Origin: Plantibacter sp. Leaf314
Lineage (GTDB): Bacteria; Actinomycetota; Actinomycetes; Actinomycetales; Microbacteriaceae
Direction: 5' to 3'
Assembly: GCF_001423185.1 (NCBI RefSeq)
Contig: NZ_LMOB01000001.1
Location: forward strand, 2,277,889 to 2,341,888
Length of the DNA stretch: 64,000 bases
This document shows, piece by piece, positions 1-64,000 of the stretch (position 1 is the stretch's first letter; each line of letters begins with the position of its first letter). The position numbers were made by a program, and so were the translations under genes. The notes below the pieces were generated by a model. The model was not told the origin of the DNA and did not search any database. It worked only from the letters and a program-made list of their open reading frames with translations.

Positions 1-341
1 GCCCCGAGGACACCGGTCAGTGCGGACGACGCCATCGGCGCGAAGCGTGGCAGCATCGTCGTCTCGTGCACGGCCGTCGGGCGCTCCGACCAGATCGTCA
101 GCACCGTCAACCCACCCTCGGCGCGGAGTGACCAGGCGACGATGTATCTCGTCAGGACGCGGACGGTGTCGCCGCCGACATCGAGTGCGATGGCGGACCG
201 GCTGAGGGACAGACCACCAGCGACGTCGGCGCCGGAGTGGGAGGTCTCGAAGACGACGTCGGTGCGGTCGAGCAGTCGCCCGACGGTGCGCGCATCGTCC
301 AACTCGAAGAAGTCGGGCGCGCCAGGGATCGAGATCGGCAT
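1..341 (-). CDS. Hypothetical protein, C-terminus cut by window edge
   Basis: An open frame runs from an ATG at 341 to the left edge without a stop, giving the first 113 residues. The start follows a G-rich stretch (GGGGGTGGGACC) that can serve as ribosome binding site. The visible part has no signal peptide or membrane segment. It alternates short hydrophobic strands (IALDVGGDTVRVL, GGLTVLTIW) with charged loops, suggesting a small cytosolic beta-rich protein. I do not recognise the family. The strong G/C third-position bias supports it over the frames on the other strand. Confidence 0.6.
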   Translation of the reverse strand, partial: MPISIPGAPDFFELDDARTVGRLLDRTDVVFETSHSGADVAGGLSLSRSAIALDVGGDTVRVLTRYIVAWSLRAEGGLTVLTIWSERPTAVHETTMLPRFAPMASSALTGVLG

Positions 342-429
342 GGTCCCACCCCCAACTGGTGTGTCATGGACGCCCGACGGCCGGAGCTCGTCGTGGCGGT
401 GTTCGATCCGCGGTCGCGGAGCCGCGTGC

Positions 430-762
430 CTAGGCTGCGGACTCGACGCGCTTGGTGGCGCCGGCGGCCGGCTCGGGTACGACGCGCATGCCCTTCGCGC
501 TGTTGGCCTGCTCGAGGAGCGCGGCGAGCCATTCCCGGTTGAGCTCCGGTGCACGGCTGCCGTAGAAGGAGAACTGGAGGGGGATCATCGGGTTCAGCCA
601 CAGCGACTGACGACCCGTCCCACGACCGGGGACGGCTTCGAGGTGGAAGGCGAAGCTCTCGTTGCGGCGGAACTTCGTGAAGATCACCGTCTGCAGGTGC
701 GCGAGGAGCCGGTCTTCGATCTCGTGCGGAGTCGGAGGGGTTCCGTAGAGGAGGTTTCCCAT
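430..762 (-). CDS. Small DUF7882-type protein
   Basis: A 110-residue soluble protein starting MGNLLYGTPPTPHEIEDRLL. It carries the pattern I associate with a short protein common in Microbacteriaceae, now called DUF7882: LAHLQTVIxTKFRRNESFxF near residues 20-40, SLWLNPMIPLQF in the middle and NREWLAALLEQANSAKGM near 75-95. Some databases label relatives as ATP-dependent DNA ligases, but no nucleotidyltransferase lysine motif is visible here, so that label should not be carried over. Function is unknown. The gene stands alone, with an inverted-repeat region upstream at 820-881. Confidence 0.7.
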   Translation of the reverse strand: MGNLLYGTPPTPHEIEDRLLAHLQTVIFTKFRRNESFAFHLEAVPGRGTGRQSLWLNPMIPLQFSFYGSRAPELNREWLAALLEQANSAKGMRVVPEPAAGATKRVESAA

Positions 763-819
763 GAGCGCGCCATCCCTTCTGTTTCGGGACCGAGGTGATT
801 CCCGGTGCCGGGGATAACG

Positions 820-881
820 CTAGATGTTCTAGTAATCCCGCGCTCGGAACTATCCGAATTGCGCCAGGGGCATTCGGATAG
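820..881. promoter_or_regulatory. Two inverted repeats upstream of the DUF7882 gene
   Basis: In the 141 bases between the DUF7882 gene and dgt lie a 13-bp palindrome, CTAGA-TGT-TCTAG (820-832), and a 10-bp perfect inverted repeat, CTATCCGAAT (850-859) with ATTCGGATAG (872-881), separated by 12 bases. No T-run follows the second repeat on either strand, so it fits a regulator site or RNA hairpin in the promoter region better than an intrinsic terminator. Confidence 0.4.
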
Positions 882-903
882 CCGTCCGCCGCTCAGCCGA
901 CAC

Positions 904-2454
904 CTAGCTGCCGAAGGCCCAGGCCTCGCGGTCTCCCCGCAGTCTGGCGGCGAGCGCCGTCGCCTGTTCATCGGTGAGTGAGGCGACGTAGTCGAGGATG
1001 CCACGGGCCCGGCCGAGGCGTCCGAGGGCGCTCGGGTCGGCCAGTGGGCGTCCGGTCTCCGGGTCGTCGGGCAGCCAGTCCGGGTTGTCGGCTCGCAGGC
1101 GGAAGTAGCCGTCGGTGGCCAGTTCGACGAAGTCGAGGAGCTTCTGCGGGGCACGCGGGCCGTCGCGGGGATCGTCGAGCCAGCGGTCGAGTTCACTGAC
1201 GAGGACGTCGAGGACGCGCGACTGTCCTCGCTGATAGGTGGCGAAGTCGGGTCGGTCGATGACGAAGCGCGTGTGGACGAACTTGAGCACGGTGACGTCG
1301 TGCCAGGCCTCGGGGAGGAGCGACACGTGACCGGAGCGCACGTTGGGCTCCTCGACGACGAGGACGGACCGTTGCAGGCGGCCGATCCAGGAGGAGACGA
1401 ACGACTCGATGGCGCGCTCGGTGCGGCTCGATCCGTCGAAAGGGACGGCGAGGAGCCCTTCGACGAGTTCGGTCGCGACCCGCTGCACGGAGGCGCGGAA
1501 GTGCTCGTCGCTCGCGATCCACGGGTCGCGGGAGACGATCCGCCGTCGCAGCAGTTCGAGCGAGTGGCCGGGTGCCCGGTTCCACAGCTCGTCGGCGTCG
1601 AGGGCTGCGAGGGCGCGCTGATCCCGGAGGAAGGTGCGGAACTCGACGGCGACGGCCGCCTGCTGGAGCACGCCGGCCCGGTAGAAGTCGTCGAGGTCGT
1701 GCAGGGAGTAGGCGATGTCGTCGGCCACGTCCATCACGGAGCATTCGACGGTCTGCTGCCAGGGCGCGATAGCCGTGAACGCGCCGCGGGCGTCGAGCAT
1801 GTCGTCGAGGTCGAGTGTGTACGCGGAGAACTTCGGTGGCGCCGTCTCCCAGCGACTCGCGGTCGAGCCGCGCGGCATGCGCGTGGGGTCCGCCGGGTCG
1901 AGGTCGGGGCGGTGGACGGTGCGGCCCCACGGGTACTTGAGCACGGCGGCGCGGGAGGCGGCGGTGAGGTTGAGGCCCTCCTTCACCGTCTCGCACACGT
2001 CGAGCGCGGAGAGGATGCGGAACGACTGCGCGTTGCCCTCGAAGCCCTCGGCGAGCCCGAGGCGCTCCCGTGCGAGGCGGTCGAGGACCTGCTCGCCGAG
2101 GTGGCCGAACGGCGGGTGGCCGAGGTCGTGGGCGCTGGCGGCTGCCTGCACGACGACGGGGTCGCAACCGCCGAGGCGCTCGACGATCGCGGCCTGCGCC
2201 GGGTCCGTCGTCGTCAGTTGCATCGCGATGGCCCGGGCGACGGCGGTGACCTTGATCGAGTGCGTGAGCCGGTTGTGCACCACCTGGCCGACCCCGGACG
2301 GCGACACGACCTGCGTCACGGCCGACAGCCGGGCGAAGTACGGGGAGAAGCGGATCCGTTCGAGGTCGACCCGGTACTCCGGGTACTCCTCGCCGGTCGC
2401 GAACCGGTCCACGGGCTCGGGGATGAGGCGCCGTCGCCGCTGGTCGTCGTCCAT
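904..2454 (-). CDS. dgt: dGTPase-like HD-domain deoxynucleoside triphosphohydrolase
   Basis: A 516-residue cytosolic enzyme of the Dgt family, which splits dNTPs (classically dGTP) into deoxynucleoside and triphosphate. The N-terminal part shows the conserved RIRFSPYFARLSAVTQV segment, NRLTHSIKV with a metal-binding His near residue 65, and the HD pair in AHDLGHPPFGH near 110-120. A later Asp lies in DVADDIAYSLHDLDDFY. Length fits the family. It precedes no obvious operon partner on its strand. The divergent gene starting at 2494 also concerns DNA integrity, which suits a nucleotide-pool and repair neighbourhood but does not prove a link. Confidence 0.9.
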   Translation of the reverse strand: MDDDQRRRRLIPEPVDRFATGEEYPEYRVDLERIRFSPYFARLSAVTQVVSPSGVGQVVHNRLTHSIKVTAVARAIAMQLTTTDPAQAAIVERLGGCDPVVVQAAASAHDLGHPPFGHLGEQVLDRLARERLGLAEGFEGNAQSFRILSALDVCETVKEGLNLTAASRAAVLKYPWGRTVHRPDLDPADPTRMPRGSTASRWETAPPKFSAYTLDLDDMLDARGAFTAIAPWQQTVECSVMDVADDIAYSLHDLDDFYRAGVLQQAAVAVEFRTFLRDQRALAALDADELWNRAPGHSLELLRRRIVSRDPWIASDEHFRASVQRVATELVEGLLAVPFDGSSRTERAIESFVSSWIGRLQRSVLVVEEPNVRSGHVSLLPEAWHDVTVLKFVHTRFVIDRPDFATYQRGQSRVLDVLVSELDRWLDDPRDGPRAPQKLLDFVELATDGYFRLRADNPDWLPDDPETGRPLADPSALGRLGRARGILDYVASLTDEQATALAARLRGDREAWAFGS

Positions 2455-2493
2455 CCCCTCACCCTATTGCGCACTCGATGGAAGACTGCAGGG

Positions 2494-3075
2494 ATGCATC
2501 CGATCGATCGTCTCCGTGCCGAGGTCGCCGCCCACGAGTCGAACGCTTGGGCGAGGGAGCTCGGGTGGGAGCCGCTCGTCGTCGCGTCCCCCGAGGCTCG
2601 GGTGCTCATCATCAGTCAGGCGCCGGGGCGGTTGGCGCAGGAGTCCGGCATCCCCTGGAACGACCCGAGCGGCGTCCTGCTCCGCTCATGGATGGGGGTG
2701 ACGCCCGAGGAATTCTACGACCCGGCGAACGTGGCGATCGTCCCGATGGACTTCTACTTCCCGGGCAAGGGCACGAGTGGCGACCTGCCGCCGCGCCGCG
2801 ATTTCGCCGCTCGCTGGCATCCGCGCGTCCTCGAGCAGCTGACCGAGGTGCGCCTCACGATCCTCATCGGCGCCTACGCGCAGCGCGCCTACCTCGGTCC
2901 GCGGGCCGGGCGCACCCTCACGGAGAACGTCCGGGCTGCGGAGTCGCACCTCCCGTTCTTCCCGATCGTGCACCCGTCGCCGCTCGCGCGCGGCTGGCGC
3001 ACGAAGAACCCCTGGTTCCAGGAGGAGACGGTGCCGCTGCTCTCCGCGCAGGTGCGGAAGGCGCTCGCGCGGTGA
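2494..3075 (+). CDS. Uracil-DNA glycosylase family protein
   Basis: A 193-residue soluble protein starting MHPIDRLRAEVAAHESN. It has the layout of the small UDG-like group: an N-terminal VLIISQAPGR segment (residues 36-45, equivalent to the GxxPG active-site loop), SGIPWNDPSG just after it, a central DFYFPGKG, LIGAYAQRAYL as the buried strand, and a C-terminal HPSPLARGW that matches the HPSP DNA-binding loop. Related proteins are annotated as uracil-DNA glycosylase family, but activity on uracil is not certain for this subgroup. The start is the first ATG after the divergent dgt promoter region, with 39 bases between the genes. Confidence 0.8.
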   Translation: MHPIDRLRAEVAAHESNAWARELGWEPLVVASPEARVLIISQAPGRLAQESGIPWNDPSGVLLRSWMGVTPEEFYDPANVAIVPMDFYFPGKGTSGDLPPRRDFAARWHPRVLEQLTEVRLTILIGAYAQRAYLGPRAGRTLTENVRAAESHLPFFPIVHPSPLARGWRTKNPWFQEETVPLLSAQVRKALAR

Positions 3076-3134
3076 GGCGGCATAGGCTGACGAGGATGCC
3101 GGGACGCCGTCGTCCGACTGACGAGGGGTGAGCC

Positions 3135-3599
3135 GTGAGTGATGAGCAGCGTGCGGGCGACGACGTGCGGCCGACCGTACAACCACCGTCGGGGTCGAGC
3201 TCCGGCGAGACGCCTGCCGGGCTGGATGACGCATCCTGGCTCACCGAGCAGGAGGGACCGGTCACCGGTCGGGCGGCCGGCATCGGGATCACCCTGCTCC
3301 TGTTCGCGCTGCTGGTGGTGAGCTGGTTCGTCCAACTGTCGTTCGCCCTGCAGGGCGAGTTCGGGCCGTCCGAGGACCGACTGAGCGGTGGCGGGATGCT
3401 CGGCGGGTTCATCCTCGGCGCGGTGATCGCGATCGCTCCGCCCGTCGTCACGCTCGTCCTCCAGGCGAAGGTCCACAAGCGGACGCCTCGATACTCGATC
3501 ATCGCCGCCATCGGGGCGATCTCCGTGCTCGTCATCGCCGTGCCGGTCAACGCCGTGGTCGTGGGCCTCCAAGCCGTCAGCCTCGCGAGCGGCCGGTAG
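3135..3599 (+). CDS. Small multi-pass membrane protein, unknown
   Basis: A 154-residue protein with a GTG start preceded by GAGGGGTGAGCC. The first 45 residues are hydrophilic and rich in Ser, Pro and Gly. Three hydrophobic stretches follow: about 52-72 (GIGITLLLFALLVVSWF), about 92-115 (GGFILGAVIAIAPPVVTLVLQ) and about 124-148. This predicts a three-helix inner membrane protein with a cytosolic N-terminal tail. I do not recognise a family. It lies 59 bases after the glycosylase gene and 35 before the xylanase-like gene, all on the same strand. Confidence 0.75.
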   Translation: MSDEQRAGDDVRPTVQPPSGSSSGETPAGLDDASWLTEQEGPVTGRAAGIGITLLLFALLVVSWFVQLSFALQGEFGPSEDRLSGGGMLGGFILGAVIAIAPPVVTLVLQAKVHKRTPRYSIIAAIGAISVLVIAVPVNAVVVGLQAVSLASGR

Positions 3600-3634
3600 C
3601 CGGCACGCGCCCCACCGTCGCTTACGCTCCTCAC

Positions 3635-5332
3635 ATGTCGATCGCCAGCAGACGGAGCCTCGCGAGCGGAGCGGCGGTCGCCCTCGTCCTCGCCCTGGTC
3701 GCCTGCACGCCGACCGGGTCGCCCTCCGAGCGGGAGACGGTCATCGACCTCCTGGAGCACGATTGGCAGCACGTGCCCGGCGTCGTCGCAGACGGCGATG
3801 AGCTGCGGGTGACCGCGACGGGACGGACCATCGTCGAACAGGACGGCGGTGGAGGCCAACCGAACCCGCCGGTCAATCTCGCGGGCGTGCACCTCGATGC
3901 CCCGGACGACTTCACCCTCAGGACGTCGTTCACGGACGTGACCGCGGACGCCACCCTGGCCGTCCTCGCCCGCCCGCCCATCGTCGCCGACGAGTTCCTG
4001 ATCCAGCCCGCGGGGCTCACGCTCACGCTCCGCGGCGACGATCTCCGCATCGCGGTCTTCGACGGCTCCGCACCGGAGGACGTGACCGACCCTGCGCCGG
4101 TGGAGGACGAGGAGGTGACGCTCGCCGACCCCGGGGCGGAACTCTCCGTACATCGTTCCGGCGACCGACTCGAGATCGCGAGCGACGGTGAGACGCTGTC
4201 GTCGTTCCCCCTCGGCGGGGTCTTCGACTCCGGCGGACTCTGGTTGGGGTTCTCGAGCGAGGAGGGGTCCTTCACGGTCGGTTCGCTGACCGCCACGGCA
4301 CCGGCCGGTGCCGCACTGGTCGCCGCAGGTCCTGCCGTGGGCGAGGCGGAACGATCTCCGGAGGGGCTGCAGGCGCTCGCCTCCCGCGCTCGACCGGGCT
4401 TCCTGATCGGCGCGGCGGCGGCACTCGGTCCGCTCGTCTCGGACGCGGCGTACGCGGAGAACCTCGTGGGGAACGTCGGCCTCATCACCCCGGAGAACGC
4501 GATGAAGCCGCAAGCACTCTCCCCCAGGCAGGGTGAGTACCACTTCGAGGAGGCCGACGCGCTCCTCGACCTCGCAGCGAAGTCCGGGATCGCGGTGCAC
4601 GGCCACACCATCGCGTTCACCGAGGCGATGCCCGGCTGGATGCGCGACCTGCCCGCCGACTCCGAGTCGCAGCGTCAGGCGAGCGCCGCGGTCCTGCTCG
4701 ACTACGTGCACACCGTGGTCTCGCACTTCCGCGGCCGGCTCGATTCGCTCGACGTCGTGAACGAACCGTTCGACGTCGATCAGGGCACGAGCTTGCAGGA
4801 GAACGTCTGGTACCGCGTCTTCGGGCCGTCGTATCCGGTGGTGGTCTCGACCGCGGTCTACGACGCGGACCCGGACGTCGAGCAGTTCATCAACGAGAAC
4901 GGCGCCGATGTGCCGGGTCCCCGGCAGGACGCTCTGCTGCAGCTCGCCCTCGACACGAACGCGCAGGGTGGCCATATTGACGGCGTCGGCCTGCAAGCCC
5001 ACGTCTACGACCTCGACACCGATGCACTCTCAGCGGAGGACCTCGCGACGACGTTCGACACCTTCGCGGATGCGGGGCTCGTCGTCCGCATCTCCGAGAA
5101 CGACGTCCCGGACGACGAGGGCGAGGACGTCCAGGCGGAGCAGTACGCCACCGTCCTCGCGGCGTGCCTCGGCTCGGACGCCTGCGTGTCGTACACGAGC
5201 TGGGGCGTGGACGACGCCTACGACTGGTTCATCGACGACGACGGCGCTCTGCAGCAGGGCCACGACCTCCTGTTCGACGACGGCGAGCCGACGCCAGCCT
5301 ACGACGCGCTACGGCGCTTCCTCGCGGGCTGA
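3635..5332 (+). CDS. GH10 xylanase-like lipoprotein with unusual motifs
   Basis: A 565-residue exported protein. The N-terminus has a signal ending in LVAC (Cys24), so it is probably a cell-surface lipoprotein. Residues about 30-225 form a beta-rich domain I do not recognise, perhaps carbohydrate-binding. From about 250 a GH10 fold is clear: LITPENAMKPQALSP, HGHTIAF, LDVVNEPFD with acid/base Glu377, and RISEND with the presumed nucleophile Glu488. Several canonical positions differ: HGHTLVWH is HGHTIAFTE, and the usual ITELDI is ISENDV. Both catalytic Glu are kept, so it is likely active, but substrate may not be plain xylan. A monocistronic start at 3635 is chosen because the signal peptide begins there. 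Confidence 0.85.
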   Translation: MSIASRRSLASGAAVALVLALVACTPTGSPSERETVIDLLEHDWQHVPGVVADGDELRVTATGRTIVEQDGGGGQPNPPVNLAGVHLDAPDDFTLRTSFTDVTADATLAVLARPPIVADEFLIQPAGLTLTLRGDDLRIAVFDGSAPEDVTDPAPVEDEEVTLADPGAELSVHRSGDRLEIASDGETLSSFPLGGVFDSGGLWLGFSSEEGSFTVGSLTATAPAGAALVAAGPAVGEAERSPEGLQALASRARPGFLIGAAAALGPLVSDAAYAENLVGNVGLITPENAMKPQALSPRQGEYHFEEADALLDLAAKSGIAVHGHTIAFTEAMPGWMRDLPADSESQRQASAAVLLDYVHTVVSHFRGRLDSLDVVNEPFDVDQGTSLQENVWYRVFGPSYPVVVSTAVYDADPDVEQFINENGADVPGPRQDALLQLALDTNAQGGHIDGVGLQAHVYDLDTDALSAEDLATTFDTFADAGLVVRISENDVPDDEGEDVQAEQYATVLAACLGSDACVSYTSWGVDDAYDWFIDDDGALQQGHDLLFDDGEPTPAYDALRRFLAG

Positions 5333-5402
5333 GGAGCGAACCGCGATCGGGCAGTATGACGGAAAGCGGCCCGACTCGGGGCAATGAACGCCGCGACGCG
5401 TG

Positions 5403-5762
5403 CTACTCGCCGAGCTCCCAGAGTTCGATGGGGAGCCCCTCCGGGTCGTGTAGACGGACGAACCGGCCGTAGTCCGACTCCCATTCGGTCCGACGCTCGA
5501 CGTCGATCCCGGCGCCTTCCAGTTGCGCAATCAGAGCGTCCAAGCCTGTGACGCGGAGGTTGAGCATGAACGGCTGGTCGTCATCGAAGTACTCGCTCGT
5601 TGTCGAGAACGGAGCAAAGACGGTCGCGCCGGCCTCCTGCATCCAGACGGCACCTTCGCCCTCGGCGCCGGCTTCGATGCCGAGATGCTCTCGGTACCAC
5701 GCCGCGCGCGCTGATGGATCACGACTGCGGAAGAACAACCCGCCGATGCCGACCACTCCCAT
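5403..5762 (-). CDS. VOC-family (glyoxalase/dioxygenase-like) protein
   Basis: A 119-residue single-unit member of the vicinal oxygen chelate superfamily. The start MGVVGIGGLFFRSRDPSARAAW matches the usual first beta strand and helix. The paired beta-alpha-beta modules end in YGRFVRLHDPEGLPIELWE, which carries the conserved Glu of the metal site. Members include glyoxalases, bleomycin-type binding proteins and dioxygenases, so the substrate is open. The in-frame sequence upstream of 5762 does not resemble the family, which decides the start. Convergent with the xylanase-like gene. Confidence 0.85.
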   Translation of the reverse strand: MGVVGIGGLFFRSRDPSARAAWYREHLGIEAGAEGEGAVWMQEAGATVFAPFSTTSEYFDDDQPFMLNLRVTGLDALIAQLEGAGIDVERRTEWESDYGRFVRLHDPEGLPIELWELGE

Positions 5763-5806
5763 GCAGTGAGTGTATCGATGCGCCCGCTCCACGAAGGAGT
5801 CATCAG

Positions 5807-6019
5807 GTGGCAGAACACACACCGTCCCGGGCTCAGAGCTCGGAGCTCATCGGGTTGGCGCTCCTCGTCCCGTTCGGCTTGTGGCTCGGGTATCGAGGCG
5901 TGAAGGGGCTGCGTCGCTCAGCCTCCCGAGCCGACGGCCAGGCGGCCGACCGCTCGTGCGGACGGCCGCCCGATCCCGCCGGGGTGGTCGGAGACGGATC
6001 GACCGATCCGTCGGGCTAG
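5807..6019 (+). CDS. Putative small membrane protein
   Basis: A 70-codon frame begins at GTG 5807, preceded at good distance by GAAGGAGT. The peptide starts AEHTPSRAQSSELIG, has one hydrophobic segment (LALLVPFGLWLGY, about residues 17-30), then a basic stretch and a polar Gly/Pro-rich tail. That layout suits a single-pass membrane peptide with a cytosolic tail. It overlaps the end of the convergent hydrolase gene by 4 bases. No family is recognised, and the case rests mainly on the ribosome binding site and hydrophobic segment. Confidence 0.4.
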   Translation: MAEHTPSRAQSSELIGLALLVPFGLWLGYRGVKGLRRSASRADGQAADRSCGRPPDPAGVVGDGSTDPSG

Positions 6020-6888
6020 GCGCTGCGGTCGTTCGTCGCGAGCCAGCTCGTGATGGCGTCGGCGACGAGGTCGAGGTCGGATTCGAGGAGGAAGTGTCCG
6101 CCGTCGACGAGTTCGATGCGAGCGTGCGGGGCGTCGCGCGTGAACGCCGTGGCGCCGGCGGCGGCGAAGATCTCGTCGTTCCGCCCCCAGATCGCGAGCA
6201 CCGGCACCTGCGAGGTGCGGAGCCACTCGTGCACCGCCGGGTACAGCTCGCGGTTGGTCGTGTAGTCGCGGAACAGCGCCAGCTGCACGTCGTCCTGGCC
6301 CGGTCGGGCGAGGAGCGCGAGGTCATGCTCCCAGGCGTCGGGGTCGACGGTCGTCGGATCCGGCACGCCGTGCGTGTACTGCCATTCGACGGCTTCCCGG
6401 CCGAGGGCGGGACGGAGTGCGTCGCGCGTCTCGGTGGTGCGTTCGGCGGCGTCGGCCCAGATCGGGTCCCAGAAGCCGGGCACGAAGCCCTCTTCGTAGG
6501 CGTTGCCGTTCTGGGAGATGACGCCGACGACGGCAGCGGGGTCGGCGAGCGCCAGACGCCAGCCGACCGGCGCGCCGTAGTCCTGGACGTAGATCGTGTA
6601 CTGCGTCACGCCGATGGTCGAGAGGAACCGGCCGGTCACGCCGGCGAGGGCCGCGAAGGTGTACTCGAACTCGTCGACCGAGGGGGCGGCGGAGCGACCG
6701 AAGCCGATGTGGTCCGGAGCGATGACACGGTAGCGGTCGGCCAGTGCCGGGATGAGGTGGCGGAACATGTGGGAGCTGCTCGGGTACCCGTGCAGGAGCA
6801 GGAGCACGGGGGCGTCGGCCGGGCCGGCTTCGCGGTAGAAGACGTCGAGCCCATCGACGGAGACGGTGCGGTGGTGGACGGTGACCAT
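6016..6888 (-). CDS. Alpha/beta hydrolase, haloalkane dehalogenase/epoxide hydrolase type
   Basis: A 290-residue soluble alpha/beta hydrolase. LLLHGYPSSSHMF (about 32-44) forms the oxyanion hole with the HGxP motif typical of epoxide hydrolases and dehalogenases. The nucleophile elbow reads VQDYGAPVG, so the nucleophile is Asp rather than Ser. The acid lies in IWGRNDEIF and the His in VDGGHFLLE. The cap domain is in the middle, with FVPGFWDPIW. The substrate cannot be told. It is transcribed away from a CGNR-type regulator, and the 83-base gap holds a perfect inverted repeat, so repression by that neighbour is plausible. Confidence 0.88.
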   Translation of the reverse strand: MVTVHHRTVSVDGLDVFYREAGPADAPVLLLLHGYPSSSHMFRHLIPALADRYRVIAPDHIGFGRSAAPSVDEFEYTFAALAGVTGRFLSTIGVTQYTIYVQDYGAPVGWRLALADPAAVVGVISQNGNAYEEGFVPGFWDPIWADAAERTTETRDALRPALGREAVEWQYTHGVPDPTTVDPDAWEHDLALLARPGQDDVQLALFRDYTTNRELYPAVHEWLRTSQVPVLAIWGRNDEIFAAAGATAFTRDAPHARIELVDGGHFLLESDLDLVADAITSWLATNDRSA

Positions 6889-6889
6889 T

Positions 6890-6921
6890 GCTAACCCCTT
6901 TAGATTGTTTTACTGGTTAGC
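6890..6921. promoter_or_regulatory. Candidate operator between hydrolase and CGNR regulator
   Basis: A perfect 7-bp inverted repeat, GCTAACC (6890-6896) and GGTTAGC (6915-6921), with an 18-base AT-rich spacer, sits directly before the hydrolase start codon within the divergent promoter region. Its position across both promoters fits a binding site for the neighbouring CGNR protein. Binding is inferred, not shown. Confidence 0.45.
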
Positions 6922-6971
6922 CAGACGGTAGCATGGATTGATGGCGCCACACGGCGCGAGAACGGAGAACG

Positions 6972-7469
6972 ATGCTTCGCGACGAGGAGCTGCTGCTGAA
7001 CGTGTTGAACAGCGCGCCGGTCATCGAGGGTGCCCCGACGGACCGTCTCGAGGGGACGGCCGGTCGAGACCTCGCGCGCAGCTGGGGTGGCACCGGGTCC
7101 GCGGACGAGGTGGCCCGCCTTCGGCGTGCGAGGCAGGCGCTCCAGGCTGTCGTCCGCGGCGAGGACGGCGGGGCGACCCGAGAGCTCGCGGGCATCCTCG
7201 GGGATGCGGTTCGGACGCCGCGCGTCACCCCCGACGGCGTGGTCTGGGAGCTGCAGGTGCCTGAAGACGATCGCCTCGTGGCGGGCGTCGTGTTGGCGTG
7301 GTCGAGCGTGATCGCGGAGTTCCCCGGGCGCCTTCGCCCGTGCGCGAACGACGAATGCAGCCTGTTCCTCGTCGACCACAGTCGCCCCGGAACCGCGAAG
7401 TGGTGCTCGATGGCGGTGTGCGGCAACCGGATGAAGGCGCGCACGCACGCTCGACGCGCTCAGAACTAA
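6972..7469 (+). CDS. CGNR zinc-finger (ABATE-type) transcriptional regulator
   Basis: A 165-residue protein with the two-part layout of the ABATE/CGNR group. An alpha-helical N-terminal region (about 1-110) probably senses a ligand. The C-terminal zinc finger is CANDECSLFLVDHS followed by KWCSMAVCGNRMKARTH, giving four Cys and the name-giving CGNR sequence. The basic tail RRAQN would contact DNA. Family members are poorly studied stress-linked regulators. It diverges from an alpha/beta hydrolase, the most likely target. The ATG at 6972 starts the recognised domain directly. Confidence 0.88.
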   Translation: MLRDEELLLNVLNSAPVIEGAPTDRLEGTAGRDLARSWGGTGSADEVARLRRARQALQAVVRGEDGGATRELAGILGDAVRTPRVTPDGVVWELQVPEDDRLVAGVVLAWSSVIAEFPGRLRPCANDECSLFLVDHSRPGTAKWCSMAVCGNRMKARTHARRAQN

Positions 7470-7510
7470 ATGCTTGACTCTGACACCGTGTGAGGAGGGA
7501 GAACTGAGAC

Positions 7511-8323
7511 ATGTTGTCCATCGGAGCGTTCGCGCAGATCGGCCAGGTGACCCACCGGATGCTCCGGCACTGGGACACCGCCGGTCTGCTCGTGCCTGCC
7601 CATGTGGATGAGTCCAGCGGCTACCGCTCGTACGATCCTTCGCAGTTTGAACGGCTGCACCGGATCGTGGCGCTTCGCCATCTCGGTTTCGGTCTTGAAG
7701 ACATCGCCCTGATCCTCGACCAAGGGGTTGATGCCGCGCGCATCGCCCGGTTGTTGCAGGTGCGTCGAGCCGAGGTCGAACGCGAGCATCGCATCGCGGC
7801 CGCACGACTCATCGATGTGGAACGGCGGCTCCACCTCATCGAAAGAGAGCATCACATGTCGGAGATCGAGATCATCGAGAAGCCCCTGCCCGCCGTTCGC
7901 CTGGCCGCCCGCCGTGGCGTCGTCCCCTCACAGCCGGACATCGCGGACTTCGTCGGCCCCTCGTTCGACGCGGTCGCGTCCATCATCGGCGACGAGAGCG
8001 GTTCGCTGACCACACCGATCGCGCAGTACCACGCGAGCGAGGACGGCACCGAGGTCGTCGTCGGCTACGCCTACAACGGCGCGCCCCGCGAGGGCTTCGA
8101 GATCGTCACGTTGCCGGCCGAGCGCCTGGCGATCTGTGGCATCCACCTCGGGTCGATGGACCGCATCGCCGAGAGCTGGCAGTCCATCCACGCTGAGATC
8201 CTCGCCCGGGGCTTCGTGCCGGCGGGGCCGTGCCGCGAGCTCTACGTGCGGGCGGTGTCGGAGGATCAGTCCGACTGGGTCACCGAACTGCAGCAGCCGA
8301 TCGCTGCGGCACCCGCGTCCTGA
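7511..8323 (+). CDS. MerR-family regulator with GyrI-like effector domain
   Basis: A 270-residue BmrR-like regulator. Residues 1-70 form the MerR winged helix (GAFAQIGQVTHRMLRHWDTA, then SGYRSYDPSQ). A coiled-coil dimerisation helix covers about 75-115. A GyrI-like ligand-binding domain runs from about 120 to the end (IEIIEKPLPAVRLAARRG). Such proteins sense hydrophobic drugs and distort spaced promoters. The start follows GAGGAGGGAGAACTGAGAC, a strong ribosome binding site. The last 58 bases overlap a truncated acetyltransferase gene on the other strand, so the local arrangement appears rearranged downstream. Confidence 0.9.
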   Translation: MLSIGAFAQIGQVTHRMLRHWDTAGLLVPAHVDESSGYRSYDPSQFERLHRIVALRHLGFGLEDIALILDQGVDAARIARLLQVRRAEVEREHRIAAARLIDVERRLHLIEREHHMSEIEIIEKPLPAVRLAARRGVVPSQPDIADFVGPSFDAVASIIGDESGSLTTPIAQYHASEDGTEVVVGYAYNGAPREGFEIVTLPAERLAICGIHLGSMDRIAESWQSIHAEILARGFVPAGPCRELYVRAVSEDQSDWVTELQQPIAAAPAS

Positions 8324-8580
8324 CCTCGAGCGGAAGGCGGCGGGATGAGGTCGATCCCGGCACCCTCCGCTCCGTCGGTGTGGAGCTGGACGAGTCCGAC
8401 CGCGTCGTCGTCGACCAGGACGAGGAAGCACTCGACATCGGGAAGTCGTGCGCCAAGGTACTTGGCACGGATGAGCTCGTCGGACAGCCGTCCCGGTCCT
8501 CCCCAACCATGGAAGGAAGGATCATCGAACAGATGACGCAGCGCGTCGAAATCGTCCTCGGATGTGGGTTGCAGCCTCAT
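8266..8580 (-). pseudogene. Truncated GNAT acetyltransferase remnant
   Basis: The first 90 residues (MRLQPTSEDDFDALRHLFDD onward) look like a GNAT acetyltransferase of the aminoglycoside 6'-N-acetyltransferase type: FHGWGGPGRLSDELI, a central VLVDDDAVGLVQLH strand, then SARGQDAGAAAIG, equivalent to the acetyl-CoA binding QxxGxG loop. The frame then runs into the reverse complement of the merR 3' end and stops at 104 residues. Half of the GNAT fold is missing, so the gene looks deleted at its 3' end and is probably inactive. A short functional protein is less likely. Confidence 0.65.
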
Positions 8581-8642
8581 CGAAGACAGTCTGCCCGGGT
8601 GGACGGCGGGCGTCCATGACAGCGATCGATGAGGGCAGCTGG

Positions 8643-9095
8643 TCAGAAGCCGAACGTGAGGACCGCTGACCGGCGACCCTCTCGCAGGGCGTCCAATGCA
8701 AGCCGCTCATGAGCGGTCAGGTCGACCGGCAGATCGTCGAGGCGGAACCACGCCAGTTCTGCGCACTTGATCGGTTCTCGGATCAGTGGTTCGCCACCCC
8801 AGACATCGCAGACGAAGAACCAGTCGACGCGCTGTTCCATCGGGTTCTCCGTACCATCGGTGCGCTGCATGACAGCCACGGCCGAGAGCGCCTCGACTGC
8901 CACCTCGACGCCGAGTTCTTCCCTCGCCTCACGGATCGCGGCAGACGCCGCAGTTTCACCGAGCTCGACATGACCGGCGGCACCCGCTGACCAACAATCG
9001 TCCATGTAACCGGTGTTCTGCCGTCGCTGCAGCAGGACTGATCGATCGCGGCGCAGGAAGACATACGACGCGGGAACAATGGAGAAGTGGCTCAT
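8643..9095 (-). CDS. NUDIX hydrolase
   Basis: A 150-residue soluble enzyme with a clean Nudix box at about residues 41-63: GHVELGETAASAAIREAREE followed by LGV, fitting GX5EX7REUXEEXGU. The N-terminal strand VPASYVFLRRDRSVLLQRRQNTG is typical of the ADP-ribose/dNTP-type small Nudix group. It would hydrolyse a nucleoside diphosphate derivative in a Mg-dependent way, but the substrate is not predictable. It stands alone after the acetyltransferase remnant. Confidence 0.9.
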   Translation of the reverse strand: MSHFSIVPASYVFLRRDRSVLLQRRQNTGYMDDCWSAGAAGHVELGETAASAAIREAREELGVEVAVEALSAVAVMQRTDGTENPMEQRVDWFFVCDVWGGEPLIREPIKCAELAWFRLDDLPVDLTAHERLALDALREGRRSAVLTFGF

Positions 9096-9227
9096 GAGTA
9101 GTCACACCATATGCCGCTGACCGGAGCACGAACCGTTCAGGAAGATGCCGAAGGTGTCCGAAGCCATGACCCAACGCTAGGCGCCGATGCGCGCCGACGC
9201 ACCCGGCAGCATCGTCGGAGCGGTCGC

Positions 9228-9863
9228 TCAGGTTGCGCGACCACCCGGCCAAGCGCCCGGAACGGCCGAGGCCAGGGCGACCGCTCGGACGACCACGGCG
9301 AGGGTCTCGCCGGCCCGATCCATCGTCATCGATCCGGACACGGCGTTCCGGGCGAGGGCATCGCCCGCGCCGATGATCGCGCTCAACGGCGCCGGGTCGA
9401 GGGGGCCGGTGAAGGGCTCCAGCGCCTCACGACAGATCTCGAGGTACGCCTGCTCCGCCTCCGACCGGAGCGCACTCAACGTCGCCGAGCCGCTGAGCGC
9501 GGACACCACGGCCGCGAGCTCGATCCCCTCGGCGATGCAGCAGCCGATGTAGGCCTCTGCGACCAGGGACGACACCGCGGCGAGGTCGCTCGGCGCCTGG
9601 GCGAGCGCCTGCAGCAGGGCGTCCCGCTGGTGGGCCTCGAATGCCCGGTACGCCTCCGACAGCAGACCCGACCGGTCGCCGAAGTGATCGTAGGCCACCG
9701 GCTTCGTCACCCCCGCGTGCGCGGCCACCCGCGCCAGCGTCACGTCGTCCATGTCGTGCGTGCGGACGAGATCGCGGAAGGCATCGAGCAACTGGGCATG
9801 ACGGTTGTCCCAGGAGAGCCGGCGCCTCGTCGTCGCTGCGCCGTCGGTCGTGGTGGATCCCAT
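9228..9863 (-). CDS. TetR/AcrR-family transcriptional regulator
   Basis: A 211-residue regulator. The N-terminal helix-turn-helix lies at about 22-66, with VTLARVAAHAGVTKPVAYDH and FGDRSGLLSEAYRAFE. The rest is the helical ligand-binding and dimerisation domain with a TetR_C-like pattern. It diverges from an NAD(P)-binding SDR-like gene. The 66-base gap carries a GTAGGT-based palindrome and repeat, so it probably represses itself and that neighbour. The ligand is unknown. Confidence 0.9.
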   Translation of the reverse strand: MGSTTTDGAATTRRRLSWDNRHAQLLDAFRDLVRTHDMDDVTLARVAAHAGVTKPVAYDHFGDRSGLLSEAYRAFEAHQRDALLQALAQAPSDLAAVSSLVAEAYIGCCIAEGIELAAVVSALSGSATLSALRSEAEQAYLEICREALEPFTGPLDPAPLSAIIGAGDALARNAVSGSMTMDRAGETLAVVVRAVALASAVPGAWPGGRAT

Positions 9864-9874
9864 CCCTCGATACT

Positions 9875-9906
9875 ACCTACCTACAGTAGGTTACTAATGG
9901 TAGGTT
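9875..9906. promoter_or_regulatory. Candidate TetR operator
   Basis: ACCTAC-CTACA-GTAGGT (9875-9891) is a 17-bp palindrome in the TetR/SDR divergent gap. The half-site GTAGGTT occurs again at 9900-9906, 14 bases downstream of the first copy, making a tandem half-site. This matches how TetR dimers or dimer pairs mark divergent promoters. Binding is inferred. Confidence 0.5.
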
Positions 9907-9929
9907 GATCGGCAACGGAAGGACCACCC

Positions 9930-10637
9930 ATGACGTCACCGACCACCTCAGCCACCGCCGCGAGCGAAGAACCGCTGCCGGGGGTCTTCATCTTCGGGAT
10001 CTCGGGCCGTGTCGGCCGGCTCCTCGCGAGCCGCCTCCGCACGCGAGGGATGACCGTGTCGGGCCTCACGAGATCGTCGCAGCAAGCCGCCGCCCTCCAA
10101 GCCGACGGCGTGACGACGGTCTCGGGCGAGCTCGCTCTCGCTACCACCCAGGAGATCGCGTCGATGGTCTCGGGCTTCGACGTCGTCGTCTTCACTGCCG
10201 GCTCGAACGCCGGGCACCCGGACGTGACGGACGCCATCGACGATGCCGCCCTCGCCCGCGTGTCGGAGGCGCTCAGCGGCACGCAGACGCGCCTGATCCT
10301 GCTCTCCGTCCTGCCCGAAGCGTGGCGCGAGCGATCACTGAGCGACGAGGAGGAGCACTATTTCGCGGTCAAGAAGCGCGCCGAGGTGGCGCTCACCCGC
10401 GAACCGATCGACTGGGTCATCCTGCGACCGTCCCTGCTGACCGACGACCCGGGTCGAGGGACGGTCGCCCTCGGGCCGGCCGAACTCCACGACGAGATCA
10501 CCCGCGACGACGTGGCGGCCGTCCTCGAAGCGCTCGTCCTCGAGCCGACCATCAGCCGACGGATCCTCGAACTGAACGAAGGGCCGACCGCCGTCACCGA
10601 GGCGGTCGGCCGCGTCGCACGCTCCTACCAGGCGTAG
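9930..10637 (+). CDS. NmrA/YwnB-like NAD(P)-binding SDR protein
   Basis: A 235-residue atypical short-chain dehydrogenase. The nucleotide-binding loop is FIFGISGRVGRLLASRL (about 20-36), close to the GxxGxxG pattern. Other landmarks are VVVFTAGSN in the middle and a catalytic-region YFAVKKRAEVALT (about 146-158), followed by DWVILRPSLLTDDPG. Such proteins act as NAD(P)H-dependent reductases or redox sensors. It lies next to and divergent from the TetR gene and is probably its target. The 3' end overlaps the convergent aldo/keto reductase gene by 13 bases. Confidence 0.85.
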   Translation: MTSPTTSATAASEEPLPGVFIFGISGRVGRLLASRLRTRGMTVSGLTRSSQQAAALQADGVTTVSGELALATTQEIASMVSGFDVVVFTAGSNAGHPDVTDAIDDAALARVSEALSGTQTRLILLSVLPEAWRERSLSDEEEHYFAVKKRAEVALTREPIDWVILRPSLLTDDPGRGTVALGPAELHDEITRDDVAAVLEALVLEPTISRRILELNEGPTAVTEAVGRVARSYQA

Positions 10638-11614
10638 GCCTCCGGCGCCTGGCCGCCCGGGCCGGGGAACAGCTCGTCGAGGGCGGTGAGGTCGTCCGCG
10701 CTGAGCTCGATGTCGACCGCTGCGACGGCGGACTCCAGCTGCTCGACCGTGCGCGGTCCGATGATCGGGCCGGTGACGCCAGGCTGGTGCAGAAGCCACG
10801 CGAGACCGAGCGACGCCGAGGTCCAACCACGCTCGGCCGCGAAGCGGTCGTAGGCCTCGAGCTGGTCCTGCTGCTTGGCTCGGGCCTCGGTGATGCGGGA
10901 CTCGCCGGATCGTGCGCCCTTGTCGGACGAGCCACCGCTCAGCAGGCCACCGGACAGCGGCGACCAGGGCAGGATGCCGAGGCCGTAGTGCTGCGCCGCG
11001 GGGATGACCTCGAGTTCGATGGAGCGCTGCGCGAGGTTGTAGAGCGACTGCTCGCTGACGAGACCGAGGAAGTGCCGCTGCTGCGCGACCTCGTTCGCCT
11101 GCGCGATGTTCCAGGCGGCGAAGTTCGAGCTGCCCGTGTAGACGACCTCGCCGCGCGCGACGAGCACCTCCATCGCCTGCCACAGCTCCTGCCAGGAGAT
11201 GTGCCGGTCGATGTGGTGGAACTGGTAGAGGTCGATCCGGTCGGTCTGCAGGCGCTCGAGGGAACCGATGGCCTCCCGGCGCACCTGCCACGCCGAAGCA
11301 CCGTGGGCGTTCACGACGTCCGAGCCGTCGTCGTTCGGCGCGACCATCGGCGAGTGGACCTTCGTGGCGAGGACGATGTCGTCGCGCACGCCCGGCCGGG
11401 CCGCGAACCACCGACCGATGATCTCCTCCGTCGCCCCACGGCCCGCGCTGCCGCCGTAGGCGTTGGCGGTGTCGAAGAAGTTGACGCCGAGCTCGAGCGC
11501 CCGGTCCATGATCGCGAACGAGTCCTCCTCGCTCGTGCGGTCACCGAAGTTCATGGTGCCGAGCACGATCCGGGAGACCGACGTCCCCGTGCGTCCGAGG
11601 TGCGTGTACTTCAT
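10625..11614 (-). CDS. Aldo/keto reductase
   Basis: A 329-residue NADPH-dependent reductase of the AKR superfamily with a TIM-barrel fold. The N-terminus MKYTHLGRTGTSVSRIVLGT matches the first strand. GVNFFDTANAYG holds the catalytic Asp and Tyr. The middle has LQTDRIDLYQFHHID, with His in place. The cofactor region is about 270-300 (GVTGPIIGPRTVEQLESAV). The start at 11614 is chosen because it begins the family sequence and follows AGAAGGGCTCACCC. The physiological carbonyl substrate is not evident. Confidence 0.92.
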   Translation of the reverse strand: MKYTHLGRTGTSVSRIVLGTMNFGDRTSEEDSFAIMDRALELGVNFFDTANAYGGSAGRGATEEIIGRWFAARPGVRDDIVLATKVHSPMVAPNDDGSDVVNAHGASAWQVRREAIGSLERLQTDRIDLYQFHHIDRHISWQELWQAMEVLVARGEVVYTGSSNFAAWNIAQANEVAQQRHFLGLVSEQSLYNLAQRSIELEVIPAAQHYGLGILPWSPLSGGLLSGGSSDKGARSGESRITEARAKQQDQLEAYDRFAAERGWTSASLGLAWLLHQPGVTGPIIGPRTVEQLESAVAAVDIELSADDLTALDELFPGPGGQAPEAYAW

Positions 11615-11759
11615 GGGTGAGCCCTTCTCGTCGTCGAACGGGGCCGCTGACCGGCACCGCGACGAGTGTCGCACCGACGCCGCGCGCCGTACACCGGCTC
11701 GACAGCCCGACCCGGACCGGCTACAGCGCTATCCGGTGTCCGACGGGTAGCGTGGGCGG

Positions 11760-12413
11760 ATGCTCAGCCTCACCGACGTCTGGCCGCTGTTCGGCCTCGA
11801 GATCCGCACGCCCCGCCTCGTGCTGCGCCAGGTCCGCGACGAGGACCTCCCCGGCCTCGTGGACGCCGCCCTCGCCGGCATCCACGACCCGGACGTCATG
11901 CCGTTCTCCACGCCCTGGACCGACCAGCCGCGCGAGCAGCTCATGCGTGAGACCGCCAAGCACCTCTGGACGCAGCGGGCCGGCGTGACCCCGGCGTCCT
12001 GGACGCTCAACCTCGCGATCCTCCTCGACGGCGTGCCGATCGGCCTGCAGGACGTCGGTGCCCGCGACTTCGCCGTCACCCGCTCGGTCGGCAGTGGTTC
12101 CTGGCTGACGCAGTCGCAGCAGGGCAAGGGACTCGGCGTCGAGATGCGGGCGGGCATGCTCCAGTTCGCGTTCGACCACCTCGGCGCGCACGTCGCAGTG
12201 TCCGACGCGGCCGTCTGGAACGGCGCCTCGCTCGGCGTCTCGCGTCGACTCGGCTACCGCGACAACGGTGTGCTCCGCTTCGTCGGGCGTCCGGGCGAGC
12301 TCGTCGAGTCGCAGGGCTTGCGGGTGACCCGCGAGGAGTTCGTGCGCCCCGATTGGACCGCGACGGTCACCGGTCTGGAGGCGGCACGGCCGATGCTCCT
12401 CGGCGAGGACTGA
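11760..12413 (+). CDS. RimJ/RimL-type GNAT acetyltransferase
   Basis: A 217-residue acetyltransferase. LEIRTPRLVLRQVRDEDLPGL (about 12-32) is the opening typical of the RimJ/RimL branch. The acetyl-CoA loop reads QSQQGKGLGVEMRAGML (about 120-136), and VWNGASLGVSRRLGYRDNG matches the conserved NxxSxxVxxKxGF end motif. It would acetylate a protein N-terminus or a small amine. No neighbour points to the substrate. Confidence 0.88.
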   Translation: MLSLTDVWPLFGLEIRTPRLVLRQVRDEDLPGLVDAALAGIHDPDVMPFSTPWTDQPREQLMRETAKHLWTQRAGVTPASWTLNLAILLDGVPIGLQDVGARDFAVTRSVGSGSWLTQSQQGKGLGVEMRAGMLQFAFDHLGAHVAVSDAAVWNGASLGVSRRLGYRDNGVLRFVGRPGELVESQGLRVTREEFVRPDWTATVTGLEAARPMLLGED

Positions 12414-12446
12414 TCGCCCTCCGCGAACGTCGGGGCCCTGCGGCGG

Positions 12447-12469
12447 GTGCATCTATCCAACAGATGTAC
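12447..12469. promoter_or_regulatory. Inverted repeat upstream of SDR gene
   Basis: GTGCATCT (12447-12454) and AGATGTAC (12462-12469) form an 8-bp inverted repeat with one mismatch and a 7-base spacer, 73 bases before the SDR start. It could be an operator of a TetR- or GntR-type regulator encoded elsewhere. No regulator gene lies next to it. Confidence 0.35.
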
Positions 12470-12541
12470 GTTTGAAGGACTGTCGCTGATGCGACGGGCA
12501 CGGTGTCCGCCGGAGCGACAGGCTCCTGGAAAGGTCACACC

Positions 12542-13324
12542 ATGAATCGCTTCTCCGACCGCGTCGTCCTCATCACCGGCGGTGGCTCCGGCCTCGGACG
12601 CGCAGCAGCCGTCCGACTCGCAGCAGAAGGCGCCAAGCTCTCCCTCGTCGACATCTCCGAGGCCGGCCTCGCCGCGACCGTCGAGGCGGTCACCCAGGCG
12701 ACCCCCGACGCCGAGATCATCACGACGATCGCCGACGTCTCGAAGGAGGAGGACGTCGACCGCTACGTCACCGAGACGACGTCGCGCTTCGGCCGCATCG
12801 ACGGCTTCTTCAACAACGCCGGCATCGAGGGCAAGCAGAACCTCACCGAGGACTTCACCGCCGCCGAGTTCGACAAGGTCGTGTCCATCAACCTGCGCGG
12901 CGTCTTCCTCGGACTCGAGAAGGTGTTGAAGGTCATGCGCGAGCAGGGTTCCGGCATGGTCGTCAACACGGCGAGCGTCGGCGGCATCCGCGGCATCGGC
13001 AACCAGTCCGGCTATGCGGCTGCAAAGCACGGCGTCGTCGGTCTCACGCGCAACTCCGCGATCGAGTACGGCCAGTACGGCATCCGCATCAACGCCATCG
13101 CCCCCGGCGCGATCTGGACGCCGATGGTCGAGAACTCGATGAAGCAGCTCAACGCCGACGACCCGCGCGGCGCTGCCGAGGAGTTCATCCAGACGAACCC
13201 GACCAAGCGGTACGGCGAAGCCCCCGAGATCGCCTCGGTCGTCGCCTTCCTGCTGAGCGACGACGCGAGCTACGTCAACGCCACCGTGGTCCCGATCGAC
13301 GGCGGCCAGTCCTACAAGTACTGA
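12542..13324 (+). CDS. SDR-family oxidoreductase
   Basis: A 260-residue classical short-chain dehydrogenase. The cofactor loop is TGGGSGLGRAAAVRLA (about 13-28). NNAG follows at about 91-94, the catalytic Ser lies in NTASVGGI, and the YxxxK pair in YAAAKHG. The C-terminal segment NATVVPIDGGQSYKY is the usual subunit contact. An acidic residue (VDIS) after the second strand favours NAD over NADP. Substrate unknown. The ATG at 12542 is used because it opens the domain and follows GGAAAGG at suitable distance. Confidence 0.92.
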   Translation: MNRFSDRVVLITGGGSGLGRAAAVRLAAEGAKLSLVDISEAGLAATVEAVTQATPDAEIITTIADVSKEEDVDRYVTETTSRFGRIDGFFNNAGIEGKQNLTEDFTAAEFDKVVSINLRGVFLGLEKVLKVMREQGSGMVVNTASVGGIRGIGNQSGYAAAKHGVVGLTRNSAIEYGQYGIRINAIAPGAIWTPMVENSMKQLNADDPRGAAEEFIQTNPTKRYGEAPEIASVVAFLLSDDASYVNATVVPIDGGQSYKY

Positions 13325-13334
13325 CCGACAGCGC

Positions 13335-14312
13335 TCACGATCGGGCGAGCTGCGAGCCCGACGCCGGTTCGGACACCGTCGCTGCTGGTCGCCGGTCCAG
13401 ATGGACCCCGGCGATCATGCAGCGGACGGAACCGCCCGCGAGTTCGATCGTCGGCACGTCCAGCGGGAGGATCCGGCAGCTGCGCTCGATGACCGCCAGC
13501 TGGTCCGCGCGGAGGCTCTGGACGGCCCGGCTCGAGATCGCCAGGAGCCGCTCCCCCGACGCCGACCGCAACTCGATCGCATTACCCGCGAAATCGCAGA
13601 CCTGCCCGTAGTCGAGGTCCACGATCGTGCGCCCGTGGGCGGTCAGCCGTTCGACGACCTGCTCCCGACGCGCGGGCGAGGCGATGAGGTCGAGTCCCAC
13701 GAGCGCGAACTCGGTCGCCACGCCCATCATGACGTTGGTGTGGTAGATCGGGACCCCGTGCGGGTCGACGGCGTCGAAGACGAGCGGTTCGTAGCCGAAG
13801 TTGGTGCAGAAGCGCTCGAGCGCGATCGGGTCGGCCCGGTGCGAGCGGGCGACGAACGCCACCCGGGCCGCGTGGTCGAGCACCATCGCCCCGGTGCCCT
13901 CCAGGAACACCTCGTCGAGTTCGAGGCCCGAGTAGTCGATGACGTCCTGCACCCGGTACTCGCGCTTCAACATCTCGACGATGTCCCAGCGACGCTCACG
14001 ACGACGATTGACCGCGTACATCGGGTAGACGGCGAGGTGCCCGCCGGCGTGCGTCGACAGCCAGTTGTTGGGGAACACGCTGTCGGGTCGGTCGGGGTCG
14101 TCGTCGTCGAAGAGGTGCACCCGCACACCCGCGGCGTCGAGCGCATGCGCGACCCGGGTGACCTCGTCGAACGCGGCGTGCGCCACCCCGACGGCCGCAG
14201 CCGAGGGGACGCCCTCCGCGACCTGGAACACGTTGTCGGCCGCGGTCAGCGGGTTCGGCGTGAAGCGATGCGGCCTGATGAGGACGACCGCCGACGGCGC
14301 CTGCACGGACAT
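13335..14312 (-). CDS. ctlX: CtlX-type citrulline/arginine-deiminase-related hydrolase
   Basis: A 325-residue guanidino-group-modifying-fold enzyme. PDSVFPNNWLSTHAGG (about 76-91) and LEGTGAMVLDHAARVAFVARSHR (about 138-160) match the acidic and Glu-containing active-site loops. The C-terminal GGSVRCMIAGVHL supplies the nucleophilic Cys. The group is annotated as citrulline utilisation hydrolase CtlX or arginine-deiminase-related. It lies 7 bases after an ornithine cyclodeaminase gene on the same strand, which supports a pathway turning a ureido or guanidino amino acid into ornithine and then proline. Confidence 0.85.
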   Translation of the reverse strand: MSVQAPSAVVLIRPHRFTPNPLTAADNVFQVAEGVPSAAAVGVAHAAFDEVTRVAHALDAAGVRVHLFDDDDPDRPDSVFPNNWLSTHAGGHLAVYPMYAVNRRRERRWDIVEMLKREYRVQDVIDYSGLELDEVFLEGTGAMVLDHAARVAFVARSHRADPIALERFCTNFGYEPLVFDAVDPHGVPIYHTNVMMGVATEFALVGLDLIASPARREQVVERLTAHGRTIVDLDYGQVCDFAGNAIELRSASGERLLAISSRAVQSLRADQLAVIERSCRILPLDVPTIELAGGSVRCMIAGVHLDRRPAATVSEPASGSQLARS

Positions 14313-14319
14313 GTCGGAC

Positions 14320-15348
14320 TCAGCCGACCGGTGAGAGCGCGCCGACGAGGCCGAACAGGTCCTTCGGGTCGTCGGGGGCTGCGACGAGGTCGATCTCCTC
14401 GAAGTACTCGCTGCCGTCGACGGCGTCGTTCAGGAACCGCAGCGCCGTGAAGTCCTCGATCGCGAAGCCGACGGAGTCGAACAGGGTGATCTGCTCCCGC
14501 GAGGTGCGGCCGGGGACGGCGCCCGTGAGCACCTGCCAGAACTCGATCACCGGGAAGTCGGGCGCCATCTGCTGGATCTCGCCCTCGATGCGGGTCTGCG
14601 GCGGGAACTCGACGAACACGTCGGCACGATCGAGGATCGACGCCTCGAGCTCCGTCTTGCCGGGGCAGTCTCCGCCGATGGCGTTGAGGTGCACACCGGG
14701 CTCGACCAGGTCGTTCGTGAGCACCGTCGCGAGGGCCTTGTCGGCCGTGCAGGTCGTGATGATGTCCGCCCCGGCCACGGCGTCTGCGGCGCTCGTCCCG
14801 ATGACGACCTCGAAGCCGAGCGGCTCCAGGTTGCGCGCGAACTTGTCCATCGCGAGCGGGTCGACGTCCCAGATGCGCACGGTGCTGATGCCCAGCGCGG
14901 CCCGCATGCCGAGGGCCTGGAACTCGGCCTGGCTGCCGGCGCCGATGAGCGCGTGGACGGTGGAGTCCGGTCGGGCGAGGTGCTTGGCGACCATGCCGGA
15001 CGTCGCGGCGGTGCGGAGGGCCGTGAGGAGCGTCATCTCAGCGAGGAAGGTCGGGTAGCCGTTGTGCACGTCCGCGAGCACGCCGAACGCGGTCACCGTC
15101 TGGTAGCCGCGCGCCGGGTTCGAGGGGTGGCCGTTCACGTACTTGAACGCGTAGGTCTCGTGGTCGCTCGTCGGCATGAGCTCGATGACGCCGAACGGCG
15201 TGTGGCTCGCGACGCGAGGGCTCTTGTCGAACGAGGGCCAGCGACGGAAGTCGGCCTCGAGGTAGCCGATCATGCCGGCGATGATGCGCTCGGGGCCTCG
15301 GTCGGCGGTCCAGCGGACCATGTTGCGGACATCGACGAAACGCGTCAT
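14320..15348 (-). CDS. Ornithine cyclodeaminase family protein
   Basis: A 342-residue member of the ornithine cyclodeaminase/mu-crystallin family, which converts L-ornithine to L-proline and ammonia with bound NAD. TFLAEMTLLTALRTAATSGM (about 99-118) is the substrate-side motif. The Rossmann loop is ALIGAGSQAEFQALG (about 133-147), followed by VRIWDVD. NAIGGDCPGKTEL is the conserved late motif. The start at 15348 follows TGGAAGGGAACGTC. It is first in an operon with ctlX and diverges from an Lrp/AsnC regulator. Confidence 0.9.
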   Translation of the reverse strand: MTRFVDVRNMVRWTADRGPERIIAGMIGYLEADFRRWPSFDKSPRVASHTPFGVIELMPTSDHETYAFKYVNGHPSNPARGYQTVTAFGVLADVHNGYPTFLAEMTLLTALRTAATSGMVAKHLARPDSTVHALIGAGSQAEFQALGMRAALGISTVRIWDVDPLAMDKFARNLEPLGFEVVIGTSAADAVAGADIITTCTADKALATVLTNDLVEPGVHLNAIGGDCPGKTELEASILDRADVFVEFPPQTRIEGEIQQMAPDFPVIEFWQVLTGAVPGRTSREQITLFDSVGFAIEDFTALRFLNDAVDGSEYFEEIDLVAAPDDPKDLFGLVGALSPVG

Positions 15349-15460
15349 GACGTTCCCTTCCAGACGGAGTCGGGCTCGGAGCCGGCCGGAGCGGAGTGCT
15401 CCCGACTGCTTCGAGCCTAGGTTTCGTCGATCTGCACTCTCTACGCCACCTCTGCGCGAT

Positions 15461-15512
15461 TTGTGCACAGGTTATGCACAATGTGAGTAACGTCGTTGTA
15501 CATTGTGTGCAT
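15461..15512. promoter_or_regulatory. Candidate Lrp/AsnC operator region
   Basis: The gap between the cyclodeaminase and Lrp genes holds TTGTGCACAG (15461-15470), ATGCACAATG (15474-15483) and CATTGTGTGCAT (15501-15512). The latter two are an inverted repeat with a two-base insertion, and the last touches the Lrp start codon. Repeated TGCACA half-sites across a divergent promoter are typical for Lrp-family autoregulation. Binding is inferred. Confidence 0.5.
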
Positions 15513-15942
15513 GGCCGCACTCGACGATCTGGACCGACGACTGTTGGCCGCGCTCCGAGCCGACGGCCGCGCATCGGTCGCGAGTCTGGCCAGATCGCTC
15601 GATGTCGCCAGGGCGACCGTGAACAGCCGCCTGGAGCGACTCGTCTCCTCGGGCACGGTCGTCGGGTTCTCCGTCCGGGTGCGCGACGAACTCGACCCGG
15701 GCACCATCCGCGCGATCGCGTTCATCGAGGTCGAGGGCCGCACCACCGATCACGTCATCCGACAGTTGCGCGGCTTCCCCGAGATCAGCGCGCTCCACAC
15801 GACCAACGGCGGCTGGGACCTCGTCGCGGAACTCCGCACCGAGACGCTGACCGACTTCGACCGCGTGCTCGGCGGGATCCGCCGCATCGAGGGCGTCGTC
15901 AACAGCGAGACGAGCCTCCTGCTGAGTTCCGTCCTGCGCTGA
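15511..15942 (+). CDS. Lrp/AsnC-family transcriptional regulator
   Basis: A 143-residue regulator. The helix-turn-helix covers about 3-50 (LDDLDRRLLAALRADGRASV, LARSLDVARATVNSRLERL), followed by an RAM/AsnC ligand domain (AIAFIEVEGRT, LHTTNGGWDLVAELRT). The ATG at 15511 is preferred to the upstream in-frame TTG because it starts the domain. It is placed back to back with the cyclodeaminase-ctlX operon and probably responds to an amino acid such as ornithine, arginine or citrulline. Length is normal. Confidence 0.9.
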   Translation: MAALDDLDRRLLAALRADGRASVASLARSLDVARATVNSRLERLVSSGTVVGFSVRVRDELDPGTIRAIAFIEVEGRTTDHVIRQLRGFPEISALHTTNGGWDLVAELRTETLTDFDRVLGGIRRIEGVVNSETSLLLSSVLR

Positions 15943-15944
15943 CC

Positions 15945-18509
15945 CTAGAGGCGGGGGTCGATCGGCTCGGACTCCATGGCGAGGACGCCGAAGACCGCCT
16001 GGTGCACCCGCCAGGTCGGCTCACCGGCGACGAACCGCTCCACCGCCTCCACGCCGAGGGCGTACTCGCGGAGCGCCATCGAACGCTTGTGTCCGATGTC
16101 CCGGTCCCGGAGCCGCGAGAGGTTCTCGGGCTCGGTGTAGTCGGGCCCGTAGATGATCCGCAGGTACTCGCGCCCGCGCACCTTGATACCGGGCTGCGCG
16201 AGCGACTTCCCGCCCCGGAGCAGGCCGGCCGTCGGCTTCACGACCATGCCCTCGCCACCCGCGCCGGTGAGCTCCTCCCACCAGGTGGTCGCAGCCTCCT
16301 CCGACGCCGGCGACGTGAGGTCGACCTCGATCGACCGCGTCCGGCGGATGAGCTCGGCATCGGCGTCAGCCAGCCGGTCGGCGAGCGAGAGGTGCCAGGT
16401 GTGGTCGCGACCGAGGTGACTCGTCCCCGTGGACGCGAGGAGCTGGAACGGCGCGAGCTGCACACCGTTCAGTCCGTCCGATGGCGCGGTGTACGGCCGG
16501 TAGGCCGCGACGTACGCCTCGGCGTTCTCCGCCCGTCGACGCGTCCGGTCGAGCAGTCCGGTGACGTCGACGCCGGTCGCCGCAGCCTGCTCCAGCACGC
16601 GGACGGCCGCCGGGACCGCCGCGGTCGCCGCTGCACCGACCGAGGCGTACTGCTCGCGGATCATGCGCTCCGCCTTGATCGACCATGGCAGCAGCTCGCT
16701 GTCGAAGAGCAGCCACGAGGCGTCGAGTTCCTCCCACAGCCCGGCGCGCTCGACGGCGGCGTCCAAGCGGGACAACAGCTGCTGTGTGGTCGCCTCGTCG
16801 AAGAACGGCCGACCGGTGCGCGTGTGGACGGTGCCGCGCCAACCGGCGGGCGCTCCGAAGGGAGCCGGGTCGCGGGTGAGCAGGACGACCGCGCGGGATC
16901 CCATGTGCTTCTCCTCGCACACCACCCGGTCGAGCCCCTCCCGGCGGTACGCCTCGAACGCCTCGGCGGGGTGCTCCAGGAGGTCCTTCCGCTGCGAGGT
17001 GCTCGGTGGGCTCATCGTCGGCGGCAGGTAGACGAGGCGCCGCGGATCGATCGCATAGCGGCTCATCACCTCGAGCGCACCGGCCGCCGCGTCCTCGCGG
17101 ATGCCGACCCGACCCGAGACCCGCGTCTCGATGACCTGCTTACCGAGGACGTCGTCGATGCGCAGCAGCCCCGGGTCCCGCTGCTCGCCGGCGGGTCCGG
17201 TGGGCCGGCCGAGCGGCACGACGGGTTCGTACCAGACCTGCTCGGCGGGAACGTCGACGACCTCGCGCTCCGGCCACCGCAACGCGCTCAGCTTGCCGCC
17301 GAAGACGACGCCGGTGTCGAGGCACATCGTGTTGTTGACCCATTCGGCCTCGAGGGTCGGCACGTGCCCGTAGAGGACGGTCGCCTTGCCCCGGTACTCC
17401 TCCGCCCACGGCAGCCGCACGGGCAGACCGTACTCGTCGGTCTCCCCCGTGGTGTCGCCGTAGAGCGCGAACGACCGCACGCGCCCCGAGGCGCGTCCGT
17501 GATACTGCTCGATCAGTCCGGCGTGCGCGACGACGAGCTTCCCGTCGTCGAGGACGAGGTGGGCGACGAGCTCTCGGCAGAACCGCTCGACCTTGTCGCG
17601 GAAGGCGGCCGGCTCCTCGGCCAGTTGCGCGAGCGACTCGGCGAGCCCGTGCGTGGTCTGCACCCGCTTGCCCTGCAGGGCGCGGACGAGCTTCGACTCG
17701 TGGTTCCCCGGCACCGCCAGCGCGTGTCCGGCGCCCACCATCCCCATCGCGAGGCGCAGCACGCCGGGGGTGTCGGGCCCGCGGTCGACGAGGTCGCCGA
17801 GGAAGATCGCCCGTCGTCCCTCGGGGTGCGCCGCGTCGACCGGACGCCCTTCGGCGTCGCGCTCGATGACGTACCCGAGCTTCGTGAGCAGCGTCTCGAG
17901 TTCACTCCGGCAGCCGTGGACGTCGCCGATCGCGTCGAACGGGCCGCGCTCCTGACGGCGGTCGTTGAGGAGCGGTTCGCGGACGAACGACGCCTCGGCG
18001 ATCGCGTCGACCCCGGACAGGACGTGGACCTTCCGGAACCCCTCCTTGCCGAGGTGCCGCAGCGATCGCCGCAACTGGTCCTGCTGGCGGGTGATGACGG
18101 CCGACCCGAACGACCGGTCCTGACGAGCCGCGTTGCGCTCGATGCACACCCGCTCCGGGACGTCGAGGACGACGGCGACGGGCAGGACGTCGTGACTGCG
18201 CGCCAGGTCGATCAGCGACTTCCGGGAGGCCGGTTGGACGTTGGTCGCGTCGATGACGGTCAACAGTCCGGCGTCGAGACGGCGGGCTGCGACGTCGCGG
18301 AGGGCGGCGAACGCGTCGGCGCTGGCGGCCTGGTTGTTCTCGTCGTTGGACACGAGCCCGCGGAAGAAGTCGCTCGAGAGGGTCTCGAACCGACCGAAGT
18401 GCTCGGCGGCGAAGGTCGACTTGCCGGAACCGCTCACACCGATGAGGACCACGAGCGACAGCTCGGGGATCGGGAGCGCCGCCGTCCGGGGCGGTTCGAG
18501 GTCGCTCAT
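15945..18509 (-). CDS. pnkp: Pnkp polynucleotide kinase-phosphatase-ligase (RNA repair)
   Basis: An 854-residue three-module RNA repair enzyme. The kinase P-loop is GVSGSGKST (24-32). The 2',3'-phosphatase follows with GDVHG (195-199), GDLVDRGPD and PGNHE. The C-terminal ligase-like adenylyltransferase has the lysine motif KHMGSR (Lys534-Arg539). In characterised bacteria Pnkp works with Hen1 to heal and seal tRNAs cut by ribotoxins. The gene overlaps hen1 by ATGA, as expected for a complex. All key motifs are intact. Its 3' end lies 2 bases from the convergent Lrp gene. Confidence 0.95.
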   Translation of the reverse strand: MSDLEPPRTAALPIPELSLVVLIGVSGSGKSTFAAEHFGRFETLSSDFFRGLVSNDENNQAASADAFAALRDVAARRLDAGLLTVIDATNVQPASRKSLIDLARSHDVLPVAVVLDVPERVCIERNAARQDRSFGSAVITRQQDQLRRSLRHLGKEGFRKVHVLSGVDAIAEASFVREPLLNDRRQERGPFDAIGDVHGCRSELETLLTKLGYVIERDAEGRPVDAAHPEGRRAIFLGDLVDRGPDTPGVLRLAMGMVGAGHALAVPGNHESKLVRALQGKRVQTTHGLAESLAQLAEEPAAFRDKVERFCRELVAHLVLDDGKLVVAHAGLIEQYHGRASGRVRSFALYGDTTGETDEYGLPVRLPWAEEYRGKATVLYGHVPTLEAEWVNNTMCLDTGVVFGGKLSALRWPEREVVDVPAEQVWYEPVVPLGRPTGPAGEQRDPGLLRIDDVLGKQVIETRVSGRVGIREDAAAGALEVMSRYAIDPRRLVYLPPTMSPPSTSQRKDLLEHPAEAFEAYRREGLDRVVCEEKHMGSRAVVLLTRDPAPFGAPAGWRGTVHTRTGRPFFDEATTQQLLSRLDAAVERAGLWEELDASWLLFDSELLPWSIKAERMIREQYASVGAAATAAVPAAVRVLEQAAATGVDVTGLLDRTRRRAENAEAYVAAYRPYTAPSDGLNGVQLAPFQLLASTGTSHLGRDHTWHLSLADRLADADAELIRRTRSIEVDLTSPASEEAATTWWEELTGAGGEGMVVKPTAGLLRGGKSLAQPGIKVRGREYLRIIYGPDYTEPENLSRLRDRDIGHKRSMALREYALGVEAVERFVAGEPTWRVHQAVFGVLAMESEPIDPRL

Positions 18510-19909
18510 GAGATGCCCTTCCGGAAGATCGCGAGCTGCGTGGGCGAACCGAGCTGCGGGTCGACGTCGCCGACCGTGCGGTACTCGACGTCGTAGCCGT
18601 GGCGTGCGGCGAGCGCCGTGCACCAGCTCGCGAACTCCTGGCGGTCCCATTCGAAGCGGTGGTCGGGGTGCCGGAACCCGCCCGCCGGCAGCGACGGGTA
18701 GAGGGCGTTGTACTCGCGGTTCGGGGTCGTGACGATCACCGTCTCGGGAGCCGCTGCGCCGAAGATCGAGGCTTCGAGTGCGTCGAGGCGCTCGGCGTCG
18801 ATGTGTTCGACGACCTCCATGAGGACGATCGCGTCGAGCCCGTGCAGCCGGGAGTCGGCGTAGGTCGCCGAGGACTGCAGCAGCTGGATGCGTTCGCGGA
18901 CGCGGTCGCTCGCATCGCGGAGCCCGAGGCGTTCCGAGGCGGTCGTGAGGGCGCGGACGGAAACATCGGTGCCGATCACGGCGGTGAACTGCGGATCCGC
19001 GATCAGGCGGGTGAGGAGGGAGCCCTCGCCGCAGCCGACGTCGGCGACCGAGCGCGCTCGGACGTCGGCGAGCGCCTGGAGCACCGCTTCGGCGCGGAGG
19101 CCGGCCAGCGCGGGGGAGCGTGTCGCGCGCGCAGCCGCGGCACCCTCCTCGCCCTCGGCTCCGTCCGCTGATGCTCCCGGGTCGAGGAGCGCCTGCGCGT
19201 CGCTGACCATCCGCGACTGGTGCGCGAGGTACCGCTTCGTGATCAGATCCCGATCGGGGTGGTCGGCCAACCATCCTTCGCCCGCGCGGAGCAGCTTGCC
19301 GACCTCGTCGTCGGACACCCAGTAGTGCTTGGCGTCGTCGAGGACGGGCAGCAGCACGTAGAGCTGGCGGAGTGCGTCCGAGAGCCGCAGGTGTCCGGTC
19401 AGTTCGAGGTCGACGTATCGCGAGTCGCCCCAGGCGGGGACCGTCGGGTCGAGTGGGATCGCCCGTTCGGTGACGTCCCAGCCGAGCGGGGTGAAGAGCC
19501 TGGTCGCCAGCTGGTCCAGGCCGCGCGAGGGCACCGCCGCGACCGTGATCGTCAGCGGGAGGGCTGCTGCGGCGAGCTCGGGGTGGGAGTCGCTGCGGCC
19601 GGTCATGGCGCTGCGGAACACCTGCCCGATCGCGACGGCGACCATGGACGACGACGCGTACGGTCGGTCGTTCACGTACTGCGAGAGCGACGCGATGTCG
19701 CCGCCGCCGAAGCGCTTCTGCCGGACGAGCGCGATCGCGTCGACCTCGAGGAGCAGCGCGATGGTGCACCGTTCGTCCGTCGCCTCCGGGTAGAACACGT
19801 GGGCGCGCCCGACGCTGAGGTCGAAGCTCTGCGCCCGCGCCGGGTGTTTGCGGACGAGATGACCGAGGTCGGCGGCCGACGGCGCGGTCGAGGTGATGGT
19901 GACGAGCAC
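18506..19909 (-). CDS. hen1: Hen1 3'-terminal RNA ribose 2'-O-methyltransferase
   Basis: A 467-residue bacterial Hen1. The N-terminal half (MLVTITSTAPSAADLGHLVR, then FDLSVGRAHVFYPEATDERC) is the domain that activates the Pnkp ligase. The C-terminal half is the SAM methyltransferase, with VADVGCGEGSLLTRLI and the metal-site EVVEHIDAERL. Hen1 methylates the 2'-OH at the break before sealing, protecting the repaired RNA from being cut again at the same place. It is the first gene of the hen1-pnkp pair, with a 4-base overlap. Confidence 0.95.
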   Translation of the reverse strand: MLVTITSTAPSAADLGHLVRKHPARAQSFDLSVGRAHVFYPEATDERCTIALLLEVDAIALVRQKRFGGGDIASLSQYVNDRPYASSSMVAVAIGQVFRSAMTGRSDSHPELAAAALPLTITVAAVPSRGLDQLATRLFTPLGWDVTERAIPLDPTVPAWGDSRYVDLELTGHLRLSDALRQLYVLLPVLDDAKHYWVSDDEVGKLLRAGEGWLADHPDRDLITKRYLAHQSRMVSDAQALLDPGASADGAEGEEGAAAARATRSPALAGLRAEAVLQALADVRARSVADVGCGEGSLLTRLIADPQFTAVIGTDVSVRALTTASERLGLRDASDRVRERIQLLQSSATYADSRLHGLDAIVLMEVVEHIDAERLDALEASIFGAAAPETVIVTTPNREYNALYPSLPAGGFRHPDHRFEWDRQEFASWCTALAARHGYDVEYRTVGDVDPQLGSPTQLAIFRKGIS

Positions 19910-19991
19910 AGGTCCATCCGTCCGGTCGGCGTCGGGGTTCTGGAAAGCCTAGCGTCGGTCGTCGTGAGCGCCTCTGCCGCACCGGCCAGGG

Positions 19992-20603
19992 TCAGCGGGG
20001 CAGACCGGACCGCCCCCAGACGAGGAGGGCAAGGTACGCCGGGAGGGAGAGACCGAAGAACGGCAGGAGCGTCGGGAACAGGTAGCAGAGCAGGGCGAAC
20101 GTCGCCACGCCGAGGAGGAGCAGCAGGGCCGTGAACGGCCGACGCGCGACGAGGGCGCCGGCCCCGACGAGCCACGCCCGGGCCGAGGCGTCGGGTTGCA
20201 GGGCCGCCGACGCGGGGAGCGCGAGCAGCAGCAGCCCGAGGGCGAGCGCCACGGGTACGGTGGCGGCGAGCAGGGCGATCGCGATCGCCGATCCCTGTTC
20301 GAGTTGTGCGGTCAGGAAGGCGACGTCGACGACGAGCATCGCGACGACGACGACGACCCCGACACCGAGTGGGAGCGACCGCCGCCAGCTCGCCGCGAAC
20401 TCCCGGAAGACGCCGGTGAAGACCGCATCGTCCTCCCCGGCCAGCCAACGACGCATCGAACGACCGGCAGCGATGACGGCGGGGACGGCGGTCACCACAC
20501 CGAGCGACAGGACGGCGGCGGCCAGGCCCGCGGCGGCGATGTTCATCGGGTGGACGAGTGCTCCCAGCAGCCGACCCTCCCAGCCGGTGCGCTTCACTGC
20601 CAT
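19992..20603 (-). CDS. YesL-like (DUF624) membrane protein
   Basis: A 203-residue protein with an N-terminal helix (PMNIAAAGLAAAVLSLG) and further hydrophobic segments at about 83-105, 112-135 and 157-195, so four or five membrane helices. Size and layout match the DUF624/YesL group, which is found in polysaccharide utilisation operons and has no settled role. The ATG at 20603 is preferred because GGAAGG lies 9 bases before it. An in-frame ATG at 20612 overlaps the lyase stop as ATGA but has no spacing to the same GGAAGG. Last gene of the heparinase operon. Confidence 0.75.
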   Translation of the reverse strand: MAVKRTGWEGRLLGALVHPMNIAAAGLAAAVLSLGVVTAVPAVIAAGRSMRRWLAGEDDAVFTGVFREFAASWRRSLPLGVGVVVVVAMLVVDVAFLTAQLEQGSAIAIALLAATVPVALALGLLLLALPASAALQPDASARAWLVGAGALVARRPFTALLLLLGVATFALLCYLFPTLLPFFGLSLPAYLALLVWGRSGLPR

Positions 20604-20608
20604 GCCGC

Positions 20609-22576
20609 TCATCCTTCCAGCCTCCGTCCCGCGAAACCGTTGCCGACCGCGTCCATCCCTGGCAGCCGCGGCCGCGAGCCGTCGAGCCGCACGATCACCT
20701 GTTCCACGTCCACGAGTCCAGGCACCGTCACGACCAGCGCCCCGTCGTCCTCGGCCATCGTCGCGGCCCGCGGCACCGGCAGGCCGAAGGGGACGGGTTG
20801 CAGGACGGACACGAACCGCAGCGAGCTGGATGGCGCCGAGGTTCGACGCAGCGTGTGCTGGACCCGCTCGATCTCGAGCCCCGGTGTCGACGAGGTCGGG
20901 TTCGCCTGGACCGCCGTCGGATGCACGACGTCGACCGAATCGACGTCGTCGAGCACGGTCACAAGGAGCCCCGCGGCGCCGGCGGGCGCGAGCCGTCGGC
21001 CGTCGTCCAACAGCGCCACCGGGTTCGTGGTCTGCAGCAACCAGGTCCACGTCCGCTCGGTGTCGGCTTCGACGTCGTCGACGAGGATGAGCGCACCGTT
21101 CGGTGTCCGCACGAGGTGACGCCGGAGCCGGCGGATCCCGAGGTCCGGCGCGTACAGGGCGCCGATCTCACTGACGGTGTGCACCCAGTCATCGGCGAGC
21201 GTGACCTCGAGCATCTCGCCGACGCGGTCCTCGGCGAGCCCGGCGTGGACGTCGTAGTGCCCCTCACGTCCGTACCCGACCCCGTCGACGAGCACCCCGT
21301 TGTGGTGCTCGGTCCGCTTCCGGGAGGAGTAGCCCTCGTCGATCGCGAGGTACTCGCCGCCGCCGAGGAGGACGAACGCGCCAGCGTCGGGGTGGTGATG
21401 ACCGGTGTTCAGCGTCGTCCAGCCCCGCTCGCGCCGCAGTCGGTGCGACTCCCGCCACGCCCGCCAGCCACCGCCGGGTGACGCTTTGACCGAGACGAGC
21501 GTCGCATCCGCGTCCCACGACGTCCGGCCGGCCACGAGGCCGAGATCGGGGAAGTACCTCGACGTGGGGAGCTCCTCCGGGCCGACCGACTCGACCGTGG
21601 GGTCGAACCAGAGCAGCTCCTGATAGGCCTCTGGCAGCACGCCCGGACGCACACCGCTCTGCGACGCCTCCCGCCAGAGGAGGTCGGTGGACACACGATC
21701 GGCCAACCACTGGGCCTGCGGGATCCGATACTCGGCGGCCAGCTTCCGGTACAGCGCGACCGAGTGTCCACTGCGGTGGTCGTGGCAGTCGCCGTGGTCG
21801 ACGATGCGCTCGAGGTCCGGAGCGGACTGGTGAAGGCGGAACCAGAAGGTCTCCCGGAGGTGCTCGCTCCGCGGGAACCAGTCGATCCCCTCGGCGGCCC
21901 GCAGCACGTCGAGATAACTCGCCAGCCACGGCTCGCCGTAGCGCCAGTACACGACGCCCTCGTGGTTCGAGCCGTCAGCGGGCAGGAGGTCGAGGACCTC
22001 GTCGAAGTTGGCCTTCGCGCGCTCGGTCCACGCCAGCGCGTCGGGATGCTCATCGGCCAGCACGTACCCGGCGGTGGCGAGACCGGTGAAGCAGATCCAA
22101 TTGTGGTTCTGCCAGTACGAGGACGACCACCAGTCGCCCTCGGTCTCCACGGCGAAGTCGAACAGGCGGGTCCCCTGCAGGATCAGGCGATCGCGGAGTC
22201 GGGTCCGCTCCCCCTCGTCGAGCGCATCGCCCGCCCAGGCGAAGGCCAGCGACAGGCCGTGGAGCAGCCAGCCGGCATCGAGGTCGTGGTCCGGCAGGTG
22301 GGCGCGACCCCAGTGCTCGAACGCCAGCGGCGGTGCGAGCCAGCGTCGCAGCTCCTCGAGGTACTGCGGCTGCCCGGTCAGCCGGTGGGCGAGCGCGAGG
22401 TTCGCGGCGGCCGGGCCGAAGAAGGTGATCGAGGCCAGCGGGTGCTCCGAGGGAAGTTCGATCCCCCGCAGCCGTTCGCACTCGTCGAGCAGGCGACGGA
22501 ACTCGCGACGCCGCACGCCCGTCAGCTCGGCGCGGAGGCGGTCCTCCCGGCCATCGAGGAGCAGTGCCGGGATCAC
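20609..22576 (-). CDS. Heparinase II/III-family polysaccharide lyase (first copy)
   Basis: A 655-residue protein without signal peptide, so probably acting in the cytosol on imported oligosaccharides. The N-terminal alpha/alpha toroid carries QNHNWICFTGLATAGY and DGSNHEGVVYWRYGEPW, where Asn, His, Glu and Tyr are typical catalytic-region residues. The C-terminal beta-sandwich has the conserved LNTGHHHPDAGAFVLLGGGE and RTEHHNGVLVDG. This places it in the heparinase II/III-like lyases of uronic-acid polysaccharides. The exact glycan cannot be read. It starts at GTG, overlapping the second lyase by GTGA. Confidence 0.82.
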   Translation of the reverse strand: MIPALLLDGREDRLRAELTGVRRREFRRLLDECERLRGIELPSEHPLASITFFGPAAANLALAHRLTGQPQYLEELRRWLAPPLAFEHWGRAHLPDHDLDAGWLLHGLSLAFAWAGDALDEGERTRLRDRLILQGTRLFDFAVETEGDWWSSSYWQNHNWICFTGLATAGYVLADEHPDALAWTERAKANFDEVLDLLPADGSNHEGVVYWRYGEPWLASYLDVLRAAEGIDWFPRSEHLRETFWFRLHQSAPDLERIVDHGDCHDHRSGHSVALYRKLAAEYRIPQAQWLADRVSTDLLWREASQSGVRPGVLPEAYQELLWFDPTVESVGPEELPTSRYFPDLGLVAGRTSWDADATLVSVKASPGGGWRAWRESHRLRRERGWTTLNTGHHHPDAGAFVLLGGGEYLAIDEGYSSRKRTEHHNGVLVDGVGYGREGHYDVHAGLAEDRVGEMLEVTLADDWVHTVSEIGALYAPDLGIRRLRRHLVRTPNGALILVDDVEADTERTWTWLLQTTNPVALLDDGRRLAPAGAAGLLVTVLDDVDSVDVVHPTAVQANPTSSTPGLEIERVQHTLRRTSAPSSSLRFVSVLQPVPFGLPVPRAATMAEDDGALVVTVPGLVDVEQVIVRLDGSRPRLPGMDAVGNGFAGRRLEG

Positions 22577-24387
22577 GGCAGCAGCTCCCGCTCGAGCGTC
22601 CGCCCGTCGGCCAGAGCGATGACCAGACGCCCGGCGTTGAGCCCGATCGACGCGATCGGCGACTCATCCGCCTCGGCGAAGACCGACACGAAGGTGACGC
22701 TCGGGGCCGTCGCCGTCCAGTCACCGACGGCGAGGGGCACGGTCGGGTCGTCCGACGGCCCTCTGCCCGGGGCGTCCACGAGGACGGAGGCGACGTCCGC
22801 GACATGGTGCCCGTGCAGCCGTCGCCCTGCTGGGCCGGACCAGCCGGTGCGCCAACCGTCTCCGTGCTGCACGACCTCGAACGGCACGGCTGGCCGGAAG
22901 GCAGTGGTGAAGCTGCGGGCGGAGCCGTCGGTAGTCGTCGCGCGGACGACGTCCACGAGGATCCCCCCGATGGACTCGACCCGCCGTTCGAGCAGGACGC
23001 CGTCGATCGCCTCGTCGGAGGACGCCTGGACGAGCGTCGTGTCGGTGGCGGGGTCGACCTCCCAGCGCTCCACGCGGGCGGAGCTCTCGAGCTGGTCCGC
23101 GTCGTCCGCGCGGACGGTCGGGTGCGCGGTCGTCCTCGCGTAGTGGCCGCGCCGCAGCGCACTGCCGTAGGGCGGGACGCCGGGAGCGGGCTGCCATGCG
23201 ACGCCGTCGCCGTAGAGGTACAGGGCGAGCGTGTCGAGATGCCCGTGCGAGCCGCCGTGCGGTCCGGCGTCGAGCACCGCCTGCAGGGAGCTCGCCTCGG
23301 AGCGGACGACCGCGTACCCGACGTCGGCGAAGAGCACCGAGCCGCGGTCGAGGACGTCGCCGGGGGCAGGGAGCGGTGTTCCGGAGAACCACCCGTCGAG
23401 GAGGTCCTCGAGTCCGTCGTGACGCTCGCCGATCCGCCGCCGGGCCCAGGCCTCGACGGTGTCGAGACCGGTCCCGTCCCAGAGCTGCCCGGCGAGGACG
23501 CAGATCTCCAACACTTCGAGGTGGACACCGAGTCGGTCGTAGGGGCCGTCGTGCAGCATCGGCAGTCGGCCGTCCGGTCCGGCGAAGCCGACGAGCACAT
23601 CGACCATCCGGCGCAGCCGCCGGACGAGGGCGGGGTCGAGCGCCGCCTGGTCCGCTCCAGCGAAGGTGAGGAGATAGGCGCGGAGCACGAACAGGTGGTA
23701 GTAGGTGGACCCCTCCCACTCCCAGCCGTCCTGGCCGAGGGCGACGGCCGAGTGTTCGACGGCCTGCGCGATCCATCGCTCCTGATCGCCGTGCGGGGTG
23801 GGCGCGGCCAGGGCGGCGAGCGCGCGGGTGATCAGGGCACCGGCGGCGTCGAGCCAGGCGACGTAATTGCTCGTGAGGTCGTCGCGGTCGTCGACGAGCA
23901 CCCGGCGGGACTCGACGATGGTGTCGAGGAGCGCGCCGAGCATCGTCGCGACGGGGGCACCCATCGTCTCCCTGGCCGCCGGCTCGTCGGCGAGCACGAC
24001 GACCGCGTCGGCGATCTGCGTCGCCCAGATCGCCTCCGTCAGCGCCTGCTTGAAGAGCTTGCCCTGGAGCATCCAGCTCTCACTGTCGCGGTTCCACTCG
24101 GCCGTGATCTCGGCGCAGTAGTCGGCGAACTCGCGCACGACGGCGAGCGCCTGTGCCTGGTCGGCGGGGTCGCCGTGTCGTCGGAAGCGGCGCGCCGCCG
24201 TGCGCGCGAGTCGAGCCGCCGCCTGATGTTCGAGCACCAACCAGGCCGAGGCGTACGGCTCGCCGCGCAGTTCGCAGCCGTAGGTGCAGACGAAGGCGTC
24301 GCCGCGCGCTTCGAGCAGCTCGGTGCCGTGGGTGGGGCAGACGAAGTCGTGCCACCACCCGCCTCGCGCCCGGGTGACGGTGGTCAT
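22573..24387 (-). CDS. Heparinase II/III-family lyase (second copy)
   Basis: A 604-residue protein, again without signal peptide. The N-terminus has a CPTHG...CTYGC pair of Cys-containing turns that may bind zinc. The toroid includes WMLQGKLFKQALTEAIWA and EGSTYYHLFVLRAYLL. The heparinase-type C-terminal motif is AGPHGGSHGHLDTLALYLYG, with the conserved His. It is a distant relative of its downstream neighbour, so the two likely act in sequence on one substrate. It starts by ATGA overlap with the SDR gene. Confidence 0.82.
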   Translation of the reverse strand: MTTVTRARGGWWHDFVCPTHGTELLEARGDAFVCTYGCELRGEPYASAWLVLEHQAAARLARTAARRFRRHGDPADQAQALAVVREFADYCAEITAEWNRDSESWMLQGKLFKQALTEAIWATQIADAVVVLADEPAARETMGAPVATMLGALLDTIVESRRVLVDDRDDLTSNYVAWLDAAGALITRALAALAAPTPHGDQERWIAQAVEHSAVALGQDGWEWEGSTYYHLFVLRAYLLTFAGADQAALDPALVRRLRRMVDVLVGFAGPDGRLPMLHDGPYDRLGVHLEVLEICVLAGQLWDGTGLDTVEAWARRRIGERHDGLEDLLDGWFSGTPLPAPGDVLDRGSVLFADVGYAVVRSEASSLQAVLDAGPHGGSHGHLDTLALYLYGDGVAWQPAPGVPPYGSALRRGHYARTTAHPTVRADDADQLESSARVERWEVDPATDTTLVQASSDEAIDGVLLERRVESIGGILVDVVRATTTDGSARSFTTAFRPAVPFEVVQHGDGWRTGWSGPAGRRLHGHHVADVASVLVDAPGRGPSDDPTVPLAVGDWTATAPSVTFVSVFAEADESPIASIGLNAGRLVIALADGRTLERELLP

Positions 24388-25148
24388 CGGAAGTTGGCCC
24401 CTCCGTTGATGTCGACGACCTGACCGGTCACGAAGGACGACAGCTCGGAGGCGAGGAACAGGGCGACCCCGGCGACGTCGTCGACGGTACCGGCGCGTCC
24501 GAGCGGGATGCCGGCGACGATCCCCTCCTGCGCCTTGGTGGGGGTGAAGGTGTTGTGGAACGCCGTGTCGCCGATGAACCCGGGGGCGACCGCGTTCACC
24601 GTCACGCCGGCGGGTGCGATCTCCTTGGCGAGCGCCCGGGTGAACCCGATGACGCCGGCCTTCGCCGCCGCGTACGGCACCGAGCCCGCTCCGCCGCCGT
24701 TCTCGCTGGCGAGGGACGACATGAGGATCACGCGGCCGGCACCGGAGGCGGTGAGCGCGGGGAGTGCGGCGCGGGTGACGGCGAAGCTGCTGGTGAGGTT
24801 CACATCGAGCACCTGGTGCCAGTGCTCGTCGGTCATCTCGGCGATCGTGGACCGCCCGACGAGGTGACCGGCGTTGTTGACGAGGATGTCGAGGCCGCCG
24901 AGCGCCTCGGTCGCCTGCCGCACCACCGCGTCCGCCTGGGCCGAGTCGGTCAGGTCGCCCTGGATCGCGACGGCCGTCCGACCGGCGGCGGTGAGCTCGT
25001 CCACGATCGCGGCGGCACCGTCGGCGCTCGACGCGTAGTGCACGGCGACGTCCGCTCCGCTGGCTCCGAGGGCCCGGGCGATCGCGGCTCCGATGCCGGC
25101 GCCTCCGCCGGTGACGAGGGCGCGGCGGCCGGTGAGGTCGATCTGCAT
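24384..25148 (-). CDS. SDR-family dehydrogenase of the lyase operon
   Basis: A 254-residue classical SDR resembling FabG and KduD. TGGGAGIGAAIARALG (about 13-28) binds cofactor. NNAGHLVG is at about 91-98, Ser lies in ILMSSLASENGG, and YAAAK holds the active-site pair. In operons with uronate lyases such enzymes usually reduce or oxidise unsaturated uronate products such as DEH or 5-keto-4-deoxyuronate. That role is inferred from the neighbours only. Start preceded by AAAGGAATCACC. Confidence 0.88.
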   Translation of the reverse strand: MQIDLTGRRALVTGGGAGIGAAIARALGASGADVAVHYASSADGAAAIVDELTAAGRTAVAIQGDLTDSAQADAVVRQATEALGGLDILVNNAGHLVGRSTIAEMTDEHWHQVLDVNLTSSFAVTRAALPALTASGAGRVILMSSLASENGGGAGSVPYAAAKAGVIGFTRALAKEIAPAGVTVNAVAPGFIGDTAFHNTFTPTKAQEGIVAGIPLGRAGTVDDVAGVALFLASELSSFVTGQVVDINGGANFR

Positions 25149-25206
25149 GGTGATTCCTTTGCTGGTGTTCGGTCCGCTCGGGGTGAGCGGTGGGCGGGGT
25201 CGCCGA

Positions 25207-26151
25207 CTACTTGATGCCGGCGTTCGTGAACCCCTGGATGAAGTACTTCTGGCAGAACAGGAAGAGGAGGACCATCGGGACGGTCGCCATCGTGGTGCCG
25301 GCCATCAGGTATTGCCACTGCGTCCCGTCGAGCTGCTGGAACACGGCGAGCCCGACCTGGATCACCCTGAGGTCGTCCCTCGTCGTGACGAGGAGCGGCC
25401 AGAGGAAGTTGTTCCAGCTCTCCTGGAAGGTCAGGAGCGCGACCGTCGCGATCGCCGGCTTGATGAGCGGCGTGTAGATCCGGGAGAAGATGCGGAACTC
25501 GCTGAGTCCGTCGATCCGCGCGGCCTCCGCGAGCTCCGTCGGGAGGGAGAGGTAGAACTGGCGGAACAGGAAGATCGCGGTCGCGCTCAGGCCTCCGGGG
25601 ATGATGAGCGCCCACCAGGTGTTGAGCCACCCGGACCCGCCCTGGCCGAGGATGTCGTTCCCACCGAAGAGGGGCATGAACTTCACGAGCAGGAACTGCG
25701 GCACGATCTTCGTGTAGGTCGGGATCATGAGCATCGCGACGAAGCCGAGGAAGACGAGTTCGCGACCGCGGAACCGGATGCGGGCCAGCGAGTAGCCGGC
25801 CATCGCGGCGAAGATCAGCGTGATGATCGTGTGCGACGCCGAGATGATGAAGCTGTTCCGGAAGTAGGTGGCGAACGGAGCCGCCTGGAGGGCCTCGGGA
25901 TAGTTGCTCCACTCCCAGACCTTGGGGAGGAACGTCGGCGGGAACTCGGCGAGTTCGGCCGGGGACTTCAACGACGTCGCGATCATCCAGATGAACGGCA
26001 CCACCATGGTGAGCGCGCCGAGCGTGAGGGCCAGGTTGAGGACGAGCCGTCCGATCCATCGACGGTTCCGGCGACGTCCGGCAGGCTTCGGCACGAAGTC
26101 CTCGTGGACCCCGGTGACGAGCGACCTCGTCGTGAGCGGTTCGGCGGTCAT
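25207..26151 (-). CDS. Carbohydrate ABC importer permease, MalG type
   Basis: A 314-residue inner-membrane permease. A basic N-terminal tail is followed by six predicted helices, the first at about 30-50 (LVLNLALTLGALTMVVPFIWMI). The EAA loop that docks the ATPase is ELAEAARIDGLSEFRIFSRI, near 215. It ends in QKYFIQGFTNAGIK, the usual end of CUT1-family MalG/UgpE proteins. The cognate ATPase is not in the operon and is probably a shared MsiK-like protein encoded elsewhere. Start overlaps the upstream permease by ATGA. Confidence 0.92.
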   Translation of the reverse strand: MTAEPLTTRSLVTGVHEDFVPKPAGRRRNRRWIGRLVLNLALTLGALTMVVPFIWMIATSLKSPAELAEFPPTFLPKVWEWSNYPEALQAAPFATYFRNSFIISASHTIITLIFAAMAGYSLARIRFRGRELVFLGFVAMLMIPTYTKIVPQFLLVKFMPLFGGNDILGQGGSGWLNTWWALIIPGGLSATAIFLFRQFYLSLPTELAEAARIDGLSEFRIFSRIYTPLIKPAIATVALLTFQESWNNFLWPLLVTTRDDLRVIQVGLAVFQQLDGTQWQYLMAGTTMATVPMVLLFLFCQKYFIQGFTNAGIK

Positions 26152-27098
26152 CCCTCGTCACCCTTCGTCGCGCGACGGCCGATGACGGTCATCACGAGGA
26201 GCATCAGGAACAGCAGCACCGACTGCGCCGACGCCATGCCCATCTCGAAGTTCTGGAACGCGGAGCGGTAGACCTCGTAGGTCATCATCGTCGTGGAGTT
26301 GGCGGGTCCGCCGTCGGTCAGGACGTAGATCTGGTCGAACACTTGGAACGCTCCGATGATCGAGATGATGAGCACGAAGAAGGTGGCGGGCTTCAGCATC
26401 GGCACGGTGATCGCGAAGAACTTCCGGATCGGGCCCGCACCGTCGACCGCGGCGGCCTCGTACAGCGAGGGGTCGACGTTCTGGAGCGCCGCGATGTAGA
26501 TGAGCATCTTGATGCCGATGCCCTGCCATGCGCCGACGAGGATGACGGAGGGCAGCGCCCACTCCGGGTCGGCCAGCCAGGCCTGACCCGGAATGCCGAC
26601 CACCGAGAGGATCCCGTTCAGGAGACCCTGCTGCGGGTTGAAGATCCACAGCCAGACCATCGCGATGGCGACCGTGGCCGTCACCTGCGGCAGGAAGAAC
26701 GCGGTCCGGAACCAGGTGCGGAGACGCAGGTTCTGGTTGAGCGCGACGGCGATGACCATCGCGATCGCCATCGAGGCGGGCACGGTCCAGAAGGTGTAGA
26801 CGATCGTGTTCCACGTGGCCTGGCCGAACACCGGGTCCTGGAAGATCTCCACGTAGTTGTCGAGACCGATCCACGCGGGGGCGTCGAAGATGTCGTAGTC
26901 GGTGAAGCTCAGGGCGATCGTCGCGAGGACGGGGATCGCCGTCCAGAGGCCGATGTGGAACACGGCCGGAGCGACCATGAGCCAGCCGAACAGACCGCTC
27001 TTCCGAGCCGCACGCTTGCTGGCGGCCCGCCGCGGGATGGGTGGCGGTTGTCGGGGGTCGAGCGTCCTGGGGACGTCGGGGGTGCGTGTCGCGGTCAT
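26148..27098 (-). CDS. Carbohydrate ABC importer permease, MalF type
   Basis: A 316-residue permease with a basic Pro-rich N-terminal tail (about 1-35) and six helices, the first reading LFGWLMVAPAVFHIGLW. The ATPase-docking loop is LYEAAAVDGAGPIRKFFAIT. NSTTMMTYEVYRSAF near the C-terminus is typical for the MalF/UgpA partner of a CUT1 system. The start at 27098 lies 2 bases after the stop of the binding protein gene. It forms the channel with the MalG-type product of the next gene. Confidence 0.92.
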   Translation of the reverse strand: MTATRTPDVPRTLDPRQPPPIPRRAASKRAARKSGLFGWLMVAPAVFHIGLWTAIPVLATIALSFTDYDIFDAPAWIGLDNYVEIFQDPVFGQATWNTIVYTFWTVPASMAIAMVIAVALNQNLRLRTWFRTAFFLPQVTATVAIAMVWLWIFNPQQGLLNGILSVVGIPGQAWLADPEWALPSVILVGAWQGIGIKMLIYIAALQNVDPSLYEAAAVDGAGPIRKFFAITVPMLKPATFFVLIISIIGAFQVFDQIYVLTDGGPANSTTMMTYEVYRSAFQNFEMGMASAQSVLLFLMLLVMTVIGRRATKGDEG

Positions 27099-27100
27099 GA

Positions 27101-28438
27101 TCACCGGTCCAACTTCTTCTGGAAGGCCGCGGCGAGGTCGGTGAGTGCCGCCTTCGCCGTCTTCTTGCGGAGGATCGCGTTCTCGATGGCCGGGGCGACG
27201 TCGCCGCGGAGCCCGAGCCACTTCGGAGGTCCGCCCTCACGCTTGGCGACCGAGAGGTTCTCCATCGCGAACTGCACGAGGCGGTCGTCCTGCACGTAGT
27301 CGCTCTCGAGGAGCTCGGTCAGGGCGGGCACGTTGCCGCGCTGCTGGTTGGCCGCCAGCGCCGGGCCGGGGCTCGCCAGGAACTCGACGAGTTTCTGCGC
27401 CGCCTGTTCATGAGCCGAGGTGGCGGAGACCGCCGCCATCGTCCCGCCGACGAACATGCTGGGCGAGTCGCCGGGGATGAGGAACGGTTCGAGGTCGTCC
27501 AGCACCTCCGGGTCGGCCGCCTCGGCCTGGGTCCAGACGTTGTTGTGGGCGATCGCCATCGCCGCACGGCCGTTGATGAGCGGGTTGACGGTCGCGTTGG
27601 GCGCGGAGAAGCCCGTGTCCTCGACCTTCTGGTCGTGGAAGAGGTCGACGATCCGTTGCAGCGCCTCGACTCCCTGCTCGGAGTCGAACGCCGGCGAGCT
27701 GTTGTCCTCGGAGAAGAGCGATCCGCCGTTCGAGAACAGCGCCGTCTCGAACATCTGGCGCGGTTCGATCGTCAACATGTCGAAGCCGGTGCGCGTCAGC
27801 TTGCCCTTCGCGTCGCGCTCGGTGAGCGCGTCGGCCATCTCGACGAGTTCATCCCAGGTCCGCGGGGTGTGGTCGTAGCCGGCCTCCCGGAGGAGGTCCA
27901 TCCTGGCCACGCCGAAGCGGGCGTCGAGCATGATCGGGACGCCGTACACGTCGCCGTTCCAGAGCCCGGCCTCGACGATCTCCGGCGTCATGGTCTCCTC
28001 CAGCGACTCGGCGGTGAGGCCTCCGTCGCTCAGGTTGGCCAGGACGCCTCGATCGGCGAAGGCCTCGATCCAGCCGACGCCCATCATCATCACGTCCGGC
28101 ACCAGGCCGGAGACGACGCCGGTGGTCAGCTTCTCGTTGAGGCGGGCGTAGTTGGTGTAGTCGACGGACACCGTCACGTCGGGGTACATCGCCGTGAACT
28201 GCGGCAGCAGCTCCTCCTCGAGCAGCTTCTGCCCCGCGGAGCCCTCGAAGATCGGGGTCAGCATGGTGAGGTCGCCGCTGATGGCGTTCGGATCGGCGTC
28301 CTGCTCGGCCTCCGGGGTCGAGCACGCGCCGAGCGCCAGGGTGAGCGCGCTCGCGGTGAGCAGTCCGGTGGCGAGACGGGCCGCCCTGGGGAGGCCGGTG
28401 GTCCGCCGGTGGCGTGGCCTCATGGTCCGGGTGGTCAT
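27101..28438 (-). CDS. Sugar-binding lipoprotein of the lyase operon
   Basis: A 445-residue extracellular solute-binding protein (family 1). A long basic signal ends in the lipobox LALGAC, with Cys39 as the lipidated residue. It continues with GDLTMLTPIFEGSAGQKLLEE and has typical later segments such as INGRAAMAIAHNNVW. It should deliver an oligosaccharide, probably uronic-acid containing, to the two permeases downstream. It is the first gene of the operon, facing the LacI regulator across about 290 bases with operator-like palindromes. Confidence 0.92.
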   Translation of the reverse strand: MTTRTMRPRHRRTTGLPRAARLATGLLTASALTLALGACSTPEAEQDADPNAISGDLTMLTPIFEGSAGQKLLEEELLPQFTAMYPDVTVSVDYTNYARLNEKLTTGVVSGLVPDVMMMGVGWIEAFADRGVLANLSDGGLTAESLEETMTPEIVEAGLWNGDVYGVPIMLDARFGVARMDLLREAGYDHTPRTWDELVEMADALTERDAKGKLTRTGFDMLTIEPRQMFETALFSNGGSLFSEDNSSPAFDSEQGVEALQRIVDLFHDQKVEDTGFSAPNATVNPLINGRAAMAIAHNNVWTQAEAADPEVLDDLEPFLIPGDSPSMFVGGTMAAVSATSAHEQAAQKLVEFLASPGPALAANQQRGNVPALTELLESDYVQDDRLVQFAMENLSVAKREGGPPKWLGLRGDVAPAIENAILRKKTAKAALTDLAAAFQKKLDR

Positions 28439-28456
28439 GCGTTGGTTCCCTTCACG

Positions 28457-28665
28457 GGTATCGATTCGGGGCGACGATGCCGCGAGTCCGTGACGTCGTC
28501 GTCATCGGTATCCAGGATCGGCGATGATCTTGTGTATCGATTTACCGACCATAACCACCGATCATGGTGACGTCAACCGAGCCAGCAGTGCTCGCCCCTC
28601 GCGATCCCAGTGAACGCGCGGAAGAATCGATTTCAGCTTGGCGGCGTGAGTGCTGTATCGATACA
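28457..28665. promoter_or_regulatory. LacI operator candidates (TGTATCGATACA series)
   Basis: The divergent region between the binding protein and LacI genes holds one perfect 12-bp palindrome, TGTATCGATACA (28654-28665), and weaker copies TGTATCGATTTA (28533-28544) and GGTATCGATTCG (28457-28468), plus a core AATCGATTT near 28625. All share the ATCGAT centre, as expected for a LacI-family site with a central CG. The copies sit near both promoters, so joint repression of operon and regulator is likely. Confidence 0.6.
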
Positions 28666-28724
28666 CTGGAGCAAGGCACCGCTGCCGGAATCCCGGTCGA
28701 CGCGGAGGCACGAGAGGGGCGGTC

Positions 28725-29789
28725 ATGGCCGACAAGGTGACGATCCAACAGGTCGCCGCAGCAGCGGGCGTCTCGACGAGCACCGTGTCGAACGTCCTCA
28801 ACAGTCGTTCCGACCGCATGCAGCCCGAGACCCGCGATCGGGTCTTCGCGGCCATCCGAGCGCTCGACTACCGACCCAACCGGGCCGCGCGGCAACTGCG
28901 CACCGGCCAGACGAAGACGATCGGCCTCATCGTGCCGTCGGTCAGCAACCCGTTCTGGGGCGCCTTCGCCCGCGAGCTCGAACAGGCGGCACTCGGCCAC
29001 GGCTACAACGTCCTCCTCGGCAACAGCGAGCGCGACCCCGGACGAGAGCTCGGCTACGTGGAGGAGCTGTGGGACAACGGCGTCCGCGACATCGTCCTCT
29101 GCACCTCACTGCCGTCGCTCGAGCACCTGGCGGCCTTCGTCGAGCGCGGCCTCAACCTCATCCTGTTCGACCGTCCCGTCCAGCCAGGCGATCCGCCCCT
29201 CGTCGCGAGCATCGGGATCGACAACCACCTCGGCGGCAGCGTCGCCGCATCCCACCTGACCGATCTCGGGCACCGGAGGATCGCGTTCGTCTCCGGGTCG
29301 CAGCGTTCGGTGAACCGGACCGTCCGGCACGCGGGGTTCCTCGCCGCGGTGCAGGCGGCGGGTCTCGACGCGTCGGAGTTGCCGGTGTGGGCGGGACTCC
29401 CGGCAGGCGCCGACGAGCTCGAGGCCCCCGAGGTCGGCCGACGAGCCGTGCACGAGCTGTTCAGCGCCGGTCCAGCGCCGACAGCGATCATCGCGATCAA
29501 CGACATGACGGCCCTCGGGGTCTGCAAGGGCATCCGCGATCTGGGGCTCGGCATCGGCACGGACGTCTCCGTCGTCGGCTTCGACGACATCCCCCTCGCC
29601 GATCTCGTGTCGCCGTCGCTGACGACCGTCCGTCAGCCCATCGCCCGCATGGCCGCGCTGGCGGTCGAGCAGGTCGTCACGCGCGAACGGACCGACGACC
29701 GGGAATCGACCCCCGCCATCCTCCTGCGCCCGGAACTCGTCGTCCGCGACTCGACCGGTGCGGCACCCGCCGAGGTGGCTCGCGGCTGA
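28725..29789 (+). CDS. LacI-family regulator of the lyase operon
   Basis: A 354-residue LacI/GalR repressor. The helix-turn-helix is at 5-27 (VTIQQVAAAAGVSTSTVSNV), and the hinge helix ends in PNRAARQLRTGQ. A periplasmic-binding-like sugar domain follows from about 62 (IGLIVPSVSNPFWGAF) to DVSVVGFDDIPLADLVSPSL. The start at 28725 is the ATG directly before the DNA-binding domain, after GAGAGGGGCGGTC. It probably senses a product of the lyases encoded on the other strand. Stop directly abuts the next convergent gene. Confidence 0.92.
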   Translation: MADKVTIQQVAAAAGVSTSTVSNVLNSRSDRMQPETRDRVFAAIRALDYRPNRAARQLRTGQTKTIGLIVPSVSNPFWGAFARELEQAALGHGYNVLLGNSERDPGRELGYVEELWDNGVRDIVLCTSLPSLEHLAAFVERGLNLILFDRPVQPGDPPLVASIGIDNHLGGSVAASHLTDLGHRRIAFVSGSQRSVNRTVRHAGFLAAVQAAGLDASELPVWAGLPAGADELEAPEVGRRAVHELFSAGPAPTAIIAINDMTALGVCKGIRDLGLGIGTDVSVVGFDDIPLADLVSPSLTTVRQPIARMAALAVEQVVTRERTDDRESTPAILLRPELVVRDSTGAAPAEVARG

Positions 29790-30269
29790 TCAGCCGCCGA
29801 AGAGCTTGCCGAAGAACCCCTTGCGCGGCTGCCAGCCGGCCGCGGTGAGGGCGTCGATGACGGGCTGCTTGACCTCGTCGGTGGTGAAGTCGTAGCCCAT
29901 GAAGTGGCCGGTCGTCGTGCCGTCGCGGTCGGTGGACTGCGCGATCGGGGCAACGCTCCGCCCGAAGGTGAAGGTCTTCTGAGGCCCCGACTGCCAGGTG
30001 CGCTTCGTGGAGAGGCCGTCCAGCCCGAGCGTCGTCTTCGAGGAGGAGGACTCCTCGTGGAACTCCCACTCGCCGTCCTCCGGGTGCAACTCCACCCGCA
30101 GCTCGTACTCCGCGCTGAACATCCCCGCCCCGAGGAAACCGAGCCACCGCTGGTCGGCGTACCGCCAGTGGGCGACCACACCGTCGGGCGTCGGGTCGTA
30201 GATGAAGGGGAGGTCTTCGCTGTTGAGGGCGAGGATCCGGGCCTGAGCATCGCGGAGGTCGAAGGTCAT
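29790..30269 (-). CDS. Hypothetical protein
   Basis: A 159-residue soluble acidic protein beginning MTFDLRDAQARILALNSEDL. It is rich in aromatic beta-type segments (FIYDPTPDGVVAHWRYADQRW, AEYELRVELHPEDGEWEFHE) and ends in a basic GKLFGG. It is conserved-looking, with no cysteine pairs, signal or membrane helix. I do not recognise the family. Its stop abuts the stop of the LacI gene with no gap, so it is likely independent of the sugar operon. Confidence 0.75.
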   Translation of the reverse strand: MTFDLRDAQARILALNSEDLPFIYDPTPDGVVAHWRYADQRWLGFLGAGMFSAEYELRVELHPEDGEWEFHEESSSSKTTLGLDGLSTKRTWQSGPQKTFTFGRSVAPIAQSTDRDGTTTGHFMGYDFTTDEVKQPVIDALTAAGWQPRKGFFGKLFGG

Positions 30270-30346
30270 GGGGTGAGTCTAGGCAGACCGACGCGCCCGC
30301 GACATGGGGACAGCTCCCCTTCATCCTCCTCCCCTACGCTGACCGG

Positions 30347-31228
30347 GTGAGCGAAACCATCCTGGCCCGGAGCCTCCTGACCGTCATGAGTTACAACATC
30401 CGCACCGCCGTCGCCCAACCCGGTCACGAATGGGTGGACCGGGCTCCGCTCGTCTCGCAGGTCATCGCCCGCACCGGGCCCGACCTCCTCGGCCTGCAGG
30501 AGGTCCGCGGGAACCAACTCAGCGACCTCCTCCCAGACCTCACCGAGTACGACTGGTTCGGGCAGGGTCGCGACGGCGGCACCGCCGGCGAGTACGGTCC
30601 GGTGTTCTTCCGTCGCTCACGGTTCGAGCGGCTCGACGCCGGCGACTTCTGGCTCTCCGACACCCCCGACGAACCCGGCTCGAACACCTGGCCGTCGCTC
30701 CACGCCCGGTTCGTCACCTGGGTGCGGCTCCGGGAGCGACAGACCGGGGACGAGCTGGTCTTCGCCAACACGCACCTCGACCACGAGGCCACACCCCACG
30801 GCGACGACGTCCGGACGAAGAGCGCCGAACTCATCGCGGACCGGTTCTCCGAGGTGGACACGCCGATCCTGCTCACGGGCGATTTCAACACCCCGCGCGG
30901 ATCCGCAGCGCACGTCGCGTTCGAGCGAGCCGGGTTCGTCGACCTGTCGCCGGCGGCCGAGGGCACGGACGTCGGCACCTTCCACGGGTACGGCCCGCAA
31001 CGTCCCGGGAACGCGCGCATCGACTGGGTGCTCGGCCGTTCGGGCGGACCCGGCCCCCACGCCGACTTGGAGCCGATCGACACCCTCGTCGACGATCAGC
31101 CGCCGACCTCCGAGGCGAGCGACCACTTCCCGGTGGTCATCCGAGCGCAGCTCACGCGCGACGCTCAGCTCCCCGAGCTGGCGTCGGCGTCGAACCCGGG
31201 CGGCGCCGTCGGGCACGATGGAGCATGA
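30347..31228 (+). CDS. Endonuclease/exonuclease/phosphatase-family hydrolase
   Basis: A 293-residue protein of the DNase I-like metal-dependent phosphoesterase fold. The motifs run in order: VMSYNIRTAV (metal-site Asn), PDLLGLQEVR (Glu), FANTHLDHE, LTGDFNTPRGS (Asp and Asn), RIDWVLGR (Asp) and SEASDHFPVVI (catalytic Asp-His). No signal peptide is visible. Family members cut DNA, sphingomyelin or inositol phosphates, so the substrate is open. GTG start at 30347. Confidence 0.9.
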   Translation: MSETILARSLLTVMSYNIRTAVAQPGHEWVDRAPLVSQVIARTGPDLLGLQEVRGNQLSDLLPDLTEYDWFGQGRDGGTAGEYGPVFFRRSRFERLDAGDFWLSDTPDEPGSNTWPSLHARFVTWVRLRERQTGDELVFANTHLDHEATPHGDDVRTKSAELIADRFSEVDTPILLTGDFNTPRGSAAHVAFERAGFVDLSPAAEGTDVGTFHGYGPQRPGNARIDWVLGRSGGPGPHADLEPIDTLVDDQPPTSEASDHFPVVIRAQLTRDAQLPELASASNPGGAVGHDGA

Positions 31229-31265
31229 GTCGTCTCGCGACCGAGCCGAACCACGAGGAGGATCC

Positions 31266-31667
31266 ATGTCCGTCGTCACGCTGATCCGAGCCGAACAGCT
31301 CTCCGATGCGGCCGAATACGCCTACGCCTCGTCCGTCCCGGCGAGCGCGAAGCTGCTGTTCCTGGCCGGGTCGTGCCCGCTGAACCTCGACGGCTCGACC
31401 GCAGCCGTGGGTGACGTCGCCGGGCAGGCGGCGAAGTGCGTCGAGAACCTCGTCATCGCCCTCGAGGCCGCCGGGGCGACCCTCGCCGACGTGGCGAGCA
31501 CCAGGGTCCTCGTCGCCTCGACCAAGCAGTCCGACCTCGTGACGGCCTGGGAGGTCGTGCGCGCCGCCTTCGGCGATCACGACGTGCCGTCGACGCTGCT
31601 CGGTGTCACCGTCCTCGGCTACGACGACCAGCTCGTCGAGATCGAGGCGACCGCCGCGATCGCCTGA
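31266..31667 (+). CDS. RidA/YjgF-family protein
   Basis: A 133-residue member of the RidA/YER057c/UK114 group of small trimeric proteins. RidA itself hydrolyses reactive enamine/imine intermediates made by PLP enzymes. Visible landmarks are YASSVPASAKLLFLAGSCPL, QAAKCVENLVIALEAAGATL and VLVASTKQSDLVTAWEV. The usual active-site Arg before an acidic residue in the last third is not clear here, so it may belong to a divergent subgroup. A strong GAGGAGGATCC precedes the ATG. Confidence 0.85.
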   Translation: MSVVTLIRAEQLSDAAEYAYASSVPASAKLLFLAGSCPLNLDGSTAAVGDVAGQAAKCVENLVIALEAAGATLADVASTRVLVASTKQSDLVTAWEVVRAAFGDHDVPSTLLGVTVLGYDDQLVEIEATAAIA

Positions 31668-31691
31668 CCGGTTCGGCGCCGACGCTCGTCG

Positions 31692-32429
31692 TCAGTGCGC
31701 CGATGCCGACGGCGCGAGCCGGAGGAGCACCAGCCCGACGATCGACGGGACGAGGGGCAGCGCCGCACCGAACACCGGGTCGACGCCCGTGAGGAGCGAG
31801 CCGCAGAGGGCACCCGCCACGAGTAGCACGATCGCACCGATGCGGATGAGGTGGTGGTCGTGGATGCCGTCGGCGAGGCTCTGCATGAGGCTGGTGAGGG
31901 TGCCGGTCACGAACGTGGTCGTCACGCCCGAGCGTTCGATGCGACGCGCGACGGCCGTCTGCCCGGCCATGGCGAGGGTGGAGAGCGCGATGAGGACGCA
32001 GACCACGGGCATGGTGCGGTGGTCGGAGGACACGATCCACCCGAGGAGGACGCACGACTGTGCGACCACCGCACCGCCGAGGACGAGGACCAGCCGGCGC
32101 TGCGGCGCCTCCGGCGTCGGTCGATCGGTGGTGGCGACGGGCCTCGTGAACCGGAAGGCCAGGAACGTCCCGACGGAGAACAGCAGCACCGCGACCGACG
32201 CCCCGAGGAGGACCTCGGCGAAGTCCGGGCGGCTCGTGAGGCCGGCCAGCACGAAGTTGCCGGTCATGTTGGCGGTGAAGACGCCGCCGAGCTGGAGGAA
32301 CGCGAAAGCGTCGGTCGCCCCGGCCGCGAACGAAAGCACGAGCGCCATCGCCGCGATCATGCCGGCCCGCGTCCGACGTCGGGCGGCCTGCAGGGTCTGA
32401 TCGGTGCCGTCGGTCTCGCTCACGTGCAC
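31692..32429 (-). CDS. YoaK/DUF1275 membrane protein
   Basis: A 245-residue protein with six or seven hydrophobic helices. GMIAAMALVLSFAAGATDAF and LGGVFTANMTGNFVLAG match the DUF1275 signature (sequence ...DAxxF...G...ANMTGN). VTTTFVTGTLTSLMQSLADG later repeats the TGTLT pattern. The role of YoaK proteins is not settled. It lies 41 bases after the esterase gene on the same strand and may be transcribed with it. Confidence 0.88.
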   Translation of the reverse strand: MHVSETDGTDQTLQAARRRTRAGMIAAMALVLSFAAGATDAFAFLQLGGVFTANMTGNFVLAGLTSRPDFAEVLLGASVAVLLFSVGTFLAFRFTRPVATTDRPTPEAPQRRLVLVLGGAVVAQSCVLLGWIVSSDHRTMPVVCVLIALSTLAMAGQTAVARRIERSGVTTTFVTGTLTSLMQSLADGIHDHHLIRIGAIVLLVAGALCGSLLTGVDPVFGAALPLVPSIVGLVLLRLAPSASAH

Positions 32430-32470
32430 ATCGTCCCACGCCCGCTCACCCGGGGCGGGCGGGCGACGCG

Positions 32471-33439
32471 TCAGGCGAAGAGGTCGGCGAGGACCTCGAG
32501 CTGCCGCTGCTCCTGCACCGGTCCCCCACCCTCATGCCCGTTGTACGGGTACACGGCGATGTCCTTCTGTGCACCCGCGTAGTGGTTGAACGCCGCGTAG
32601 ACCGTCGAAGGCGGGCACACCGCGTCGCACAGGGCGACGGAGAAGAGCGTCGGTGCCGTGGCCCTCGCCGCGAAGTTCGTCGCGTCGAAGTAGGAGAGGG
32701 TGCGGAACACCTGCTCCTCCTGGCCGCGGCGACTGATGAGGAACGTCTTCAGCTCGGCGAACGGGCTCGCGTCGGTGATCTGGAGGGCTCGACGGTAGTG
32801 CGACAGGAACGGGACGTCGACGAGCGCGCCGGCGAGGCCCTCGCTGAGCCCGGCCGCGGCGAGCGCGATACCGCCGCCCTGGCTGACCCCGGCGACGACG
32901 ACGCGAGCCGGATCCACCTCGGGGAAGCTGCGGACCACGTCGACGGCTAGCGCGGCGTCCGTGAACACGCGGCGGTAATAGTACGTCTCCCGGCTGTCGA
33001 GCCCGGCGCTCATCTTGCCGGCGACCTGGGGTCCGCTGCCGACGGGGTCCGCGGTCGCGCCGGGCCGGTTCGCACTGCCCTGGCCGCGGGTGTCCATCAC
33101 GAACACCGCGTACCCGGCGGAGGGGTGCATCGTCCACTGGTGGGCGAACCCGCGGCCGCCGCTGTAGCCGATGTAGTGCACGACGCACGGGAGCGGGCCG
33201 GTCGCGCCTGCAGGACGGATGAACCAGCCCTTGATCGGGTCGCCGCCGAAGCCGGAGAAGGTGACGTCCTCGACGATGAGACCGGTCAGCTCGGGGTTGG
33301 AGCGCTCACGCTGCGTCGGCTGGGCGAGCGCATGCGCTTCGGCGATCGTGTCCGACCAGAAGGCGTCGAAGTCGGCGGCCTCCTCGCGGTCGGGCAGGTA
33401 CTGCTGGAGCTGGGCGAGGGGCAGGTCGAATTGCGCCAC
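32471..33439 (-). CDS. CE7-family acetyl (xylan) esterase
   Basis: A 322-residue cytosolic carbohydrate esterase of family CE7, which removes acetyl groups from xylo-oligosaccharides and cephalosporin C. The hallmarks are DTRGQGSANR (RGQ motif), the nucleophile elbow GVSQGGGIAL, and the C-terminal YNGHEGGG with the catalytic His (HE motif). PDREEAADFDAFW at the start is also typical. A GTG start follows GAAGGTGACCC. It lies after the IclR gene in a likely operon that begins with an FAD-dependent oxidoreductase. Confidence 0.92.
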   Translation of the reverse strand: MAQFDLPLAQLQQYLPDREEAADFDAFWSDTIAEAHALAQPTQRERSNPELTGLIVEDVTFSGFGGDPIKGWFIRPAGATGPLPCVVHYIGYSGGRGFAHQWTMHPSAGYAVFVMDTRGQGSANRPGATADPVGSGPQVAGKMSAGLDSRETYYYRRVFTDAALAVDVVRSFPEVDPARVVVAGVSQGGGIALAAAGLSEGLAGALVDVPFLSHYRRALQITDASPFAELKTFLISRRGQEEQVFRTLSYFDATNFAARATAPTLFSVALCDAVCPPSTVYAAFNHYAGAQKDIAVYPYNGHEGGGPVQEQRQLEVLADLFA

Positions 33440-33481
33440 GGGTCACCTTCGGGTTCGTGAGATCGGATACGGGAGGACGGG

Positions 33482-34264
33482 TCAGGAGGACGGGATCGCG
33501 GAGATGAGGCCGAGTCCCACACTGATGCGGTCGGCCACCTCGATGAGGTCCTCGGTGAGCACGTCGAGGTCGCGCTCGCGCATGAGGCTCAGGCGGCCCG
33601 AGATGGAGATCGCCGCGACCACTCTGGCGTTCGCGTCGCGGATGGGTGCCGCGATCCCGAGACGCCCCAGCGCGAGCTCCTGGTCCTCGGTGCAGACGCC
33701 GCGTTCCCGAGCCGCCGCGAGCTCGGCGACGAGCGCCGCGTGCTCGGTGATCGTGTTGGCCGTGTAGCGGGCGAGCGGTTCCGCACCGAGCAGCGCGCGG
33801 AGGCCGTCCGCATCGAGGTCGAGCAGCAGGCACTTGCCGAGGGCCGACGCGTGCAGCGGCTGCCGGAGCCCGATCATGGAGTGCGACTTGGGGGCGAGCG
33901 CGCCCTCGAAGTGACAGAGGTAGATGAGGCTGGAGCCGTCGAGGACCCCGACGTTCACACTGAGGCCGATGCGCTGCGCGAGTTCCTGCGCCGGCGCCCG
34001 GGACTCCCGGTGGACCGGGTTCTGGTTGAGCCCCTCGCTCGCCAGCGCAAGGATCGTCGCGCCGATCGCGTACGACGGGCTGTCGGCCGACTTGGACACG
34101 TACCCGAGCTCCTCGAGGGTGCCGAGGAGCCGGGCGGTCGTCGAGGTGCCCAGACCGGTCGCGCGCGCGATGTCCGAGGCCCGCAACGGCCCGGTCGTCG
34201 AGGCGCCCAGGACGGCGAGCACCGATGCCGCACGACCGATGCCCTGCTGGATCTCGCCTGCCAC
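33482..34264 (-). CDS. IclR-family transcriptional regulator
   Basis: A 260-residue regulator. The winged helix-turn-helix covers about 8-70 (RAASVLAVLG, LRASDIARATGLGTSTTARLL, LEELGYV). The IclR effector domain follows, with LHASALGKCLLLDLDADGL and ISISGRLSLM. It sits between the oxidoreductase and the CE7 esterase genes. Two tandem dyad sites lie in the divergent region in front of the oxidoreductase and the MFS transporter and are good candidate targets. The ligand is probably a sugar acid or related breakdown product. Confidence 0.92.
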   Translation of the reverse strand: MAGEIQQGIGRAASVLAVLGASTTGPLRASDIARATGLGTSTTARLLGTLEELGYVSKSADSPSYAIGATILALASEGLNQNPVHRESRAPAQELAQRIGLSVNVGVLDGSSLIYLCHFEGALAPKSHSMIGLRQPLHASALGKCLLLDLDADGLRALLGAEPLARYTANTITEHAALVAELAAARERGVCTEDQELALGRLGIAAPIRDANARVVAAISISGRLSLMRERDLDVLTEDLIEVADRISVGLGLISAIPSS

Positions 34265-34318
34265 GGGTCCTCCACGGTGTCGCTGTCGGTTCGGGTGTCC
34301 GGCCTCGGAAGGCCGTGT

Positions 34319-36667
34319 TCAGCGTAGCGGTCGGGCTCGGCGCGGCCGGGTGGTGCGCCCGCTCGGCTGCTCGAACACCTTCACACTCGCGACGCTGACG
34401 TATGGCGAGCCGTTCGTGGCCGTCACGACGAGTCGGAGCGCGTCGATCCGCACGGGTTCGACGTCGTGGATCCGGTGTCGGTGCCGGTTCCCCTCGGCCT
34501 CGGCCAAGACCGTCCACGTGCCCTCCGTCCCGTCCACGGGTCGCGCCTCGAGCCGGTACGCGGCGACGAGCTCCGGCACCGCCTCGAAGCCGGTGCGGTG
34601 GTGGTGCAGGTTGATGAGGTCCGCGTCGACGTCGTCGTTGAAGACGATCCGGACGGACGCGACGTCGACGGGCTCGTCCCACCGGAGGCTGAGCACCTCG
34701 GGTTCGGCGACCAGGTCGCGGCCCTCGTCGAGCCGCTCCGAGGACCACAGGTGCGGCCCACCGTACGGGCGCTGATAGCCGTCGAGCACGCGCTCGGGAC
34801 GGTACGCCGTGGTGTCCCCGCCCACGGTCAGCGCGACGCTCCGGCCCCGGAGCTTCCGGGCGTTCCAGTCGAGGATCGCCTGGTCCTGCTCCTCGGGGAT
34901 GTGGTCGTCGAACACCTCGTCCGAGGCGTGCCTGGCCGTGAGGACGAGGAGCCCGTAGGGGTGGCCGTCGGTGAGGAGCAGGCTCACATCGGGGTTCGCG
35001 CGGACGACGACCACGGCGTTCTGCTCCACGTCGGGCGTCCACCCGAACCGCACGGTCGCCGGGACACCGGTCCCCGCGGCGACCTCCACCGAGCCGTCGA
35101 GGAGGTGCTCGACCGGGACGGCGTTCTGGCGCTTGCCCGCGCTCCACAGTTCGACGTGGAGGGTCGTGTCGCGCGCGGCGTCGACCAGCAGGGTGATCTG
35201 ATCGAGCGTCGGAGCGACGGGTACGAGGATCGCGACGTCGCGGTCGAGGGCGAACCGTTCACCGTCGCCGAGGTGCTCCAGCGTGGAGATCCCGGCGAGC
35301 GCGCTGGAGGCGGAGACGGTCGCGCGCGGAGCCAGGTCGTCGGAGTCGTCGACGGTGACGCCGATCACCGGAGCGTCCTCGCGGAGGAGGGTGCGCTGCA
35401 GGAGCGGCAGCGCCTCACCGGCGAGCCCACGCGGGGTCAGTCCGTCGCGGGCGATGAGCGCCGCCGCCGTCCCCACCGCCTGGCCCTGGGTCGCGCAGGT
35501 CGCCATGACCCGCGTGGACCCGAACGCGACGTGCGACGCGGAGATGTTGCGACCGGCGAAGAGCAGGTTGCCGACGTCCCGTGAGTAGAGGCTGCGGAAC
35601 GGGATGCCGTAGGTGCCGTTGCTGAAGCGCTGCTGGGCGCCGGCGGTCTCGGCGTAGACGCCCTCGACCGGGTGCAGGTCGATCGACCATCCGCCGAAGG
35701 CGACGGTGTCCTCGAAGTCGACCTGGTCGAGGAGGTCGTTCTGCGTGAGCGTGTGGTCGCCCAGCAGCCGACGGTACTCGCGCTTGCCCGGGATCGATCC
35801 GACCCACTCGAGCGTGAGGGTGTCCGCGTCGAATTCGCCGGAGTTCTTGATGTAGTCCCAGATCCCGAAGACGACGCTCCACAGCTCGTCGCGGATCTGC
35901 TCGTTCTCGGCGACGGTGTCGAGTTCGCCACCCCACTCGATCCACCAGTAGTTGCAACCGTTGTCGCCGGTGCGGATGATCCGGTTGGTGAGGATCGGGG
36001 TGTCGCGGATGTCGCGGGCGATGTCGGGCGCGACGAAGCGCTCGGGTCGTCCCGTGTCCTTCGTGTAGAAGAAGATCGAGCTGCCGAGGAGCTCGTCGTC
36101 CGCCACCTCGGGCGCCCAGGGTTCACCGTGCTCGGCGCGGCCCTCCCGGCCGATCCGCGAGGTCGCGCCGGCGAGGTGGCCGACGAGTCCGTCTCCGGTG
36201 CAGTCGATGAAGACCGGTGCGATGAACTCGGTCTCGATCTCGCTCCCCATCGTCCAGCCGGTGACGGACGCGATCCGCGGTCCCTCCGACGACTCATCCC
36301 CCGTCGGCTCCGCCATCGTGACGATGCGGACGTCCGTGTTGAGGTGCAACTGCACGTTCGGCTCGGCGCGCACGAGGTCGAGGACGGTCTGGTCCCAGTA
36401 GAACGGGTTGCCCTCGGGGTTGCGGTACTGGTTCTCCAGGAAGAGCTCGCCCATGATCCCGGTCTCGCGGGCGAACCGCTGGTGGCCGTGCGCGGTCGCT
36501 CCGACGACCCACACGCGCACCTCGCTCGAGGAGTTGCCCCCGAGGACCGGGCGGTTGGTGATGAGCGAGACCCGGGAACCGAGACGGGCGGCAGCGACGG
36601 CGGCGGAGACCCCCGCAAGACCTCCGCCGATGACGACGACGTCGGCGGACTGGGTGCGGTGCTGCAT
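34319..36667 (-). CDS. FAD-dependent oxidoreductase with C-terminal beta domain
   Basis: A 782-residue cytosolic protein. The dinucleotide-binding N-terminus is DVVVIGGGLAGVSAAVAAAR, followed by NRPVLGGNSSSEVRVWV, as in the FAD_oxidored (PF12831) group. FIDCTGDGLVGHLAGA and LFAGRNISASHVAFGSTRVM are the other conserved flavin-contact segments. Residues from about 600 on form a beta-sandwich-like tail resembling a carbohydrate-binding or discoidin-type domain. Such enzymes occur beside polysaccharide lyases and are suspected of oxidising sugars. Start 36667 (ATG) is chosen because AAGGAG lies 8 bases upstream. Confidence 0.85.
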   Translation of the reverse strand: MQHRTQSADVVVIGGGLAGVSAAVAAARLGSRVSLITNRPVLGGNSSSEVRVWVVGATAHGHQRFARETGIMGELFLENQYRNPEGNPFYWDQTVLDLVRAEPNVQLHLNTDVRIVTMAEPTGDESSEGPRIASVTGWTMGSEIETEFIAPVFIDCTGDGLVGHLAGATSRIGREGRAEHGEPWAPEVADDELLGSSIFFYTKDTGRPERFVAPDIARDIRDTPILTNRIIRTGDNGCNYWWIEWGGELDTVAENEQIRDELWSVVFGIWDYIKNSGEFDADTLTLEWVGSIPGKREYRRLLGDHTLTQNDLLDQVDFEDTVAFGGWSIDLHPVEGVYAETAGAQQRFSNGTYGIPFRSLYSRDVGNLLFAGRNISASHVAFGSTRVMATCATQGQAVGTAAALIARDGLTPRGLAGEALPLLQRTLLREDAPVIGVTVDDSDDLAPRATVSASSALAGISTLEHLGDGERFALDRDVAILVPVAPTLDQITLLVDAARDTTLHVELWSAGKRQNAVPVEHLLDGSVEVAAGTGVPATVRFGWTPDVEQNAVVVVRANPDVSLLLTDGHPYGLLVLTARHASDEVFDDHIPEEQDQAILDWNARKLRGRSVALTVGGDTTAYRPERVLDGYQRPYGGPHLWSSERLDEGRDLVAEPEVLSLRWDEPVDVASVRIVFNDDVDADLINLHHHRTGFEAVPELVAAYRLEARPVDGTEGTWTVLAEAEGNRHRHRIHDVEPVRIDALRLVVTATNGSPYVSVASVKVFEQPSGRTTRPRRARPLR

Positions 36668-36740
36668 GGACGACACTCCTTCGTGATGCGTGATCCTGGA
36701 AGCCGTCAGATCGGTGTCGACCTGCGGGCTGCTCCCACGC

Positions 36741-36777
36741 TACCATTCAGCGGTACGAGTTTCCCATTCAGTGGGTA
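36741..36777. promoter_or_regulatory. Tandem IclR-type operator candidates
   Basis: TACC-ATTCAGC-GGTA (36741-36755) and CCCA-TTCAG-TGGG (36763-36775) are two dyads sharing CCATTCAG and spaced 21 bases apart, that is two helical turns. They lie between the FAD oxidoreductase and MFS genes and 60-90 bases before both starts. Tandem sites on the same helix face are common for IclR-family dimers-of-dimers. The local IclR gene makes it the likely ligand. Confidence 0.5.
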
Positions 36778-36829
36778 TGCTACGTCAGCAGGTGAACTTC
36801 CAGACACCCCGACAACGATGTGAGGACCG

Positions 36830-38179
36830 ATGGACGACAGCAGGACACAGACCGAGACCCTGGCGGAGGCCGCCGCGCACAGCGCGCAGACCCCCTATGA
36901 CGACGCGGAGCGCTCGCGCCGCATGCGGAAGGTCATCTGGGCCGCGGGAGCCGGCCACTTCGTGGAGTGGTTCGACTTCGGGCTCTACGGCACCCTCGCG
37001 ACCGTCATCAGCCTCAACTTCTTCGAGCAGGGCAACCCGCAGGCCGCGCTCCTGTCCGCGTTCGCCGTGTTCGGAGCCGGCTTCGTGATGCGCCCGCTCG
37101 GCGGCCTCTTCTGGGGATCGCTCGGGGACCGCATCGGACGCAAGACCATCCTCGCGACGGTGATCCTCGTGACGTCCGGGGCGACCGTCGTCATGGGTCT
37201 CCTGCCGACGTTCGACATGATCGGCCTATGGGCGCCGATCCTGCTCGTCATCGTCCGGCTCGTCCAGGGCTTCGCCGCCGGCGGCGAGAGCTCGGGCGCC
37301 ACCACGCTCCTCGCCGAGTACGCCCCCTCCAACCGGCGTGGCTTCGTGACGAGCTTCATCGACGTGTTCGGGTTCGCGGCCTTCGTCGTCGGCGCGGGTC
37401 TCGTGCTCCTCTTCACCTCGACACTCGGCGCCGAGGCGCTCAACGACTGGGGCTGGCGCGCCCTCTTCTTCCTCGCACTCCCCCTCGGGCTCGCTGGGCT
37501 CTACCTGCGGAACAAGCTCGAGGACACCCCGGAGTTCCAAGCGATCCAGGCCAAGGGCGCCGTCTCGAAGTCACCGCTGCGGACGTCGTTGCGCACCTCG
37601 TGGAAGGCCCTGCTCTTCTGCGTCGGCTTCGTCGTGATCAAGGCGGTCGGCCACTGGATCCTGCAGACCTTCATGCCGTCGTACCTGCAGACCGACCTCG
37701 GGTACTCGCAGCCGCTCAGCTACGGCGTCACGGTCCTCGGGCTCCTCGCGATCGCGATCCTCGTGCCGTTCATGGGCCTGCTGAGCGACCGGATCGGACG
37801 GAAGCCGGTGATGATCGCGGGCTGCGTCGGGTTCCTCGTCCTGACCTACCCGACCCTGATGCTCATGAGCGCAGGCAACTTCGCCGCAGCCGCCGTCGCG
37901 ATGGTCATCCTCGGCGTGTTCATGGCCGCGTACGACGGTGCATCGAGCGCGGCGATGGCGGAGCTGTTCCCGACCAGCATCCGCTACGGCTCGATGGCGA
38001 TCGCGTACAACCTCTCGGTCGCCGTGTTCGGCGGGATCACGCCGTACTTCGCGACGTTCCTCATCGCCTCGACCGGCAACCGCTTCGCTCCGGCGTTCTA
38101 CGTGATGGCGGCGGCGCTCATCACGCTGATCGTCGTGCTGCGGGCGCGGGAGACGGCGAAGCTGCCGCTGCCGCGCTGA
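36830..38179 (+). CDS. MFS transporter, metabolite:proton symporter (MHS) type
   Basis: A 449-residue inner-membrane transporter with twelve predicted helices. WAAGAGHFVEWFDFGLYGTL is the first helix of the MHS group (KgtP, ProP, citrate carriers). GDRIGRKTILA between helices 2 and 3 is the MFS signature, repeated as SDRIGRKPVMIAG in the second half. GEFTPGLE-like RLVQGFAAGGESSGA is present in helix 4. Substrates of the group are mostly organic acids, so uptake of a sugar acid made or used by the neighbouring enzymes is plausible. It diverges from the oxidoreductase gene. Confidence 0.9.
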   Translation: MDDSRTQTETLAEAAAHSAQTPYDDAERSRRMRKVIWAAGAGHFVEWFDFGLYGTLATVISLNFFEQGNPQAALLSAFAVFGAGFVMRPLGGLFWGSLGDRIGRKTILATVILVTSGATVVMGLLPTFDMIGLWAPILLVIVRLVQGFAAGGESSGATTLLAEYAPSNRRGFVTSFIDVFGFAAFVVGAGLVLLFTSTLGAEALNDWGWRALFFLALPLGLAGLYLRNKLEDTPEFQAIQAKGAVSKSPLRTSLRTSWKALLFCVGFVVIKAVGHWILQTFMPSYLQTDLGYSQPLSYGVTVLGLLAIAILVPFMGLLSDRIGRKPVMIAGCVGFLVLTYPTLMLMSAGNFAAAAVAMVILGVFMAAYDGASSAAMAELFPTSIRYGSMAIAYNLSVAVFGGITPYFATFLIASTGNRFAPAFYVMAAALITLIVVLRARETAKLPLPR

Positions 38180-38194
38180 GCGGACCGGAACGAG

Positions 38195-38227
38195 CGCCGG
38201 CGTCGACCCGAGGGGTCGACGCCGGCG
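38195..38227. terminator. Strong hairpin after MFS gene
   Basis: A perfect 15-bp GC-rich stem (CGCCGGCGTCGACCC, 38195-38209) with a 3-base loop pairs with 38213-38227. It lies 15 bases after the MFS stop codon and 19 before the stop of the convergent small gene. It can serve as an intrinsic terminator for both strands, although only short T-runs follow. Confidence 0.75.
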
Positions 38228-38245
38228 TTGCCGTGTGGGGACGAC

Positions 38246-38611
38246 TCAGCGGGAGAAGTCGCGCAGATCCAGGTCGGGATCCTCGAGGACGTCGGAGGTC
38301 TCGATGGAGTCGCGAGGTTCGTACGCCGTCGTGGACGGGCGGATGTCATCGAGGTAGCCCTGGAGACGCGATTCGGCCTCACTGAAGTCCGGTACGGCCT
38401 GATCCCAGGCGTGCGGCACGGACAGCACGTCGTTGCCGAGACCGATCACGAGCTGAGCCGATGCGTCTTCGACATCGGAGTCGACGACGATCGGGATGGT
38501 GACCGCTTCAGCGCGGCCGCGCTTCGCGAGCTCCGCCGTCAGTTCGACCAGCAGAGCCGCGACCTCGTCGGTCGTCACAACATTCTCACCCGCGTATGTA
38601 ATGCATCGCAT
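38246..38611 (-). CDS. Hypothetical small protein
   Basis: A 121-residue acidic protein starting MRCITYAGENVVTTDEVAALL. The first half has a helix (VAALLVELTAELAKRG) and a strand (AVTIPIVVD). The second half is rich in Asp and Glu (QAVPDFSEAESRL, DIRPSTTAYE). No signal, membrane helix or known motif is seen. The ATG at 38611 is preferred over an upstream in-frame start because the sequence before it is Pro/Gly-rich and unlike the rest, and GGGTGG precedes it. Confidence 0.65.
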   Translation of the reverse strand: MRCITYAGENVVTTDEVAALLVELTAELAKRGRAEAVTIPIVVDSDVEDASAQLVIGLGNDVLSVPHAWDQAVPDFSEAESRLQGYLDDIRPSTTAYEPRDSIETSDVLEDPDLDLRDFSR

Positions 38612-38675
38612 GCATCCACCCTGCCGGATCGAGCCTGGAAGCTCAGGCCCCTTGACACCCGGCGGGGCCGGATGA

Positions 38676-39095
38676 CTAGGCACCCTCGCGACTGAGCTTC
38701 CTCGTCCGGAAGGAGCGCCACGCTCCCGTCGACCAGAGCGCCCACACGACGAGGAGGGGTTGGAAGAGCAGCCGGATGGCGCGGGCGGCGTCGCTGTCGA
38801 GCCCGAAGGCGTCGGTCCCGCTGACGAACTGCTCGACGTTGCCGGGGAACACGGCGACGAAGAAGGCCGCCACGACCCAACCGACCACGACCCGGTGCCG
38901 TCCGAGGAGCAGGAGCGAGAGGCCGAGCAGGATCTCGACGACCCCGGACGCGAGCACGACGAGGTCGACGGGCAGCGGCAACCACTGCGGCACCTGGGCG
39001 ACGAACGACTGTCGAGCGAAGGTGAGGTGGCCGACGCCGGCGAACACGAGGGCGGCCCCGAGGAGCAGGCGTGCGGCGGTGCGGACGACGCCCAT
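38676..39095 (-). CDS. DoxX-family membrane protein
   Basis: A 139-residue integral membrane protein with four helices: about 5-23 (RTAARLLLGAALVFAGVGHL), 43-62 (VDLVVLASGVVEILLGLSLLL), 69-85 and 108-124. LLLGAALVFAGVGHLTFA and VEILLGLSLL are typical for DoxX-like proteins, some of which act in thiosulfate or redox stress systems. No cysteine pair is present, so a redox role is doubtful. It lies 1 base after the upstream GNAT gene on the same strand. Confidence 0.82.
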   Translation of the reverse strand: MGVVRTAARLLLGAALVFAGVGHLTFARQSFVAQVPQWLPLPVDLVVLASGVVEILLGLSLLLLGRHRVVVGWVVAAFFVAVFPGNVEQFVSGTDAFGLDSDAARAIRLLFQPLLVVWALWSTGAWRSFRTRKLSREGA

Positions 39096-39096
39096 C

Positions 39097-39618
39097 TCAG
39101 TTCGCCGCCGTCACGGCGTACTTGAAGCCGCGGTGCGAGCCGACGAAGCCGAGACGCTCGTAGAAGCGGTGGGCGTCGATCCGGGCCTCATCGGAGGTCA
39201 GCTGCACGATCGACGACCCCGTCGCGGGGGCGGCGACGTCCGTCACCCAGCGCATCATGGCCGAACCGACACCGCCGGACCGCAGCGCGGAGGAGACCCG
39301 CACCGCCTCGACGAGCATCCGGGTCGAACCGCGTCGGGCCATGCCGGGGATACGGGTGAGCTGCATCGTCGCGATGACGGCACCGGCGGCGTCCTCGACG
39401 AGCAGGATCTCGTTCGACGGGTCGTCGATGAGGTCCGCGAGCGCGCGCTCGTAGGCGGGCAGGTCGCTCTCCTGGGCTTGGTCGCCTCGCGCGGCACTGA
39501 TCGGGTCGTCGGCGAGCAACGCCATCAGGGCGTCGAGGTCGCCGAGGCCGGCCCGGCGGAGGACGAGCGTCTGCTCGCGGGTGGTCAGGGTGGCGGGGAG
39601 TTCGAGTGCGGCGATCAC
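39097..39618 (-). CDS. GNAT-family acetyltransferase
   Basis: A 173-residue acetyltransferase: TLVLRRAGLGDLDALMALLA is the opening helix, ILLVEDAAGAVIATMQLTRIPGM the central strands, RVSSALRSGGVGSAMMRWV the acetyl-CoA loop (RSGGVGS fits Q/RxxGxG/S), and AHRFYERLGFVGSHRGFKY the end motif. It is complete, in contrast to the truncated copy near 8.4 kb. A GTG start at 39618 is chosen (a second GTG is just before it), with GGGAGG upstream. It and the DoxX gene form a two-gene operon. Confidence 0.88.
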   Translation of the reverse strand: MIAALELPATLTTREQTLVLRRAGLGDLDALMALLADDPISAARGDQAQESDLPAYERALADLIDDPSNEILLVEDAAGAVIATMQLTRIPGMARRGSTRMLVEAVRVSSALRSGGVGSAMMRWVTDVAAPATGSSIVQLTSDEARIDAHRFYERLGFVGSHRGFKYAVTAAN

Positions 39619-39699
39619 CACCCCAGCCTCCCACCTCCGTCGACCTCGGTGGACGAAGGCCGACAGGCACGCGTCGCCGCGATCTGCGAGAGTTGACGG

Positions 39700-40239
39700 G
39701 TGAACTACGACCTCAGCGCTCCCGCTCGCCGCGACATCAAAGGTCTCACGGCCGCCATCGAGTCGGCCGAGGACACCGCTTCCCTGCAAGCGCGTCTGAG
39801 CGTGCCCCGCTACGGCGTGTTCGACCTCGCCGGCCGAGCCCGTCGGTCACCGATCATCGGCGGCCTCCTGCTGGCCGGCACGGCACTCGATCAGAACGGC
39901 AAGCCGACGAAGCCCCTGCAGGTGCTCGAGACGATCCCCGAGCTGGATCCCGTCGACCCCGACCCGGGCGCCGTCACCGCTCAGCTCGCCGAGCTCACCC
40001 ACGGCGACCTCGTCACGGTGCGGTTCTCCGACGGTGCCTACGGCGATTTCGGCGTGACCGGGATCGCCGTGTGGTCCGTCCCCGGCACGACGTTCCTCGT
40101 CGGCGGTTGGCTCATCGGTGAGGCCGGCGCTCCGGCCCCTCGGGTCACCGAGCTCGTCCGCCTCGCGCCGGTCGGCGACCACCCGTGGCCGGTGCCCGCG
40201 CAGATCACCGTCGTCGGCGAGGACATCGGCATCGACTGA
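39700..40239 (+). CDS. Hypothetical protein
   Basis: A 179-residue soluble protein with GTG start, beginning MNYDLSAPARRDIKGLTAAI. The second half is beta-rich (GDLVTVRFSDGAYGDFGVTGIAVWSVPGTTFLVGGWLI), ending ITVVGEDIGID. No signal or membrane helix is evident. I do not recognise the family. The coding bias is strong and the gene is divergent from the GNAT/DoxX pair. A palindromic repeat element begins 7 bases after its stop codon. Confidence 0.7.
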   Translation: MNYDLSAPARRDIKGLTAAIESAEDTASLQARLSVPRYGVFDLAGRARRSPIIGGLLLAGTALDQNGKPTKPLQVLETIPELDPVDPDPGAVTAQLAELTHGDLVTVRFSDGAYGDFGVTGIAVWSVPGTTFLVGGWLIGEAGAPAPRVTELVRLAPVGDHPWPVPAQITVVGEDIGID

Positions 40240-40245
40240 GCGCGC

Positions 40246-40304
40246 TTCGTTCGCCCAAACATGGGCGAACGAACACACACTCGCCCAAACATGGGCGAAT
40301 GAAC
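40246..40304. repeat. Palindromic repeat pair, locus A
   Basis: Two copies of the palindrome TCGCCCAAACATGGGCGA, at 40251-40268 and 40281-40298. The first copy is extended to an 11-bp stem (TTCGTTCGCCC, 40246-40256, pairing 40263-40273). The second has a shorter stem and is followed by ATGAAC. The same 24 bases (40281-40304) recur exactly at 50915-50938. The element lies directly after a stop codon, like REP-type intergenic palindromes. Confidence 0.7.
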
Positions 40305-40395
40305 GGCGGCCGGGCATGGGCACTCCTCCCCATTCGGTGTTCGACGCGCTCGACCTACGCTCGTGATGTCCGAGCAGTCGAACGAGAGGAACATC

Positions 40396-40809
40396 ATGAC
40401 CACACGAACGATGCGCAGCAGGATCGCCGTCGCGGGTGCCGCCCTCGGCCTCGCGATCGCCGGCTCCCTGGGCGGTGTCGCGACCGCCGCACCGGCGTCC
40501 GCCGCCGGCCAGTGCGTCGACTACCAGTACTCCGTCGGCGGCGACGGTGGGTGCGTCGCCAACATCCAGACGCTCCTCAACGCCTTCGGACCGAGGATCC
40601 CCGGTGGTGTGTCCAACCTGGAGGTGGACGGCCAGTTCGGCGAGCAGACCCGAGCAGCCGTCGTCGCCTTCCAGACGTACTGGGGCATGCAGGTCGATGG
40701 CGTCGTCGGTGCCGAGACCTGGAACATCCTGTGCGCGCCGCAGATGGGACCCGGTCCGGTCGACTGGTTCCCCTACGACGCGGCTCGCGCCTCCGGCTGC
40801 AACATCTGA
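40396..40809 (+). CDS. Secreted peptidoglycan-binding-domain protein
   Basis: A 137-residue exported protein. The signal peptide is about 1-36 (basic RSRIAVAGAALGLAIAGSLG, cleaved after ASA in APASAAG). The mature part is one peptidoglycan-binding domain of the PG_binding_1 type: VANIQTLLNAFG, VDGQFGEQTRAAVVAFQ, GVVGAETWNILC. Four Cys could form two disulfides outside the cell. There is no catalytic domain, so it probably only anchors to or senses cell wall. GAGAGGAACATC precedes the ATG. A terminator follows. Confidence 0.88.
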   Translation: MTTRTMRSRIAVAGAALGLAIAGSLGGVATAAPASAAGQCVDYQYSVGGDGGCVANIQTLLNAFGPRIPGGVSNLEVDGQFGEQTRAAVVAFQTYWGMQVDGVVGAETWNILCAPQMGPGPVDWFPYDAARASGCNI

Positions 40810-40825
40810 CCGAAGCTCGCGCGAC

Positions 40826-40865
40826 CGAGGACTCCCCCGCCTGAACCTGGGCAAGGGAGTCCTCG
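40826..40865. terminator. Terminator between PG-binding protein and GH36 genes
   Basis: CGAGGACTCCC (40826-40836) pairs perfectly with GGGAGTCCTCG (40855-40865) around an 18-base loop, between the stop codons of two convergent genes. It is a plausible bidirectional terminator. The loop is longer than usual. Confidence 0.65.
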
Positions 40866-40875
40866 TCCGTAGCGG

Positions 40876-42990
40876 CTAGTCCGCGTCGAGCGTGAAGAGC
40901 TGCGCCTGCTCGGGGGCGAGGAGCGGCATCGCAATCCCGACCTCGGCCAACGCGCGGCCGGTGAGCACGATCGAACCCTCGGCCAGCCACGTCGGCGGTG
41001 CGTCCTGGATCGACCGGGCGGGCGCGCCGAGGTCGAGCGGACGGACGCGATAGAGACGCTCGGGATCGAGGCCCGGCACTCGGAGCGGCGCAGGAACAGC
41101 CGTCCGAGGTGCGGCGAGCGCCACCTGCGCGACGATCGCGGAGGAGCGGTCCTGGGCGATCACCCCGTGCGCCTGCAGGGCGGGGTCCGCGCCGTCCATG
41201 CGGACGACCGCGCCCGAGTGCAGCAGCGGGCGGAGGCGCTGGTAGTGGCCGATCCAGGCCGCGATGAGGTCGAGCTCGTCCTCGCTCGCCTCGTTGAGGT
41301 TCCACTCGATGCCCGCACTCCCGAAGAGTGCCGTGGCGAGCCGGAACGCGAGGTCCGAGGTCCGCCAGGTGGTGTGCGAGCGGGCGGCGCCGAGGTGTCC
41401 GCCGAGATACTCCGGCGGGATCACGAGGCCCGTGTACCGCTGGATCGACTGGCGCTCCAGCGGGTCGTTCGTGTCACTCGTCCACACCCGCTCGACGCGC
41501 TCCAGGATGCCGAGGTCGATCCGCGCGCCACCCGAGGCGCACGACTCGATGTCGACCCCGGGGTGCAACGCGCGCACCTCGTCGAGCAGTCGGTAGAGCG
41601 CCGCCGTCTGCCGGTGTGCCGAACCGCCGAGCAGGTCGCGGTTGTGATCCCACTTGAGGAACGCGATGTCGTACTCGGTCAACAGTGCGTCGAGTCGGCC
41701 GAGGAGGTAGGCGAACGCGTCCGGATGGTCGAGGTCGAGCACCCGTTGGAAGCGCCAGGTCGGGGCGTCCGGGTGCCCCAGCACCCAGTCGGGGTGGGTG
41801 CGGGCGAGCTCGGAGTCGGGGTTCACCATCTCGGGTTCGACCCACAGCCCGAAGTCCATGCCGGCACCGGTGACCGCGTCGATCAGTGGTGAGAGCCCGC
41901 CGGCCCAGCGTTCCGGGTCGACGAACCAGTCGCCGAGTGCGCGTCGGTCGTCGGTCCGGCCCGCGAACCACCCGTCGTCCAACACGAACCGCTCGACCCC
42001 GACGCGCTTCGCCTGCTCGACGAGCGACAGCAGGGTGGGCAGGTCGTGGTCGAAGTACACGGCCTCCCAGGTGTTCAGCACCACGGGGCGGGGCTTCGTG
42101 ATCGTGCTCCAGGAGCGGATCCAGGGGTGCAGTCGCGCGGAGACGCCGTCGAGACCCGCGTCGGAGTATACGGCGACCGTCCATGGCGATTCGTAGCGCT
42201 CGCCTGGCGCCAGGACGACCTCACCGGGGGCGAGGAGTTCGCCGGAGCCGGTGGCCGCGGGTCCGAGCGCCGAACGCTCGGTCCAGAGCACCTGGTCGCC
42301 GCTCCAGGCGAGGTGGGTCGCCCACACCTCACCCGTGCGGAAGCCGAAGCCTGGGGCTCCGACGACGGACAGGAAGGCGGCGTCGTGCCCCGGCCGGCCG
42401 TGACGGTGCTCGCGGGTCCAGGCGCCCTGGCCGAGGCGGGGACGCTGCGGCGTGCGCTCGTGGGTCCAGAGGCCCGTGAAGTCGAGGAGTTCGGTGGCGC
42501 GGTCCGGGACCGGCAGGACGACGGCGAGAGCGTCGACGGCGAGCGGTCGGTCGACCTCGGCGTCGACCTCGGCGTCGTTCCGCACCGCGTGCCGGACTCG
42601 CAGCACGCCCTGCGGGGTCAGCTCGATCGTCGAGACGACCGTCACGGCGGCGCGCTCGTCGGACGTCGTCAGGATCAGGGAGGTGTCGGTGGCCTGCTGG
42701 TCGAGCAGCCGCAGTGCGAGCAGGTTCGACGCATCCGGTCCGCCCGGCCGGTGCACGCCGACACCCGGGCGGCCGCTCCAACCGTCGAACACGGTGGGCA
42801 GCAGGCTGAGGCGGGGCGGGGCGTCGATGGACGACGGCGGGATCGCGGGCGTCAGGCCATCGGCGAGTGCGGTGAGGGAGGCGGCGGCGAGTTCGCCGAC
42901 ATCGGCTCCCCAGTGGAGGATGGTGGGCACCTCCGTGCCACGGGCGTCGACGATCAGGCTGACGCCCGCGGCACGAAGGTGATGGATCAC
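40876..42990 (-). CDS. GH36 alpha-galactosidase
   Basis: A 704-residue cytosolic glycoside hydrolase. An N-terminal beta-supersandwich (about 1-290) is followed by the catalytic barrel, starting at RPVVLNTWEAVYFDHD. FVLDDGWFAGR, GLWVEPEMVNPDSEL, FLKWDHNRD with nucleophile Asp448, IESCASGGARIDLG and WTSDTNDPLERQ with acid/base Asp near 506 are all classical GH36 motifs. It removes terminal alpha-galactose from raffinose-type sugars or melibiose. It is the last gene of the galactoside operon, 7 bases after the binding protein gene. Confidence 0.95.
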   Translation of the reverse strand: MIHHLRAAGVSLIVDARGTEVPTILHWGADVGELAAASLTALADGLTPAIPPSSIDAPPRLSLLPTVFDGWSGRPGVGVHRPGGPDASNLLALRLLDQQATDTSLILTTSDERAAVTVVSTIELTPQGVLRVRHAVRNDAEVDAEVDRPLAVDALAVVLPVPDRATELLDFTGLWTHERTPQRPRLGQGAWTREHRHGRPGHDAAFLSVVGAPGFGFRTGEVWATHLAWSGDQVLWTERSALGPAATGSGELLAPGEVVLAPGERYESPWTVAVYSDAGLDGVSARLHPWIRSWSTITKPRPVVLNTWEAVYFDHDLPTLLSLVEQAKRVGVERFVLDDGWFAGRTDDRRALGDWFVDPERWAGGLSPLIDAVTGAGMDFGLWVEPEMVNPDSELARTHPDWVLGHPDAPTWRFQRVLDLDHPDAFAYLLGRLDALLTEYDIAFLKWDHNRDLLGGSAHRQTAALYRLLDEVRALHPGVDIESCASGGARIDLGILERVERVWTSDTNDPLERQSIQRYTGLVIPPEYLGGHLGAARSHTTWRTSDLAFRLATALFGSAGIEWNLNEASEDELDLIAAWIGHYQRLRPLLHSGAVVRMDGADPALQAHGVIAQDRSSAIVAQVALAAPRTAVPAPLRVPGLDPERLYRVRPLDLGAPARSIQDAPPTWLAEGSIVLTGRALAEVGIAMPLLAPEQAQLFTLDAD

Positions 42991-42997
42991 GGTTGCA

Positions 42998-44320
42998 TTA
43001 CTCCTTGACGGGGATGGACTGCGCCTTCAGGGCGTCGATCGTCGCCGACTGGCCCTTGGTGAGGGCGTCGAGCAGGGTGCCGTTGCCGGACACCGCCGCC
43101 TTGAAGCCGTCGGACACGTCGTTGTACGTCTGCGTCATCGTCGGACCCCAGGCGAAGTCTTCGGACACCTCGGAGGAAGCCTCCGCGAAGACATCGTAGA
43201 TCGGCTGGCCGCCGTAGAAGTCGACGCCCTCCTTGAGGACGGGGAGGTTCAGGCCTTCCTTCGTCGCCGGGTAGATGTTGGCGCTCTTGTTGAGCATGGT
43301 GAGCGCCTCATCGGAGGTGTTCAGCCACAGGGCGAACTTCGCAGCCTCGTAGGGGTGCTCGGAACCGGTGAAGACCGCGGTGGACGAGCCACCCCAGTTG
43401 CCGGCGGCGGAGTCGCCGGCCTTCCACTGCGGTGCCTTCGCGACGGCCCACTTGCCGGCGGTGTCGGGCGCACCGGAGGCGATGGAGTTCGCACCCCAGA
43501 CCGCCGAGTTCCAGGTCCACGCGGCGCTGGAGTTGTAGGCGTTGTCCCACTCGGTCGTCCAGGTCGGCACGGTCGAGACGAGGTCCTCGTCGATCAGGTC
43601 CTGCCAGTAGTCGGCGACCTGCTTGGAGGCGGGGTCGGTCAGGTCGACGGTCCAGTCGCTGCCGTCGTTCTTGAACCAGCTGCCGCCGGCCTGCCAGACG
43701 AGACCCGCGAACTGGTTGATGTCACCCTGCGAGAAGTTGGTGATGTAGGCGCCGGTGGCACGCACCTGCTTGGCGGCCTCCTTGTACTCGGCCCACGTCG
43801 TCGGGATGGCGATCCCGTTCTGCTCGAAGAGGTCGGCACGGTAGAACATGGCCATCGGGCCGGAGTCCTGCGGCACCGCGTAGACCGAGTCGGACTCGCC
43901 GAGGGAGACCTGACCCCAGGTCCAGTCGACGAAGTCGTCCTTCGCGGCCATGACCTCGTCGCACGCACCGAGGTCCATGAGGCCGTTCTGCACGCGGAAG
44001 TTCGGGAGGGCGTCGTACTCGATCTGACCGAGGTCGGGCGCGTTGCCGGCCTTCAACTGGTTGAAGAAGTTCTGGTACGTGCCGCTGTTGCCGTTCGGGC
44101 CGGTCTGGACCTTGACCTGGATGTCGGGGTTCTCCTTGTTCCAGACGTCCACGACCTCCTCGATACCGGGGATCCAGGAGGTGAAGCTGAGGTCGACCTT
44201 GCCCTCCGCCGGGGCACAGGACGCAGCAGCACTGCCGCCGTCCGACCCGGTGGAGGAGCAGCCGCTCAGGACGACGGCCGACAGCACCGCTGCGGCGACC
44301 GCTGTTCTCTTGAGGTTCAT
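42998..44320 (-). CDS. Galactoside-binding lipoprotein
   Basis: A 440-residue extracellular solute-binding protein. The signal ends in VVLSGCSS, with Cys21 lipidated. The mature part starts with a Ser/Gly linker, then KVDLSFTSWIPGIEEVVDVWNKE, typical for family 1 binding proteins. Frequent Trp residues (WTWNSAVWG, WYAEYK-like stretches) suit sugar stacking. It should serve the two permeases encoded upstream. The substrate is probably an alpha- and/or beta-galactoside, given the flanking GH36 and GH42 genes. Confidence 0.92.
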   Translation of the reverse strand: MNLKRTAVAAAVLSAVVLSGCSSTGSDGGSAAASCAPAEGKVDLSFTSWIPGIEEVVDVWNKENPDIQVKVQTGPNGNSGTYQNFFNQLKAGNAPDLGQIEYDALPNFRVQNGLMDLGACDEVMAAKDDFVDWTWGQVSLGESDSVYAVPQDSGPMAMFYRADLFEQNGIAIPTTWAEYKEAAKQVRATGAYITNFSQGDINQFAGLVWQAGGSWFKNDGSDWTVDLTDPASKQVADYWQDLIDEDLVSTVPTWTTEWDNAYNSSAAWTWNSAVWGANSIASGAPDTAGKWAVAKAPQWKAGDSAAGNWGGSSTAVFTGSEHPYEAAKFALWLNTSDEALTMLNKSANIYPATKEGLNLPVLKEGVDFYGGQPIYDVFAEASSEVSEDFAWGPTMTQTYNDVSDGFKAAVSGNGTLLDALTKGQSATIDALKAQSIPVKE

Positions 44321-44399
44321 TGCGAATCCGTTCTTCTGTGAATGGTGAGGGATGGTGTTGCTGGTGCGGGTGGTTCGGGAGGTGCTGATTGTCGGGCGG

Positions 44400-45269
44400 T
44401 CACTTCACGGCGCCGGCACCGAGGCCGGACCGCCAGAACCGCTGGAGCAGGAGGAAGGTGATGACGAGCGGGATGATCGACAGGAACGCGCCGACGAGCA
44501 CGTACAGGCGCAGTTCGGGGATCTGGTTGACCTGCGAGTTCCACGAGTAGAGCCCGAGGGTGACGGGGAACAGGGCTTCGTCGCGCAGCATGATGAGCGG
44601 CAGGAAGAAGTTGTTCCAGATGGCGACGAACTGGAAGAGGAACACGGTGACGAGCGCCGGGAACATGAGTCGCACGGAGATGGTGAAGAAGGTCCGGACC
44701 TCCCCCGCACCGTCGAGCCGAGAGGCCTCGAGCAGTTCCTCCGGCACGCTCGACGCCGCGAAGATGCGGGTGAGGTAGACGCCGAAGGGGCTGACGAGTG
44801 ACGGCAGGAACACGGCCCAGAAGGTGTTCGTGAGACCCACCTGGCTGAAGATCAGGAACAGCGGCAGGGCGAGCGCCGTGGCCGGCACGAGCACACCACC
44901 GAGCACGACGTTGAAGATCAGGTCGCGGCCCGGGAACCGGTACTTGGCGAGCGCGTAGCCGCACATCGCCGCGAACAGGGTGCCGAGGAGTGCGCCGAGC
45001 CCCGCGTACAGCACCGAGTTCAGCATCCACTTCAGGTAGACGCCGTCGCGGTAGGCGACGAGCTGTCCGACGTTCTCGAAGAGGTTGAAGTCGGCGAACC
45101 AGAGCGGCGCGGTGTTCGAGAACTGCGACGACGACTTGGTCGACGCGATGAACAGCCACCAGATGGGGATGAGGAAGTAGAGCGTGAAGACGAGCATCAC
45201 GATGAGCGCGCCGGCACGCGACAGGCGGCTCTCCTGCGGGCCGCGGCCGGTGGACAGGATGGCGGTCAT
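44400..45269 (-). CDS. Carbohydrate ABC importer permease, MalG type (galactoside operon)
   Basis: A 289-residue permease with six helices, starting at ALIVMLVFTLYFLIPIWWLF. The ATPase-docking loop is EELLEASRLDGAGEVRTFF. The end FLLLQRFWRSGLGAGAVK is usual for CUT1 MalG-type proteins. Start ATG 45269 overlaps the MalF-type stop as ATGA, and 79 non-coding bases separate it from the binding protein gene, which has its own ribosome binding site. As in the other sugar operon, no ATPase gene is present. Confidence 0.92.
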   Translation of the reverse strand: MTAILSTGRGPQESRLSRAGALIVMLVFTLYFLIPIWWLFIASTKSSSQFSNTAPLWFADFNLFENVGQLVAYRDGVYLKWMLNSVLYAGLGALLGTLFAAMCGYALAKYRFPGRDLIFNVVLGGVLVPATALALPLFLIFSQVGLTNTFWAVFLPSLVSPFGVYLTRIFAASSVPEELLEASRLDGAGEVRTFFTISVRLMFPALVTVFLFQFVAIWNNFFLPLIMLRDEALFPVTLGLYSWNSQVNQIPELRLYVLVGAFLSIIPLVITFLLLQRFWRSGLGAGAVK

Positions 45270-46210
45270 TTGCCTTCCTTTCGCTGCGTGAACTTCAGGA
45301 ACCCGAACGAGAGGACGAAGGTCGCCAGCGCGAGCACGACCGAGAAGGCGGCTGCGAGGTTCACGTTCGGGATGGACGAGGTGGTGTAGACGGTGAGGTT
45401 CGGCGTGAAGGTGCTGCTCACGGCCGAGCTGAAGGACCGGAACACCTGCGGTTCGGCGAGGAGCTGGAGCGTGCCGATGATCGAGAAGATCGCGGTGAGG
45501 ACGATCGCGGGCATCACCAGCGGGATCTTGATCGACCAGGCGATGCGGGCCTGGCCGGCGCCGTCGAGTCGCGCTGCCTCGTAGATCTCCGTCGGGATGG
45601 AGAGGAGCGAGGAGTAGATGATGAGCATGTTGTAGCCGACGAACACCCAGGTCACGACGTTCGCGATGGCCCAGAGCACGAGGTCGGCGGAGAGGAAGTT
45701 GACGTTCTGCGTGATCGCGGTGAACGGCGACAGGTTGGGCGAATAGAGGAAGCCCCACATGATGGCGGCGATGACGCCGGGGACCGCGTACGGCACGAAG
45801 AAGGCCAGGCGGAAGAACCGCTTGCCGCGGAGCAGCGGCGAGTCGAGCAGCAGGGCGAAGAGGAGAGCGAGGCCCAGCATCACGGGCACCTGGACGACAC
45901 CGAACAGGAGCACCCGACCGACGGACTGCCAGAACGGTCCGTTCTGGAAGACCTGCACGTACTGGGCGAACCCGCCGAACACCTCACGGGCCTGGCCGAA
46001 GGTGCCGTCACGCTCGATCACGAGCAACGACTGGTAGACGGCGTAGCCGATCGGCACGAGGTAGAACAGGGCGAACAGGACGGCGAACGGGACGATGAAG
46101 AAGGCGATCGCCCGCTTGTGCTGCACCACCGCCTTCGGCAGTCGCGCTGCCGTCCGCCGGCGGGACGGACGTGGTGACGTAGCCTCCGCCGTCTCGATGT
46201 TGACGCTCAT
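45266..46210 (-). CDS. Carbohydrate ABC importer permease, MalF type (galactoside operon)
   Basis: A 314-residue permease. The N-terminal 35 residues are basic and polar. Six helices follow, the first reading AIAFFIVPFAVLFALFYLV. The ATPase contact loop is EIYEAARLDGAGQARIAWSI. TFVLSFGFLKFTQRKEGK is the C-terminal end. It pairs with the MalG-type protein downstream. Its start overlaps the GH42 stop codon by ATGA, linking enzyme and transporter translation. Confidence 0.92.
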   Translation of the reverse strand: MSVNIETAEATSPRPSRRRTAARLPKAVVQHKRAIAFFIVPFAVLFALFYLVPIGYAVYQSLLVIERDGTFGQAREVFGGFAQYVQVFQNGPFWQSVGRVLLFGVVQVPVMLGLALLFALLLDSPLLRGKRFFRLAFFVPYAVPGVIAAIMWGFLYSPNLSPFTAITQNVNFLSADLVLWAIANVVTWVFVGYNMLIIYSSLLSIPTEIYEAARLDGAGQARIAWSIKIPLVMPAIVLTAIFSIIGTLQLLAEPQVFRSFSSAVSSTFTPNLTVYTTSSIPNVNLAAAFSVVLALATFVLSFGFLKFTQRKEGK

Positions 46211-48216
46211 CGCGTGCGGTCCTCTCTGATGACGCGCACGGCGCCGGCTGGCACGCGTGCGATGGAGTCGACGGGTTCGCCGGTGACGAGCTCGTGCCCG
46301 GTCGCCGGCAGCTCGACGTCGTGCGTCGAGTGGTTGATGAGGAAGCGGTAGCTGCGGTCGTCGCCGACGCGGCGGATGACCTCGAGGCCCGGCAGCCGCT
46401 CGTCGCCCTGCGGCACGGCGCCCGCGCCTGCTGCGGCGTCGCGCAGGACGTCGTCGAGGGCGTCGGCGTCGAGGTTCGTCGCGAGGTACCAGGCGTCCCC
46501 GCCGCGCGCGAGGCGGTTACGGGTGATCGCCGGCCGGCCGATCGAGGGGCCGTCGGCGAAGGTGTCGAGGACCTCGGCGCCGCGGGCGCGGGTGCGCTCC
46601 GACCAGGCGGTCGCGGTCTTCCCGGAGGCGAGCGTGAGCGGCTGCCCCGGCAGGACGGGCGCGAACTCCTCCGTGTTGACGCCGAGCAGCTCGCGGAAGG
46701 CGCCCGGGTACCCGCCGGGGCGGACGCGGTCCTCTTCGTCGGCGATCCCGCTGAAGAAGGTGATCACCGCGTGACCGCCGGCCGTGACGAAATCGGAGAC
46801 GACCGCGGCCTCGCTGTCCCGCACGAGGTAGAGGTTGGGGACGACGACGAGGCGGTACGCGGAGAGGTCCGCTCCGGGACGGACGACGTCGACCGTGTGG
46901 CCGAGTCGACGCAGCGAGGCGTGGGCGGCGTGCACCTGCGAGAGGTAGTCGACCGCGTGGGTCGGGCGGCTCTCGCCGTCGGCGGCCCACCAGTTCTCCC
47001 ACGAGAACATGAGCGCGACGTCGGCCTGCACGCGCGTCCCGACGATCTCGTCGAGTCGATCGAGGGTGCCGCCGAGCGCGACGACCTCCCGCCAGACGTC
47101 CGAGTCGGTGCCGGCGTGGGGCAGCAGGGCGGAGTGGAACTTCTCGGAGCCCTGCAGGGAGGCCCGCCACTGGAAGAAGCAGACGGCTTCGGCTCCCTTG
47201 GCGACGTGCGTCAGCGAGTTGCGGGTCATCTCGCCTGGCGCCTTGGCGAGGTTCTGCGGCTGCCAGTTGACGGCACCGGTCGACTGCTCCATGAGCAACC
47301 AGGAGCCGCCGCCGGCCAGCCCGCGCGTGAGGTCGCTCGCGAAGGAGAGCTCCGCGGTCGGGTCGGCGAGCCGGTTGTCGAGGTAGTGGTCGTTCGCGAC
47401 GACGTCCATCTCGGGGGCCCACTGCCAGTAGTCCATGTTCCGGATGTGCGCAGTGACCATGAAGTTGGTGGTGACCGGCACGGTGCTGTGGCGACGCAGG
47501 ACCTCGAGCTCGGCCCGGTAGTAGTCGAGCAGTTCGTCGGAGGAGAAGCGGTGGAAGTCGACGACCTGGCTGGGGTTGCGGCTGGACAGGGTGAGACGCG
47601 GCGGCAGGATCTCCGCGAAGTCGCTGTACTGCTGGCTCCAGAACGAGGTGCCCCAGGCGGTGTTCAGGCGTTCGATCGTGCCGTAGCGGGCGCGGAGCCA
47701 GCCGCGGAACGCTTCGGCGGACTCGTCGTCGTAGCAGAGCGCGTTGTGGCAGCCGAGCTCATTGGAGACGTGCCAGAGCTCGACGGCCGGGTGGGCGCCG
47801 TACCGCTCGGCGACCCGCTCGACCAGTTCCAGGGCGTACCGGCGGAAGACCGCGGACGACGGGCACCAGGCCTGGCGGCCGCCGGGGAAGCGCGTCGTGC
47901 CGTCCTCGGTCTCGGGGAGGATCTCGGGGTGGCGGAAGGTGAGCCACGGGGGTGCTGAGGCGGTGCCGGTTCCGAGGTTGACCCGGATGCCCGCCGCGTG
48001 GAGCAGGTCGAGGATCTCGTCGAGGCCGGAGAACTCGAACTCGCCCGGGCGCGGCTCGAGGTGCGACCACCCGAAGATGTTGAGGGCGACGAGGTCGACG
48101 CCGGCTTCCTGCATGAGGGCGACGTCTTCGCGCCAGACGGACCGGTCCCACTGCTCGGGGTTGTAGTCGCAGCCGTAGGCGATGCCGTCGTGGCTGAACG
48201 TGGGGGTGGAGCTCAT
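46207..48216 (-). CDS. GH42 beta-galactosidase
   Basis: A 669-residue cytosolic enzyme of glycoside hydrolase family 42. AYGCDYNPEQWDRSVWREDV and LNIFGWSHLEPRPGEF are the opening barrel strands. The acid/base is Glu153 in HVSNELGCHN and the nucleophile Glu310 in LLMEQSTGAVNWQPQN. A trimerisation and a small beta domain follow to the end. It splits terminal beta-galactose from oligosaccharides. It is the first gene of the operon, behind two LacI-type operator sites. The start at 48216 opens the family sequence and follows GGAAGGCACC. Confidence 0.95.
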   Translation of the reverse strand: MSSTPTFSHDGIAYGCDYNPEQWDRSVWREDVALMQEAGVDLVALNIFGWSHLEPRPGEFEFSGLDEILDLLHAAGIRVNLGTGTASAPPWLTFRHPEILPETEDGTTRFPGGRQAWCPSSAVFRRYALELVERVAERYGAHPAVELWHVSNELGCHNALCYDDESAEAFRGWLRARYGTIERLNTAWGTSFWSQQYSDFAEILPPRLTLSSRNPSQVVDFHRFSSDELLDYYRAELEVLRRHSTVPVTTNFMVTAHIRNMDYWQWAPEMDVVANDHYLDNRLADPTAELSFASDLTRGLAGGGSWLLMEQSTGAVNWQPQNLAKAPGEMTRNSLTHVAKGAEAVCFFQWRASLQGSEKFHSALLPHAGTDSDVWREVVALGGTLDRLDEIVGTRVQADVALMFSWENWWAADGESRPTHAVDYLSQVHAAHASLRRLGHTVDVVRPGADLSAYRLVVVPNLYLVRDSEAAVVSDFVTAGGHAVITFFSGIADEEDRVRPGGYPGAFRELLGVNTEEFAPVLPGQPLTLASGKTATAWSERTRARGAEVLDTFADGPSIGRPAITRNRLARGGDAWYLATNLDADALDDVLRDAAAGAGAVPQGDERLPGLEVIRRVGDDRSYRFLINHSTHDVELPATGHELVTGEPVDSIARVPAGAVRVIREDRTR

Positions 48217-48228
48217 GGTGCCTTCCGC

Positions 48229-48294
48229 GATCTGTGAACGTGCACAGATCGAAGAGCGACAACTCCACGTTGAGAGTCTGTGAACGTACACAGA
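48229..48294. promoter_or_regulatory. Paired LacI operators of the galactoside operon
   Basis: Two near-identical palindromes: TCTGTGAACGTGCACAGA (48231-48248, with one GA/TC pair extra on each side) and TCTGTGAACGTACACAGA (48277-48294). Their centres are 46 bases apart. The first lies just before the GH42 start, the second further upstream toward the LacI gene. The central AACGT fits the LacI/GalR family. Two sites allow looping or cooperative repression by the adjacent LacI protein. Confidence 0.8.
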
Positions 48295-48367
48295 GTACGG
48301 TCGGATTTCAGAATCTGTCAACACGACGAGCGCCGTGGCGCGTTCGGCGCGGCGCTAGGGTGGAGCC

Positions 48368-49390
48368 GTGACCCCTCCGCCGACTCGACGCAAACGGGCC
48401 ACCGTGCACGATGTCGCGGTCGAGGCCGGCGTCTCGCGCGGCACTGTCAGCCGGGTCGTCAACGGCGAGCGGTACGTCTCGGCCGAGGCCCGCGAGGCGA
48501 TCGAGGCCGCGATCGAGAAGGTCGGGTACGTGCCCAACACGGCCGCCCGGAACCTCGTCATGCAGCGCACGCAGGCCGTCGGGTTCGTCGTGCACGAGCC
48601 CCACAGTCTCTTCGTCGACGATCCCAACATCGGCAACATCCTGCTCGGCGCGAACGAGGCCCTCTCGCAGGCGGACCACCAGCTCGTCTGCCTGGTCGTC
48701 GACTCGGAACGCGACACCGACCGCATCACCCGGTACCTCTCCGGCGGCTTCGTCGACGGGGTCATCATGGTCTCCGCGCGCGAGAACGACCCGATCACCC
48801 GGGTGATCGAACGCCTCGGGCTCCCGGCGACGTTCGTCGGCCACCCGCCCGACCTCCGCGAACTCCCGTTCGTCGGGATCGACAACCGTGCCGCGTCTGC
48901 CGACATCACCCGCGAGCTGATCGGTGCCGGCCGGGGGCGTATCGGCATGATCGCGGCGGCGCTCGACCGCGACTCCGGCTCAGACCGACTCGCCGGATTC
49001 CGTGACGCGCTCGGCGACCGGTTCGACGAGCGGCTCGTCGTCGAGGTCCCGTTCTACTCCCACCAGGACGGCTTCTCCGGCATGACCGAGCTCCTCGCAC
49101 GAGTACCGGAGATCGACGGCCTCTTCGCGGCGTCCGACGCGGTCGCAGCAGGTGCCCTCGAGGCGTTGCGCGCCGCCGGTCGGCGGGTCCCTGAGGACGT
49201 GTCGGTCGTCGGCTTCGACGACTCGGCCTGGGCCCTGCGCTGCCACCCGCCGCTCACGACCGTCCATCAGCCGGCAGCGGCCGTCGGTCAACGCGCGGCC
49301 GAGGTGCTGCTCGCGCAGTTGCGGGGCGAGACCATCTCGCCCACCGGCTCGTTCGTCCCGACGTCGATCGTGCGTCGCGGGAGCGTCTGA
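48368..49390 (+). CDS. LacI-family regulator of the galactoside operon
   Basis: A 340-residue repressor starting at GTG. The DNA-binding domain is RATVHDVAVEAGVSRGTVSR (about 10-29), then VNGERYVSAEAREAIEAAIE and PNTAARNLVMQRTQ for the hinge. The sugar-binding domain runs from VGFVVHEPHSLF to VVGFDDSAWALRCHPPLTTV. It diverges from the GH42 gene and most likely binds the two TCTGTGAACGT palindromes in between, released by a galactoside or galactose derivative. Confidence 0.93.
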   Translation: MTPPPTRRKRATVHDVAVEAGVSRGTVSRVVNGERYVSAEAREAIEAAIEKVGYVPNTAARNLVMQRTQAVGFVVHEPHSLFVDDPNIGNILLGANEALSQADHQLVCLVVDSERDTDRITRYLSGGFVDGVIMVSARENDPITRVIERLGLPATFVGHPPDLRELPFVGIDNRAASADITRELIGAGRGRIGMIAAALDRDSGSDRLAGFRDALGDRFDERLVVEVPFYSHQDGFSGMTELLARVPEIDGLFAASDAVAAGALEALRAAGRRVPEDVSVVGFDDSAWALRCHPPLTTVHQPAAAVGQRAAEVLLAQLRGETISPTGSFVPTSIVRRGSV

Positions 49391-49395
49391 ACCCG

Positions 49396-50031
49396 TCAGC
49401 GGTAGCAGCCCTCATCGGAGATCAGCACCACGTACTCCCGGGCCCCCTCGGTGTACGCCTGCACACCGAGGGCGTCGTCGAAGCTCTGCAGGTCGATCGC
49501 CTCGGCCGACTCCGAGAGGTCGAAGCTGATCCAGGTCGGCTCGTCGGTACCACCGAGGTAGACCGGCCAGCCTTCGTCGGCGAAGAAGTCGGCGATCGTC
49601 TGCTCGCTCGACTCGCTCGTGCCCGGAGCGACCTCGAACGTCTTCATCGAGCGCGCGAAGGAGACCTCGCTGCCGTCCGAAGCAGCTGAAGAGCACGCCA
49701 ACTCATCCCATTCGCCCTCTTCACTGATGATCGTGTTGAACGGGATGAGGGAGGAGGCCACGGTGAGCGTGGCGTTCGCCTGGGCACGAGCTTCTGCAGG
49801 CGAGGGCATCGACTCGTCGATGAACCCGTCCTCGAGGAGGTCTTCACCGGTGAACCCTCGAGCGTTCAGCTCGGCTTCGACGGCCGCCGCGAATGGAGCG
49901 GCGCCGGCGATCATCATCGCGAGCGGTGCCGCGTAGCCGACGAGCTGCAGCACGACCGCCGCGATGATCACGGTCACCAGGCCTCCACCGAGCGGAGGTC
50001 GATTCGTCGACGGCGGCGAGTGTTGGATCAC
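49396..50031 (-). CDS. Hypothetical membrane-anchored exported protein
   Basis: A 211-residue protein with GTG start after AAAGGGCACTCC. A short polar N-terminus is followed by one long hydrophobic segment (VTVIIAAVVLQLVGYAAPLAM, about 19-39), so it is probably anchored with the rest outside. The outer part is acidic, with two Cys (LACSSAASD and DEGCYR at the end) that could pair. YLGGTDEPTWISFDLSESAE is typical of its beta-rich end. No family recognised. Its stop lies 6 bases from the convergent LacI stop. Confidence 0.7.
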   Translation of the reverse strand: MIQHSPPSTNRPPLGGGLVTVIIAAVVLQLVGYAAPLAMMIAGAAPFAAAVEAELNARGFTGEDLLEDGFIDESMPSPAEARAQANATLTVASSLIPFNTIISEEGEWDELACSSAASDGSEVSFARSMKTFEVAPGTSESSEQTIADFFADEGWPVYLGGTDEPTWISFDLSESAEAIDLQSFDDALGVQAYTEGAREYVVLISDEGCYR

Positions 50032-50244
50032 GGAGTGCCCTTTCGTCCGGGCCCGGTTCACGCGGTTGCTCCCGGAGCAGGCAACCGCGTCGTGCTGCAG
50101 ATGGCGACACGACGGATCGCGTACCATCCGGGCGACACTGCATGATCTCAGATCTCGCCGCGGCCGATCGACGACCCCGCGCCATCATGTCGAACGGACC
50201 GACCCACACGGATCCCCCAGCAGGGCACGCCTAACGTTGGTCTG

Positions 50245-50859
50245 ATGATCGGCTCGGGAATCACACGGCGCCTCCGCGCCACGCTCGTTGCGGCCACCGT
50301 GGCTGCCGCGGCGATCGGTCTGTCGGGATGCTCACCCGAGCAGATCGAGCAGCGCTCCGACGACGCGTCGATCCAGGCGCAGCTCGACTACGTGCACGCG
50401 CACTGGAACGCCTACAACGACGCCGAGTACGGCGCGCTGCCGGACTCCGACTGCGTCAACTTCGCCAGTCAGTCACTCATCGCTCGTGGGTGGCAGATGG
50501 ACGATGGCTGGTCGTTCGACACCGATGCCGACGGCGACCACGAGTATTCGGACGCGTGGGTGAGCTCGACACTGTTCGAGCGCTATCTCCGGGCCCACCC
50601 CGAACGGGCGACGGAACTCGCCGCCACCGACCTCAGCGCGTTGCAGCTCGGCGACATCGTCCAGTTCGATTGGGACGACTCCGGCGACGAGGATCACACC
50701 GGCATCGTGACGAGGATCGTCGGTGATGGTGCCGACCGGCAGGTGTACTTCGCCGGCCACACACTCGACAGCCACTACCGTTCTGTGACGAACGCGATCA
50801 CCGAGACCTATCCGGGCGCGCGAGTCACCTACTGGCACCTCGCAGCGCCCGCGAGCTGA
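50245..50859 (+). CDS. Amidase_6-type lipoprotein
   Basis: A 204-residue exported protein. The signal ends in IGLSGC, with Cys29 lipidated. The mature part is an amidase-domain (PF12671-like, papain-type) fold: HWNAYNDAEYG, DSDCVNFASQSLIARGW with the catalytic Cys, LQLGDIVQFDWDD, and EDHTGIVTRI with the His. Such domains cut peptide bonds, probably in cell wall peptides. A palindromic repeat pair follows 21 bases after the stop codon. Confidence 0.85.
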   Translation: MIGSGITRRLRATLVAATVAAAAIGLSGCSPEQIEQRSDDASIQAQLDYVHAHWNAYNDAEYGALPDSDCVNFASQSLIARGWQMDDGWSFDTDADGDHEYSDAWVSSTLFERYLRAHPERATELAATDLSALQLGDIVQFDWDDSGDEDHTGIVTRIVGDGADRQVYFAGHTLDSHYRSVTNAITETYPGARVTYWHLAAPAS

Positions 50860-50880
50860 GCAGCCGCTCGCGCATCCCCT

Positions 50881-50938
50881 TCATTCGCCCATGCTTGGGC
50901 GAATGAGCACTCCGTCGCCCAAACATGGGCGAATGAAC
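50881..50938. repeat. Palindromic repeat pair, locus B
   Basis: Two copies of the element also found near 40.25 kb. The first is a variant, TCATTCGCCC-ATGCTT-GGGCGAATGA (50881-50906), with a 10-bp stem. The second, TCGCCCAAACATGGGCGA followed by ATGAAC (50915-50938), is identical over 24 bases to 40281-40304. The loop change with a preserved stem suggests selection on hairpin shape. Confidence 0.7.
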
Positions 50939-50952
50939 GCTGGTAGAGCGAG

Positions 50953-51234
50953 TCAGAGCAGCAGCGTTGGGCGCCGGACGGCGGCCCGCTTCGCCTCGTC
51001 GAAGGTGTCGACGTGCAGCCATTCGGGCGGGCTGGGCGCCACGATGAGGACGTCGTACCCGGTGCCCTGCGCCTCCACGTAGGCGAGTCGACATTCGGGC
51101 GATGACGGGTCGGCGTCGTTCGAGATCCGCCACTGGCGGGTCCCGATCGGGACGACATGATGACGCTCGGCCGAGTCCTCGACACGTGGGAACGGCGACT
51201 CGAGCGACACTGCTTGAGCATGCTTCGTAACCAT
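50953..51234 (-). CDS. Small hypothetical protein
   Basis: A 93-residue polar protein starting MVTKHAQAVSLESPFPRVED. It contains GTRQWRISNDADPSSPECRL and a strand GYDVLIVAPSPPEWLHV. One Cys, no signal or membrane helix. It may be a small beta-sheet protein. I do not recognise it, and only the coding bias and an isolated ATG support it. Confidence 0.55.
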   Translation of the reverse strand: MVTKHAQAVSLESPFPRVEDSAERHHVVPIGTRQWRISNDADPSSPECRLAYVEAQGTGYDVLIVAPSPPEWLHVDTFDEAKRAAVRRPTLLL

Positions 51235-51319
51235 GCCCTCAGGCTAGGCGGCCGAGTGGAAGGCGCCTGCAGGCTTGACTTCCCAGGTTCGCGGCGACGC
51301 GCCGATGGTGGGCCTGCAC

Positions 51320-52225
51320 TCAGCGGCTCGGGCGGCGCACGGTCTCGAGGCCCAGCAGCACGAGGGCGAGCACGATCGGCCCGTAGACGAAGACGTCGGT
51401 GAGCGTCAGCGACTCCCCGAGGAGCAGCACCGCGACGAGCACCAGCAGCACCGGTTCCAGGTAGCTGAGCAGCCCGAAGACGCCGAACGACAGCAGGCGG
51501 CTCGCGACGAGGTAGAGCACGAGGGCGACGCCGCCGATCACGCCGAGCAGGAGGATCCCCCACCCCAGCTGCGGGTGCGCGGCCAGCACATCGAGCGACG
51601 ACGGTTGCAGGGCGAGCACGACCGCGACGGGCACCAGGACGAGCAGCTCGAAGCAGAACGCGCCGATGGAGTCGAGCCCGGCCCGGCGACGGATCGCGAA
51701 GTACACCGGGTAGCCGAGCGCGACGGCGACGGTCGCCCACGAGAGTCCGCCGGCGACCACGATCGCCGCAGTGACCCCGACGGCCGCAGCGGCCACCGCG
51801 GCGATGCGCAGTGGGGCGAGGCGTTCCCGGTGCAGGACGACGCCGACCACGACCATCGCCAGCGGCATCAGCAGGTACCCGAGCGCGAGCTCGAGTCCGT
51901 GACCGGTCTGCGGTGCCCACCCGAACAACCACAGCTGCACCGACAGCAGGAGCCCGTCGAGCACGATCACCAGGACGAGGAGCGGGCGACGAGCGAGACG
52001 GAGCGCGATGTCGCGGACGTCCCGCCACCAGCCGAACGCACCCACGAGTGCGGCGAGCACCGGCACCGTGGCGATCACCCGCCAGGCGAGGATCTCGTTC
52101 GCCTCGAACGGTTCCAGCAGCGGCGGCAGGAAGAACAGCGCCGCGAACAGGAACGAGGCGACGACGGAGACGAGGACCCCGCGAGGCGTCGTCTCGCGGT
52201 GCTCAGGGGGAAGGGCGTCCGTCAC
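51320..52225 (-). CDS. EamA-family transporter, RarD-like
   Basis: A 301-residue inner-membrane protein with ten helices in two EamA repeats. The start GVLVSVVASFLFAALFFLPP and FEANEILAWRVIATVPVLAA match RarD-type proteins, as do ALGYLLMPLAMVVVGVVLHRERL at the end of the first repeat and SFGVFGLLSYLEPVLLVLVA in the second. RarD proteins are drug/metabolite exporters with uncertain substrate. Not in an operon. Confidence 0.88.
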   Translation of the reverse strand: MTDALPPEHRETTPRGVLVSVVASFLFAALFFLPPLLEPFEANEILAWRVIATVPVLAALVGAFGWWRDVRDIALRLARRPLLVLVIVLDGLLLSVQLWLFGWAPQTGHGLELALGYLLMPLAMVVVGVVLHRERLAPLRIAAVAAAAVGVTAAIVVAGGLSWATVAVALGYPVYFAIRRRAGLDSIGAFCFELLVLVPVAVVLALQPSSLDVLAAHPQLGWGILLLGVIGGVALVLYLVASRLLSFGVFGLLSYLEPVLLVLVAVLLLGESLTLTDVFVYGPIVLALVLLGLETVRRPSR

Positions 52226-52399
52226 GGGTCCTCACCCTATCGTCGGTCGTGTCCCGGGGATCCGGCTGCGGATCACTCGCGGTCGAGGTCCTCGTGCGCG
52301 CCATGGCCGGTGCCGCCCCGCGGTCGGTCGCGAGTCTGGATTCGCAGCTCATCGTCCGCGAGTCGACGGCGCCACCGCGACGGTCCTGAGCCGCCGGCA

Positions 52400-53191
52400 T
52401 CACGCCAGGCGTTCGCGCCCACCCCAGCGGTGGAGTCGTCCGACGGCGAGACCCGCCACGAGCGCGCAGGCCGCCAGGAGCCCCCACATCACCGCGAGCG
52501 GTGCCGGTGGCGGCGTCTGCGAGAGGATCGCGTCGAGCGTGCCGACGATCCACGTCGAGGGGAGGACGCGGAAGATCCCAGCGGCCCACTCGGGGAGGAC
52601 CGAGAGCGGGAAGAGCGCCCCGGACGTCACGAGGGCGAGCATCGGCAGCAGGTACGTCAGCTGCATCGCGACATCCGGGTTCGACAGCCGGGTGGCGAGC
52701 AGGTATCCGAGCCCGAGCAGCATGGCACCGCCGAACAGGACCGTGACCGCGACGGCCACGAGGTCGCCGAGCGGACGCTCCGGCGACGTCCAGGCCGCGA
52801 GGGCGACGATCACGACCGTCTGCCCCACGACCACGCCGAGGCGGATCGGCAGGTGCCCGAGCAGGTACGCGTCATGACGCGCCGGCGTCGTCGACAGGGC
52901 GCGCAGCAGGCTGGTACCGCGATGCCGGACGAGCGGGACCGTGGTGAGCATGAATGCGACCGCCATGAGCCCGGTCGTCGCCACCAGGGGCAGGCCGCGC
53001 TCGAGTACCCCGGCCGGGGCTCCACCGGCTCCCGCCACGATGACGTCGACGACCCAGAGCAACCCGATCAAGCCGAGGAAGCTGGCCACGAGGATGATGG
53101 CCGAGCTCGGGTCCCGGAGGAGGTCGCGCGCGTGGGCCGTGGTGAAGCTCCGAAGCTGCGACCGGAACGTCTGCATCGTGCTCGTGCTCAC
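52400..53191 (-). CDS. ABC-2 type permease (copy B)
   Basis: A 263-residue permease with six helices. The opening TFRSQLRSFTTAHARDLLRDP is followed by a first helix IILVASFLGLIGLLWVVDV. LVRHRGTSLLRALSTTPARHDAYLLGHL is the cytosolic coupling segment, and MQLTYLLPMLALVTSGALFPLSVLP the typical ABC-2 helix near the end. It resembles the permease encoded first in this operon (54784-55881) in motif order, so the two may form a heterodimer. GTG start overlaps the ATPase stop by GTGA. Confidence 0.88.
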   Translation of the reverse strand: MSTSTMQTFRSQLRSFTTAHARDLLRDPSSAIILVASFLGLIGLLWVVDVIVAGAGGAPAGVLERGLPLVATTGLMAVAFMLTTVPLVRHRGTSLLRALSTTPARHDAYLLGHLPIRLGVVVGQTVVIVALAAWTSPERPLGDLVAVAVTVLFGGAMLLGLGYLLATRLSNPDVAMQLTYLLPMLALVTSGALFPLSVLPEWAAGIFRVLPSTWIVGTLDAILSQTPPPAPLAVMWGLLAACALVAGLAVGRLHRWGGRERLA

Positions 53192-54147
53192 CGCTCGTGC
53201 GCCCGCTCGCCCTCGGCCGAGGATCGCGGGCGGTTCGCGAGGTCGATGAAGAGGTCCTCCAGCGAGCCGTGCGCGACGCGGAACCCCCGCGGCCGGAGGC
53301 CGGTGGAGAAGGTGAGTCTGCGGAGGACGGCGTCGGGATCGTCGGTCACGACCTCGACGAGGCTGAGCGCGCCCTTCGCCGTCACGGTGATCGCACCGGG
53401 GATGTCGTGGGATTGCAACTCGGCGACCGTGGTCGCATCGGGGATCTCGAACGTCACGGTCGCCGTGGAGGCGTGCTCCCGGACCAGTGTCTCCGGCTCC
53501 CCCATGGCGGCGATCGACCCGTCCACGAGCACCGCGATCCGGTCGCAGACCTGCGTGGCCTCGTCCATGTGATGCGTCGACAGCAGGATCGTGGTGCCAC
53601 GTTCCTGCTGGCGCCGGATGATGGACCACAGGTTGCGGCGAGCCTGTGGGTCGAGTCCGGCGGAGGGTTCGTCGAGCACCACGATCTCGGGGTCGCCGAT
53701 CAGGGCGATGGCGATGAGCAGGCGCCGCTCCTGCCCGCCGGAGAGGTGCTTCACCCGCCCCCGGCGGGCGTCGCCGAGCTCGAGTTCGTCCAGGACGTCC
53801 TCGGGCGGGCGGACGCGGGCGTGGAACGAGGCGAAGAGCTCGAGCGTCTCCGCGACGGTCAGCGTCGGGAACAGCGTGGCGGCCTGCGGCTGCACCGCCA
53901 GGCGCTCCGTCACGAAGCGGCGGTCGCTCGCGGGGTCGTGGTCGAGCACCCGGACGGTTCCGGCGCTGGGTCGCCGGAGTCCGACGATGGTCTCCAGCGT
54001 GGTGGTCTTCCCGGCACCGTTCGGCCCCAGGAGTCCGAACACCTCGCCCTCCCGGACGCTCAGGGAGACGTCGCGCAGGACGGTCCGGTCTCCATAGTGC
54101 TTGCTGAGCCGATCGACGGTGATGACAGCTCTGGCGTGGTCGTTCAT
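53188..54147 (-). CDS. ABC transporter ATP-binding protein
   Basis: A 319-residue ATPase of the drug/polyketide exporter type. Walker A is LLGPNGAGKTTTLETIVGL (about 40-58), the signature VKHLSGGQERRLLIAIALI, Walker B EIVVLDEPSAGLDPQAR, and the H-loop LLSTHHMDEATQVCD. The C-terminal 90 residues are the extra domain common in this subgroup. It powers the flanking ABC-2 permeases. ATG overlaps the XRE stop by 4 bases. Confidence 0.92.
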   Translation of the reverse strand: MNDHARAVITVDRLSKHYGDRTVLRDVSLSVREGEVFGLLGPNGAGKTTTLETIVGLRRPSAGTVRVLDHDPASDRRFVTERLAVQPQAATLFPTLTVAETLELFASFHARVRPPEDVLDELELGDARRGRVKHLSGGQERRLLIAIALIGDPEIVVLDEPSAGLDPQARRNLWSIIRRQQERGTTILLSTHHMDEATQVCDRIAVLVDGSIAAMGEPETLVREHASTATVTFEIPDATTVAELQSHDIPGAITVTAKGALSLVEVVTDDPDAVLRRLTFSTGLRPRGFRVAHGSLEDLFIDLANRPRSSAEGERAHER

Positions 54148-54368
54148 CGTCGTCCTCCAGACGGCGGGGCATCGTGTTCGCCCGGGAAGAAGATCTCCTC
54201 GATCGGGCGCGCGAGGAGGGCGGAGACACGGAACGCCAGGGGCAGCGACGGGTCGTAGCGGCCGGTCTCGAGGGCGTTCACGGTCTGCCGGGAGACCCCG
54301 AGGGCCTCAGCGAACTGGACCTGGGTCCATCCGCGTTCGGTGCGCAGTGCGCGGACGTCGTTCTTCAT
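54144..54368 (-). CDS. Small XRE-family regulator
   Basis: A 74-residue helix-turn-helix protein: MKNDVRALRTERGWTQVQFA, then EALGVSRQTVNALETGRYDP and SLPLAFRVSALLARPIEEIF. This is the compact type often paired with a small membrane protein and an ABC exporter. It has no sensor domain of its own, so the preceding membrane protein may modulate it. Likely autoregulates the operon through CAAG-N4-CTTG sites at 55933-55972. ATGA overlaps on both sides. Confidence 0.93.
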   Translation of the reverse strand: MKNDVRALRTERGWTQVQFAEALGVSRQTVNALETGRYDPSLPLAFRVSALLARPIEEIFFPGEHDAPPSGGRR

Positions 54369-54787
54369 CGGTTCGCCCGGAACGAGAGGACGCCGATGCT
54401 GACGCCCCAGACCGCCATCCCGCCGATGAACACCCACCACTCGGGCTGATCCACGACGATCGCCGCGGTCGAGAGGAACACGATCACGAGGCTGATCAGC
54501 ATCGCCGCGCCGAACCCGATCGCGAGGCTCAGGAGCAGGAGTCCGCGTTGCAGCTCGTCGACACGGCCGACGTGGCGGATCAGCGCGACCGCGATCCAGA
54601 CCACGGGGACGAGTGGGACGAGCGCGACGACCACGCCTGCGGCGGAGCCCGGTTCGGTCCGGACGATCTCCGGCAGGAAGAGGAAGGTCACGAGGAAGCC
54701 GATGGCCCCGGCCGCGATCTCCCACAGGTACCGCAGGGACGCTCGTCGCTCCTGCGGGGTCGATCCCCGGTCGGTGTTCGCTCTCAT
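54365..54787 (-). CDS. Four-helix membrane protein paired with XRE regulator
   Basis: A 140-residue integral membrane protein. Helices lie at about 20-40 (LWEIAAGAIGFLVTFLFLPE), 48-67, 82-106 and 113-133 (WWVFIGGMAVWGVSIGVLSF). The layout matches small proteins found next to compact XRE regulators, whose work may be to link the regulator to the membrane. That role is inferred from the pairing, not from a motif. ATGA overlaps with the permease gene before it and the regulator gene after it. Confidence 0.8.
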   Translation of the reverse strand: MRANTDRGSTPQERRASLRYLWEIAAGAIGFLVTFLFLPEIVRTEPGSAAGVVVALVPLVPVVWIAVALIRHVGRVDELQRGLLLLSLAIGFGAAMLISLVIVFLSTAAIVVDQPEWWVFIGGMAVWGVSIGVLSFRANR

Positions 54788-55881
54788 GCTGTGACCTCGC
54801 TTCGTGTGTCGGATGTCTCGGATGTCTCTGATGTCTCTGTCGCGCCCGGCCGGCGTTCGGACTGATCCCACTCGAACCGCCGCACGGCGAGCGCCCCGGC
54901 GGCGACGGTGACGACGGCCATGAGCCCCCACAGCGCCGGCACGGGCAGGAAGGGTTCGGCCCCGGTCAGGGAGGCGCTGGTGGCGGCCACGAACCAGGTG
55001 GTCGGCAGGCAGTTCATGACGACCTGCACCGCAGCGGGCAGGATCGCCTGCGGCAGCAGCCCTCCGGACGCGAAGACGAGTCCGAGGGTCACCATCACCA
55101 TCGTCTGCTGGGTCGCCTCGGCGTTCCGCGATCGGGCGGCGGACGCCAGCGCGACGGCGAACAACATCGTCGTCCCCAGGAGGAAGGACGTGCCGAGGGT
55201 CAGCAGGTCGAGCCCGTCGACGTACCGGCGCCACACCGCGACCCCGGCGGTCAGGAGCAGGACGCCGACCGCGACGAACGCGCGGAGCGGGAGCTGCGCG
55301 AGCAGGAAGGTCGAGCGCCGGAGCGGTGTCGTCCCGAGCAGACGGAGGAGTCCGCGCTCCCGCATCGCGACCAGAGGGACGGTCGTCCCGATGAACGCGA
55401 CGCTCGCGACCCCGACGAGCACCACGATCCCGAGGTTCTCCTGCAGGGGGTCGAGCTCGACGTCGCCCTCGTCGTCCACCACGGTCACGGCGTCGGCACG
55501 AACGCCCGCATCGCGGAGGCCCAGCCAGATCGGATCCCAGGCGGCCTGGTCGGACGCGTCGAGGACGACCAGCGCCTGACCATCGACGACCGTCACGACG
55601 GTGTTCCGCTCGGGTGCGTCCTCGGCGACCACGCGGACGCCGGCCCGTTCGAGGGCGGACGCGATGCGGGGGTCCGCAGCATCCACCGAGGCGACCGGAG
55701 CGGGCCCGAGCACGACGAACGCCAGCCACATCGACACGTAGATCACGAGGATGATGCCCGTCATGAACCACATCGAGACCCCGGTCAGGGGATTCCTCAG
55801 CACGTCGCGGGCACTCATCGTGGCGAGCCGCCGGAAGGCTTCGCGGCCGTGACCCTCGCGTCCGCCGGTCGCGGGCCTCAC
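54784..55881 (-). CDS. ABC-2 type permease with large extracellular domain (copy A)
   Basis: A 365-residue permease. After FRRLATMSARDVLRNPLTG comes the first helix (MWFMTGIILVIYVSMWLAFVV), then an outside domain of about 110 residues (DPRIASALERAGVRVVAEDA) and five further helices, with LVAMRERGLLRLLGTTPLRR as coupling segment. The GTG at 55881 is chosen because GAGGTG lies 7 bases before it and it includes the conserved pre-helix segment shared with copy B. An inner ATG at 55818 would lose part of that. The C-terminal tail repeats Ser-Glu-Thr. Confidence 0.85.
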   Translation of the reverse strand: MRPATGGREGHGREAFRRLATMSARDVLRNPLTGVSMWFMTGIILVIYVSMWLAFVVLGPAPVASVDAADPRIASALERAGVRVVAEDAPERNTVVTVVDGQALVVLDASDQAAWDPIWLGLRDAGVRADAVTVVDDEGDVELDPLQENLGIVVLVGVASVAFIGTTVPLVAMRERGLLRLLGTTPLRRSTFLLAQLPLRAFVAVGVLLLTAGVAVWRRYVDGLDLLTLGTSFLLGTTMLFAVALASAARSRNAEATQQTMVMVTLGLVFASGGLLPQAILPAAVQVVMNCLPTTWFVAATSASLTGAEPFLPVPALWGLMAVVTVAAGALAVRRFEWDQSERRPGATETSETSETSDTRSEVTA

Positions 55882-55932
55882 CGGGGCACCTCGACGGCTG
55901 GGACCGGAGTGACAAGGAAACCTGACATGCGT

Positions 55933-55972
55933 CAAGTGTGCTTGTCATCCCCGGGAGTGTCAAGTCCCCTTG
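55933..55972 (-). promoter_or_regulatory. Promoter with two CAAG-N4-CTTG sites
   Basis: CAAG-TGTG-CTTG (55933-55944) and CAAG-TCCC-CTTG (55961-55972) lie between the ABC/XRE operon and ltrA, with starts 28 bases apart. On the minus strand a perfect TTGACA -35 box (55963-55958) and a weak -10 CACACT 17 bases on coincide with them. A third imperfect copy is at 55913-55924. Overlap with promoter elements suggests repression, most simply by the operon's XRE protein. Confidence 0.55.
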
Positions 55973-56000
55973 GCATCCATTGAGGCGGCACACTGAGACC

Positions 56001-57170
56001 ATGTTGAACCGACTGGGCCTCCTCCGCATGTCCGGCCGCGACCCCGGTGAGGGCCACCGCGTCGCGAGTCCTCTGGAGTTGCTCTTCGACCTCGTCTTCG
56101 TCGTCGCCGTCTCGCAGGCCTCGCAGAACCTCCACCACGGCATCGTCGAGGGTCATGCCGCGGAGACGACCGTCTCCTACGCGATGATCTTCTTCGCCAT
56201 CTGGTGGGCGTGGATGAACTTCACCTGGTTCGCCTCCGCGTTCGACACCGACGACTGGCTCTACCGGCTGACGACCATTGTGCAGATGGCGGGCGTCCTC
56301 GTGCTCGCGGCCGGCGTGCACTACGCCATGGTGGAGGGTGATTGGGCGATCATCACCGTCGGCTACGTCATCATGCGCCTCGCGATGGTGGCGCAATGGG
56401 TCCGGCTCGCGCTGTCCGACCCGGAGCAGCGGGCGGTCGCCCTCCGGTTCGCCATCGGCATCAGCCTGGTGCAGGTGCTCTGGGTGGCCCGCCTGGCCCT
56501 GCCGGTCGAGGGGCAGTTCTGGACCTTCTGGCCGGCCATGCTCCTCGAGGTGCTGGTGCCGGTGTGGGCCGAGCGGGTCCATCGCACGCCGTGGCATCCC
56601 CACCACGTCGCGGAACGGTACGGCCTCTTCACCCTGATCCTGCTCGGTGAGAGCCTGCTCGGTTCGGCGAACGCGATCATCGACGCCGCCAACACCGACC
56701 GGCGCATCGACGGTCTCGTGGGCCTCGCCGTCGCCGGGATCGTCCTCGCGGCCGGCATGTGGTGGATGTACTTCAGCCGCGAGCAGGCGGACCGGCTGAC
56801 GTCAGCACGGCAGGGCTTCACCTTCGGGTACGCGCACTACTTCGTCTTCGCCGCCGCCGGAGCCGTCTCGGCCGGGATCGAGGTCGAGCTCGACCTCCTG
56901 ACCGAAGCCGGCGAGCATCTCACTGCAGCCGACGCCTCGTTCGCGCTCACGGTGCCGGTCGCCGTGTTCATGGTCGCGGTGTGGTTCGTCCTCCTCCGCG
57001 GGCGGATCTCCATCGGCGCCTCCGCGCTGTTCCTCGTCGCTGCGGCGGTCGTCCTCGCGTCGGCAGTCCTCCCGGTCGTGACCGTGCTCGCAACGGCCAC
57101 TGCGGTCGGCATCGCGGTCGTCGTCCTCGAGGTGCAACGCGTCCGCGAGCGACGGGAGCCCGCGCGCTGA
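56001..57170 (+). CDS. ltrA: LtrA family membrane protein
   Basis: A 389-residue membrane protein of the low temperature requirement A family. The N-terminus HRVASPLELLFDLVFVVAVS is the diagnostic first segment, followed by FFAIWWAWMNFTWFASAFDT and LTTIVQMAGVLVLAAGVH. About ten helices are predicted, with HHVAERYGLFTLILLGESLLG as the other conserved motif. LtrA was named from a cold-sensitive Listeria mutant, and its biochemical role is unknown. The gene diverges from the ABC/XRE operon and ends at a strong terminator. Confidence 0.9.
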   Translation: MLNRLGLLRMSGRDPGEGHRVASPLELLFDLVFVVAVSQASQNLHHGIVEGHAAETTVSYAMIFFAIWWAWMNFTWFASAFDTDDWLYRLTTIVQMAGVLVLAAGVHYAMVEGDWAIITVGYVIMRLAMVAQWVRLALSDPEQRAVALRFAIGISLVQVLWVARLALPVEGQFWTFWPAMLLEVLVPVWAERVHRTPWHPHHVAERYGLFTLILLGESLLGSANAIIDAANTDRRIDGLVGLAVAGIVLAAGMWWMYFSREQADRLTSARQGFTFGYAHYFVFAAAGAVSAGIEVELDLLTEAGEHLTAADASFALTVPVAVFMVAVWFVLLRGRISIGASALFLVAAAVVLASAVLPVVTVLATATAVGIAVVVLEVQRVRERREPAR

Positions 57171-57187
57171 GCGATCCCGGACACGAC

Positions 57188-57215
57188 GAAGGCCCCCGAT
57201 TCCTCGGGGGCCTTC
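57188..57215. terminator. Strong terminator after ltrA
   Basis: A perfect 12-bp stem, GAAGGCCCCCGA (57188-57199) with TCGGGGGCCTTC (57204-57215) and a TTCC loop, lies 18 bases after the ltrA stop codon. Two more base pairs can form outside. It is the clearest intrinsic terminator in the window and could also stop transcription arriving from the lanthipeptide operon. Confidence 0.85.
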
Positions 57216-57347
57216 GTATCACATCCACTGGTGGGAGGGTTCATGAAATCCGCGATCCCAGTCGGGAGTAGGGCTCGCAGAAGGGGGTTTTGGCGCTTTC
57301 CACGCTAAGCCCCGGGTCGTGTGCTCATGCTGCCATGAACGTCGCCT

Positions 57348-59078
57348 TCACGCAGGAACGTGTTGCTGCGCGCACAGTGTCCGGTAGAGCTCGCATCTGT
57401 CGAGGAGCTCGTCGTGCGCACCGACGTCCACGATGCGTCCGTGCTCCATCACGATGATCTTGTCGAAGTCGCGTACCTCCGCCAGACGGTGGGAGGCCAT
57501 AACGATGGTCTTCGCCTGCGCACGCTCCCGCAGCAGCGACGACAGTCCCTCGGCGGAGATGGCGTCAAGGCTCGATGTCGGTTCGTCAAGGAGCAGCATC
57601 TCTCGGTCAGAGAGCAACGCTCGGGCAACACCCAGCCGCTGCCGCTCACCTCCTGAGAGGTTGCTACCTGACACTGCGACAGGTCGGTCGAGGACGTCCC
57701 CGCCTATGCTGGCGAACAGCCCCACGTCCGCCAACGTCTGCAAGAGCGCACTGTCCGGAAGGCCGCGGTGCTCGATGTCGAGATTGTCTCGAACGGTTCC
57801 TCCCACCGGCGGCGAGTTCTGCGGCACCCACGCCATACGAGCTCGGTAATCGCCGAGCGGGCCGTCGTGAGCCGGCACTCCACGCATCCGTATGGTGCCA
57901 CTGCTGGGTTCGTAGAACCTCTCGAGAAGAGCGAACACGGTGGACTTCCCAGACCCGGACGGGCCCACGAGAGCGACGTGCTCACCGTCACGGATCGTGA
58001 TATCGAGCGGCCCGATGCGAGTCGCCGACGCGGCCGACGCTTGCGGATACTCGAAAGTAACGCTCTCGAGTTCGACGAGCACCTCACCCGCGCACCCCAA
58101 GTCGGTATGAGTGCCATCCGACAGGAGATCGCTCTCTTGCGGCGCGGAGACAATTTCATCGACGCGGTCTATCGCCGCAAGTCCCGTCTGAATGCTCACG
58201 AACGTCGAACCGACCTGAGAGACCGGTCCGACCATCATCATGAGGTACATCATGAACGCGATCAGCCCTCCGAGTGACAGGCTGCCCTCAGCGACTCGGA
58301 CGCCACCGAGAGCAAGCGTGACGATGAGGAGTGCTTGGGTGGCGAGGGTCATGACTGGTTGCATGTATGCACCCAACCGCGCCACCTTGATTGCGTTCGT
58401 CCTGACGTCACTAGCGTCGGCTGCGATGAGGGCAAGCTGCTGTCGGCCCACTCCGTAGGCTCGGATCAGCGGCAGCGCAGTCAGCGTGCGTTCGAAGCTG
58501 CCTGCGAGCGTCGCGGTCGCCGCCTGAGTTCTCCCGGACGCTGAGCGCACCAGTCGCCCCATGACGGTGGACAGCACCGTAGCAACAACGGTGATCACCA
58601 ACGACAGAGCGAACAGAATCGGGTCGATGGTGGCCATGAGGACGGCCGCGACCGCGAAGGTGACGACCGCAGCAAGGAGTTTGAATACACCCGTCGTCAG
58701 AACGGATGATGAGGCGGCGGTGTCGGAGATCATTCGAGAGAGGAACTCACCCTGTGGCACCCGTTGCACGCGACTCATTGGCAACGACACGATGCGTGCC
58801 GACACGCGTGTCCGCAGTTCGAGGATGAGGTCGTGTGCGGTGCGAGCAAGAGCATACGACTCCACCCCGGCGAGTAACGCCTGAGCGACAACCACCGTAG
58901 TCAGGATCAGCACCGCAGGAAGCGGCACTGACCCGGAAGTCAAGGCATCGAACAGCTGTTGCAGCAGCAACGGTTGGGCAAGCCCCAGCCCCGCCCCCAC
59001 GAGGGACAGCGCCACCAGTCCTCCGAGTCGCCAACGATGGCGTCGGATGAAGTCTCGGAGGGTGTTGCTTCGGATCAT
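57348..59078 (-). CDS. ABCB-type exporter of the lanthipeptide cluster
   Basis: A 576-residue half-transporter. Six helices in about 1-310, opening LGGLVALSLVGAGLGLAQPL, are followed by the ATPase with Walker A VGPSGSGKSTVFALLE, Q-loop WVPQNSPPVGG, signature NLSGGERQRLGVARALL and Walker B MLLLDEPTSSLDA. There is no N-terminal C39 peptidase, so it does not cut the leader. It resembles the RamA/RamB and LanT exporters of SapB-like clusters. The ATG overlaps the FtsX-type gene stop by 4 bases. A long in-frame extension upstream is not used. Lower GC than genes to its left. Confidence 0.9.
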   Translation of the reverse strand: MIRSNTLRDFIRRHRWRLGGLVALSLVGAGLGLAQPLLLQQLFDALTSGSVPLPAVLILTTVVVAQALLAGVESYALARTAHDLILELRTRVSARIVSLPMSRVQRVPQGEFLSRMISDTAASSSVLTTGVFKLLAAVVTFAVAAVLMATIDPILFALSLVITVVATVLSTVMGRLVRSASGRTQAATATLAGSFERTLTALPLIRAYGVGRQQLALIAADASDVRTNAIKVARLGAYMQPVMTLATQALLIVTLALGGVRVAEGSLSLGGLIAFMMYLMMMVGPVSQVGSTFVSIQTGLAAIDRVDEIVSAPQESDLLSDGTHTDLGCAGEVLVELESVTFEYPQASAASATRIGPLDITIRDGEHVALVGPSGSGKSTVFALLERFYEPSSGTIRMRGVPAHDGPLGDYRARMAWVPQNSPPVGGTVRDNLDIEHRGLPDSALLQTLADVGLFASIGGDVLDRPVAVSGSNLSGGERQRLGVARALLSDREMLLLDEPTSSLDAISAEGLSSLLRERAQAKTIVMASHRLAEVRDFDKIIVMEHGRIVDVGAHDELLDRCELYRTLCAQQHVPA

Positions 59079-61003
59079 CGCTGGGTGTTCCTGGTCGCGA
59101 CCACTGCGGCGATGAAAACTGTGGCGGTGAAAAGGAGACCCATACCCACAAACGTGAGAGCGATGTCGCCCCATGGAATGGCGCCGACAGCGGTGGCCAT
59201 CTTCGTCGGGTCTTGCGCGAGATATCGCCATGCAATGAAGGCGAACGCGCCGGCAAGCAGCACACCGCTGGACACGATGAGAACGAGGGCTTCTGAGAAC
59301 AGTGTGCCTATCGTCCGAGCGCGGGATATCCCGAGCAGGCTCAGGAGTCGGAACTCGCCCCGGCGATTCATGACGGACGCGGTGAGGCCTTGGATCATGG
59401 CGACGATGGCGAGACCATAGATGGTGCCGAACAAGGCGATGTTTCCGGTGGCGGCGTTGCTCTGGCGAAGCTCGACACGCGTCTGGATGAACTCGTCTTT
59501 CGTCATCGTCGGGGCGAGGTCGTCGACGCGCGCGGTGATGTCGGAGACGGCGGCGGAGTCCGCACTCACGAACACACGGATGTCCCACACCTCCGGGTCC
59601 AGGGTCTGCAGCATCTCCCAGTCGACGAGGAGTCCGGTGTAGATCCGGGAGGTGATGACGGCGGCGACGGTGAGGGTGGCCGTGGTTCCGCTCGGTGCCT
59701 CGACCGTGACGGTGTCTCCGACCGTGTCGCTCTCCCGTGTGGAGACGACGGCCGCGCCACCGGCGCTGTCGAAGTCGCCTGTTGTCACGTCCGTCTCGAA
59801 GACGTCCTGGTAAGCGTCGAGGTCTACGAAGTTGAAAACGGTGAGGAACGTGCCGTCCGCGCGCCCCTGCTCGATGAGCCGGGTAGTTGCTGCGGAACGT
59901 ACCACCGCGTTCACGCCCTGCATATTCCCGATGTCGCCGGTGACGGTGTCGGCATCCTTGACGGATGACGGCTCGACGATGAGGTCGGCATCCAGCTTGG
60001 AGTGATAGTCATCCTGCATGGTCGCCTGATCAGGCCCTGCACCGATGGCGAACCCGCCCATGACGCCCATCAGGATGAGCAGCGGGAGGACGTTGGATGC
60101 GAACCGTTGCGAGTCGCGGGAGGCGCGCTGCGCGACGAGGACACCCGAGCCGCCGATCAGGGGCCTGAGGAGCCAGCCCAACGCTCGCGCGACCACCGGA
60201 ACGAGTACTGGTGCAAGTGCGCCGAGGGGGAAGATGATCAGCAGCGGGACGATGATTGAGGCGACAGGGTTCTCACTCCCGGTATCCGGCATGAAAATGA
60301 GGAATGCGGCGAGCCCGACGACGGACGCGGCTGCGATGACGATACGAATCGCGCTCATCTTCTTGCCCTGTGTGCCCGTCGCAGACGCCTCGAGAGCGGC
60401 GAGAACATCGTTGGTCTGCTTGGAGCGAAGGCTCAACCACGCGGCGACCATAGAGCAGAGGATCATCCCTCCCGCGACCAGGCCCAGAGTGAGGACCGGG
60501 AAACCGAAATCCACCCGCAGGGTCTTCCCGAACACGCCCACGGCCTGGAGCAGGAGATAGAAGGGGTGGGCGAGCAGCCCACCGATGAGGACACTCGGGA
60601 TCACGACCAACGTGGCGAAGACGAACGCCTCACCGGTGACCAACACGCGAACGCGCAACACACTCGCTCCTGCGAGACGAAGCTGGCCGAGTTCTCTGCG
60701 CCGCAAGGCGAGCATGTTCCGGAAGCCCAAGTAGACCAGCACGAGTGCGATCACCACCGTGGTGAAGCACATGACCTGCAGGATGCCCTGCGATGCGCTG
60801 ACAGCGGCCCGAACGACGCGGGCATCGAACTCCGACATCGAATCGATCCGGACCGCCTGCCCGCTTGCAAGGCCGGTGAACAAGACCATCTCCGCAGTCG
60901 CGACGACCGTGGCGATACTGAGAAGGATGGCGACTCCGACATACGCCGCTCGATGGCGACGCACGAACGCCAGAGACACGGGCAGCTGCTGAGCCATAGT
61001 CAT
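59075..61003 (-). CDS. FtsX-type ABC permease
   Basis: A 642-residue membrane protein with two FtsX-type modules. The first ends in the coupling sequence LALRRRELGQLRLAGASVLR (about 90-110), the second in SVMNRRGEFRLLSLLGISRAR. Several helices follow each. A large outside domain (about 315-475, TMQDDYHSKLDADLIVEPSS) sits between. Such permeases with a MacB/LolD-type ATPase export or extract peptides and lipids, and in lanthipeptide clusters often give self-protection. Start overlaps the ATPase stop by ATGA. An in-frame ATG at codon 3 is the alternative. Confidence 0.88.
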   Translation of the reverse strand: MTMAQQLPVSLAFVRRHRAAYVGVAILLSIATVVATAEMVLFTGLASGQAVRIDSMSEFDARVVRAAVSASQGILQVMCFTTVVIALVLVYLGFRNMLALRRRELGQLRLAGASVLRVRVLVTGEAFVFATLVVIPSVLIGGLLAHPFYLLLQAVGVFGKTLRVDFGFPVLTLGLVAGGMILCSMVAAWLSLRSKQTNDVLAALEASATGTQGKKMSAIRIVIAAASVVGLAAFLIFMPDTGSENPVASIIVPLLIIFPLGALAPVLVPVVARALGWLLRPLIGGSGVLVAQRASRDSQRFASNVLPLLILMGVMGGFAIGAGPDQATMQDDYHSKLDADLIVEPSSVKDADTVTGDIGNMQGVNAVVRSAATTRLIEQGRADGTFLTVFNFVDLDAYQDVFETDVTTGDFDSAGGAAVVSTRESDTVGDTVTVEAPSGTTATLTVAAVITSRIYTGLLVDWEMLQTLDPEVWDIRVFVSADSAAVSDITARVDDLAPTMTKDEFIQTRVELRQSNAATGNIALFGTIYGLAIVAMIQGLTASVMNRRGEFRLLSLLGISRARTIGTLFSEALVLIVSSGVLLAGAFAFIAWRYLAQDPTKMATAVGAIPWGDIALTFVGMGLLFTATVFIAAVVATRNTQR

Positions 61004-61722
61004 CGCGCGGCGCTCTCCAGCCCCGTCATGCGAGAGCTGACGGCCTCCGCTGTCGGGGCGTCCATCGTGTCCACGAGTCGCCCGTCGACAAGGAACAGGA
61101 CCCGGTCGGCGTATGCAGCGATCTGGGGATCATGAGTGACCATGACAACAGCAGTGCCGACGTCCCGGAACCGACGAAGCTGGTCCATCACCAGGAAACC
61201 GCTCTTGCGGTCCAGCGCTCCCGTCGGTTCATCGGCGAAGATCACGCGCCTGGTCTGAGCGAGGGCGCGTGCGATGGCCACGCGTTGCTGCTGCCCACCG
61301 GAAAGCTCTGCCGGGTACGACTTGACCTTCTCCGAGAGCCCAACGTTGGCCAGGGCATTCACGGCCTGCTCACGCGGTATCGCCGGTCCCCCAAAGAGGG
61401 AGGGCAGTGTGACGTTCTGCAACGCTGTCAGAGCATCGATGAGATTGAAGCTCTGAAAAATGAAACCGAACTCGTCACGTCGGAGAAGATCGAGCTGACG
61501 TTGCTTCGCGGTGGTCAATTCCGTGGCGTCGAAGGCGACGGATCCCGCTGACGCGCGGATGAGACCGGCGAGGCAGTAGAGGAGGGTGGACTTCCCGGAG
61601 CCAGACGGGCCCATGATGGCGGTGAACGAACCAGGCTCGAATGCGCAGCTGACACCGTCAAGCGCGAGCGTCTCCACCCGCCCGTTCGAGAACGTGTGCC
61701 CGAGTCCGGCTGCTGTGAGCAT
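61000..61722 (-). CDS. ABC ATPase (MacB/LolD type) partner of FtsX permease
   Basis: A 240-residue ATPase. Walker A IMGPSGSGKSTLLYCLAGLI, Q-loop FIFQSFNLIDALTALQNV, signature LSGGQQQRVAIARALA, Walker B VIFADEPTGALDRKSG and H-loop VMVTHDPQIAAYADR are all intact. It drives the FtsX-type permease encoded next. ATG 61722 is chosen because AAAGGGCAGCAC precedes it. The in-frame extension to 61776 would run through the hairpin downstream of the precursor gene and does not look like the family. Confidence 0.93.
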   Translation of the reverse strand: MLTAAGLGHTFSNGRVETLALDGVSCAFEPGSFTAIMGPSGSGKSTLLYCLAGLIRASAGSVAFDATELTTAKQRQLDLLRRDEFGFIFQSFNLIDALTALQNVTLPSLFGGPAIPREQAVNALANVGLSEKVKSYPAELSGGQQQRVAIARALAQTRRVIFADEPTGALDRKSGFLVMDQLRRFRDVGTAVVMVTHDPQIAAYADRVLFLVDGRLVDTMDAPTAEAVSSRMTGLESAAR

Positions 61723-61748
61723 GTGCTGCCCTTTCGTAGAAGAAGGGT

Positions 61749-61772
61749 GGGACGCGCGTCGCCGCGCGCCCC
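61749..61772 (-). terminator. Hairpin between precursor gene and ABC genes
   Basis: GGGACGCGCG (61749-61758), loop TCGC and CGCGCGCCCC (61763-61772) form a 10-bp stem with one mismatch, 14 bases after the precursor stop codon in transcription direction and 27 before the ATPase start. No T-run follows. Such hairpins after RiPP precursor genes often act as partial terminators or RNA stabilisers, giving more precursor than downstream message. That role is inferred here. Confidence 0.6.
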
Positions 61773-61785
61773 ACACGTCCGTGTA

Positions 61786-61917
61786 TCAGTTCGGTCCGCA
61801 GGAGATGCTGATACCGCTGTTGTCGCCGTCACACCACATGCTGATGCCGGATCCGAAGACACCGACCTCAGGCCCGGACTCGTTCGACAGGCCCTGCAAA
61901 GAAAGCAATGCGCTCAT
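61786..61917 (-). CDS. lanA: Class III lanthipeptide precursor peptide
   Basis: A 43-residue peptide. The leader holds LLSLQGL (residues 4-10), the class III recognition motif (compare LxDLQ in RamS and AmfS). The core has two identical-pattern ring motifs, SGISMWC (23-29) and SGISISC (34-40), fitting Ser-xx-Ser-xx-Cys for labionin or lanthionine formation, and ends CGPN. A near-perfect ribosome binding site AAGGAGGTGA lies 5 bases before the ATG. The gene starts inside the last 50 bases of lanKC and precedes two ABC systems. The leader/core border is probably between residues 15 and 22. No peptidase gene is visible. Confidence 0.9.
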   Translation of the reverse strand: MSALLSLQGLSNESGPEVGVFGSGISMWCDGDNSGISISCGPN

Positions 61918-64000
61918 TGTGTTCACCTCCTTCCATGTCATCGTCAAGTGGTCTGGGAAGAGTCACCGGGAACCAGTCGTCCGGGTTCTCTTCGAATAAG
62001 GCGAGGAGCGCGCCGACGTAGCCGGCAGCTCCCGTGGAGTAGTCCGCGGAGAGGTGGTATCCGTTGTCTCCGAGCATCACCAGCGCGTCAGGGTCGCTCC
62101 CACGGAAGAGGAAGTTCTCGGCGGTGAAGGACATCAACCGGACCCGTTCGCTGCCCCCATAAGAGAGCGGAGCGGACAGGAGCGCGCAGGCGATGCCAGC
62201 AGTCCCCCGAAACAGGCCGCCGTTCATGCTGATGATGCCGTCGACCGTCTGAGCGAGTCGTGCGATCTCGTCCCGGTAGTGGGTCGGCGCGCACTGTGCG
62301 AGAGCGAACGCGATCCCCGCGGCACCCTCCGACAGGTAGCCGTAGGAGACACGCGAGTAGTCCACTCGAAGGGTCCCGTTGTCCGCTTCGGTGAGCTGCT
62401 GCAGCTCGCGCTGGAAGCAGAGGTGCATCAGGTGATCCCAGGAGGCGTCCCCGGTGACTTCCGCGAGCTGGCGGCAGACCATTCCGACACCCGACCACCC
62501 GTCGAACAACCCGATGGTGTTACCGGTTTCCGAGTGAGGGCTACGGAGGTCCCCTCCGCCTGTGACACGGGCGGCGAGCAACGAGGCGTATCGGTCGCGC
62601 ATGTCGCGAGCGGAGTCCGTGTCCGCGAAGGCAGCATCGCACAGAGCGAGGATCGTGCCTGCCAAGCCACTCCGCACGGATAAGTCAAGTCCGGGGTCGG
62701 CGCTTACCTCTCCAGCCGCGAGGATCACTTCGGCACTTGCAGTGTCGCCGAGCTGGGCGAGTGCGGCCGCGATGCCCACGGTTCCGCGGAGGAGACCGTG
62801 AAACGGAATGTCGTCCACTTCTCGAAGGCGCGCGCTCAACCATCTGCGGTCCTGCGTGACGTCGCGGCCGGCTCTTGCGAGCATGAGGATCACGCCTGCG
62901 GCTCCCGTCTCGATGTTCAGCAAGGCGCTGGCTCCGTCTGCGAACTGTGTCGCGTCCCCGGGGAATCGGCGGGGTCCGTCACGTCGGGTTCCTTCGATGC
63001 CGTTACACACCTGCTCCAAGACTTGTCTACCTGGAGTGAGAGCAAGGCCTGTGGCGTGGCGGTACGGGTGCGACGTTGCCATCGCGTCCAGGGGCACAGC
63101 GTCGACCAAGGTGTTGACGACGTCCGCGACGTCTTCCGGGAATTGCTCCGCAACCTTCTGTGCCCGGTAGGTCAGCACGGACGGGTCGAACGCCCCGGCC
63201 AGCGACGGCCAGAACAAGTGCAGGACAACGGCAGCGAGCGCGTACCTGTCGCGGTCACGGTTCGAAGTCTGCGCGTGGGGTATGAAGCCCGGGGTGCCGA
63301 TACTGCCGACCGCCGAGGCATCCATCTCACGGGCGGCTTCGAGGTCGATGAGTCGGACACGGTCGCCGTCGACCAGGATGTTCTTCGGCTGCAGGTCGAG
63401 AATGCTCCAGCCTGCATCATGAATCTGATCGACCGCGGTGATCACCTGCCGGGCGAGTGGCAGAGCTCGTGCAGCGTAGTCGGCGAGGACAGTCTCCTCC
63501 GTGCTGAACGGATAGTTGCTGGCTGCCCAGGACTGGAGCGTGAGCCCGGGAATGTACTCCTCGACGAGAAACTCATGGTCGCCGATAACCCGGTACTCGA
63601 TGGCATTGACGACGGCACCCACGCTGGCGAGATGCTTCAGAGCCCGGTGTTCACTCCGCAGCCGCAAGGTCGCGTCGGCGGAGTCCGAGCTGTACGCCGA
63701 CCATCGCCGCGCCTCCTTCAAGACCACCTGACTCGATCCGGCGTCAGCAAGGTACACACCGCCGGCATTGCTGAAATGCAAGCTGGAGCGCACGACGTAC
63801 GGATGCAGAAGTTCTTCCAGCACCCCCGGCGTCGGACTGAGTCGCTCTTCGACAAGTTCACGGATCAGGGCCGGGGGATCAACGAAGCTCGGCAGCGTGA
63901 AGACGGCGGCGCGACTGTCGTGAACTTTCTCTCCGTCTGGGCTCTGAATGGCGTAGCCCGCCGAACCGTCCGCATGCTCGAAGCGGTCCAGGAAGAAGGC
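61868..64000 (-). CDS. lanKC: Class III lanthionine synthetase LanKC (N-terminus beyond edge)
   Basis: The frame is open to the right edge, giving about 710 C-terminal residues. The first 60 (DRFEHADGSAGYAIQSPDGE onward) are the end of the lyase domain. The kinase follows (about 63800-63150): VVLKEAR with the ATP Lys, IHDAGWSILDLQPKNILVDG as catalytic loop, LIDLEAA as metal-binding Asp. The cyclase domain (about 62950-61870) has LanC-like Gly-rich repeats (GLLRGTVGIAAAL, FDGWSGVGMVCRQL, SEGAAGIAFALA) but neither the WCxG nor the CHG zinc motif. This marks class III rather than class IV. It phosphorylates and eliminates Ser/Thr, then closes rings in the LanA peptide. Confidence 0.93.
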   Translation of the reverse strand, partial: AFFLDRFEHADGSAGYAIQSPDGEKVHDSRAAVFTLPSFVDPPALIRELVEERLSPTPGVLEELLHPYVVRSSLHFSNAGGVYLADAGSSQVVLKEARRWSAYSSDSADATLRLRSEHRALKHLASVGAVVNAIEYRVIGDHEFLVEEYIPGLTLQSWAASNYPFSTEETVLADYAARALPLARQVITAVDQIHDAGWSILDLQPKNILVDGDRVRLIDLEAAREMDASAVGSIGTPGFIPHAQTSNRDRDRYALAAVVLHLFWPSLAGAFDPSVLTYRAQKVAEQFPEDVADVVNTLVDAVPLDAMATSHPYRHATGLALTPGRQVLEQVCNGIEGTRRDGPRRFPGDATQFADGASALLNIETGAAGVILMLARAGRDVTQDRRWLSARLREVDDIPFHGLLRGTVGIAAALAQLGDTASAEVILAAGEVSADPGLDLSVRSGLAGTILALCDAAFADTDSARDMRDRYASLLAARVTGGGDLRSPHSETGNTIGLFDGWSGVGMVCRQLAEVTGDASWDHLMHLCFQRELQQLTEADNGTLRVDYSRVSYGYLSEGAAGIAFALAQCAPTHYRDEIARLAQTVDGIISMNGGLFRGTAGIACALLSAPLSYGGSERVRLMSFTAENFLFRGSDPDALVMLGDNGYHLSADYSTGAAGYVGALLALFEENPDDWFPVTLPRPLDDDMEGGEHNERIAFFAGPVERVRA
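61923..61932 (-). promoter_or_regulatory. Ribosome binding site of lanA inside lanKC
   Basis: AAGGAGGTGA, complementary to nearly the whole anti-SD region, lies 5 bases before the lanA ATG and entirely within lanKC coding sequence. Its strength suggests high translation of the precursor and may depend on ribosomes finishing lanKC nearby. Confidence 0.8.

Follow-up and report, generated by a model that had tools for sequence, protein, structure and literature searches.

On its minus strand, positions 61917–61786 of the window (the whole 64,000-nucleotide stretch of Plantibacter sp. Leaf314 DNA that was analysed) almost certainly constitute lanA, the gene for the precursor of an uncharacterised class III lanthipeptide. 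The class III lanthipeptide type is already known, and this precursor is a further, new representative with an unexplained evolutionary feature, which lies in its silent sites. The lanA gene, its neighbours, its conservation and the catalytic kinase and lyase residues of the adjacent synthetase LanKC are directly established.

The lanA gene and its biosynthetic cluster

The lanA reading frame (61786–61917, minus strand) encodes 43 amino acids followed by a stop codon, with the translation MSALLSLQGLSNESGPEVGVFGSGISMWCDGDNSGISISCGPN, an LLSLQ leader and the predicted core SGISMWCDGDNSGISISCGPN; the plus strand of the same positions holds an unrelated frame. The ribosome binding site AAGGAGGTGA (61923–61932, minus strand) is located within the lanKC reading frame, 5 nt ahead of the ATG at 61917. 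In-frame starts are also present upstream of this ATG, and since they sit before the ribosome binding site, 61917 is likely to be the start of lanA. The initial annotation had proposed a 43-residue class III precursor with a strong ribosome binding site, lanKC upstream and ABC genes downstream, and all of this was borne out by the minus-strand frame, the leader motif, the ribosome binding site, the position next to lanKC and three ABC-transporter genes, and the conservation in five clusters. It had also named, as an observation that would speak against the gene, close relatives lacking this frame and carrying another precursor. All five cluster copies, the window's included, carry the frame, and a different precursor in close relatives was rejected because none was seen in these five copies.

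The 3' part of lanKC, the gene for an intact class III lanthionine synthetase of 874 aa, occupies 61868–64000 (minus strand) and overlaps lanA by 50 nt, the gene extending past the window (L002:6868-9492). Downstream of lanA, likewise on the minus strand, are an ABC ATPase of the MacB/LolD type (61000–61722, 240 aa), an FtsX-type ABC permease with two FtsX stretches (59075–61003, 642 aa) and an ABC exporter with fused membrane and ATPase domains (57348–59078, 576 aa), among whose Pfam matches a peptidase domain is absent. Beyond the window, genes for a HisKA_3 histidine kinase and a LuxR-type response regulator lie upstream of lanKC in divergent orientation. The cluster shares one continuous 9.4-kb piece of DNA homology, 77.3% identical, with M. 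azadirachtae DSM 23848 (L021), which starts at the regulator gene, ends with the exporter gene and is taken here as the extent of the cluster (9.3 kb in Plantibacter). The GC content of the cluster is 63.9%, lower than in window positions 1–57000 (69.7%) and beyond the cluster (68.0%); AT3 of lanKC is 23.8%, compared with 6.0–10.6% in three flanking genes, so that the cluster was probably acquired. An overlap of lanKC and lanA of 32–50 nt, which places the lanA start region within lanKC, was observed in 16 loci, namely those of the window family (L022-L024, L037, L038) and 11 further ones with overlaps of 32–47 nt (L026, L027, L035, L036, L045, L052-L055, L059, L064).

Among the 470 window ORFs of 30–80 aa, 43 contain one SxxSx(2-5)C motif and seven contain two, and lanA alone combines the twin motif with an [LIVMF]xLQ motif in the first half of the ORF. 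Simulation of 100 first-order Markov sequences as long as the window gave means of 34.01 ORFs with one motif, 0.71 with the twin motif and 0 with the twin motif and an LQ leader. This control is weak for the twin motif (seven observed versus 0.71 expected), so the motif alone is little proof, and the case for lanA rests on the leader motif, the ribosome binding site, the position and the conservation in five clusters. The expectation that such a gene is easily missed was also confirmed, as lanA stays under the curated cut-offs of all four matching NCBIfam/Pfam class III precursor models, with 16.4 of 30 and 13.4 of 22 bits and, for the SapB/AmfS family, to which it does not belong by score, 12.7 of 25 bits (NF033212) and 15.9 of 24.3 bits (Pfam RamS, PF19402). 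According to the available part of one survey, approximately 55% of class III precursors were unannotated in the database (PMC7268733), so a missed gene of the lanA type is usual. A chance ORF, with the substrate of LanKC encoded by another gene, could be suggested by these low scores and by the six other window ORFs that have twin motifs without the leader motif. It is nevertheless extremely improbable, since five clusters keep lanA with the LLSLQ leader, a strong ribosome binding site and a fixed position, and a twin-motif ORF with an LQ leader appeared in none of the 100 simulated sequences; a chance ORF was rejected on this conservation and the Markov control.

The class III synthetase LanKC

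LanKC passed the NCBIfam class III model NF038151 (651.2 bits, cut-off 575) and failed the class IV model (346.2 bits, cut-off 650). Its best PDB matches were 9wop and 9wj0, kinase-domain proteins by name, followed by the class III LanKC chains 8sap, 8sam and 8sao, which we take to be ThurKC. A total of 59 LanKC loci (L022-L080, copies included) were aligned, and ThurKC residues were mapped through the PDB-match alignment. The eleven lyase and kinase residues described as important in the available text on ThurKC (K65, H67, K94, K117, D152, R163, R191, K257, E279, D382 and E384; PMC10604976) are all present in the window LanKC (P0002), and each is kept in 56 to 59 of the 59 loci. ThurKC F383 corresponds to Leu384, in a column with L in 30 and F in 26 of the 59 loci. 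In the cyclase domain, ThurKC S608, R610, D667, S726 and F770 are the same in the window LanKC (the checked set leaves out R519 and D657), and S721, F761 and R762 stand at the positions of ThurKC S726, F770 and D771, so that the cyclase lacks the Zn ligands found in other LanC enzymes. Asp771, which the same source proposes as the general base of the ThurKC cyclase (PMC10604976), is Arg762 in the window LanKC, at a variable column with Asp in 4 of the 59 loci. Among the marks of a class III cluster, the locus has a LanKC with lyase, kinase and cyclase parts (NF038151, PDB matches and residues) and, beside lanKC, a small precursor with an LxLQ leader and an SxxSx(2-5)C core. The LLSLQ of lanA resembles the class III leader motifs LxLQ (PMC7268733) and LELQL (PMC10604976), as given in the available parts of these sources.

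Ring motifs of the core peptide

The lanA core contains the SGISxxC pattern twice (SGISMWC and SGISISC), with two residues between the second Ser and Cys in each motif. This spacing had been put forward as a novelty, a claim that did not hold, as it falls inside the published class III motif SxxSx(2-5)C quoted in the available text of two sources (PMC11251773; PMC8960859). Candidate precursors were taken as same-strand ORFs just downstream of lanKC in the 59 loci, of which 48 had at least one and 11 had none; those of L039 and L041 look spurious (no LQ leader), which leaves 46 plausible loci, copies included. Two SxxSxxxC rings are found in 20 of the 46 loci. The window family (L022, L024, L037, L038) has two SxxSxxC rings, as do precursors beside three unrelated lanKC genes, in L051 (STYSLTC, STHSLTC), L064 (SHVSSAC, SSFSSVC) and L067 (STMSLNC, STFSNAC), and one SxxSxxC ring is combined with a longer one in L045, L046, L048, L049, L050, L053, L057, L058, L062 and L070 (copies included). 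The short spacing is therefore neither unique nor outside the published motif, and twin short rings were rejected as a unique feature.

The two rings had also been expected to be alike, which is not necessarily the case. Both Ser residues of each ring are present in L022 (the window), L024, L037 and L038, and one Plantibacter strain (L019/L023) has Arg at residue 34, in place of the Ser that opens ring 2. Because this Ser is replaced, labionin cannot form in ring 2 of the S34R strain; only a simple lanthionine, most likely from Ser37, would be expected there, with three dehydrations of the core in place of four. For the 21-residue core predicted from the window, a monoisotopic mass of 2098.839 was calculated, falling to 2026.797 ([M+2H]2+ 1014.406) on loss of four waters.

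Distribution of the cluster

The cluster with its precursor was found in three of seven Plantibacter genomes and in two Microbacterium genomes, five copies with the window's. In a family sample of 398 genomes, a precursor search returned the same three Plantibacter genomes below E 1e-20 and 13 weak matches in other genera (E 0.007–0.1), which were regarded as chance. LanKC searches gave matches in 13 of 398 genomes of the family sample (E 1e-20), in 35 of 366 genomes of Microbacterium, the genus of L020 (E 1e-30), and in 14 of 396 genomes of the order sample (E 1e-60), with two candidates scored per genome in most genomes, so that second clusters may be missed. This cluster type is present in 2 of the 366 Microbacterium genomes (LanKC 92% and 76% identical), the other matches being 28–41% identical, and the LanKC of Plantibacter sp. 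VKM Ac-2880 is 99% identical to that of the window. In Microbacterium sp. MYb54 (L020), LanKC is 92% identical and the 9.4-kb DNA piece is 91.8% identical to the window cluster. This identity across genera, together with the low-GC composition of the cluster in Plantibacter, makes recent horizontal transfer likely. Plasmid copies were considered and rejected: the 78 plasmid records with a LanKC match all stay below 60% identity, with 31–34% for the 10 that were listed.

For M. azadirachtae DSM 23848, the available portion of a published account names a linaridin and no lantipeptide cluster (PMC7438953), so the cluster may have escaped notice there. Lanthipeptide reports for Plantibacter were not found in the open-licence literature, which is no proof of absence, and the titles and abstract beginnings among the matches listed from that literature describe neither this peptide nor a silent-site freeze of lanA. 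Three other loci of the window's genus (L026, L035 and L036, in G004, G005 and G001) belong to a second, different class III cluster with the precursor core SNWSWWACGENQPESSASLFACAGG, which the same LanKC search did not find in the window's genome. Several precursor candidates may also follow one lanKC gene, as in L027, with four different class III candidates in a row, and in L031, with two short single-ring candidates ending in SSVSYNCG and SSASWNCGG.

Conservation of the silent sites of lanA

Relative to M. azadirachtae (L021), the Nei–Gojobori dS values are 1.04 for lanKC, 1.29 for the ATPase gene, 0.90 for the permease gene and 1.15 for the exporter gene, whereas lanA, with 28.7 synonymous sites, shows 5 nonsynonymous differences and 0 synonymous ones. 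In 2144 sliding segments of 43 codons from the four other genes (minus the last 17 lanKC codons), every segment had at least 8.5 synonymous differences, and the binomial probability of the lanA result at the lanKC rate is approximately 2e-11, with sites treated as independent. The conserved block (61770–61929, minus strand, 160 nt) is identical to M. azadirachtae at 155 of 160 positions, with 5 mismatches; it begins inside the ribosome binding site and extends as far as the base of the 3' hairpin, whereas the rest of the cluster is approximately 77% identical. Against the closer L020 the contrast is weak, with 1 synonymous change in lanA and none in some of the lanKC segments.

lanA and lanKC were compared in 26 of the 46 loci (20 were left out, some as copies and others by choice), in pairs with a LanKC identity of at least 0.5. 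Synonymous depletion of lanA relative to the lanKC rate at P<0.05 was found in 18 of 25 pairs at LanKC identities of 0.65–0.93, with non-independent pairs and uncorrected P values; the 7 pairs without significant depletion include L046/L058, in which 14 of 28 silent sites differ. No significant depletion was seen in five pairs above 0.93, and below 0.65 it was significant in L046/L062 only. A clear peak of DNA identity over lanA appeared in five of nine pairs (L022/L038, L025/L040, L040/L042, L054/L063 and L047/L063), with further high-identity stretches downstream of lanA in L025/L040 and L040/L042; the profiles of L022/L037, L046/L048 and L026/L035 are ambiguous, and L046/L058 has no lanA peak. 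In other Microbacteriaceae, silent-site depletion is weaker and affects several lanA genes but not all of them; it is taken as a tendency with exceptions.

The hairpin (61747–61774, minus strand), with a 12-bp stem and a weak T tail, lies between lanA and the ATPase gene. It differs from its counterpart in L021 at 5 of 28 bases: two are in the loop, one turns a G-T pair of the stem into A-T, and two changes together turn G-C into A-T. The hairpin of L019 differs in the loop only, and that of L020 is identical. The fold of a 71-nt segment that includes the hairpin was better than that of every one of 200 shuffles, both in the window and in L021 (z -3.0 and -6.2). A consensus scan gave 3 terminator-like sites versus 2.9 in shuffles and 0 promoter-like sites versus 0.5 expected from shuffles; since the scan alone lends the hairpin no support, its support comes from folding and pairing. 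In view of the scan and the tail CCTTCTTCTA, a leaky terminator or stabiliser favouring lanA over the transporter genes appears likelier than a full stop.

There is an even chance that the frozen silent sites reflect recent homogenisation, in which a short lanA tract was exchanged between related clusters by homologous recombination, followed by changes to the peptide under relaxed or diversifying selection. The absence of synonymous among five nonsynonymous differences to M. azadirachtae is consistent with such an exchange, as are the 1 synonymous and 6 nonsynonymous differences in L023, L037 and L038 together, near the neutral site ratio of 29:100, and the mobile appearance of the cluster (GC, lanKC AT3 and cross-genus LanKC identity given above). 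Furthermore, L046/L058 indicates that lanA genes of such a kind can diverge. However, the edges of the tract coincide with a functional unit bounded by the ribosome binding site and the base of the 3' hairpin, and neither this nor the clear local lanA peak in five of nine pairs is expected from chance edges.

A constraint acting on the mRNA is a somewhat less likely explanation; it could lie in the structure of the start region, in an RNA element within lanA or in coupling of lanA translation to that of lanKC. Preferred codons offer no obvious explanation for the freeze and were not supported as its cause, as 9 of 43 lanA codons end in A/T, within the usual rate of the cluster (19–26% in its other genes), and all nine are kept in M. 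azadirachtae. The lanKC–lanA overlap in the 11 further loci and the hairpin pairing kept with one two-sided change also fit a constraint of this kind. Against it, lanA mRNA shows no folding advantage over shuffles (z +1.0 and +0.7, with z +1.3 for the start region), so that a folded RNA inside lanA received no support, and no Rfam family reaches the gathering score in 61500–64000. In addition, nonsynonymous changes are tolerated in the same stretch, and 7 of 25 comparable pairs are without significant depletion. It appears rather unlikely that lanA here and in several other Microbacteriaceae class III clusters owes nucleotide conservation beyond the protein to an RNA-level function, such as dosage coupling of synthetase and precursor, that freezes the silent sites; in this reading the function would reside in the precursor mRNA, with its ribosome binding site within lanKC and its end at the conserved hairpin. 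The exceptions and the near-neutral site ratio of the lanA changes lead us to lean slightly to recombination over RNA constraint.

Proposed biosynthesis and function

A possible pathway is proposed for the lanA peptide. LanKC would bind the LLSLQ helix of the leader and phosphorylate Ser residues of the two SGISxxC motifs, and elimination of phosphate could then give dehydroalanine. The metal-independent cyclase domain may subsequently close one thioether ring per motif, as lanthionine or, where both Ser residues are present, as labionin. We infer the chemistry, export and protection, the chemical steps following class III enzymology. The fused ABC exporter may secrete the peptide, and the leader would be removed by a host protease, as none was seen in the cluster. 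Two M1 peptidases are encoded elsewhere in the genome, and enzymes of this kind are widespread, being present in 8 of 14 control genomes; AplP belongs to the M1 peptidase family according to the available text of PMC10885120. The most likely role of the MacB-like ATPase and the FtsX permease would be protection of the producer, and expression may be tuned by the divergently encoded histidine kinase and LuxR-type regulator.

A secreted bioactive peptide with self-protection is weakly favoured as the most likely function, and with slightly less than even confidence the product may be regarded as such a peptide rather than a morphogen. Aerial hyphae are not known in Plantibacter or Microbacterium, which counts against a surfactant-like morphogen comparable to SapB. 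Resemblances to the SapB/AmfS family are the two-ring layout, the LxLQ-type leader and the nearby ABC gene and response regulator, but the lanA core reads less hydrophobic than that of durhapeptin, a peptide that loses its activity when hydrophobic residues are replaced (PMC13380574, available part). A morphogen role is considered improbable.

Relation to known class III systems

In the SapB gene cluster, lanKC, the precursor gene and the ABC genes lie together, as in the window cluster. The LxLQ-type leader, the two tandem ring motifs and the response regulator are also shared with SapB/AmfS (RamS) of Streptomyces, as far as the available text of PMC13380574 describes them. In contrast, both lanA rings are SxxSxxC instead of SxxSxxxC, the window cluster has one fused exporter plus a MacB/FtsX pair and a histidine kinase, and lanA scores below the family cut-offs. 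Other sampled precursors (L025, L043-L065; mostly MGYLLSLQ.../MGFILSLQ...) have an LLSLQ-type leader and likewise follow or overlap lanKC, and L051 and L064 share the twin SxxSxxC; however, their LanKC proteins are approximately 31–36% identical, and their cores are unlike SGISxWC.

In labyrinthopeptins, three residues precede Cys in each ring motif. Labyrinthopeptins and durhapeptin, both with twin labionin, share two Ser-xx-Ser-x(n)-Cys motifs with lanA, whereas durhapeptin has three residues before Cys, according to the available part of PMC13380574, and lanA has two. Unlike in labionin peptides, a labionin is excluded from ring 2 in the S34R strain. Microvionin, a lipolanthine of Microbacterium arborescens, is characterised by a Cys decarboxylase, fatty-acid/NRPS genes and a core that ends in Cys. 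It comes from the same bacterial family and is also made with a class III synthetase, but no Cys decarboxylase or fatty-acid/NRPS gene is among the named genes of the window cluster, and the window core ends in GPN.

The precursor adds a small, apparently uncharacterised family common to Plantibacter and Microbacterium that falls below the cut-offs of the searched models. Its natural S34R variant bears directly on whether ring 2 is a lanthionine or a labionin, and the frozen lanA silent sites, next to four genes in which such sites have strongly diverged, constitute a measurable anomaly.
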